Position numbers and translations under genes: made by a program
Part shown: one piece after another, positions 1-33,870 of the stretch
How positions within the stretch are numbered: position 1 is the first letter of the stretch
Layout: each line of letters begins with the position of its first letter
The notes under the pieces: generated by a model
What the model saw: the letters and a program-made list of their open reading frames with translations, nothing else
Database searches by the model: none
What the model was told of the DNA's origin: nothing
DNA from: Pseudomonadota bacterium
Lineage (GTDB): Bacteria; Pseudomonadota; Gammaproteobacteria; Steroidobacterales; JBCBZW01
Reading direction: 5' to 3'
NCBI GenBank assembly: GCA_039815145.1
Contig: JBCBZW010000049.1
Span: 1 to 33,870 of the forward strand
Length of the DNA: 33,870 bases

Positions 1-269
1 CTGAAGAACTCGAGGCACTCCTCGTAGTTGGGGCTCGCGATGCTGTAGGCGCGCACGCAAGGCTTGGGCACATCAGGTAGTCCCAGCATCACGAAGTGTC
101 CATTGCGGAAACGGAACCCAGCGTCTCGCGTGGTGCGAAAGCTGAACAGATGCTCATTCCAGTGATGGACCCAGGTGACCCGTTCCACGCGGTAGCCGTT
201 CGGCACCTCCGAGGCGTCTACGGTTGCGCAGCGCCCATCCGTTGCGAGGCTCTCTAGCGCCTGCCCCAT
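1..269 (-). CDS. fpr: Ferredoxin--NADP(+) reductase, N-terminal part
   Basis: This is the first 89 residues of a plant-type ferredoxin/flavodoxin-NADP reductase; the rest lies beyond the left edge. The enzyme is a cytosolic FAD protein that moves electrons between NADPH and ferredoxin or flavodoxin. Visible marks are the HHWNEHLFSFRTTR segment of the first beta strands and the FAD-binding RAYSIASPNYEE motif, which is the form typical of Pseudomonas/Azotobacter-type Fpr. The start is set by an ATG preceded at 6 nt by GAGGAG. Family assignment is firm from the N-terminus alone; the NADP-binding half cannot be seen. Confidence 0.9.
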   Translation of the reverse strand, partial: MGQALESLATDGRCATVDASEVPNGYRVERVTWVHHWNEHLFSFRTTRDAGFRFRNGHFVMLGLPDVPKPCVRAYSIASPNYEECLEFF

Positions 270-498
270 GATCGCTCCTCGACTCTCTCCAGATCAGATG
301 CTCGCAGAGCTTCGCGCCGCGGCGATACGCGCTCAATACGCAGTACCCGCAGCCCAAGCCAATGCCGCGCCTGGCGCAACGACGCTACGGGAATTCCGCA
401 GGGGCGGCTGCGGCTAACGGCGATTCCGCCTGCGGCGCATGGAGCCGTAAGGTGCTCCTCGCTCACTTAACGAACACGATGATTAGGAGGAGTCGAAG

Positions 499-1128
499 AT
501 GAGCAGCTCGAACGGATGGAGAGCCGCAGGCCTCGCAGCCCTGGCCCTGACCCTCGCCGCCCCGGCGGCCAACGCAGATGCCGGCGACTGGCGCGTGCGC
601 ACAGGTGCCAAGGTGGTCGATCCCAAGTCGGACAACTCCGACATCGTCAGCGTGGACTCGGGCACCCAGTTCACCTTCGACGTGTCCTACTTCGTCACGG
701 ACAAGCTGGCGGTGGAACTGCTGGCCGCTGCGCCCTTCAGTCACGACATCAACCTGGCGGATACGGGCGATCAGGTGGGTGACACCGAACACCTGCCCCC
801 CACCCTGTCGCTGCAGTATCACTTCAACCCGCGCGGCCGGGTGCAGCCCTACATCGGCGCGGGCCTGAACATGACCTTGTTCTTCGGTGAGGACACGGAA
901 GGCGCCCTCGACGGCACGGATCTGTCCCTGGACACGTCCTTTGGCTTCGCCGCCCAGGCCGGCATCGATGTGCAGGTCTCTGACCAGTGGTTCGTCGGTG
1001 CCGACTTCCGTTGGATCGATATCGACACGGACGCCACCCTCGACGGCGCTGCCCTCGGTACCGTCGAGATCGACCCCATCACCTACGGCTTCCACATCGG
1101 CCGTCGCTTCGGCCGCACGGGACGCTAG
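499..1128 (+). CDS. ompW: OmpW family outer membrane protein
   Basis: A 209-residue outer membrane beta-barrel protein of the OmpW family, expected to form an eight-stranded barrel with a narrow hydrophobic channel. Residues 1-26 are a signal peptide (hydrophobic AALALTLAAPAANA, cleavage near ANA-DA). The mature part shows family hallmarks: the start WRVRTGAKVVDPK, the DKLAVELLAAAPFSHDI segment, LPPTLSLQYHF, and VQPYIGAGLN followed by alternating hydrophobic strands. AGGAGG lies 8 nt before the ATG. The C-terminus ends GRRFGRTGR, so the usual terminal aromatic is six residues inside the end; this is slightly atypical for BamA recognition. It converges on the next gene with only 15 bp between the stops. 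Confidence 0.88.
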   Translation: MSSSNGWRAAGLAALALTLAAPAANADAGDWRVRTGAKVVDPKSDNSDIVSVDSGTQFTFDVSYFVTDKLAVELLAAAPFSHDINLADTGDQVGDTEHLPPTLSLQYHFNPRGRVQPYIGAGLNMTLFFGEDTEGALDGTDLSLDTSFGFAAQAGIDVQVSDQWFVGADFRWIDIDTDATLDGAALGTVEIDPITYGFHIGRRFGRTGR

Positions 1129-1143
1129 GGCTGCACTTACGTG

Positions 1144-1992
1144 TCAGACCGACGGGGCGACGGGTCTCGGGCTCGCCGTCACGCCGGTCTGGTGACGTGG
1201 AAATCCCTCCGCGTCGATCGTCGCGTGGTAAGCGTGCCACGCCGCGTGACCGATGACGGGCAGGCTCACCGCGAGCCCGACGAACCCGGTCACTATCCCG
1301 AACAATACCGCCAGCACGATGCAGCTGAGCCATACGAGCATCGCCTGCTTGTTGCGCAGCACCGCATTCACGGACGTGATCACCGCCGTGATCATGTCTA
1401 CCCGCCGATGCACCACCATCGGCAGCGAGAACGCACTCGCTGAGAAGGCCACGGCCGTGAACACAGCCCCCACCGCGGTGCCGATCGCATAGTAAGTGAC
1501 CAGATCGGCCAGCGGCGGATCACTCTGCTGGGGCAGAAAGATGCTCATCACCGCACCGGCCCTCGCCCACACCAGGAAGACGACGATCAGCACGAGGGCG
1601 AACACGAGGCCGTTGTCGAGGTGCCGCCGAAAGGACGTGTGCAGTGCGGTTCTCAAGGACGGCGCCTGTCCGCGCTCCAACTGAGCGCTCAGGGCGTAGA
1701 GCCCGATGCACACCAGGGGCATCAGGAACACAAAGCCGCCCAGCATCGAGAGCAGGAATAGCGCACTGCCGTAGCGCCACGAGAGCACGCTCACCAACAC
1801 GCTGGCGAGCGCCATGAAGACACCGTAGCTCAGGCTCTGCGGCCACGCGCGTTTGTAATCGTTCCAGCCCAACTTCAGCCATCCGAGCGGCGCTGACCAT
1901 GGCAGCTGACGGGTCGGTGCCACAAAGGGATAGGTGTTTGCCGCAGCATCATCCGCTGGGTCCGCGTGCTCGGTCTCGCTCTCGCCGCCCAT
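1144..1992 (-). CDS. DUF2189-type (BPSS1780-like) integral membrane protein
   Basis: A 282-residue inner-membrane protein of unknown function in the DUF2189 family (COG5473-like). The N-terminal cytoplasmic part (about residues 1-45) leads into the family signature LGWLKLGWNDYKRAWPQSLSYG, after which about six hydrophobic segments follow, including a hairpin of two TM helices near residues 55-105 and a long helix rich in Val/Leu/Ile (LVFALVLIVVFLVWA). The ATG at 1992 is chosen over the longer open frame because AAGGAGG sits directly upstream at good spacing and the extension is low-complexity Arg/Ala sequence. It is transcribed away from acs, sharing a 268-bp intergenic region. Function is not known; family members are predicted membrane proteins only. 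Confidence 0.8.
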   Translation of the reverse strand: MGGESETEHADPADDAAANTYPFVAPTRQLPWSAPLGWLKLGWNDYKRAWPQSLSYGVFMALASVLVSVLSWRYGSALFLLSMLGGFVFLMPLVCIGLYALSAQLERGQAPSLRTALHTSFRRHLDNGLVFALVLIVVFLVWARAGAVMSIFLPQQSDPPLADLVTYYAIGTAVGAVFTAVAFSASAFSLPMVVHRRVDMITAVITSVNAVLRNKQAMLVWLSCIVLAVLFGIVTGFVGLAVSLPVIGHAAWHAYHATIDAEGFPRHQTGVTASPRPVAPSV

Positions 1993-2260
1993 GGCTCCTC
2001 CTTGGCGCTGCGCCACCGCGTTCTCCGGCGCTTCTTCTACCCTCTCACGAGCAACGCGCGCCGGCCAGCACCCCCGCGCTGATCGGCAGGAGACCCTCGC
2101 CGCATGCTCGACACCGGCTCGCCGCCGCACGACGGCGAATTGCGAAGGCACCTTCGGTAACTAGCTATAGATCGCGGCGCTCAGCCTTTGCTCCACTTGG
2201 TTGCAATCCATGGCAATGCACGTTTGCAAGACACCAGAACGGCCAAAGGGGATGAAGACG

Positions 2261-4204
2261 ATGGTCAGCACCAAGAGCGAGCTCGACGCCACGCACCAGT
2301 CACAGAGCTACCGACTGAATGCGCGAAGCTATGAGGCGATGTACCGGCGCTCCATCGAGGCTCCGGAAGCCTTCTGGGGAGAACAGGGTAGGCGGCTCGA
2401 CTGGATGCAGCCCTACACGCAGGTGAAGAATACGTCCTTCGATCCCGCCGACGTGTCCATACGCTGGTTCGAGGACGGCAAGCTCAACGCAGCCGCCAAC
2501 TGCTTGGATCGACATTTAGAGGAGCGCGGCGACCAGGTCGCGATCATCTGGGAAGGCGACGACCCCAGCGAGCACGAGCACATCACCTACCGGGATCTGC
2601 ACGAGCGCGTCTGCCGCTTCGCCAACGCGCTGCAGGACTTGGGCGTCGAGCAGGGTGATCCGGTCACGATCTACCTGCCGATGATCCCCGAGGCCGCCGT
2701 TGCGATGCTGGCCTGCGCCCGCATCGGCGCCCCCCACGCCGTGGTCTTTGGCGGGTTCTCACCGGAAGCCCTCGCCGGGCGCATCGCCGACTGCGGCTCG
2801 CGTCTGGTGATCACGTCGGACGAGGGCATGCGCGGCGGCAAACGCGTACCCCTGAAGCCCAACGTCGACGCTGCCTTGGACTCGGTGGACACCGTCGAGC
2901 ACGTCGTGGTCGTGCGTCGCACGCACGGCAAGATCGCGTGGGACGACACCCGTGACCACTGGTACCACGATCTGGTGGCCACGGCCTCCGCCGTCTGCCC
3001 GCCCGTACCCATGGAAGCCGAGGCACCGCTGTTCATCCTCTACACCTCCGGCTCCACGGGCAGCCCTAAGGGCGTGTTGCACACCACCGGCGGCTACCTC
3101 GTCTACGCGTCGATGACCCACGAGTACGTCTTCGACACGCAAGACGGTGACGTGTACTGGTGCACCGCCGACGTCGGTTGGGTCACCGGCCACAGCTACA
3201 TCATCTACGGCCCCCTCGCCAACGGCACCACCACCGTGATGTTCGAAGGCGTACCCAGCTACCCCGACTATTCCCGCTTCGGGCAGATCATCGACAAGCA
3301 CGGGGTCACCCAGCTGTACACCGCCCCCACCGCCGTGCGCGCCCTGATGCGCGAGGGCGATGAGTGCATGGCGAACAGTACTCGTAACACGCTGCGCCTC
3401 CTGGGTTCAGTGGGTGAGCCGATCAACCCCGAGGCGTGGGAGTGGTATCACCGTGCCGTGGGTAACTCGCAGTGCCCCATCGTCGACACCTGGTGGCAGA
3501 CGGAGACCGGCGGCGTGCTGATCACGCCCCTGCCCGGCGTCTCGGCACAAAAACCCGGCTCGGCGACACGACCGTTCTTCGGCGTGCAGCCGGCCCTAGT
3601 GGACAACGAAGGAAACGAGCTTGAGGGAGAAGCGGATGGCATCCTCGTCATCAAGGACAGCTGGCCAGGACAGATGCGAACGCTCTACGGAGATCACGAG
3701 CGCTTCGTCAACACCTACTTCACCAACTATCCGGGCACATACTTCACCGGTGACGGCGCCCGCCGAGACGTCGACGGCGACTACTGGATCACGGGCCGCG
3801 TGGATGACGTTGTCAACGTATCCGGGCATCGAATGGGTACCGCTGAAGTCGAAAGCGCCCTGGTGGCTCACGAATCAGTTGCGGAAGCAGCGGTGGTTGG
3901 TTACCCGCACGACCTCAAAGGTCAAGGGATCTACGTCTACGTGACCCTGGCCGCCGGCCTCGAGCCCTCGCCGGAGCTGACCAAGGCCCTGCGCAGTTGG
4001 GTGCGCCAAGAGATCGGCCCCATCGCGACGCCGGATCTGGTGCAGTTCGCCCCGGGTCTGCCCAAGACGCGCTCCGGCAAGATCATGCGCCGCATCTTGC
4101 GCAAGATCGCCGCCAATGAAATCGACAACCTCGGCGATGTGTCGACGCTGGCAGAGCCGGCCGTCGTCACCGATCTCGTCGAGAACCGTTTGAACAAGGG
4201 CTAA
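2261..4204 (+). CDS. acs: Acetyl-CoA synthetase (AMP-forming)
   Basis: A 647-residue cytosolic enzyme making acetyl-CoA from acetate, ATP and CoA through acetyl-adenylate. Motifs in order: the Acs N-terminal domain ([19 protein letters not shown]), the P-loop [11 protein letters not shown], the [10 protein letters not shown] acyl-adenylate motif, the YFTGDGA hinge region, [17 protein letters not shown], and C-terminal [14 protein letters not shown], where Lys607 matches the lysine acetylated by Pat-type enzymes in other Acs proteins. The length matches E. coli Acs (652). The ATG at 2261 is preferred because AAGGGG lies 9 nt upstream; ATG 2252 and TTG 2201 in the same frame lack a spaced ribosome site. 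It stands 35 bp before phaA, suggesting cotranscription and a role feeding acetate into PHB. Confidence 0.95.
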
Positions 4205-4220
4205 GCGCCGAGAACGGCGC
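4205..4220 (+). other. Small intercistronic hairpin acs/phaA
   Basis: A perfect 6-bp stem GCGCCG / CGGCGC with an AGAA loop begins directly after the acs stop codon. There is no U-tract, so it is not an intrinsic terminator. It may mark an mRNA processing or stability point between acs and phaA; this is inference only. Confidence 0.35.
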
Positions 4221-4239
4221 ACCCAACACGGAGACACCC

Positions 4240-5415
4240 ATGCCCAACCCAGTGATCGTCGGCGCCGCCCGCACGCCGATCGGAAATTTTGGCGGTGGCC
4301 TAGCGAGCCTGTCAGCCGACAAGCTCGGCAGCATCGCCATCAGCGCCGCCCTCGAACGGGCCGGCTGTGCGCCGGAGTTCGTCGACGAGGTGACCCTGGG
4401 CCAGGTGCTCACCGGTGGCGCGGGTCAGAACCCCGCGCGCCAGGCGGCGATCAACGCGGGCATCCCCAAGGAGCGCACGGCCCTTACGATCAACCAGATC
4501 TGTGGCTCGGGCCTGCGGGCGGTCGCCCTCGCCCACCAGGCCATCCTCGCCGGCGATGCCGACGTGGTCGTGGCCGGTGGCCAGGAGAGCATGAGCCGCT
4601 CTCCCCACGTCACGCACCTGCGCCGTGGCGTCAAGATGGGGCCAGCCACCTTGGTCGACAGCATGCTCGTGGACGGGTTGCAAGACGCGTTCAGCGGCAT
4701 CCACATGGGCATGACCGCGGAGAACGTGGCCAAGGCTTACGAGATCAATCGCGAGCGCCAAGACGCCTTCGCGGCCGAGTCCCAACGCAAGGCGGCGGCG
4801 GCCATCGAGGCCGGTGCCTTCGCAGACGAGATCGTGGCTGTCGAAGTGCCCGGCCGCAAAGGGATGACGGTGGTGGACGCCGACGAGTTCCCCCGGGGGG
4901 AGACCACCGCTGAAGGGCTCGCCAAGCTACGCCCGGCCTTCGACGCCGAGGGCACCGTGACCGCCGGCAACGCCTCCGGGCTCAACGACGGCGCGGCGGC
5001 CCTGGTCGTCACCCACGAGGAGTACGCGCACCGCCACGGCATGGTGCCGCTGGCGCGCATCGCCTCCTGGGCCACCGCCGGGGTGGATCCGACGCTGATG
5101 GGCACGGGTCCCATCCCAGCCTCCCGTCGTGCTCTCGAGAAGGCCGGTTGGGCTATTGACGAGCTCGACCTGATCGAAGCCAACGAGGCTTTCGCGGCCC
5201 AAGCCATCGCCGTCAACGACGCCCTCAGCTGGGACCTCGCCAAGGTCAACGTGAACGGCGGGGCCATCGCCCTCGGACACCCCATCGGCGCCTCCGGCGC
5301 GCGTGTGCTGACCACCCTGGTCCACGCGATGATCAAGCGCGATGCGCGTCGGGGCCTTGCCACCTTGTGCATCGGCGGCGGCATGGGCATCGCCGTGTGC
5401 GTCGAACGCGACTGA
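4240..5415 (+). CDS. phaA: Acetyl-CoA C-acetyltransferase (beta-ketothiolase)
   Basis: A 391-residue biosynthetic thiolase that condenses two acetyl-CoA into acetoacetyl-CoA, the first committed step of PHB synthesis. All catalytic residues are present and offset by one from the Zoogloea enzyme: Cys88 in [11 protein letters not shown] (acyl carrier), His347 in [10 protein letters not shown] and Cys377 in CIGGGMGIA (general base). The thiolase signature [14 protein letters not shown] is intact. GGAG precedes the ATG by 6 nt. The stop lies 19 bp before phaB, consistent with an acs-phaA-phaB operon. PHA role is inferred from this context; by sequence alone AtoB-type degradation cannot be excluded. 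Confidence 0.94.
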
Positions 5416-5434
5416 TCCCTACGGAGACATCTCA

Positions 5435-6157
5435 ATGAGCAAGACAGCAATCGTCACTGGCGGCACGCGGGGGATCGGCGAAGCGATCTGCCTGGGCCTG
5501 CAGGCAGCCGGCTACAAGGTGGCCGCCGTGTACGCGGGCAATGAGGAACGTGCCCAGGAGTTCCGCAACCGCACGGGCATCGCCACCTTCCGCTTCGATG
5601 TGGCCAACTCGGTAGAGTGCACGGAGGGTGTAGCGATGATCGAACGCGATCTCGGGCCCGCCGACATCCTCATCAACAACGCCGGCATCACCCGTGACGG
5701 CACGATGCACAAGATGAGTCACGAGAATTGGCAGCAGGTGATCGACACCAACCTCGGTGGCTGCTTCAACATGTGCCACGCCGTGCTGCCCGGTATGCGC
5801 GAGCGCAACTTCGGGCGCATCGTGAACATCGGGTCGATCAACGGCCAGGCCGGCCAGTACGGCCAGGTGAACTACGCCGCCGCCAAATCCGGCATCCACG
5901 GCTTCACCAAAGCGCTGGCCCAGGAGGGCGCTGCCAAGGGCATCACTTGCAACGCGATCGCCCCGGGGTACATCGACACCGACATGGTGGCGGCCGTGCC
6001 TGAGCGTGTCCTGGAGAAGATCGTCGCCAAGATTCCCGTAGGGCGCCTCGGCCACGCCGATGAGATCGCTCGCGGGGTGCTGTTCCTGGTGGCTGACGAG
6101 GCCGGCTTCATCACCGGATCCACCTTGTCGATCAACGGCGGACAGCACATGTACTAG
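5435..6157 (+). CDS. phaB: Acetoacetyl-CoA reductase
   Basis: A 240-residue NADPH-dependent short-chain dehydrogenase that reduces acetoacetyl-CoA to (R)-3-hydroxybutyryl-CoA. Seen are the cofactor motif TGGTRGIG at residues 8-15, NNAGITRDGTMHKM typical of PhaB, catalytic Ser134 (IGSINGQ), Tyr147 and Lys151 (NYAAAKSG), and the C-terminal SINGGQHMY ending shared by PhaB proteins. The open frame extends upstream into phaA, but ATG 5435 has GGAG 9 nt before it and gives the usual family length. It is the last gene before a strong terminator. Confidence 0.94.
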   Translation: MSKTAIVTGGTRGIGEAICLGLQAAGYKVAAVYAGNEERAQEFRNRTGIATFRFDVANSVECTEGVAMIERDLGPADILINNAGITRDGTMHKMSHENWQQVIDTNLGGCFNMCHAVLPGMRERNFGRIVNIGSINGQAGQYGQVNYAAAKSGIHGFTKALAQEGAAKGITCNAIAPGYIDTDMVAAVPERVLEKIVAKIPVGRLGHADEIARGVLFLVADEAGFITGSTLSINGGQHMY

Positions 6158-6185
6158 TTCTTAGCATCACATCTGACCGGGCCCT

Positions 6186-6229
6186 GAGAAACCCGTAGCG
6201 TGCGCCGCACACTACGGGTTTCTCTTTTT
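6186..6229 (+). terminator. Intrinsic terminator after phaB
   Basis: A 13-bp perfect outer stem GAGAAACCCGTAG / CTACGGGTTTCTC is followed by five Ts. The interior contains a second dyad (GTGCG / CGCAC) so the whole forms a long hairpin. It lies 28 bp after phaB and separates the acs-phaA-phaB unit from the phasin-phaR-phaC unit. Confidence 0.85.
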
Positions 6230-6240
6230 AATCAGTACTT

Positions 6241-6266
6241 ACCGCACCCCTATTGTGCGGTGCACA
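6241..6266 (+). promoter_or_regulatory. Candidate PhaR operator upstream of the phasin gene
   Basis: Two overlapping dyads are visible: ACCGCAC-N7-GTGCGGT (6241-6261) and TGTGC-GGT-GCACA (6254-6266). The latter contains a TGC-N3-GCA core. PhaR of Paracoccus binds a CTGC-N3-GCAG type site in front of its phasin gene, so this is a reasonable operator for the PhaR encoded 470 bp downstream. A second TGC-N3-GCA sits inside the terminator loop at 6201-6209, centred 55 bp away. A weak -35-like TTGTGC overlaps the dyad at 6253. The assignment is inference. Confidence 0.4.
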
Positions 6267-6329
6267 TCCAGCTGCTAGGCTGTATCTGGCGTGAACGGAA
6301 CGTCTTCCATACAAACCCAGGAGCCTCCC

Positions 6330-6671
6330 ATGAGCACCGCACCCTTCGAGTTCGAGACCCTCTTCAAGGGCTACCCCGACCTGGCCTCCCGCACCCAGGA
6401 AGTCAGCCGTATCTACCTCGACGCCACCAGCGAGATCCTACGCGAACAGGCCGCTACGGCCGAGAAGCTGGTGGACTTCGGCGTCCGCGCCATGCGCCTG
6501 CCGGAGAAGACCGAACCGGCTGAGTTCTTCGCCGACCGTCTGCAGCAGCAGCGCGAGCTCCTCGACACGGTGAGCGCCAGCGCCGAGAAGATCATCGCCC
6601 AGGTCAACGACGCCAGCCATAAGGCCTTCAGCGCCTGGGCCGACGTGACCACCGCCGAAGGCAACGCCTAA
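6330..6671 (+). CDS. Phasin family protein (PHA granule-associated)
   Basis: A 113-residue, largely alpha-helical protein without signal peptide. It has the phasin pattern: an N-terminal FEFETLFKGYPDLASRT segment, a central amphipathic heptad-rich region (DATSEILREQAATAEKLVDFG, LQQQRELLDTVSASAEKI) and the ASHKAFSAWADVTTAE end. Phasins coat PHB granules and control their number and size. ATG 6330 is preferred to ATG 6291 because AGGAG lies 6 nt upstream. Its position between phaB and phaR/phaC supports the call. It probably starts a second transcription unit, repressed by PhaR until granules form. Confidence 0.85.
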   Translation: MSTAPFEFETLFKGYPDLASRTQEVSRIYLDATSEILREQAATAEKLVDFGVRAMRLPEKTEPAEFFADRLQQQRELLDTVSASAEKIIAQVNDASHKAFSAWADVTTAEGNA

Positions 6672-6687
6672 GGCCGTTGCAATCCTG

Positions 6688-6718
6688 AGCGCCGGGCCGG
6701 CCACGCCGGCACGGCGCT
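6688..6718 (+). other. GC-rich stem-loop between phasin gene and phaR
   Basis: AGCGCCG / CGGCGCT encloses a second self-complementary GCCGGC-CAC-GCCGGC core, giving a very stable hairpin. It lies between the phasin stop and the phaR ribosome site (GAGGGGG). No U-run follows. Such structures often reduce downstream expression or protect the upstream message, which would fit a phasin made in large excess over its regulator. Confidence 0.45.
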
Positions 6719-6731
6719 GAGGGGGCTGGTG

Positions 6732-7229
6732 ATGCGCCTCATACGCAAGCAGAAGAACCGTCGACTCTACGACACGGTAGACCGACGCAACATCACCCTG
6801 CAGGAGCTCGCGCGACTGATCGGCGCGGGCGAGCAGATCCAGGTGGAGGACGGCACCACCGGTGAGAACGTCACCCGTGCGGTGCTCCTTCAGATCCTGC
6901 TCGAGCAGGAGTCTCCCGGCCGCGTGCTGCTCTCGGAGTCCTTCCTGGAATCCCTGATTCGCCTCGGCCACAACCCGCTGCAACAGATGGCCTCGAACTA
7001 CCTCGACGCCAGCCTCGCAGCCTTCGAACGCTATCAATCGGACCTCGCCCAGCGCTGGCGCGCCGATGCCAAAGCCATGAGTCACCCCGCAGAAGTGCTG
7101 ACCGAGGCGGCGCAACGCTCGCTCAGCAGCTGGATATCCATGCAGCGCTCGATCTTCGATGCCTGGTCCGGCAAGGGACCTGAGCCGCCCCCAGACGCTG
7201 CCCCCGACTCAGACGAACAAAACGATTAG
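6732..7229 (+). CDS. phaR: Polyhydroxyalkanoate synthesis repressor PhaR
   Basis: A 165-residue regulator. Residues 1-60 match the PHB/PHA accumulation regulator DNA-binding domain: LIRKQKNRRLYDT, a ITLQELARLI segment, and EDGTTGENVTRAVLLQILLEQE. The following PHB_acc-type region (about residues 63-120: LSESFLESLIRLGHNPLQQM) is expected to bind PHB granules. In studied bacteria PhaR represses phasin and its own gene and is titrated away by nascent granules. The C-terminal tail is acidic and proline-rich. ATG 6732 is 6 nt from GAGGGGG; a GTG immediately before it is too close. Confidence 0.9.
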   Translation: MRLIRKQKNRRLYDTVDRRNITLQELARLIGAGEQIQVEDGTTGENVTRAVLLQILLEQESPGRVLLSESFLESLIRLGHNPLQQMASNYLDASLAAFERYQSDLAQRWRADAKAMSHPAEVLTEAAQRSLSSWISMQRSIFDAWSGKGPEPPPDAAPDSDEQND

Positions 7230-7246
7230 CCGATAAGGAAATGCCC

Positions 7247-8002
7247 GTGCAACTCGACGGCAAACTCATCATCATCACCGGCGCGGCCGGCGGACTTGGC
7301 CGGGCGATGGCCCACGAGCTCTCGGGCGTTGGCGCACAGCTGGCGCTGGTGGATCTCGATCAGGCGGCCGCCCAGTCCGTCGCCGACGACCTGAACACCC
7401 CCGCCAAGGCCTACGCGGCCAACATCGCCGACGAGAGTGCGGTGGACGCCCTCTACGCGAGCATCGCGGCCGATTTCGGCCCCGAGCTCCATGGCCTCGT
7501 CAACAACGCCGGCATCACCCGCGACGGGCTGCTGGTGAAGGCACGCGACGGTGAGATCGTCTCGCAGATGACGCTGGACGCCTGGCAAGCGGTGATCAAC
7601 GTCAACCTCACGGGCGTGTTCCTCATGGGCCGCGGCGCCGCCAAGCAGATGATCACCTCGCAGAGCGAGGGCGTGATCGTGAACATCGCGAGCATCTCCA
7701 AGGCGGGCAACATGGGGCAGAGCAACTACGCCGCCGCCAAGGCGGGGGTGGCCTCGCTCACCGTGGTGTGGGCCCAGGAGTTGTCCCGCTACGGTATCCG
7801 CGTGGCCTCCATCTCCCCCGGATTCTCGGACACCCCCATGGTGGCCGCGGTCAAGCCGGAAGCCTTGGAGAAGCTCGCCGCGAAGATTCCCTGCAAGCGC
7901 CTCGGCAACCCGGCGGAGATCGCACACACGGTAAGATTCTGCTTCGAGAACGACTACCTCACAGGCCGCGACATCGCCATCGACGGCGGCCTGAGGATCT
8001 AG
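7247..8002 (+). CDS. SDR family NAD(P)-dependent oxidoreductase (FabG/PhaB-like)
   Basis: A roughly 251-residue classical short-chain dehydrogenase. Seen are the cofactor motif TGAAGGLG, the NNAGITRDGLLVK segment, catalytic Ser in NIASISKAG, Tyr and Lys in NYAAAKAG, and the C-terminal IDGGLRI. It resembles 3-oxoacyl-ACP or 3-oxoacyl-CoA reductases. Lying between phaR and phaC, it probably supplies (R)-3-hydroxyacyl-CoA or another reductive step, and is distinct from the phaB upstream. GTG 7247 is chosen because AAGGA lies 7 nt upstream; ATG 7241 in the same frame is only 1 nt from that site. Its end overlaps the phaC ribosome site. Confidence 0.85.
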   Translation: MQLDGKLIIITGAAGGLGRAMAHELSGVGAQLALVDLDQAAAQSVADDLNTPAKAYAANIADESAVDALYASIAADFGPELHGLVNNAGITRDGLLVKARDGEIVSQMTLDAWQAVINVNLTGVFLMGRGAAKQMITSQSEGVIVNIASISKAGNMGQSNYAAAKAGVASLTVVWAQELSRYGIRVASISPGFSDTPMVAAVKPEALEKLAAKIPCKRLGNPAEIAHTVRFCFENDYLTGRDIAIDGGLRI

Positions 8003-8004
8003 CC

Positions 8005-9693
8005 GTGGAGAACGTGCTCGTGAAAACCCCGAAGCCACCGCCATTGAAGTCCCTGTACGGGCTGACCAAGCCTGCGCGAGCTCTGACCGCGCACCTGGCG
8101 CAACACCCTGAGCTGCTGGTCAAGACGCCCCTCAAGTACGCCGCCGGCGTCGGTGCGCTGGGCGCGTACGCGGTCGGCCGAACCCTGGGACTGAAGCCGG
8201 CGCCCGTGCGTGAACCCACCCGAGGCGATCGACGCTTTCGTGACGACGCGTGGGCCGAGAGCCTGCCCTTCGATCTACTGAAGCAACACTACCTGCTCGC
8301 CGCCGAAGCGGCGGAGTCCCTCGTCGCCGAGACCTCGGACTTCGAAGGTAAGGAAGCCGAGCAGGCGCGCTTCTGGATGGGCCAGCTTACGAGCGCTGCC
8401 TCCCCCGGTAACGTGCCTTTCACCAATCCCCAGGTGGTGCGCAAGACGCTCGAAACCGGCGGCGCGAACCTACGCCGCGGGCTCGCCAACCTCATCGAAG
8501 ACTTCTCCCCCGAGCAAGGCCAGCTGCGCATCAGCATGACCGACAGCTCCGCCTTCGAGGTGGGTGAGAACGTGGCCACGACACCCGGCAAGGTGGTGTT
8601 CCGCAACGAGCTCATCGAGCTGCTGCAGTTCACGCCGACGACGGACACCGTGCACAAGACGCCGCTGATGATCGTGCCGCCGTGGATCAACAAGTACTAC
8701 ATCCTCGATCTGCGCGAGGACAACTCGCTCATTAGGTGGCTGGTGGGTCAGGGCTACACCCTGTTCGTCATCTCCTGGGTGAACCCCGGCAGCTCCCTCG
8801 CCCACATCGACTTCGCCGACTACATGCGCTTGGGGCTCATGGAAGCGCTGAAGGCCGTGGAGCAAGCCACCGGCGAGCGCAGCGTGAACGCCGTGGGCTA
8901 CTGCATCGGCGGCACCCTGCTGGCCGCCACCCTGGCGCGGATGGCGGCGGAGAACGACGACCGCATCGCGAGCGCCACCTTCCTCACCACCCAGGTGGAT
9001 TTCAGTGAGGCGGGCGAGCTCGGGGTGTTCATCGACGATGCCCAGCTCGACATGCTCGAGCAACAGATGGAGCAGCGCGGCTACCTGGATGGTGCCACGA
9101 TGGCCGGCAGCTTCAACATGCTCCGGGCCAACGACCTCATTTGGTCCTTCGTGATCAACAACTACCTGCTCGGCGAGAAGCCGAAGGCCTTCGATCTGCT
9201 GTACTGGAACTCAGACGCGACGCGCATGCCGCGGGCCATGCACATGTACTACCTGCGCAACATGTACCTGCACAACCGCCTGGTGCAGCCGGATGCGCTC
9301 GAGCTCGACGGGGTGCCCATCGATCTTCGACGGGTGAACATCCCCGTGTACCTACAGTCCTCCGTGGACGACCACATCGCCCCCTACCCCTCAGTCTACA
9401 AGGCGACCCAGCACTACAGCGGCCCGGTGACCTTCATGCTCGCGGGATCTGGTCACATCGCCGGTGTGGTGAACCCGCCCTCGGCCAAGAAATACTTCTA
9501 CATGACCAATGACGACGTGCCGGAGAGCGTGGAAGCATGGAAGGAAGGCGCGGAGCGCCACGACGGCTCCTGGTGGCCACACTGGAATGCGTGGCTGCGC
9601 AGTCGCTCCGGAGAGGAGGTGCCTGCGCGTGACCCGGGCGCCGAGGCGCTGCCCCCCATCGAGGATGCCCCCGGGTCTTACGTCAAGGCCTAA
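8005..9693 (+). CDS. phaC: Class I poly(R)-hydroxyalkanoic acid synthase
   Basis: A 562-residue polymerase that joins (R)-3-hydroxyacyl-CoA monomers into PHA at the granule surface. The N-terminal class I region precedes an alpha/beta-hydrolase core. The lipase-like box GYCIGG holds nucleophile Cys300; Asp456 (SSVDDHIAPY) and His484 (GSGHIAGVVNPP) complete the triad, with spacing like that of the Cupriavidus enzyme (Cys319, Asp480, His508). Other class I marks are PPWINKYYILDL, LFVISWVNP and the Trp-rich end DGSWWPHWNAWL. GTG 8005 is supported by GAGG within the preceding gene's end, 8 nt upstream. Only 2 bp separate it from the SDR gene, so the two are coupled. Confidence 0.95.
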   Translation: MENVLVKTPKPPPLKSLYGLTKPARALTAHLAQHPELLVKTPLKYAAGVGALGAYAVGRTLGLKPAPVREPTRGDRRFRDDAWAESLPFDLLKQHYLLAAEAAESLVAETSDFEGKEAEQARFWMGQLTSAASPGNVPFTNPQVVRKTLETGGANLRRGLANLIEDFSPEQGQLRISMTDSSAFEVGENVATTPGKVVFRNELIELLQFTPTTDTVHKTPLMIVPPWINKYYILDLREDNSLIRWLVGQGYTLFVISWVNPGSSLAHIDFADYMRLGLMEALKAVEQATGERSVNAVGYCIGGTLLAATLARMAAENDDRIASATFLTTQVDFSEAGELGVFIDDAQLDMLEQQMEQRGYLDGATMAGSFNMLRANDLIWSFVINNYLLGEKPKAFDLLYWNSDATRMPRAMHMYYLRNMYLHNRLVQPDALELDGVPIDLRRVNIPVYLQSSVDDHIAPYPSVYKATQHYSGPVTFMLAGSGHIAGVVNPPSAKKYFYMTNDDVPESVEAWKEGAERHDGSWWPHWNAWLRSRSGEEVPARDPGAEALPPIEDAPGSYVKA

Positions 9694-9714
9694 GCTCTAT
9701 CTCGCTCCAAGGGA

Positions 9715-10093
9715 GTGCTTCGCGAGCGCCTTTACGAAGACGTCGATATCGCGCGCACGCGGCTCAGGGAGTTTACGGCGCAGCGGGAAGCGCGCCTCGA
9801 GGCAATACTGCGCGTCGAGGACATGTACTTCGGTGACAGCGCCATTGAGCCCCTCAGCGAAGTGGATTGCACCTTCCTCGCCTATTCGCATCTCATCACC
9901 TTCCCGCCGACGGAAGCCCCGAGCATCACCGAGGCTTTCTCCGGCGGCCGCATCGATCTGGTCACGAGACGCAGCGTTTCTCAGTGAAATTGCCAGCGCT
10001 GCGTCACGGAACGCCAGCTACGTGGCCTTTTTGCTTACACACGCGGAACGCCTCGACGCCGTTATCGCAGAACTGGAGCGTCCAGCCACTTAG
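9715..10093 (+). pseudogene. Decayed or frameshifted hypothetical reading frame
   Basis: This otherwise gene-free stretch between phaC and the DUF779 gene holds two protein-like segments in different frames. The first (to 9987) reads LREFTAQREARLEA, VEDMYFGDSAIEPLSEVD and SITEAFSGGRIDLVT, with mostly G/C third positions. The second, one frame on, ends SRNASYVAFLLTHAERLDA and IAELERPAT with a stop at 10091-10093. Joining them near 9950-9975 needs a +1 shift. The only initiation codon near the left end is GTG 9715, which abuts its purine run with no spacing. I do not recognise the family. A remnant gene, or one sequencing error in a small real gene, are both possible. Confidence 0.35.
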
Positions 10094-10111
10094 GCGGGGG
10101 CGGCCATCGTC

Positions 10112-10474
10112 TCAGCTGTTGAGCGCCGCGTTTTCCTCATCGCTCAGCACACGAGAGCGGATCAGGAAACGCACCCCTTCCGGTGCCTCCAGGGAGAACC
10201 CCGCACCACGCCCGGGAACCACATCCACGATGAGATGGGTATGGCTCCAGCGTTCGAACTGAGATGCACTCATGTAGAACGGGCAGCCGGCGACATCACC
10301 GAGGTGGACATCGCTGTTGCCCACCTTGAACTCCCCCAAGGGGTAGCACATCGGCGCGCTGCCATCGCAGCACCCGCCTGACTGATGAAACATCAGGTCG
10401 CCGTGGGTGGACTGGAGCTTACGCACCAGTTCCTCCGCGGCTTCTGTCATCGAAACGCGTTCGGTCACATCCAT
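10112..10474 (-). CDS. DUF779 domain-containing protein
   Basis: A 120-residue small cytosolic protein of the DUF779 family (COG3564). The family pattern is clear: LMFHQSGGCCDGSAPMCYPLG with a Cys-Cys pair plus a third Cys, HLGDVAGCPFYMSASQFERW, and THLIVDVVPGRGAGFSLE. Genes of this family are repeatedly found beside ExaC/AldB-type aldehyde dehydrogenases, as here, but their biochemical role is not established; the conserved cysteines suggest metal or redox chemistry (inference). The start at 10474 has GGGAG 5 nt upstream; the longer frame runs into a terminator and is rejected. Confidence 0.85.
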   Translation of the reverse strand: MDVTERVSMTEAAEELVRKLQSTHGDLMFHQSGGCCDGSAPMCYPLGEFKVGNSDVHLGDVAGCPFYMSASQFERWSHTHLIVDVVPGRGAGFSLEAPEGVRFLIRSRVLSDEENAALNS

Positions 10475-10483
10475 TCTCCCGCC

Positions 10484-10520
10484 AAAAAAAACGGCCGCGG
10501 AGGCAAGGCCCCCGCGACCG
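10484..10520 (-). terminator. Intrinsic terminator after the aldehyde dehydrogenase gene
   Basis: Read on the minus strand, a 12-bp stem (CGGTCGCGGGGG paired with CCTCCGCGGCCG, two G-T wobbles, loop about 5 nt) is followed by eight Ts. It lies 25 bp after the dehydrogenase stop and 9 bp before the DUF779 start. DUF779 expression therefore depends on read-through or its own promoter. Confidence 0.88.
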
Positions 10521-10545
10521 CGTTGTGCCTTCGATGGCTCCCGAA

Positions 10546-12087
10546 TCAGAAGAATCCGAGGGCCTTCGGGCTGTAGCTTACCAGCAGGTTCTTCGTGTTC
10601 TGGTAGTGGTCGAGCATCATCTTGTGATTCTCGCGGCCAATACCGGACTGCTTGTAGCCACCGAACGCAGCGTGCGCCGGGTACAGGTGGTAGCAGTTGG
10701 TCCACACGCGACCGGCCTGGATGCCGCGACCGAAGCGGTAGGCGCGGTTGCCGTCACGGCTCCACACGCCGGCGCCGAGGCCGTAGAGCGTGTCGTTGGC
10801 GATCTCGAGGGCTTCCTCGTCAGAGGAGAACTTGGTCACGGCGAGCACCGGGCCGAAGATCTCTTCCTGGAACACGCGCATCTTGTTGTGCCCTTCGAGC
10901 ACGGTCGGTTCGACGTAGTAACCATCGTCGAACTCACCGCCGAGACGGCTGCGACCGCCACCCGTGAGCACCTTGGCACCTTCCTGGCGACCGATGTCGA
11001 TGTAGCTCAGGATCTTCTCGAGCTGGTCGTTCGAGGCCTGGGCACCGATCATGGTATCCGCCTGCAGGGGGTTGCCCTGACGCACGGCCTTGACCCGCTC
11101 GACAGCGCGCTCCATGAAGCGATCGTAGATCGACTCATGCACCAGGGCACGGGACGGGCAGGTGCACACTTCACCCTGATTGAGGGCGAACATGGCAAAG
11201 CCTTCGAGGCACTTGTCGAAGTAGTCGTCGTCCGCATCCATCACGTCTTCGAAGAAGATGTTCGGCGACTTGCCGCCGAGTTCCAGCGTGACCGGAATCA
11301 GGTTCTCCGACGCGTACTGCATGATCAGGCGACCCGTGGTCGTCTCACCGGTGAACGCGATCTTGGCGATACGGTTGCTGGAGGCGAGGGGCTTGCCTGC
11401 TTCCACGCCGAAGCCGTTGACGACGTTCAGCACGCCCGGGGGCAGGATGTCGGCGATGAGGTCCATCACCGCCATGATGCCGAACGGCGTCTGCTCAGCG
11501 GGCTTGAGCACCACGCAGTTACCCGCCGCGAGGGCCGGGGCCAGCTTCCACGCTGCCATCAGGATCGGGAAATTCCACGGGATGATCTGACCGACCACGC
11601 CCAGGGGCTCGTGGAAGTGGTAAGCCACCGTGTTGTCGTCCAGCTCTGCCAGGGAGCCTTCCTGGGTGCGAATGCACGCGGCGAAGTAGCGGAAGTGATC
11701 CACCGCGAGGGGCAGGTCAGCGGCCGTCGTCTCGCGGATGGGCTTGCCGTTGTCGACAGTCTCGATCGTGGCGATGTCCGCCAGGTTCGCTTCCAGACGG
11801 TCGGCGATCTTCAGCAGCAGGGCGGCGCGCTCGGTGGGGGAGGTACGGCCCCAGGCGTCGCGAGCGGCGTGGGCAGCGTCCAGCGCCTTTTCCACGTCGG
11901 CAGCCGTGGAGCGTGCGACCTGACAGACCGGACGGCTGGTCAGCGGGCTCACGTTGTCGAAGTAGCGGCCTTCAGCCGGGGCAACCCAGTTGCCACCGAT
12001 GAAGTTGTCGTAGCGCTGGCGCACCGTGATGCGCTCGGCGACGGAGGCGAGCGCCACCTCCGGCGTGATAGTAGATGGTTGATCCAT
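10546..12087 (-). CDS. NAD-dependent aldehyde dehydrogenase (ExaC/AcoD/AldB type)
   Basis: A 513-residue aldehyde dehydrogenase that oxidises short aliphatic aldehydes such as acetaldehyde to acids. Seen are the substrate/cofactor elements [27 protein letters not shown], the GETTTGR loop, the [10 protein letters not shown] motif with the general-base Glu, and [11 protein letters not shown] with nucleophile Cys308. The ending [13 protein letters not shown] and [20 protein letters not shown] is typical of the ExaC/AldB/AcoD group. ATG 12087 has GGGAGGA about 10 nt upstream. Acetate made here could feed acs and the PHB block nearby, but regulation linking them is not visible. The 259-bp region upstream has no other gene. 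Confidence 0.93.
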
Positions 12088-12346
12088 GTGACTTTCGTCC
12101 TCCCGGAGGCGAGTGGTGTCGCGGCCGGGACCCCCCCGTGCCGTTGCGCCATATGACCAGTACGTGCAATCGATCACTATTCGCGATACGACGGATCCCC
12201 CCTTCGGAAAACCCGTATGTGCAGCGCATCACAAATACTGTCGTGTTAGCCTCGGGATTGTGCACTGATGGTGAGCGGATGACTAGTCCCGCATCAGGCA
12301 ACCTAGCGATATCATTGATGCTGCGCCGCGAGCGCTCTGCCTGAGG

Positions 12347-13294
12347 CTACGTCGGCACCCGGGGCTCGGTCAGCGCCTCGCCCTCGAGACGCTCGAGATC
12401 GTCCGCTACGAACAGGGCGGAGCCCGGGGTACATGCGGCCGACGCCCCCGCCGCGATGCCGAGGCGCGCCGCGTCGACCGGCGTGCGGCCGCTGGCCACG
12501 GCCTGGGTGAAGACGCCGAGGAAGCTGTCGCCGCAGCCGACGGCGCTCACCGTTCGCACGGTCGGTGCACGCAGCCAGTGGCAACGGTCGCTCGTGGTCA
12601 CCATGGCGCCGTGGGGTCCCAAGGTCAGCAGCAGCACCTCGAGCGGCGCACGTGCCATCAGCGTCCGTGCCGCGCGCTCGATCCCAGCACGGTCTTCGGC
12701 GACCAGTCGCTCCCCGACGAGTTCGCCGAACTCGCGGAGGTTGGGTTTGATGGCGAACACGGGGGATCGCAGGGCGGCGACCAGCGCCTCGCCATGGGTA
12801 TCCAACACGACGCGCACACCGCGTTCGCCAGCGGCACGAGCGACTCGGCCGTAGTAATCGGTCTCCACCCCGGGCGGCAGGCTGCCGCTCAGCACCACCC
12901 ACTCCACCGGTGCGGACGACTCGAGCAGCGCCCCGACGCACGCCTGCGCCGCCACGGGATCCAGGTCGCCCCCGGGCGTTACGACGTGGTAGGTCTCCTG
13001 CTGCTCTCGAACCCACAGGGACAGGCTCTCCCGCACCGGCGTGTCCGCCGGTACGCGCACGGCCGGCACATCCTCCCCAGCCAGCAACGTGAGCAGTCGC
13101 TCGCCCGTCGCGGCGTCGGCGGGGAACACGGCGCACACCTCGCCTCCCACCCGATGAATCGCCCGCGCCGCGTTGATTCCTCCGCCCCCTGGTTCGTGGC
13201 GGGCCGGTCCGCTACGCAGTTTCGAGAAGGGGCGCATGCGAGCGATGTCGGCCCCGATGTCCAGTGCGGGGCTGAGAGTCAGGGTTCGGATCAT
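12347..13294 (-). CDS. pfkB: PfkB-family 1-phosphofructokinase / 6-phosphofructokinase II
   Basis: A 315-residue ribokinase-superfamily sugar kinase. It follows E. coli PfkB in order: LTLSPALDI at the N-terminus, the EPGGGGINAARAIHRVGG substrate motif, FPADAATGERL, ISGSLPPGV-like LSGSLPPGVE, KPNLREFGEL, LLTLGPHGAM and the catalytic AVGCGDSFLGVF near the C-terminus. The catalytic Asp of the GxGD motif is kept, but the usual Ala of GAGD is Cys here. It would phosphorylate fructose-6-phosphate (or fructose-1-phosphate or tagatose-6-phosphate) with ATP. No PTS fructose genes are adjacent, favouring a glycolytic PfkB role; substrate remains inferred. The ribosome site is weak. Confidence 0.85.
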   Translation of the reverse strand: MIRTLTLSPALDIGADIARMRPFSKLRSGPARHEPGGGGINAARAIHRVGGEVCAVFPADAATGERLLTLLAGEDVPAVRVPADTPVRESLSLWVREQQETYHVVTPGGDLDPVAAQACVGALLESSAPVEWVVLSGSLPPGVETDYYGRVARAAGERGVRVVLDTHGEALVAALRSPVFAIKPNLREFGELVGERLVAEDRAGIERAARTLMARAPLEVLLLTLGPHGAMVTTSDRCHWLRAPTVRTVSAVGCGDSFLGVFTQAVASGRTPVDAARLGIAAGASAACTPGSALFVADDLERLEGEALTEPRVPT

Positions 13295-13450
13295 CTGATC
13301 GCTCGTCCGAGGAGGGGACCGATGACGGCACAGGCGCCTGGGACGGCCGGTGCCGAGGACTACGCGAGGAAGCGGTGGCCGAGGCGCTCGCCCCGGCCAC
13401 CGTGCCCGTCGAGGAGCAGAAGCTACTCCTGCCGGGGCGTTGTGAAAAGC

Positions 13451-14512
13451 CTAACGATCCGCTCTCGGCAAGGCCCGCGAACCGATCGTCGACACGCCTC
13501 GCTGCGGCGCCAGACCGAAGCAGGACTGCCCCGGGAACACCGTGTAGGGCGAGTCCACCTGGAACTGCACGCCCTGCGTGAAGTTGAACAGGTTGAAGGT
13601 GCCGCTGATGCCACCGCGGAACACGAAGGACCAATCCTCCGCGGCACCGGGCCCGAAGGGACAGCTCTCCCCGGTGCAGAGGAAGGCCTCAGCGCTCTGC
13701 GTCAGCGAGATCTGGTCGCCCTCGGCGAAGGTGGCGCCGTCGCAAGTCCAATCCCACTCACCCACGCCGTCGACCACGCTAATCGAGTCGCAGAAGTTGT
13801 CGAAGGTGATGCAGTAGGTGCGCTCATCACCGCCGCCACCACCATCGCCGGTGTAGATGGCCCGCGCGAGGGAGCCACCGGAGGCCGTACTGCCGTTGGC
13901 CGTCATGCCCGGCTCGAGATCTGCCCAGTTGCCGCTCGAAGAAAGGGGACCGGAGAAGGAGAAGGTGTCCAGCACGCCGGTGGCGTCACCGAAGTCATCG
14001 AGCTGGGCCAGGCTGGCGAAGCCGTGCACGCCGATGCTCTCCCCTTCCGGTGCCGGCGCTCCGGAGCACACGTAGGTCTGGTCCGCCTTGCTGCCCTGGT
14101 CCACGTTGGTCAGCTCGACGATCACGTCGGAACCCGACCGCGTGGCCGTCATCTGCGCGCTGTTGAAGGGCTCGTCGAGGGCGAAGAAGCCAAGCCCAAA
14201 GCCGTTGATGTTGTTACCGATGTAGCAGCCGGCCTGCTCGAACTGGTCATCGCCGTCCTGGTTCTGCACCTTGATGAAGATGTTGTTGACCCCGGCACCG
14301 ACGTTGAGCAAAACACCTGTGTACTGCAGCGAGGTGCCGTTGTTCTGAACGAAGGCCGAGGCCTGGTCACCGCCGCTCGGCAGGGCGACGTAGTTGGTAT
14401 CGAAGGCGCTGGGCGCCCCGGGGTTACCGGTGGTTTGGTCGATCGCGTTGGCCGCGACTGCTGCACTGCCGAAGCAGGCAAGTGCGATGAGTGATCCGAT
14501 CCTGTAGGTCAT
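13451..14512 (-). CDS. Secreted protein of unknown function, two-part, cysteine-containing C-terminus
   Basis: A 353-residue exported protein I do not recognise. Residues 1-22 are a signal peptide (SLIALACFGSAAVAANA). The N-terminal part (about 25-215) is rich in Asn, Gly, Asp and Ser with beta-strand character and few Cys. A linker with a Gly run (IYTGDGGGGGDE) leads to a C-terminal part with regularly placed cysteines (TYCITFDNFCDS, WDWTCDG, FLCTGESCPFG, FPGQSCFG) and aromatic beta strands (WSFVFRGGISGTFNLFNFTQ). No PEP-CTERM or other sorting tail is seen. GGGAG lies 8 nt before the ATG. It precedes pfkB by 156 bp on the same strand, but no functional link is evident. An extracellular or periplasmic binding role is only a guess. 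Confidence 0.65.
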   Translation of the reverse strand: MTYRIGSLIALACFGSAAVAANAIDQTTGNPGAPSAFDTNYVALPSGGDQASAFVQNNGTSLQYTGVLLNVGAGVNNIFIKVQNQDGDDQFEQAGCYIGNNINGFGLGFFALDEPFNSAQMTATRSGSDVIVELTNVDQGSKADQTYVCSGAPAPEGESIGVHGFASLAQLDDFGDATGVLDTFSFSGPLSSSGNWADLEPGMTANGSTASGGSLARAIYTGDGGGGGDERTYCITFDNFCDSISVVDGVGEWDWTCDGATFAEGDQISLTQSAEAFLCTGESCPFGPGAAEDWSFVFRGGISGTFNLFNFTQGVQFQVDSPYTVFPGQSCFGLAPQRGVSTIGSRALPRADR

Positions 14513-14927
14513 ATGCTTACTCCCTGTAAGACGCAATGAATCATCAGGTAATCGTCATTCTTGTAGTGCGGGCCGCCCATCAGTACTGATCGCCGACGAG
14601 CGTTGTGAGCATAGCACCGCACCTAGGCAATGGGCGCTTACCCTTTCAGACATGCGACAGGCAAGGCGCCCGACCCTCACCCACATCGGCACGCCCTCGG
14701 ATTGACCGGTCACGCTTGCCGGCGGCGGCGACGTACGGCACGGCAACATCCCGAGGGGGGCGATGTCGCCAAGCCACGGCAACACTGCCACGTGTGACCT
14801 GGCCCTCAGTTTTGCGTTGCGACGCGCACGCCACAGCGCGGAATCGCCGCCTGCTTCCCGGCGCACCTCGGCCGCATTTGCTTCCCTTGGGATGAGTCCA
14901 GATCGCCCTCGACGATGGAGCGCCTGC
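14513..14927. other. Intergenic region between divergent genes (415 bp)
   Basis: This region separates the secreted-protein gene (minus) from sthA (plus) and should hold both promoters. The one clear element is a perfect 12-bp palindrome ATCAGTACTGAT at 14579-14590, 67 bp before the secreted-protein start, suitable as an operator for an unknown dimeric regulator. Open frames here on either strand have no ribosome site and no recognisable product. Confidence 0.5.
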
Positions 14928-16328
14928 ATGGTCCCAGAACACTTTGATCTCATCGTTATCGGCAGCGGGCCCTCGGGGCGCCGAGGCGCCATCCAGGCCG
15001 CCAAGCTCGGCAAGCGCGTGCTGGTGGTGGAGAAGAACCTGCGGGTCGGCGGCGTCTCCGTGCACACGGGCACGATCCCCTCCAAGACCTTGCGCGAGAC
15101 GGTGATGAACCTCTCCGGTTGGCGCGAGCGCGGCTTCTACGGCCGTGCCTACCGCGTCAAGCAAGACATCGGCGCCGAGGACCTCAAGCAGCGCTTACAC
15201 CTCACCCTCGAGCACGAGGTGGAAGTGCTGGAGCACCAGTTCGCGCGCAACCGCGTCTGCACCCGGCAAGGCACCGCGCGATTCCTCGACGCCACCACCA
15301 TCTCCGTGCAGAGCGACGACGGCAGCGACACACCTTACAGCGCTGATCGCTTCCTGGTGTGCGTGGGCACCCGCCCCTTCCGCCCTCAAGAGGTGCCCTT
15401 CGACGGTCAGCACGTGCTCGACAGCGATGATCTGTTGCGCCTGGAGTCCCTGCCCCGCTCGCTGTGCGTGATCGGCGCCGGGGTGATCGGCGTGGAATAC
15501 GCCACCATCTTCAGCGCCCTCGACATCCCCGTCACCCTGGTCGATCCCCGCGAGCAGGTGTTGGACTTCATCGATCAGGAGATCATCGCCGAGCTCATCC
15601 ACCAGCTGCGTGACCGCGGCGTGCAGCTGCACCTGGGCTCGAAGGCCGAGAAGATCGTCGGCCCGACCGATGGCGATGGCAACTGCAAGGTACACCTGGA
15701 CAACGGTCGCACGGTCAAAGCGGCCATGGTGCTCTACGCTGCCGGGCGCGAGGGCGCCACCGCCAACCTCGGCCTCGAGCAGGCCGGCCTTCAGACCGAC
15801 CATCGCGGCCGCTTGCGTACGGACCCGGCCACCTTCCAGTGCGAGGTGCCCCACATCTACGCCACGGGCGATGTGATCGGCTTTCCATCACTCGCCTCGA
15901 CCTCCATGGAGCAAGGTCGCATCGCAGTCTGCCACGCCTTCGATGCACACCACGCGGCCCCGCCGGAACACTTCCCCTACGGCATCTACGCGGTGCCCGA
16001 GATCTCCACCTGTGGCGATCCCGAGCAGATCCTGCGCGAGCAGCGCGTGCCCTACGAGGTGGGCATCGCTCGCTTTCGCGAGACCTCGCGCGGGCAGATC
16101 ATGGGCTTGCGCAACGGGATGATGAAGCTGTTGTTCTCCCTCGAGGACCGGCGCCTGCGGGGCGTGCACATCATCGGTGAGGGCGCGACGGAGCTGATCC
16201 ACATCGGACAGGCCGTAATGCACTTCGACGGCACCGTGGACTACTTCGTCGAGAGCACCTTCAACTACCCGACGCTGGCCGAGGCCTACAAGATCGCAGC
16301 CCTCGACGCCTGGAATCGGATGCGCTGA
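14928..16328 (+). CDS. sthA: Soluble pyridine nucleotide transhydrogenase (Si-specific NAD(P)+)
   Basis: A 466-residue cytosolic FAD enzyme, the same length as E. coli SthA, which transfers hydride between NADPH and NAD+ and rids the cell of excess NADPH. It has the FAD dinucleotide motif GSGPSG near residue 12, SVHTGTIPSKTLRE, the NAD-binding GAGVIGVEYATIF, the YATGDVIG FAD motif and a pyridine-nucleotide reductase dimer domain (GIYAVPEISTCG to FNYPTLAEAYKIAALDA). The redox-active CxxxxC pair of lipoamide dehydrogenases is absent (VHTGTIPS instead), which separates SthA from them. ATG 14928 has GGAG 7 nt upstream; the longer frame is rejected. NADPH balance is relevant to the PHB reductases upstream. 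Confidence 0.93.
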   Translation: MVPEHFDLIVIGSGPSGRRGAIQAAKLGKRVLVVEKNLRVGGVSVHTGTIPSKTLRETVMNLSGWRERGFYGRAYRVKQDIGAEDLKQRLHLTLEHEVEVLEHQFARNRVCTRQGTARFLDATTISVQSDDGSDTPYSADRFLVCVGTRPFRPQEVPFDGQHVLDSDDLLRLESLPRSLCVIGAGVIGVEYATIFSALDIPVTLVDPREQVLDFIDQEIIAELIHQLRDRGVQLHLGSKAEKIVGPTDGDGNCKVHLDNGRTVKAAMVLYAAGREGATANLGLEQAGLQTDHRGRLRTDPATFQCEVPHIYATGDVIGFPSLASTSMEQGRIAVCHAFDAHHAAPPEHFPYGIYAVPEISTCGDPEQILREQRVPYEVGIARFRETSRGQIMGLRNGMMKLLFSLEDRRLRGVHIIGEGATELIHIGQAVMHFDGTVDYFVESTFNYPTLAEAYKIAALDAWNRMR

Positions 16329-16383
16329 GGTGTTCCCGCGGCGGCGGCTCGCCCTGTGAGGGGAATGCTCTTACGATAGCGCG

Positions 16384-16806
16384 ATGCAAGCGCTCACCAC
16401 CGCCTTGATCGTCTCCACCTTGACCGGCCTCTGCGTGCTGGTCCACTTCGAGGCGCTCAACCAGCTGATGCTCCGCCTAGGTCAGCACGCGGCCAGCCGG
16501 CGCCTGCTCGTGGTGCACATGCTCGGCCTCCTGGCGGTGCACGTGGTGGAGATCTGGATCTTTGGCATCGGCATCTACGCGATGTCCGTGTGGCTCGGCA
16601 TCGGTGGCATCACCGGCGGCGCCGAAGGCCTGCTCGACTACATCTACTTCTCAGCGATGATCTACACCACGGTCGGCTTCGGTGACCTGGTGCCCCACGG
16701 CGCCCTGCGCCTGGTGGCGGGGATGGAGGCCTTGGCCGGCCTGTCCATGATCACCTGGTCGGCGAGCTACACGTTCCTGCTGATGCAGCGCTTGTGGAAG
16801 GCCTAG
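16384..16806 (+). CDS. Two-TM potassium channel family protein
   Basis: A 140-residue inner-membrane protein with a K+ channel pore. Hydrophobic segments lie near residues 3-22, 42-72 and 110-135. A pore helix precedes the selectivity filter TTVGFGDLVP, the classical ion_trans_2 signature. No cytoplasmic RCK or cyclic-nucleotide domain is attached, so it is a minimal channel that would tetramerise. It follows sthA by 55 bp on the same strand and may be cotranscribed. The call as a K+-selective pore is firm from the filter; gating is unknown. Confidence 0.85.
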   Translation: MQALTTALIVSTLTGLCVLVHFEALNQLMLRLGQHAASRRLLVVHMLGLLAVHVVEIWIFGIGIYAMSVWLGIGGITGGAEGLLDYIYFSAMIYTTVGFGDLVPHGALRLVAGMEALAGLSMITWSASYTFLLMQRLWKA

Positions 16807-16811
16807 TGCGT

Positions 16812-16835
16812 GGGGCCCCTGCTCCTCAGGGGCCG
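16812..16835. terminator. Hairpin between convergent genes
   Basis: GGCCCCTG-CTCCT-CAGGGGCC is a perfect 8-bp stem located where the channel gene and the minus-strand membrane-protein gene converge; it includes the last bases of the latter's stop codon. There is no T-run on either side, so termination would be weak or factor-assisted. Confidence 0.5.
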
Positions 16836-17188
16836 TCGCCCTTGGTGCGTTCGTCCTCGCGCGCCGGCAGGGGGTAGGAGTCAGCGACGCGGACAGGGCC
16901 CTTCATCACGTGCACGGTGAAGCAGCCGATCGTCAGGGCGAACAACAGGGACCAGCTCGTCAGCCACCCGGCCAGGGCGACGATGTCCGCCATCGCCGTC
17001 TGGCGCGTGATCTCCTCGAGCGTACCGCGTCCCGGCATGAGCCGCGCGGTAAGCGCGAACACCAGCGGAATCACCAGCGTGGCCGCGTACAGGTTGGGCA
17101 GTCGGGTAAGGATCTCGAATTCGAAGCCTGTCCGTTGGCGTCGCCGGTGGGCCGATTGCTCGGCGTCGCGCGGCTTGGGTTCTTGCAT
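16826..17188 (-). CDS. Small membrane protein of unknown function
   Basis: A 120-residue protein with a charged, Arg-rich cytoplasmic N-terminus (residues 1-30), two predicted transmembrane helices (LYAATLVIPLVFALTARLMP and ADIVALAGWLTSWSLLFALT extending to about residue 100) and a charged C-terminal tail. I recognise no family. ATG 17188 has GGAG 8-9 nt upstream. It lies 91 bp after the phosphofructokinase gene on the same strand and may be on its message. Confidence 0.6.
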   Translation of the reverse strand: MQEPKPRDAEQSAHRRRQRTGFEFEILTRLPNLYAATLVIPLVFALTARLMPGRGTLEEITRQTAMADIVALAGWLTSWSLLFALTIGCFTVHVMKGPVRVADSYPLPAREDERTKGDGP

Positions 17189-17279
17189 GGATCGGACTCC
17201 GTCAGGTGGTCTCCCCATGCGATTCGCCACGCGCCGCGAAGCGGTTTGCGCGATTCACAAGCAACGCCGTTCGGGCAGG

Positions 17280-18503
17280 CTAGCCCTTATCTGCAGCGTT
17301 CACCATGGGGGCTCGCAGACGGTAGGGGCGCGGCACGCTCGAGCCAATCAGCGGACGGCAATAGCTATGAAACTCGGGGGTGACGTGGTTGCCCTCAGCG
17401 TTGATGAAGGCATCTGCCATGGTCTTGGTTTTCGCCGCCACGGCCTCGAGGGGCACCAACTCGTAGTCCACCCCGTAGTCGAGCACGGGCCGACGGATCA
17501 CCACCGAGCCGTCCACGTCGTCCCACATCGCGTACTGCACGGCCTTCTCTCCCACCTCGCGCGCCTCTCGGGCATCCCGATCGGAGACGCACCCGGCGAA
17601 GGAGCGTTGCAGGTAGCCAAAGGTGTCGGCCCGCACGCGTGAGATGTTGAGCCGTGCCTTGACCTGATCCATCAGCAACTCGCCCAACACGCCGGTGCCC
17701 GACAACTGCACGTTGCCGTGATCATCCACGCCCGTGTCCTTGAGCGTGCGTGTGATCGGCGTGCCCTCGCCGTCATGAATGCCCTCGGACACGGCCACGA
17801 TGCAGCGCCCGTGTTCCGCCATGGTGGCGTCCACATCGGTCAGGAACCGATCGATGTTGAACTCGCGCTCCGGTAGGTAGACCAGGTGCGGGCCCTCGTC
17901 CGGGTACTTCCGCGCCAACGCACTGGAGGCAGTCAAGAACCCCGCGTGACGGCCCATGGTGACGCCGATGTACACCCCCTCGAGCGCACGGTTATCAAGG
18001 TTGATGCCTTGGAACGCGTTGGCCACGAAGCGCGCCGCCGACGGGAACCCGGGCGTGTGATCGTTCTCCACCAGGTCGTTGTCGACCGTCGTGGGGATGT
18101 GGACGCAGCGCAGGGGATAGGCCGCCTCCTCCGCCTGGCGGTTGATGATGCGTAAGGTGTCCGAACTGTCGTTGCCGCCGATATAGAAAAAGTAGTGGAT
18201 GCCATGGCGTCGCAGCACCTCGAACATGCGGGCGCAGTAGGCGGCATCGGGTTTCACGCGGGTGGAGAGCAAGGCCGAGCTCGGCGTTTGGGCGACCAGC
18301 TCGAGGTTGTGGGTGGTCTCGCGCGTCAGATCGATGAAGTGCTCGTTGACGATGCCCTCCACTCCGTGCAGCGCCCCGTAGACGCGACTGATCTGGGTGA
18401 ACTTGCGCGCTTCGAGCACCACCCCGACCAGACTCTGGTTGATCACGGCCGTGGGGCCACCTCCCTGCGCCACCAGCACCTTGCCTGCGAGCTTCTCTGC
18501 CAC
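17280..18503 (-). CDS. 6-phosphofructokinase, probably pyrophosphate-dependent
   Basis: A 407-residue PfkA-superfamily enzyme acting on fructose-6-phosphate. Motifs: LVAQGGGPTAVINQS at the N-terminus, GGNDS at 109-113, PTTVDND at 137-143 with the catalytic Asp, and TMGRHAGF near 182-189. In ATP enzymes the donor loop is GGDGS; an Asp in place of the second Gly, as here, blocks the ATP alpha-phosphate and marks the PPi-type. The second donor-specificity position, Lys in PKTIDND of PPi enzymes and Gly in ATP enzymes, is Thr here, so the donor is uncertain. The GTG start has GGAGG 7 nt upstream. It would coexist with the PfkB-type kinase 4 kb to the left. Confidence 0.85.
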   Translation of the reverse strand: MAEKLAGKVLVAQGGGPTAVINQSLVGVVLEARKFTQISRVYGALHGVEGIVNEHFIDLTRETTHNLELVAQTPSSALLSTRVKPDAAYCARMFEVLRRHGIHYFFYIGGNDSSDTLRIINRQAEEAAYPLRCVHIPTTVDNDLVENDHTPGFPSAARFVANAFQGINLDNRALEGVYIGVTMGRHAGFLTASSALARKYPDEGPHLVYLPEREFNIDRFLTDVDATMAEHGRCIVAVSEGIHDGEGTPITRTLKDTGVDDHGNVQLSGTGVLGELLMDQVKARLNISRVRADTFGYLQRSFAGCVSDRDAREAREVGEKAVQYAMWDDVDGSVVIRRPVLDYGVDYELVPLEAVAAKTKTMADAFINAEGNHVTPEFHSYCRPLIGSSVPRPYRLRAPMVNAADKG

Positions 18504-18628
18504 GTCACGTCCTCCATCGCGATGCCAACGCTCGGCAGCGTACCGTGCCAGCGTGGGTTAAGCACCTTGCCGTGCACACCCGTGCCCGCCGCCGACATCG
18601 GCCAGCTTCCTCGCCGGCGGGAGCGTCG

Positions 18629-20062
18629 TCAGGAGTCGCGGCGCTTCAGCCCCGCCCGCGCTTCGTAATCCGCCACGTCTCGCTGCAGCTCCGGTAACAG
18701 CAGGTAGAGGGCGATCACGTTGGGGATGGCCATGCCGAACAGCATGGAGTCAATAAAGTCGATAATCGCCGACAGGGAGACCGCGGCGCCCGTCGAGAGC
18801 AGGAGGCACAAGATCAACTTGAAGACGACATCGGTGGTGCGGCTGGGGCCGAACAGGTACGCGGCCGCCTGACTGCCGTAGAAGGCCCAAGAGACCAGGG
18901 TGGAGAAGGCGAACAGCACCGAAGCGACCAGCAACACGTAGGGAAACCAGGAGAAGGTGCCCGCAAAGGCCGACGAGGTGATCTCGATACCCACCACATC
19001 GGGATTGAAGAGGTAGGGCTCGTAGACGCCGGTCACCACGACCACCAACCCCGTGATCGTGCACACCACGACGGTATCGATGAACGGCTCCAACAGCGCG
19101 ACGTAGCCCTCCGTCATGGGCTCCTTGGTACGCACCGCCGCGTGGGCGATGGCCGCCGAACCCACCCCCGCTTCGGAGGAGTAGGTGGCTCGCTTCATGC
19201 CGTTGATCAGCGCCCCGACGACGCCGCCGGCAGCCGCGTCCAAACCGAAGGCGCTGCGCACTATCGTCTGCACTGCCTCGGGCAACGCGTTCGCATTCAA
19301 GACCAGGATCAACAGGGCCGAGCCCACGTAGAGCAAGCCCATCGCCGGCACGATGACCTGCGCCGCGGCCCCGATGCGCTTGATGCCCCCGAGAATGATG
19401 TAGGCGACGCCACTCGCCATGATCACGCCGTAGATGATCGGCGCGGAGATGCCGGTGACGTTGACAAACTGCGCGTGCGACTGGTTGACCTGGAAGATGC
19501 TGACCGACGCACCGAGCGTCATCACAGCAAAGAACACCGCGGCCGCCTTGCCCACGGTCTTCAACCCGATGCGGCTGAACACGGCCTCGATGTAGAGCAT
19601 CGGCCCACCGAGCACCCGCCCGTCGGGCAGGACACGGCGGTACTTCACCGCCAGCGCACACTCGGCGAACTTAGCGGACATGCCGAAGAAGCCCGCCAGG
19701 ACCATCCAGAAGATCGCCCCCGGCCCGCCGAGGGTGATCGCCACCGGCACCGAGGCGATGTTGCCAAGCCCTACGGTGCCCGAGAGTGCTGCGGAGAGGG
19801 CCTGAAAGTGGGAGATCTCGCCGGGCGAATCGACGTGGGCCTGGGGGTTGAGCACCAGCTTGCAGCCGTGCAGGAAGCCGCGGATGTTGATGAAGCGATT
19901 GGCCACCGTGAGCACCACGCCCGCGGCCATCAGCCACACCACCACCAACGGCAGGGCCACACCGAACACTTCCACCGAATAGAAGATGACCGAGGACACG
20001 CGATCAGCCACCGGTGTCAGCACGGCGTTGATGCGCTCCGCGAGGCTCAGGGACTCATCCAT
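18629..20062 (-). CDS. Sodium:alanine/glycine symporter family protein (AGCS)
   Basis: A 477-residue inner-membrane transporter with about ten to eleven hydrophobic segments. The AGCS signature is present: LSGTVGLGNIASVPVAITLG then GGPGAIFWMVLAGFFGMSAKFAE, plus LGGIKRIGAAAQVIVPAMGL and GMKRATYSSEAGVGSAAIAHA. Family members import alanine or glycine with Na+. The start is ATG 20062, which overlaps the end of the upstream diguanylate cyclase gene by 8 nt (ATGGATGA), implying translational coupling; the upstream extension of the frame is Arg-rich and rejected. Substrate specificity is not resolved. Confidence 0.88.
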   Translation of the reverse strand: MDESLSLAERINAVLTPVADRVSSVIFYSVEVFGVALPLVVVWLMAAGVVLTVANRFINIRGFLHGCKLVLNPQAHVDSPGEISHFQALSAALSGTVGLGNIASVPVAITLGGPGAIFWMVLAGFFGMSAKFAECALAVKYRRVLPDGRVLGGPMLYIEAVFSRIGLKTVGKAAAVFFAVMTLGASVSIFQVNQSHAQFVNVTGISAPIIYGVIMASGVAYIILGGIKRIGAAAQVIVPAMGLLYVGSALLILVLNANALPEAVQTIVRSAFGLDAAAGGVVGALINGMKRATYSSEAGVGSAAIAHAAVRTKEPMTEGYVALLEPFIDTVVVCTITGLVVVVTGVYEPYLFNPDVVGIEITSSAFAGTFSWFPYVLLVASVLFAFSTLVSWAFYGSQAAAYLFGPSRTTDVVFKLILCLLLSTGAAVSLSAIIDFIDSMLFGMAIPNVIALYLLLPELQRDVADYEARAGLKRRDS

Positions 20063-21278
20063 GCTCGGGGCTCGGCGGCACCGGCTGCGTACTCCAGCTC
20101 CACTGGGCCTTACCTGCGGACTTCGCCCGGTACAGGGCGCGATCACTCTGTTGCAGGAGCGGTTCGATCGATCGCTCACCGGGCGCCATCAGGGCCAGGC
20201 CGATACTGGCCCCCGCCCCCTGCACCCCCCCTCTCGGGTAGGGCGGTGCCTCCAGTGCATCGATGAGTCTCGCCGCCGACCGCTCGAGCTCTAGCGCCGA
20301 CTTCACATCCGCCACCAACACCACGAACTCGTCGCCGCCGAGTCGGGCCAGGAAGTCGCCTCCGCGCACGGTCTCGCGCAGCCGATGGGCGACCCACCGC
20401 AGCACCTCATCACCGACCGCATGGCCAAAGTCATCGTTCACGGACTTGAAGCCGTCCAGATCGATGTGGAGCACGCCCGTGTGATGCACCTTGCGGGCCG
20501 CCACGGCGAGCGTGGTATCGGCAAAGTCCAGAAAGTACCGGCGATTGGGCAGCCCCGTGAGCTCGTCGTGACTCGCCTGGTAGCTCAGCACGTCGAGCTC
20601 GCGCGCCCGGTGGTGCAGTTCTCGCAGCGTGGGTCGAAAGACGAAGATAGCCTCCACTGCAAGACCTAGCAGTGTGACTAGGTAAACGGCAAATTCGAGG
20701 CGCTCCAGAAACCGTATGCGTGCCTCCGCTTCCACCTGCAGCCGGAGCACGACCCCGTTCAGCCCGTTCAGCAGCGAAGCCTTGGCGCGTTGGGTCAGGG
20801 CGTCCGCTGCCGCACTACGCTGGGCCGGGACATCTATCGCCAGCAACGCCCGCACGTCGCTTGAGAATGCCTGCACGGCCGGGTCCACCGCATCGATTCT
20901 CTCGAAGTAAAGGGCACGCAACTCGTCGGACATGCGATCGCGGCCCCCGCTCGCCTCCACGAGCGCCTCGTGAGAACTCATCATCAGGGCCAGGTCGTGC
21001 TCCAACTCGGCGCGCAGGGCGGCGGCCTCGGAGGGCCGAAGCTCCCGCGCCAGCTGCACCGAGTGCAGGGCGATCCGCTGGGAGAGCATGCGCTGGCGGC
21101 CACTGATGTTGATCAGCCAGGCACTCTCGCTCTGGGCGGAGATGAGGGCACTCAAGATGAAGAAGGTGCTGGTCACGGCAGAGGCCACGATCACCAGACC
21201 GATCACGTAGCTGCGAGCGAGCCGGCGCCTGGCGTCGGCTGCGGCCGGGCCTGGCGCTGGAGTCCTCAAGCGGCGCAA
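20055..21278 (-). CDS. Membrane diguanylate cyclase with PilJ-type sensor and GGDEF domain
   Basis: About 407 residues. A first transmembrane helix (SYVIGLVIVASAVTSTFFIL) is followed by a periplasmic PilJ/type IV pili chemotaxis-transducer N-terminal-like domain beginning LINISGRQRMLSQRIALHS, a second helix (FAVYLVTLLGLAVEAIFVF), then a GGDEF domain: HDELTGLPNRRYFLD, DLDGFKSVNDDFGH and the active-site RLGGDEFVVLV. RGGD five residues before GGDEF is an intact inhibitory I-site. It should make cyclic-di-GMP, with product feedback. The start is uncertain: the frame has no ATG between the tRNA gene and the first helix; TTG 21278 or 21269 is chosen because GTG 21419 lies in unlikely sequence near the tRNA. 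It overlaps the symporter gene. Confidence 0.82.
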   Translation of the reverse strand: MRRLRTPAPGPAAADARRRLARSYVIGLVIVASAVTSTFFILSALISAQSESAWLINISGRQRMLSQRIALHSVQLARELRPSEAAALRAELEHDLALMMSSHEALVEASGGRDRMSDELRALYFERIDAVDPAVQAFSSDVRALLAIDVPAQRSAAADALTQRAKASLLNGLNGVVLRLQVEAEARIRFLERLEFAVYLVTLLGLAVEAIFVFRPTLRELHHRARELDVLSYQASHDELTGLPNRRYFLDFADTTLAVAARKVHHTGVLHIDLDGFKSVNDDFGHAVGDEVLRWVAHRLRETVRGGDFLARLGGDEFVVLVADVKSALELERSAARLIDALEAPPYPRGGVQGAGASIGLALMAPGERSIEPLLQQSDRALYRAKSAGKAQWSWSTQPVPPSPEHG

Positions 21279-21431
21279 GGGCTCGCTGACGGTGGGCGTC
21301 TGTAGGGCTGCACGGCACCGCCTCCTGCGGTCATGGCACCCGTCGCGTTGGCCGCGAGGGAAACCCCGGCGGAACGGGTGGCGCTGGGGTGAGGGTGCGC
21401 CACGAAGCCAGGGTCCCACCGGTCGAATCGA

Positions 21432-21522
21432 TGGCGGAGAGGGTGGGATTCGAACCCACGATACGGGAGACCCGTATACCAGAATTCCAATCTGGCGCCT
21501 TCGACCACTCGGCCACCTCTCC
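21432..21522 (-). tRNA. tRNA-Ser (anticodon GGA)
   Basis: A complete 91-nt class II tRNA. The acceptor stem is GGAGAGG / CCTCTCC with discriminator G and an encoded CCA end. The anticodon arm CCAGA-TTGGAAT-TCTGG gives anticodon GGA, reading UCC/UCU serine codons. A long variable arm (ACGGG-TCT-CCCGT) is present, as expected for tRNA-Ser, and the T arm GTGGG-TTCGAAT-CCCAC is canonical. Confidence 0.97.
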
Positions 21523-21574
21523 GGGAGCACGCCAGTCTAGCGAAGTGCGACCGAAAGTCCAGCAACAGGGGCTA

Positions 21575-21733
21575 GTGTCCTGTCCCATAAATTCGTTGAA
21601 GAAGTCGCACGGGGCTTTTTGCTCCTAGGCGCGGCGCGAGGACGAGCGTGGCAGGCCCCACGGGAGGAGGAGCAACGTGCCTAGGGGCAAAAAGTACCCG
21701 CGAATTCTTCAACGAATTTATGGGACAGGACAC
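21575..21733. mobile_element. MITE-like inverted-repeat element flanked by TA within CTAG
   Basis: A 159-bp segment without coding capacity whose ends are inverted repeats of about 58 bp; the outer 31 bp (starting GTGTCCTGTCCCATAAATTC) are identical on the two arms and the inner part carries a few mismatches and one gap. A small central hairpin CGTGG-CAGGCC-CCACG sits between the arms. Both ends are bordered by TA in the context CTAG, the target preferred by IS630-type transposons, which duplicate TA. It has no transposase and would need one in trans. It lies between the tRNA-Ser gene and the 3' end of the lipoprotein gene; its hairpin could also act as a transcription stop. Confidence 0.8.
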
Positions 21734-21748
21734 TAGGAGTGTCCTCGC

Positions 21749-22564
21749 CTACTCCACGGCGATGACGCGCTCGGACACCACCTTCCAGCTTCGTCGCTCA
21801 CGCACCATCCACAACTCCTTGTCGATGGTGGATTGGATGCTCTCGAAGGCGAAGTACTGGCGGAAGCGCACGATCACATTGTCCCGATCCGGGGTCTGGT
21901 AGACCTCCAGCGACTCGAGATCGGTAAACGCCTGAGCGCCTTCGTTCATTCGTTGCTGGCGCACGTCTTCCCACTGCGCGCGGGTCATCGGCTGGGGCGG
22001 GATGAAGTCCTCGGAGTACGCGTCCAGGTAGCCCTGGAAGTTACGCTCCTCCCATGCGCGGGCCCATTCGCCCACGGCGTCGAAGACCTGGCGATACACG
22101 CGCCGATCCGAATCGATCGGTGCCCCCTGGGCGGGAGGTGGCGTCGGTGCCACGCGCGGGTTGGAGGCTTGACCGCCCGCAGCGGCGGCGGCCGCTGCCG
22201 CCTGCTCCGCGGCTTCTCGTTCGCGTTCGGCGGCCCGGCGAGCGCGCCTGGCCTCGGCGCTGTTATCGGCGATGCCCTCGATACGCGGCGGATAGGCCGT
22301 GCAGCGTGGATCCGCTTCGCGGTCCGAGCTGGCGATGGGCGGGATGTCGAAGCGACCGCTGTTGCGCGGCGGGTCGAGACCCTCGGGAATGCTCAGCTCC
22401 TTTCCGTCGAGGCGACCGGAGTATGCCGGGTCGGGCTCGCACACGGCCGCGCGTCCGCCGCACGCGCTCAGCGTGGCGATCACACAGAGGAGGGTAGCGG
22501 CGCCGAGCAAGCGCAAGCCTCGCGGGACCGATCGGCCCCCTTCAAAAGCGTCTATCGATGTCAT
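21749..22564 (-). CDS. Lipoprotein with BamC-like N-terminus and NTF2/SnoaL-like C-terminal domain
   Basis: A 271-residue lipoprotein. A signal sequence with lipobox LSAC gives lipidated Cys35. Residues about 36-90 resemble the extended N-terminal segment of BamC (LSIPEGLDPPRNSGRFDIPP), which in E. coli BamC wraps on BamD. An Arg/Glu/Ala-rich helix and a Pro-rich linker follow (residues 95-145). The C-terminus (about 150-271) has an NTF2/SnoaL-like pattern: VGEWARAWEERNFQGYLDAYSEDF, WEDVRQQRM, VIVRFRQYF and KELWMVRERRSWKVVSE. It lacks BamC's two helix-grip domains. ATG 22564 shares one base with the dapA stop (TGATG), so it is translationally coupled. The locus is where bamC stands in E. coli. 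Envelope function is inferred. Confidence 0.7.
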   Translation of the reverse strand: MTSIDAFEGGRSVPRGLRLLGAATLLCVIATLSACGGRAAVCEPDPAYSGRLDGKELSIPEGLDPPRNSGRFDIPPIASSDREADPRCTAYPPRIEGIADNSAEARRARRAAEREREAAEQAAAAAAAAGGQASNPRVAPTPPPAQGAPIDSDRRVYRQVFDAVGEWARAWEERNFQGYLDAYSEDFIPPQPMTRAQWEDVRQQRMNEGAQAFTDLESLEVYQTPDRDNVIVRFRQYFAFESIQSTIDKELWMVRERRSWKVVSERVIAVE

Positions 22565-23445
22565 CAATGCAGGCCAGCTGTCCTGAGCGCGTCGTCCACA
22601 AGCGCCTCGTGGGCGCCATCGAGCGGTGTCAACGGTAGACGCAGGGTCGCGCCGTCGATCACCCCGAGGCGCGCAAGCGCCCATTTCACCGCGATCGGAT
22701 TACTCTCAACGAACAGCGCGGCATGTAGTTTTCGTAGCCTATCGTCTATCTTGCGTGCTTCGGCCAGGTCGCCCTTGCGCCCCAACGCCACCATCTGCGC
22801 CATCGCGCCCGGCGCTACGTTACCGGTTACGGACACCGTGCCGTCGACGCCAGCTTCCAGCGCGTCGATCAGCGAGCCGTCGTCACCGCTCAGCACGGCA
22901 AAGTGCTTACCGCACAACTCGCGAAGCTCGTGCAGGCGCTGCATGTCGGGCACCGCCTCCTTCACCGCCACGATCCGCTCGTGCTGCGCCAGCGCGGCCA
23001 CCGTGCTCGGCTGCATGTCGCAGGCCGTGCGCGACGGCACGTTGTAGAGCACGACGGGTCCGGCAGCGGCGTCCGCGATCGCCTCGTAATGGCGCGCGAG
23101 GCCGCCCTGCGTCGGCTTGTTGTAGGAAGGGGTGACCACCATGGCCGCATCCGCGCCCGCCTCGAAAACGAGCCGCGTGAGGTCTGCGGCGCGCTGCGTG
23201 CTGTTGCTGCCACTGCCAGCGACCACCGCGACGCTCGACGGCAGGTGCTCCCGCGCTACGCGCACCAGCTCACCCAATTCCTCGACCGAGAGAGTGGCGG
23301 ACTCGCCGGTGGTCCCCCCGACCACCACACCATCCACGCCGCCGGCCCGCTGGTAGTCCAGCAAGCGCAGGAACGATGCGCGATCGACACGCCCGGCCCC
23401 ATCCATCGGACTCGCCAGCGCGACCATGGTCCCCACTGTGTTCAA
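22564..23445 (-). CDS. dapA: 4-hydroxy-tetrahydrodipicolinate synthase
   Basis: A 293-residue cytosolic aldolase-family enzyme condensing pyruvate and aspartate semialdehyde, the first step of the lysine and diaminopimelate branch. Seen are VGGTTGESATL, TPSYNKPTQGGL, Tyr134 in LYNVPSRT and the Schiff-base Lys162 in IVAVKEA, each one residue from E. coli DapA numbering (Tyr133, Lys161). The start is a TTG at 23445 with GAAGGA 6 nt upstream, giving the family length (E. coli 292); TTG 23475 would add ten residues without a ribosome site. It is divergent from gcvR and coupled to the downstream lipoprotein gene, as in the E. coli dapA-bamC locus. Confidence 0.93.
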   Translation of the reverse strand: MNTVGTMVALASPMDGAGRVDRASFLRLLDYQRAGGVDGVVVGGTTGESATLSVEELGELVRVAREHLPSSVAVVAGSGSNSTQRAADLTRLVFEAGADAAMVVTPSYNKPTQGGLARHYEAIADAAAGPVVLYNVPSRTACDMQPSTVAALAQHERIVAVKEAVPDMQRLHELRELCGKHFAVLSGDDGSLIDALEAGVDGTVSVTGNVAPGAMAQMVALGRKGDLAEARKIDDRLRKLHAALFVESNPIAVKWALARLGVIDGATLRLPLTPLDGAHEALVDDALRTAGLH

Positions 23446-23660
23446 GCGCAATCCTTCGGCCGGGTAAACCGACAATGGTAATGACCGCTCAAAGCCCTAG
23501 CAAGGCGCCGCGCCGGCAACGCCTGCTGCCCGAGGAAAAGCGGCACCGAGTTCCCCTCGACCACGGCTTCGACCGCCCTCCCCTGGGGTCGTTCCGAGGT
23601 GATTTGTAAGCTTATGTCGAGCCTGCCAGGACCGGCCTGGCGCCGCGCCTGGGCGGCGCC

Positions 23661-23688
23661 TTGCCTTGCCACCCTTTGCCTGTACACT
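23661..23688 (+). promoter_or_regulatory. Candidate sigma-70 promoter for gcvR
   Basis: TTGCCT and TACACT are separated by 16 bp and lie 37 bp before the gcvR start, a typical leader distance. The -10 box matches four of six consensus positions and so does the -35 box. No other convincing promoter is seen in the 280-bp dapA/gcvR intergenic region. Confidence 0.4.
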
Positions 23689-23725
23689 CGGCCCGAGCAA
23701 GCAACGGTGCACAGACTCCCCTTAC

Positions 23726-24253
23726 ATGAAGCAGTTGATGGTCATTTCCGCGGTCGGCGCGGATCGTCCCGGCCTGGTTCACGATCTCACCGCGAAAATA
23801 CTCGAATGCGGCGGTAACGTGATGGAAAGCCGCATGGTTGGCCTCGGTAGCGAGTTCGCCATGCTGATGTTGATAGGCGGCAACTGGCACACCCTGGCGC
23901 GCCTGGAAGGGGAGCTGCAGCGCCTCGGCGAGGATCGCCTCTCGATCTCCGTTCGGCGCACGGAAGAGCGCGCCGTCCGCGGCGATCTGCTGCCCTACGC
24001 CGTGGATGTGGTCTGCCTCGATCACGAAGGCATCGTGTCCAACCTGGCCGGATTCTTCTCCCAGCGCGGTATCGAGATCGCCGAGTTGAGCACCCGCAGC
24101 TACGCAGCGGCGCACACCGGGGCGGCCATGTTCTCGGTGCAGATGTCCGTGAGCATCCCCTCGCGGGTTCACATCGCCGCGCTTCGCGAGGAATTCATGG
24201 AATTTTGCGACCGCCTCAACCTCGACGCCATCATGGAGCCGATCAAGAACTGA
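23726..24253 (+). CDS. gcvR: ACT-domain regulator of the GcvR family
   Basis: A 175-residue protein made of two tandem ACT domains: residues 1-80 (QLMVISAVGADRPGLVHDLT, GNVMESRMVGLGSEFAML) and 90-175 (VVCLDHEGIVSNLAGFFSQRG, LSTRSYAAAHTGAAMFSVQM). GcvR in E. coli has no DNA-binding domain; it binds GcvA and glycine and so controls the glycine cleavage operon. Divergence from dapA is the E. coli arrangement. ATG 23726 begins the first ACT strand; the frame upstream is a poor extension. The stop overlaps the next start by one base (TGATG), coupling it to the phoH gene. No gcvA gene is in the window. Confidence 0.82.
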   Translation: MKQLMVISAVGADRPGLVHDLTAKILECGGNVMESRMVGLGSEFAMLMLIGGNWHTLARLEGELQRLGEDRLSISVRRTEERAVRGDLLPYAVDVVCLDHEGIVSNLAGFFSQRGIEIAELSTRSYAAAHTGAAMFSVQMSVSIPSRVHIAALREEFMEFCDRLNLDAIMEPIKN

Positions 24254-25809
24254 TGAGCACCCACAAAGGCCCGAGCAACGGCGCAGACGACCGCACGCCA
24301 GGTACCACCCGATTGGCGGCCGCCGGGGTACTCACCTCGGATAGCGACACTGGCGCCACGCACGGAGCTGACGGTCAGCGCCAGCCCGGCCACGGCGGTC
24401 GGCGCCTGTTCGTTCTCGACACCAACGTGCTCATCCACGATCCCACGGCCATGTACCGCTTTCAGGAGCACGACGTGCACCTGCCGATGGTGGTGCTCGA
24501 AGAGCTGGACGTGCTGAAGAAGGGGATGTCCGAGCCCGCCCGCAACGCGCGCCAGGCCAGCCGCTTCCTCGACCGCATCATGCAGGGCGTGGAGCCCTCG
24601 GGGATCGCTCAGGGGCTCGAACTGCCGGGTTTGATGCCCGACGACGTCGATGGCCAGGACGAGCAGAGCGCCGCCAACGCGCCCGGTCGACTCTACTTTC
24701 AGACCCAGACCTTCGAGTTCTCTTTGCCGAACGGCCTCCCTGGTTCCACCCCCGACAACGCCATCCTGGCCGCCACCCTGGCACTGCAGGAGAAGCACCC
24801 GGAGGTGTCGATCACCCTGGTGTCCAAGGACATCAACCTGCGCATCAAGGCCTCCATTCTCGGGGTGCACGCCGAGGACTACTACAACGACCGCACGCTC
24901 ACCGACACAGATGTGCTGTACACCGGGAGCGAAGCGCTCGATGAGGACTTCTGGGATCAGCACGGCGAGAACATGGAGTCCTGGCAGGAAGGGCTGAAAG
25001 CGCTCTACCGCATCCACGGCCCGCGCGTGCAGTCCTGGCATCCGTCCCAGTTCGTCCACGGCGAGGGGGACCTTCACTTCGAGGCCATCGTGCGCGAGCG
25101 CGACGGGGATACGGCCGTGCTCGAGCAGGTACGCGACTTCCGCAGCGAGCACAACGCCGTGTGGGGCATCCAGGCGCGCAACCGCGAGCAGAACTTCGCC
25201 CTCAACCTGCTGATGCACGACGACGTGGACATGGTGACCATCGTCGGCTCCGCCGGCACGGGCAAGACGCTCCTGGCGCTCGCCGCCGGCCTTGCCCAGA
25301 CCCTCGACAAGGGTGCCTACAACGAGATCATCATGACCCGGGTCACCGTGCCCCTGGGCGAGGACATCGGCTTCCTGCCCGGCACGGAAGAGGAGAAGAT
25401 GGAGCCCTGGATGGGCGCCCTCATGGACAACCTCGAGGTGCTGGCGCAGACCGAAGAGGGCGACGGCTGGGGCCGGCAGGCCACCAACGATCTGATCCGC
25501 CGCCGGATCAAGATCCGCTCCCTGAACTTCATGCGCGGGCGTACCTTCCTCAACCGCTACATCATCGTGGACGAGGCGCAGAACCTCACCTCCAAGCAGA
25601 TGAAGGCCCTGATCACCCGCGCCGGCCCCGGCACCAAGCTCGTGTGCCTGGGCAACGTGGAACAGATCGACACGCCCTACCTCACGGAGACCACCTCGGG
25701 CCTCACCTACGTGGTGAATCGCTTCCGCAGCTGGGCCCATTCCGGCCACATCACCCTGCTTCGCGGCGAACGCTCACGCCTGGCCCACTACGCCTCGGAC
25801 ATTTTGTAA
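24253..25809 (+). CDS. PIN domain-containing PhoH family ATPase
   Basis: A 518-residue fusion of an N-terminal PIN nuclease-like domain and a C-terminal PhoH ATPase (PhoH2/YlaK arrangement). After a low-complexity N-terminal tail (1-48) the PIN domain shows LFVLDTNVLIHDP and VVLEELDVLKKG, then TPDNAILAATL and LVSKDINLRIKA with its acidic residues. The PhoH part carries Walker A GSAGTGKT (332-339), TRVTVPLGEDIGFLPG, and Walker B YIIVDEAQ (436-443). Related PhoH2 proteins have RNA helicase/RNase activity. The start overlaps gcvR's stop. A ribonuclease role is from family knowledge; targets are unknown. Confidence 0.9.
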   Translation: MSTHKGPSNGADDRTPGTTRLAAAGVLTSDSDTGATHGADGQRQPGHGGRRLFVLDTNVLIHDPTAMYRFQEHDVHLPMVVLEELDVLKKGMSEPARNARQASRFLDRIMQGVEPSGIAQGLELPGLMPDDVDGQDEQSAANAPGRLYFQTQTFEFSLPNGLPGSTPDNAILAATLALQEKHPEVSITLVSKDINLRIKASILGVHAEDYYNDRTLTDTDVLYTGSEALDEDFWDQHGENMESWQEGLKALYRIHGPRVQSWHPSQFVHGEGDLHFEAIVRERDGDTAVLEQVRDFRSEHNAVWGIQARNREQNFALNLLMHDDVDMVTIVGSAGTGKTLLALAAGLAQTLDKGAYNEIIMTRVTVPLGEDIGFLPGTEEEKMEPWMGALMDNLEVLAQTEEGDGWGRQATNDLIRRRIKIRSLNFMRGRTFLNRYIIVDEAQNLTSKQMKALITRAGPGTKLVCLGNVEQIDTPYLTETTSGLTYVVNRFRSWAHSGHITLLRGERSRLAHYASDIL

Positions 25810-25866
25810 CCCGCGGGCTCGGGCTGGCGAGGGAACCTCGCCGCCCACCCGACGGTCGGATCTGGC

Positions 25867-27399
25867 ATGTCACGTCTCGTCGCATCGTTCACCGCGTTCA
25901 CCCGCCGCCTCAGCCAGGCCGCGGTGGTGGTGCTCGGCCTGCTGCCGCTGCTGGTCAGCACGCCGGTGGCCGCCCAGCCGATGCCGAAGAGCGAGTTGCC
26001 CGACATCGGCGCGCCCTGGGACACCACCCTGTCGCGGGCTCAGGCCTACCAGTTCGGCCGCATGATCATGCGCCAGCTGCGGGACGCCGATCAGGTCCTC
26101 GAGGACCCCGAACTCACCCAGTACGTGCAGTCCCTCGGCCACAAGCTGTCGAGCCGCGCCAGCGACGGTGAGGACAAGTTCGAGTTCTTCGTGGTCAAGG
26201 ACGGCGCCATCAACGCCTTTGCTCTGCCCGGTGGCTTCATCGGCGTCAACGCCGGCCTCATCGACGCCACACAGACAGAGAGCGAGCTGGCGGGCGTGCT
26301 CGCCCACGAGGTCGCCCACGTCACCCAGGACCACATCGCCCGGCGCATCCACGCGCAGGGGCAGAACGGCCTCGTCACCGGCGCCGCCTTGCTGGCGGCG
26401 GTGTTGCTCGGCGCCATGGCCGGGGTGGACGGCGATGCGATCGCCGCGGCCGCCTCGGTGACCCAGGGCGTCGCCGCCCAGCAGGCGATCAACTTCACCC
26501 GAAGCAACGAGTACGAAGCGGATCGGGTGGGTATCGGCATCCTGGCGGACGCGGGCTTCGACCCGCAGGGCATGCCGAACTTCTTCGAGACCTTGGGCAA
26601 GCGCTCGGGCATCCGCGGGACACAGATTCCCGAGTTCCTGCGCACCCACCCCCTCGAGGCCAACCGCGTGGCCGAGTCGCGCAACCGCGCCGCTGAGTAC
26701 GACGAGGTGGAACCGCCCGAGGACACCCTCGACTACGACCTCGCCAAGGTGCGTGTGCGCGCCCTGCTCGCCGACACGCGCACGGAAGCTGTGCGCTACT
26801 TCGAGGACCATGCGCCCGACGGCATCCTCGAGGCCGACATCCCCACCCGCTACGGCTACGCCATCTCCCTGCTGGCGGCGGACCAACCCGGCCGCGCAGA
26901 GCCCTTCTTCCGCGCCCTCGTCAACCAGGTCGGTTACGTCACCGCCTTCCACTCGGGGCTCGCCGAGTCGCTGATCGCCAAGGGCGAGGTGCAGGATGGC
27001 CTCGAGGTGTACGAGGTGGCGCTGCGCCTGTTCCCTCGCAACATTCCGCTCACCGTGCGCTACTCCCGGGCCCTGATGAACCACGGCCACGCGGACCAGG
27101 CCCACACGTTGATGCTCGACCTGCTCAACAACATCAACTACACGGCCGAACAGCTGCGCTTGATCGCCCTAGCGGCGAGCGAGGCCGGCGATGAGGGCGA
27201 CGCCCACTACTACATGTCCGAGTTTCACGTGGTCAACGGCGATCTTTACCAGGCCATCGACCAGCTGAAGCTGGCGCAGGAAGCGCCTGATCTCAAGCCG
27301 GTGCAGCGCGAGCGCTTTTCCGCCCGCATCGAGGAGATCGAGAAGGTGCTGCCGCGAGATCGCCGTGGGCGGATCAAGCCGCGCCCGAAGGACCAATGA
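25867..27399 (+). CDS. bepA: M48 family periplasmic metalloprotease, BepA-type
   Basis: A 510-residue exported zinc protease with C-terminal TPR repeats. A signal peptide covers about residues 1-37 (VVVLGLLPLLVSTPVAAQ). The M48 domain has the active site HEVAH (His147, Glu148, His151) and third ligand Glu217 in NEYEADRVG, with INAFALPGGFIGVNAGL and the FLRTHPLEANRVAESRNRA segment. Residues about 290-490 are helical TPR-like repeats. In E. coli BepA assembles or degrades LptD and works with the BAM complex. Placement near dapA and its BamC-like lipoprotein is consistent with an envelope-assembly neighbourhood. The ribosome site is weak. Confidence 0.9.
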   Translation: MSRLVASFTAFTRRLSQAAVVVLGLLPLLVSTPVAAQPMPKSELPDIGAPWDTTLSRAQAYQFGRMIMRQLRDADQVLEDPELTQYVQSLGHKLSSRASDGEDKFEFFVVKDGAINAFALPGGFIGVNAGLIDATQTESELAGVLAHEVAHVTQDHIARRIHAQGQNGLVTGAALLAAVLLGAMAGVDGDAIAAAASVTQGVAAQQAINFTRSNEYEADRVGIGILADAGFDPQGMPNFFETLGKRSGIRGTQIPEFLRTHPLEANRVAESRNRAAEYDEVEPPEDTLDYDLAKVRVRALLADTRTEAVRYFEDHAPDGILEADIPTRYGYAISLLAADQPGRAEPFFRALVNQVGYVTAFHSGLAESLIAKGEVQDGLEVYEVALRLFPRNIPLTVRYSRALMNHGHADQAHTLMLDLLNNINYTAEQLRLIALAASEAGDEGDAHYYMSEFHVVNGDLYQAIDQLKLAQEAPDLKPVQRERFSARIEEIEKVLPRDRRGRIKPRPKDQ

Positions 27400-28394
27400 T
27401 CGCCACTCGCGCGATGCGCCTGGGACTCGTCTCCGGCTGGCTCACCATGGGCCTAGCGTGCCTGCTAACCTGGACGCACAGCTTCGCTGATGACGCTACG
27501 CCGCGGGTCTCCGCCGGCACGCTGGACACCCTCCCCGCCTTCGAGGCATTGCACGTGCCCGAACGAACCGTGCGGATCTGGTTACCGCCCGACTACCCCG
27601 AGGCGGTACCCTACGATGTGGTGTACATGCACGACGGGCAGATGCTGTTCGATGCGGGCACTACCTGGAACAAGCAGGAATGGGGCGTGGACGAGACGGC
27701 CGCGGCCCTGATCGCGAGCGGCGAGACCCGTCCCTTCATCGTCGTGGCCATCGACAACGGAGGCAGCCGTCGCCACACGGAGTACTTTCCGGAGCGCCCA
27801 TGGCGTGCCCTGCCCGCCGAGACCCGTCGCGCGTACCTCACCCTCGAGTACCCACCGGGCGTTGGCCTGTTTGCGAGCGGGGTGGCCTCCGATGCGTACC
27901 TGACGTTCATCGTGACGCAGCTGAAGCCTCACGTGGATGCCCATTACGACGTCGCCACCGCACCCGAGCACACCTTTCTCCTCGGCTCGAGCATGGGGGG
28001 ATTGATCTCCCTTTACGGGTTGCTCGAGTACCCCGATGTCTTCGGCGGCGCCGCCTGCCTTTCGACCCACTGGCTCGGCACCTTCGAGGCCACCGACAAC
28101 CCGGTCCCTGCGCTGTTCGCGCGCTACCTTCGCGATCACCTGCCCGCGCCTGGTGCCCATCGGCTCTACTTCGACCATGGCGACCAAGGGCTGGATGCCC
28201 AGTACCCACAGCACCAGGAAGCCATCGACGAGATCATGCGTGGGGCGGGCTACGACGATGACCACTGGATCACCCGCAGCTTCCCGGGCGAAGACCACAG
28301 CGAGAACGCCTGGAACCGGCGCTTGAGCACCCCACTCGTGTTTCTGCTCGGCCGCGCCTCGACCCAACCCTCACGGACGACAAACGCTCCCTAG
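27396..28394 (+). CDS. Alpha/beta-hydrolase, putative esterase (COG2819-like), exported
   Basis: A 332-residue enzyme with a signal peptide (about residues 1-31) and an esterase-D/enterochelin-esterase-like fold. Seen are TVRIWLPPDYPEAVPYDVVYMHDGQ, a WGVDETAAALI strand-helix, FIVVAIDNG, the nucleophile elbow GSSMGG with Ser199, an Asp candidate in YFDHGDQGLDAQ and a His in GEDHSENAW. The substrate is unknown; relatives hydrolyse acyl or siderophore esters. ATG 27396 overlaps the bepA stop as ATGA, indicating coupling. A later in-frame ATG (27414) would still leave a signal peptide. Confidence 0.82.
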   Translation: MIATRAMRLGLVSGWLTMGLACLLTWTHSFADDATPRVSAGTLDTLPAFEALHVPERTVRIWLPPDYPEAVPYDVVYMHDGQMLFDAGTTWNKQEWGVDETAAALIASGETRPFIVVAIDNGGSRRHTEYFPERPWRALPAETRRAYLTLEYPPGVGLFASGVASDAYLTFIVTQLKPHVDAHYDVATAPEHTFLLGSSMGGLISLYGLLEYPDVFGGAACLSTHWLGTFEATDNPVPALFARYLRDHLPAPGAHRLYFDHGDQGLDAQYPQHQEAIDEIMRGAGYDDDHWITRSFPGEDHSENAWNRRLSTPLVFLLGRASTQPSRTTNAP

Positions 28395-28518
28395 GCCACA
28401 GCCGCTGCTGCATCCCTTGCCCCAAGAGTTGCCGTCTGCACGCGGCATTCCTCTACACTCAGCCTGACCGAGGCCGGCCGATATGAGCCGTCGCCCGCAA
28501 CAAGAAGACGGGGGATCT

Positions 28519-28926
28519 ATGGGAAGCGACGACAGGCACGCAGGAAACGCATTGCTCCTGCGGGGAGCTACCTTCAACTTTCTGGTGGCCTTGGCCATCG
28601 CCTGGCTCCTGATGCTCACCCGCGTGACGCCGATCCCCGCCTTGCTGGAGGTGTTTCGGGACACGGACAAGCTCCTCTCATCACACCTCGACTTCCTCAT
28701 CATGGGCGCGATGATCCTCGGCTTCTACGGCGCGCGGATACCGCTGCCCGGACACGTGCGGTGGGCGATGGTGATCGGCGCCGTCACCAACTCGTCGCTG
28801 TTCCTGCTGAGCGCCATGGAGATGCGACCACCGTTCGGACTGGTGGCGGTCTACGGCAGCGTCAGCCTCACCACCTACGGCTTCGGCATGGCATCGATCC
28901 TGGTCTTCCGCGCCTCCCTTCGGTGA
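28519..28926 (+). CDS. Small integral membrane protein of unknown function
   Basis: A 135-residue protein with four predicted transmembrane helices (near residues 15-35, 58-75, 82-102 and 108-130) and no recognised domain. ATG 28519 is chosen because GGGGGA stands 4 nt upstream; ATG 28483 is an alternative adding 12 residues. The stop overlaps the GTG of the next gene (GTGA), so it is coupled with the cytochrome b561 and may work in the same membrane redox unit (inference). Confidence 0.65.
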   Translation: MGSDDRHAGNALLLRGATFNFLVALAIAWLLMLTRVTPIPALLEVFRDTDKLLSSHLDFLIMGAMILGFYGARIPLPGHVRWAMVIGAVTNSSLFLLSAMEMRPPFGLVAVYGSVSLTTYGFGMASILVFRASLR

Positions 28927-29438
28927 GCAAGCACCCCTATCGCGTGCGCAGCCGGCTGCTGCACTGGGCGGCGGCCGCCCTGGTGCTGGTGACGGTGATC
29001 TCGTCGGGGCAGTTCGGCGCGGAATCGGCGGACCAGTCAGCGTCCCAGCTCGCCACCCACCTCTCCTTCGGGCTGACCCTGCTGCTCCTCATGGTGGTGC
29101 GCGTGTGGTGGCGAACGCGCACGCTCGATCCCCTGGACGCCTACACCCTGCCGACGCCGCAGAAGGTGATCGCGCGCGGCTTGCACTTCACGCTCTACGT
29201 GCTGCTGATCGCGCAGTGCCTGCTCGGGTTGGCATTGAGCACCCTTGGAGAGGGCGGCTCGTTCTTCGGCGTGATCACCCTGCCGTCCATCGACTTCGCC
29301 GCCGACCCACCGGGGTGGATCAGCGAGGGGCACGAGGCGCTGTCGAACCTCCTACTGATTCTCATCGGCCTGCACATCCTGGCCGCGGTCGGGCATCTGC
29401 TCTTCGGCGTGTTACCGGAGAATGAGGTCTCGCGCTAG
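28923..29438 (+). CDS. Cytochrome b561 / b(di-heme) membrane protein
   Basis: A 171-residue four-helix cytochrome b of the prokaryotic b561 (CybB-like) family. Candidate haem ligands are the His of SRLLHWAAA in helix 1, ATHLSFGLTLLLL in helix 2, and the His residues of the last helix region (LIGLHILAAVGHLLFG). RLLHW and LHxxxxVGHL patterns are characteristic. It would pass electrons within the inner membrane, possibly to or from ubiquinone. The GTG start overlaps the preceding stop by GTGA. Its stop shares CTAG with the stop of the convergent gene. Confidence 0.85.
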   Translation: MSKHPYRVRSRLLHWAAAALVLVTVISSGQFGAESADQSASQLATHLSFGLTLLLLMVVRVWWRTRTLDPLDAYTLPTPQKVIARGLHFTLYVLLIAQCLLGLALSTLGEGGSFFGVITLPSIDFAADPPGWISEGHEALSNLLLILIGLHILAAVGHLLFGVLPENEVSR

Positions 29439-29779
29439 CGGAGCATGCGCCGGAACAGCAGTTGCAGGGCCAGGAGCAACACCGTCAGCACCGCGCCCAC
29501 GCTGCTGAGCGGCGAGAGCAGCTCCTGCCCCACGCCGCCCTGGGCGTCGAACAGGGGCGCCAGCAACGCGTCGGTGAGCAGCTCCAGCGGGTCCTGCAGA
29601 GGCACCGCCAGCAGGGCGAGCACCACGCCCACGGTGATCCGCGCCACGAGTCGCCAGCGCTGGTGGCGCCGCAGCTTGCGCATGACCTGGGCCACGAAGG
29701 CCTCGTCCACCACCGGCGCCGGCGGTTGACGTTCGAACAGGGCGAGCAGCTCGGGATCGAGATCGTCACGCATCTTCAT
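29435..29779 (-). CDS. Small membrane protein, putative anti-sigma partner
   Basis: A 114-residue protein. The N-terminal 45 residues are charged and helical (DPELLALFERQPPAPVVDEAFV, then VMRKLRRHQRWR), followed by two hydrophobic segments (about 46-63 and 93-110). The pattern resembles short proteins that follow ECF sigma genes. There is no HxxxCxxC zinc motif, so it is not a classical ZAS anti-sigma factor. Its start overlaps the sigma gene by 14 nt (or 8 if ATG 29773 is used), which argues for a stoichiometric partner. Its stop lies on the same CTAG as the cytochrome gene stop. Anti-sigma function is inferred from context only. Confidence 0.65.
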   Translation of the reverse strand: MKMRDDLDPELLALFERQPPAPVVDEAFVAQVMRKLRRHQRWRLVARITVGVVLALLAVPLQDPLELLTDALLAPLFDAQGGVGQELLSPLSSVGAVLTVLLLALQLLFRRMLR

Positions 29780-30332
29780 AGGCCAACAGTTGTTGTCGTA
29801 ACTTCTGGGTACCCCGGCGCACGTGGGATTTCACCGTGCCCAGAGGCAACTTGGTCAGCTCCACGATCTCCTCGTGGGTGAAGCCCTCGTGGTAGGCGAG
29901 CACCACGCACAGACGCACCGGGGCAGGCAAGGTGTTGAGCGCTGCATCGAGGTCGCCGGCGATCATCGCTGCGCCCGACGAGTCCGCCGTGCTCGGCGTC
30001 TCGGCCGCGGTGCCGTCCTCGGCCACGGGATCCGCGTCCGCGAGGGGATCGAGGCGGCGCATGCGCCCCAGCCAAGCGTTCAGGCCCAGGCGCTTCAACC
30101 AGGGGCCGAAGCGCTCGGGGTCGCGTAGCTGGCGCAGCTTCTTCCAGGCTTGCAGGAAGGTCTGCTGGGCGAGGTCGTCGGCGAGCGCCGGGTCGCCGCA
30201 GCAGCGCCGCAGGAGCGTGCGCAACCAGCTCTGGCGCCGTCGGACCAGCTCCTCGAACGCCTCGCGATCGCCGGTACGCGCTAGGGCCACGACCAGTGCC
30301 TCCTGGCCCTGGGTGTAATCGGGTGATCGCAC
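29766..30332 (-). CDS. ECF-type RNA polymerase sigma factor
   Basis: A 188-residue sigma-70 family protein with region 2 (EAFEELVRRRQSWLRTLL, ADDLAQQTFLQAWKKLRQL, FGPWLKRLGLNAWLGRMRR) and region 4 (LNTLPAPVRLCVVLAYHEGF, HEEIVELTKLPLGTVKSHVRRG), separated by an acidic linker (DADPVAEDGTAAETP). This is the size and layout of extracytoplasmic function sigma factors. It lacks regions 1 and 3. The GTG at 30332 is the first start in frame; no clear ribosome site is visible. The membrane-protein gene overlapping its 3' end may control it, and the DUF6249-like gene lies 21 bp upstream on the same strand. Confidence 0.88.
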   Translation of the reverse strand: MRSPDYTQGQEALVVALARTGDREAFEELVRRRQSWLRTLLRRCCGDPALADDLAQQTFLQAWKKLRQLRDPERFGPWLKRLGLNAWLGRMRRLDPLADADPVAEDGTAAETPSTADSSGAAMIAGDLDAALNTLPAPVRLCVVLAYHEGFTHEEIVELTKLPLGTVKSHVRRGTQKLRQQLLAYEDA

Positions 30333-30353
30333 GAAGTTGTCGACCCGCCCGAT

Positions 30354-30833
30354 CTATTCACCGAGGTCCTGCCGCGGTGGCGGCGCACTGTCCCCCGTGC
30401 TCTCCTCGCTGCGCCCGGGAAGCACGATGTCATCGGGCGCCGCCGGCTGCGTAGCTTCCACCTCGGCGGAGTAGTTGGCTGCCACGGAGATGCCCATGCT
30501 CAACAGGCCGAGAAACGCGGCCACGCCCAGCAAGGCGAAGAGCACCTCGACCCCTGCCATCAACGCGAGCAGTCCGCCCAGCGCCACCAACCCGAAGGCG
30601 ATGTAGCGCAGCACGATCGCGCCCACCCGCATGTCGTGTTCCGAGCGCTGGGCCTTGCCGAGCAGGCGATCGACCGCGGCCTGGTCCACCTGCTGCCCGG
30701 AGGCGATCAAGGCTCGCAGCGTGGCGTGGCGTGTCTCTCGCTTGCGAATGTCATCCCAGATGCTGCTGACGACCGCAGCTGCGATGAACAACCAGAAGCC
30801 CAACCCCGCCAAGCCAATCACGCTGTCCGACAT
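30354..30833 (-). CDS. DUF6249-like membrane protein
   Basis: A 159-residue protein. Helix 1 (VIGLAGLGFWLFIAAAVVSSIW) is followed by a cytoplasmic segment IRKRETRHATLRALIASGQQ and QAAVDRLLGKAQ, then two TM helices (about 75-125) and a Pro/Ser/Asp-rich tail. The order TM, RKRE-x-H-xTLR-x-LIxSGQ, then helices is what I recall of the DUF6249 proteins that accompany ECF sigma genes; that family name is a recollection and less sure than the topology. GGAG lies 6 nt upstream of ATG 30833. It probably heads a three-gene unit with the sigma factor and its overlapping partner. Confidence 0.65.
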   Translation of the reverse strand: MSDSVIGLAGLGFWLFIAAAVVSSIWDDIRKRETRHATLRALIASGQQVDQAAVDRLLGKAQRSEHDMRVGAIVLRYIAFGLVALGGLLALMAGVEVLFALLGVAAFLGLLSMGISVAANYSAEVEATQPAAPDDIVLPGRSEESTGDSAPPPRQDLGE

Positions 30834-30930
30834 CTCACTCTCCTCGATTTTTGTGCCGACTATTGGGAGAGATGCGACCTCGACGCGCCCCAGATGCACC
30901 CAGGCGAAAAAAAATTTTCGGATGGGATCC

Positions 30931-31272
30931 CTACTCCTCCTCGAGCAGCGCCTTGAGCTGCGTGCGGGCCACTTCCATCATCACCAGTACCTCGCAGGGC
31001 GGAAACTGGCTGAGCAGCGAGAGGGAGCGATAGTTGGTCCACTCGGCGACGGGGTCGAACTCGTTCGCCTTGCGGAAATTTAGCTCCTTCAGCCCCACCA
31101 GACACTCCCCCTGCATTCGGGCGTCGGCGATCCGAGCGGGGGTGGTGGCCGACTGTGGATGACGCTTGGCAATCGCGGCGGAGGTGAAGTCATTGGCGTG
31201 CACTGCCGGGCAGAGGCAAGTCAGGCACACCAGTAGAAAGCCGGCCAGTGGGGGAGCGTATGAGGACTTCAT
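30931..31272 (-). CDS. Small secreted protein of unknown function
   Basis: A 113-residue protein with a signal peptide (residues 1-26, AGFLLVCLTCLCPAVHA). The mature part is about 87 residues with two Cys (GECLVGLKELN and FPPCEVLVMME), which could form one disulfide, and is mostly helical. No family recognised. GGAG lies 9 nt upstream of the ATG. Downstream, at 30904-30918, CGAAAA and TTTTCG flank a run of A/T, which may serve as a weak transcription stop. It is divergent from the SUF regulator. Confidence 0.6.
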   Translation of the reverse strand: MKSSYAPPLAGFLLVCLTCLCPAVHANDFTSAAIAKRHPQSATTPARIADARMQGECLVGLKELNFRKANEFDPVAEWTNYRSLSLLSQFPPCEVLVMMEVARTQLKALLEEE

Positions 31273-31415
31273 CGAGGCAGTCTCCGGGTTAACGCTGAGT
31301 GACGCGTTATCGTGCAACGGGAAACGCCTTTGTGCGAGCGGTGTCAGGCACGCGAAGAAGCGCCGGACTCGCGGGAGAGTCACCACGATAGCTGCCGCGG
31401 GTAAGCGGCCGTTTA

Positions 31416-31443
31416 TTGCAATACAGGACCTCTCTGGTACCAT
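31416..31443 (+). promoter_or_regulatory. Candidate promoter of the SUF operon
   Basis: TTGCAA and TACCAT with 16 bp between them lie 33 bp before the regulator's start codon. The spacer and -10 box contain an imperfect dyad (TACAGGAC to TCTGGTACC), where an Rrf2-type Fe-S regulator could act. Autoregulation is the norm for IscR and SUF regulators, but the operator here is a guess. Confidence 0.35.
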
Positions 31444-31476
31444 TTCGACTCCACCCAGCCCTCGGGAGGCGTTGCC

Positions 31477-31967
31477 ATGCTGCGCATCGGGAAACTTACG
31501 GATTACGGGACGTTGATCCTCACCCGCCTGGTGGGCGGTGAGTGCGTATCGTCGGCGGAACTCGCCGAGCAGACGCGCCTGGGTCCGGCCACGGCCGCCA
31601 AGATCCTCAAGGCCCTCGCCCACGCGGGCATCGTGAATTCGGTGCGCGGCGCCAACGGCGGCTACACCCTGGCCCGCCCGGCCACCCAGATCAGCGCTGC
31701 CCAGATCATCGACGCGCTCGAAGGTCCCGTCGCCATCACCGAGTGTGCCACCGGCGCCGGCAGCTGTGAGCTCGAAACCGTGTGCGGCGTGGGCAACGCC
31801 TGGCAGCACATCAACGTGGCCATTCGCCGCGCCCTGGACGACATCTCCCTGGCCGAGTTGGCCAACTGGCAACACGGCGCGGTGCCCGCCCTGCAGCTGG
31901 GCGCCCTCGCCCACCGCGCGACGAACGCGAACGCCACCACGTCACCTCAGAACGAGACGAGTAACGC

Positions 31968-31971
<4 letters not shown>
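31477..31971 (+). CDS. SUF system Fe-S cluster assembly regulator (Rrf2 family)
   Basis: A 164-residue Rrf2-type winged-helix repressor. The N-terminal helix-turn-helix reads [34 protein letters not shown], then the wing [16 protein letters not shown]. Three cysteines ([18 protein letters not shown]) are placed to hold a Fe-S cluster, as in IscR-like sensors. The [14 protein letters not shown] opening is typical of the SUF regulator subgroup found in Xanthomonas-like gammaproteobacteria. GGGAGG lies 9 nt before the ATG. The stop overlaps the sufB start (ATGA), so regulator and sufB are translationally coupled. Confidence 0.9.
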
Positions 31972-33326
<1,355 letters not shown>

Positions 33327-33387
33327 AGGCTTGTCAGAAGAACCTGCAGCACGTATGGGCGCTAAAGCACTGTTCAAGGCGTCTGAA

Positions 33388-33870
33388 GTGGCATCATTTT
33401 TACCCGGATTTTTCCTATCTTTATCCCTGATCGTGGCCATTGGTGCGCAAAACGCCTTTGTCCTACGCCAGGGATTGCGGCGTGCACATGTGTTTTGGGT
33501 GTGTCTGACCTGCGCCCTGTCTGACGCGATCTTGATCGTCTGTGGGGTCGCAGGGTTCGGCGCGTTGGCAGAGGCGGTGCCATGGTTCGAGCCGGTGATG
33601 CGCTATGGTGGGGCCGCGTTCTTGCTGTGGTATGGGTGGCGTAACGCCCGATCCGCATGGCGCGGCGGGGCAGTATTGGAACTGGATGGAGAAGACGGCC
33701 AGCCGTTGCGCGAGGCTATGCTCACCGTCCTGGCGCTCACATGGCTGAACCCGCATGTGTATTTGGATACTGTTGTGCTGATTGGCTCTATCTCGTCCCA
33801 ATATGACAGCAGATTGCTGTTCGGGATCGGAGCGACGCTTGCCAGTTTCGCGTTTTTCTTTGCACTTGGA
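33388..33870 (+). CDS. LysE/ArgO family amino-acid exporter, N-terminal part
   Basis: The first 161 residues of a LysE-superfamily inner-membrane exporter of lysine/arginine type; the gene runs past the right edge. Seen are GFFLSLSLIVAIGAQNAFVLRQGLR split over helix 1, CALSDAILIVCGVAGFG in helix 2, GGAAFLLWYGWRNARSAWRG in helix 3 and the LTWLNPHVYLDTVVLIGS signature. GTG 33388 aligns with the usual family start and has AAGG 8 nt upstream; in-frame ATG 33355 is possible. Its composition and codon usage differ from the rest of the window, with many codons ending in A/T. It is not a SUF neighbour in other bacteria and probably comes from another genome. Confidence 0.85.
   Translation, partial: MASFLPGFFLSLSLIVAIGAQNAFVLRQGLRRAHVFWVCLTCALSDAILIVCGVAGFGALAEAVPWFEPVMRYGGAAFLLWYGWRNARSAWRGGAVLELDGEDGQPLREAMLTVLALTWLNPHVYLDTVVLIGSISSQYDSRLLFGIGATLASFAFFFALG

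Follow-up and report, generated by a model that had tools for sequence, protein, structure and literature searches.

On the minus strand of the window, by which we mean the whole stretch of 33,870 nucleotides that was analysed, dapA is followed by the gene of a predicted lipoprotein that begins within the last codon of dapA (Table 1). Its ATG (22562–22564) shares base 22564 with the TGA stop codon of dapA, and its own stop codon, TAG, lies at 21749–21751. The open reading frame divergent from dapA is presumably gcvR, and on that assumption the gene order matches gcvR-dapA-bamC-purC of Escherichia coli. The coordinates and frame thus bear out the preliminary description of this DNA, which had placed the gene in the bamC position with a one-base overlap with dapA. 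From its lipobox (LSA-C35, with Gly at +2), the product is a lipoprotein with a predicted lipidated Cys35. The mature protein opens with the stretch Y48...L57.IP..L..PP......IP75, followed by C88..YPP, and carries two cysteines, Cys42 and Cys88, that are absent from the corresponding lasso of E. coli BamC. An Arg/Ala-rich helix and a Pro-containing linker come before the C-terminal domain, as had also been described. Among the 12 proteins of this fused type discussed below, the helix is seen by eye only in the window's genus, and the counterpart in G001, from the one other species of the genus that was searched, is 88% identical.

Table 1 Features of the lipoprotein gene, with positions in the window (A1, N-terminal profile described in the text)
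Feature	Position	Strand	Basis
Whole gene, encoding a 271-aa lipoprotein with lasso, linker and NTF2-like domain	21749..22564	-	Reading frame
Predicted lipoprotein signal peptide, residues 1–34, lipobox LSA-C, Gly at +2	22463..22564	-	Sequence
Predicted lipid-attachment Cys35	22460..22462	-	First A1 column, 23/23 rows (rows trimmed to start there)
BamC-type lasso region, residues 36–95	22280..22459	-	Profile comparisons with BamC; A1 match E 2.0e-15 (A1 includes the window row)
Lasso core aligned to BamC, residues 48–75	22340..22423	-	hhalign, 34 columns; PF06804 positions 7–34
Cys42, first extra conserved cysteine (candidate disulfide with Cys88)	22439..22441	-	23/23 A1 rows
Cys88, second extra conserved cysteine	22301..22303	-	23/23 A1 rows
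Arg/Glu/Ala-rich helix, residues 103–129	22178..22258	-	AF2 model, block pLDDT 78–91; alignment
Ala/Pro-rich linker, residues 130–153	22106..22177	-	Sequence; low pLDDT in 131–150
Csd6/Bd1075/Pgp2-type NTF2-like domain, residues 154–271	21752..22105	-	PF24125; AF2 model; Foldseek and PDB profile matches; pocket mapping
dapA, upstream partner gene	22564..23475	-	Stop codon overlaps lipoprotein ATG by one base

Downstream of the gene, a 165-bp palindromic MITE-like element (21572–21736) starts 12 bases past the lipoprotein stop codon, with 37-bp inverted ends that are 97% complementary. About 30 related places occur in the genome, 19 being longer than 120 bases, and the element has a very stable RNA fold (z −14); it may serve the dapA operon as a terminator or as the end of its mRNA. 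A tRNA-Ser(GGA) gene (21432–21522) also lies downstream on the same strand, and frames resembling the same tRNA follow the lasso gene, by eye, in several relatives.

The mature N-terminus shows its relation to BamC in profile comparisons. The Pfam model of BamC, PF06804, reaches its curated cut-off in none of the 39 genomes of the order, and in the window's genome it gave no match at E ≤ 0.001. At E ≤ 1, the same 39 genomes (the window's included) yielded 19 matches in 18 genomes, of which 17 fall on the window gene or its counterparts, all at profile positions 1–54, and two lie elsewhere. An hhalign comparison of 33 mature N-termini from the order with 28 BamC sequences, leaving out the lipid Cys, returned a probability of 86% (P = 5.1e-6, score 39.0, 34 columns), against a mean score of 9.8 and a maximum of 18.7 over 200 column permutations and a score of 11.4 for the reversed alignment. 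Because these BamC rows had been chosen with a lasso seed profile, the comparison was repeated with all 30 fetched BamC loci, which were chosen by their bodies, plus E. coli; the probability was then 81% (P = 1.2e-5, score 39.3, permuted maximum 15.2 over 200 permutations), and BamC bodies without the lasso scored 6.7. The permuted, reversed and body-only controls rule out a chance likeness.

Furthermore, a profile built from 23 N-termini of the order, with rows starting at the lipid Cys (A1), found five matches at E ≤ 10 among 177,635 PDB sequences, and all five are BamC chains. These matches are individually weak (E 0.17–0.73), and the strength of the result is its specificity, not any single E-value. 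This profile also picked up the BamC gene at 27 of the 30 BamC loci (E 1.1e-6 to 0.24). With the window protein as a single query, phmmer against the PDB gave nothing useful, and an NCBIfam search gave nothing above cut-off. Judged by these profiles, residues ~36–95 are a relative of the BamC lasso, beyond chance. The lasso of BamC is reported to contact BamD extensively in E. coli structures (PMC5056442), and in the single-chain AlphaFold2 (AF2) model of the window protein the region is disordered (residues 1–98). The two cysteines beside the lipid Cys are invariant in all 23 aligned rows of the order, which suggests a disulfide between Cys42 and Cys88 that would close the lasso.

What follows the lasso is different from BamC. 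Beyond the lasso, the window protein has no PF06804 match, and the AF2 model contains one NTF2-like domain and no helix-grip domain. Genes for BamB, BamD and BamE were found in the window's genome, that of BamD at G000:C17:43740-44351, and a full BamC was not found there, in a search that covered BamB to BamE.

The lasso gene is a regular companion of dapA throughout the order. Of the 34 genomes in which dapA was found (out of 39), 29 have the lasso gene directly after it on the same strand, the one in G003 being cut by a contig end. In three genomes (G005, G019 and G032) the lasso gene lies upstream of dapA; these belong to family f5, and there a fused gene stands upstream of a rather divergent dapA (36–40% identity). 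In G023 and G036 the fused lasso gene is away from dapA, on another contig. Searched over whole genomes, A1 gave matches at E ≤ 1e-12 in 33 of 39, weak matches only in G013, G026 and G031, and no match in G003, G014 and G038. Most of the 33 genomes with a strong match (21) encode a lasso-only protein of ~80–110 amino acids including the signal, which is the commoner form in the order; the lasso is joined to an added C-terminal domain in 12 of the 39 genomes (G000, G001, G004, G005, G008, G011, G018, G019, G023, G024, G032 and G036). An oddity confined to the window's genome is thereby ruled out. Since most lasso genes of the order come without the NTF2-like domain, this domain is dispensable to the role of the lasso itself. 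In G004, a second lasso-NTF2 protein (G004:C137:6550-7077) exists besides the one after dapA and is a paralogue of the fused form.

A similar picture extends to the rest of the class. BamC scores above the PF06804 cut-off in 172 of 276 genomes drawn from the class, and A1 matches at E ≤ 0.01, with up to 22 candidates scored per genome, occur in at least 115 of the 276, many of them on full BamC genes. Among 30 A1 loci fetched from outside the order, mostly chosen for a short frame or for failing PF06804 and so not a random sample, 26 lie directly after dapA on the same strand, and most are lasso-only; of the other four, three have no dapA in the stretch, and the match in L180 is probably due to chance. 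One locus, L179, encodes the lasso with a single PF06804 body part (42.6 bits, positions 201–322), and in other orders the locus downstream of dapA holds full BamC. With lasso-only, single-part and full forms found at such loci, the slot after dapA is one with a common lasso and varying bodies. Short lasso proteins after dapA were also seen in L175, L176 and L177 (from G048, G184 and G279, family f26), with a body of ~100 amino acids, possibly one helix grip; Pfam found only the lasso, and that in L175.

Several claims made from the letters of the gene can be weighed against these results. The likeness of the N-terminus to the BamC segment that contacts BamD is upheld by the hhalign comparisons, the PDB specificity and the sub-threshold PF06804 matches, and the loss of the BamC helix-grip domains agrees with the modelled fold and with the lack of any PF06804 body match. 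Relatives at the bamC locus, which had been proposed as a test, are present in 29 of the 34 genomes with dapA. The idea of a lineage-specific BamC replacement stands in so far as a gene with a BamC-like lasso occupies the bamC locus, and needs amending in that the gene is not a lone case: genes for the lasso alone are frequent in the order and turn up again elsewhere in the class.

The C-terminal domain can be assigned more closely than by fold. The window protein scores 54.4 bits, against a cut-off of 27, with PF24125, the 'Cds6 C-terminal NTF2-like domain' (a name that presumably refers to Csd6 of Helicobacter pylori), and the window's genome has no other PF24125 match at E ≤ 0.001. Eight other fused proteins were scanned with PF24125, of which five scored above the cut-off and those of G011, G018 and G023 below it, while G011 reached 27.1 bits, above the cut-off, in the genome search. 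AlphaFold2, run on an input of three sequences (the window protein and two stretches of the Noviherbaspirillum malthae locus L051), predicted an NTF2-like fold for residues 154–270 (block pLDDT 77–94; overall pTM 0.46). With this model, Foldseek against the PDB placed two chains of Bd1075 and one of Csd6 at ranks 1–3; Pgp2 came further down among general NTF2-like proteins (ranks 19, 20 and 25). A profile search of the PDB gave Bd1075 (E 7.2e-15), Csd6 (6.4e-7), the uncharacterised NTF2-like protein 3f7s (1.1e-4) and Pgp2 (0.0014); the position of 3f7s above Pgp2 counts against reading the domain as a peptidoglycan tether. In VIA-align, Csd6 (Z 15.1, rmsd 2.5, 121 residues) is tied with general NTF2-like chains, so the peptidoglycan-binding family cannot be told apart by fold alone. 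The sequence profile and the pocket residues do set it apart, and by these marks the domain belongs to the Csd6/Bd1075/Pgp2 NTF2-like family (PF24125). The earlier reading of a SnoaL/NTF2-like domain was therefore right about the NTF2-like fold, seen in both the AF2 model and PF24125, and too generic as to type, given the PF24125, Foldseek and PDB profile matches: the domain is of the Csd6/Bd1075 type, not plain SnoaL. Among Pfam matches of the window protein at E ≤ 10, there was neither a YkuD-type catalytic domain nor DUF3035.

The pocket of this domain is where its relatives are reported to meet the cell wall. In Pgp2, NMR and pull-down experiments have shown binding of peptidoglycan fragments at the NTF2 pocket; cells with substitutions at Y233, K257 or K307 had a curvature like that of the deletion strain, those at F242 and E324 intermediate curvature, and K307A bound sacculi weakly while Y233F still bound (PMC8038945). 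The catalytic domain of Pgp2 is described in the same paper as also binding peptidoglycan, which, like the binding retained by Y233F, counts against the tether reading. When the pocket residues were mapped from Pgp2 through the profile, W221, W225, Y233, Y237, F242, K257, K307 and E324 corresponded to W167, W171, Y179, Y183, F187, R202, K249 and E265 of the window protein, that is, seven of eight identical and all eight similar, with one K-to-R change. Over the whole alignment with Pgp2, 17 of 99 residues are identical (hypergeometric P for pocket enrichment 9.5e-6). Csd6 and Bd1075 have all eight residues, and 3f7s has four, both lysines missing. Across 11 aligned fused proteins (G001 left out), five to seven of the eight are identical; G018 is the weakest, with Ile at the K307 position, and G011 and G024 have Gln at the K257 position. 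Since these residues are conserved in the family as such, the result speaks for retention of the pocket, not for binding. The 'new C-terminal function' that had been suggested for the protein may, on this comparison, be peptidoglycan binding.

Phylogenetic analyses bear on how the fusion arose. In a tree of 26 PF24125-type domains, all 12 NTF2 domains of the fused proteins group together on a single branch (SH-aLRT 91), and the nearest to it is a TPR-like protein of Noviherbaspirillum. On a DapA and BamD tree of 34 genomes, on the other hand, the fused state needs at least five changes, two of them forced by well-supported branches; both trees were built quickly and have long branches. The likeliest history is a single early fusion followed by several losses, or some transfer, and repeated independent fusions are not favoured, given the single branch of all 12 fused domains. 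At L051 (4987–7625) in N. malthae, a TPR-like protein and an enzyme-like protein of YkuD-type look are adjacent, and both end in a Csd6-type NTF2-like domain. Pairs of PF24125 domains ~1.3 kb apart also occur in G005, G008, G014, G016, G027, G029 and G032.

On the basis of the gene order, the lasso homology, the absence of helix-grip domains, the domain family and the retained pocket, we infer that the window protein is a BamD-tethered, peptidoglycan-binding accessory lipoprotein of the BAM complex in BamC's place, a reading to which we assign a probability of roughly 58%. The lipoprotein, made from the dapA-coupled gene, would be exported and held in the outer membrane by a lipid on Cys35, and its extended segment (~42–95), possibly closed by Cys42 and Cys88, would run along BamD as the BamC lasso does. 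The helix and Pro linker would then place the Csd6/Pgp2-type NTF2-like domain at the cell-wall layer, where its aromatic and charged pocket would bind peptidoglycan. BAM would in this way be tethered to peptidoglycan, or its activity would follow wall maturation. With a different body, the protein would do BamC's job, in a role that the body of BamC may itself have in E. coli. In that species, such control of BAM by wall maturation has been connected with the binding of peptidoglycan by several BAM proteins, BamC included: BamC is reported to bind peptidoglycan in vitro and, like BamA, to cross-link to it in cells, BamB and BamE to bind it in vitro only, and mature peptidoglycan to suppress BAM activity (PMC9242858). 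Since BamA, BamB and BamE also bind, peptidoglycan binding is not peculiar to BamC. This speaks against the reading, as do the disorder of the lasso in the single-chain model, the many lasso-only genes of the order, the fused genes that lie upstream of dapA or away from it, the eroded pocket of some fused relatives, the tie of Csd6 with general NTF2-like chains and the pseudaminic acid binding proposed for Csd6. In Bd1075, a domain of this kind is reported to target the enzyme to a single side of the cell (PMC8938487), and positioning of BAM is hence an alternative to gating.

The lasso might instead bind BamD while the NTF2-like domain mediates contacts with other proteins (BamA POTRA domains, SurA or substrates) or oligomerisation, with no part for peptidoglycan. 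We regard this as unlikely, though it draws on the versatility of the NTF2 fold, for which VIA-align gives many functionally unrelated chains at Z 13–15, and on the reported contact of BamC helix-grip domains with POTRA domains (PMC13067283); the best sequence and profile relatives of the domain are nevertheless NTF2 domains of peptidoglycan-trimming enzymes, whose pocket residues it keeps where 3f7s keeps half of them. Decidedly less plausible is a small ligand or another envelope glycan, such as a nonulosonic acid, sensed beside BAM. Hydrophobic pockets are common in the NTF2 fold, and the NTF2 domain of Csd6 has been docked with pseudaminic acid and proposed to bind it (PMC4599014), but the NMR and pull-down work on Pgp2 located peptidoglycan binding at this very pocket (PMC8038945). 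That a Pro-rich lipoprotein segment came to resemble the lasso by convergence, in a gene standing after dapA by chance and unrelated to BAM, is highly improbable, for although the aligned core is short, the order has no match at the PF06804 cut-off and the PDB E-values are modest, the column-permuted, reversed and body-only controls fail, the PDB matches are exclusively BamC, nearly all sub-threshold PF06804 matches fall on this gene, and the same locus carries full BamC in other orders.

A wider view of BamC can be put forward tentatively. BamC may be a BamD-binding tether with exchangeable cargo, such that the slot after dapA across Gammaproteobacteria holds the same lasso with two, one or no helix-grip domains, or with a Csd6-type peptidoglycan-binding domain. 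In the window's lineage, a peptidoglycan reader would sit on BamD, letting wall state position or gate outer-membrane protein assembly, and wall reading might be common to the bodies of BamC. Genomes with the lasso alone, or with the lasso and a domain of peptidoglycan-binding type, show which part of BamC selection keeps, and the latter offer a concrete guess at the function of the remainder of a protein that a 2026 review singles out as the most mysterious of the BAM lipoproteins (PMC13067283). Should the fused domain read peptidoglycan, these genomes would be a natural experiment on the proposed control of outer-membrane protein assembly by wall maturation (PMC9242858). In the literature searched, which covered few subscription journals, neither a lasso-only BamC nor a fusion of the BamC lasso with an NTF2-like domain was described. 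A published survey is reported to have used whole-protein HMMs at E 1e-5 and so probably missed lasso-only forms (PMC3359395).

Among known systems, BamC (NlpB/DapX, PF06804) resembles the window protein in being an outer-membrane lipoprotein whose gene directly follows dapA and whose N-terminus carries the lasso Y...L.VP..L..P....IP, whereas the window protein has no helix-grip domain, two extra lasso cysteines and an NTF2-like domain, and stays below the PF06804 cut-off. The C-terminal domains of Csd6, Pgp2 and Bd1075 (PF24125) share its family, fold and pocket residues; these proteins, however, are L,D-carboxypeptidases, and the window protein has a lipid anchor and a BamC lasso in place of an enzyme domain. 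RmpM, whose peptidoglycan binding is OmpA-like, differs in having another fold and is not known to have a BamC lasso. Its likeness lies in being a putative peptidoglycan-binding component on the BAM complex, as reported for Neisseria meningitidis (PMC13067283). BamF of Alphaproteobacteria (DUF3035; Anwari et al. 2012) is described as a lipoprotein in which, as in the window protein, a BamC-like N-terminal motif is joined to an unrelated C-terminal domain, and as co-purifying with BAM and coming off under conditions similar to those that release BamD (PMC3359395). The window protein differs from it in lacking DUF3035 and in neighbouring dapA, not the signal peptidase II gene reported beside BamF in Caulobacter. 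BamF is thus a precedent for a BamC-like N-terminus with an unrelated domain in BAM. The window protein is neither BamC, having no helix-grip domain and falling below the cut-off, nor BamF, having no DUF3035, and it most likely works like both.
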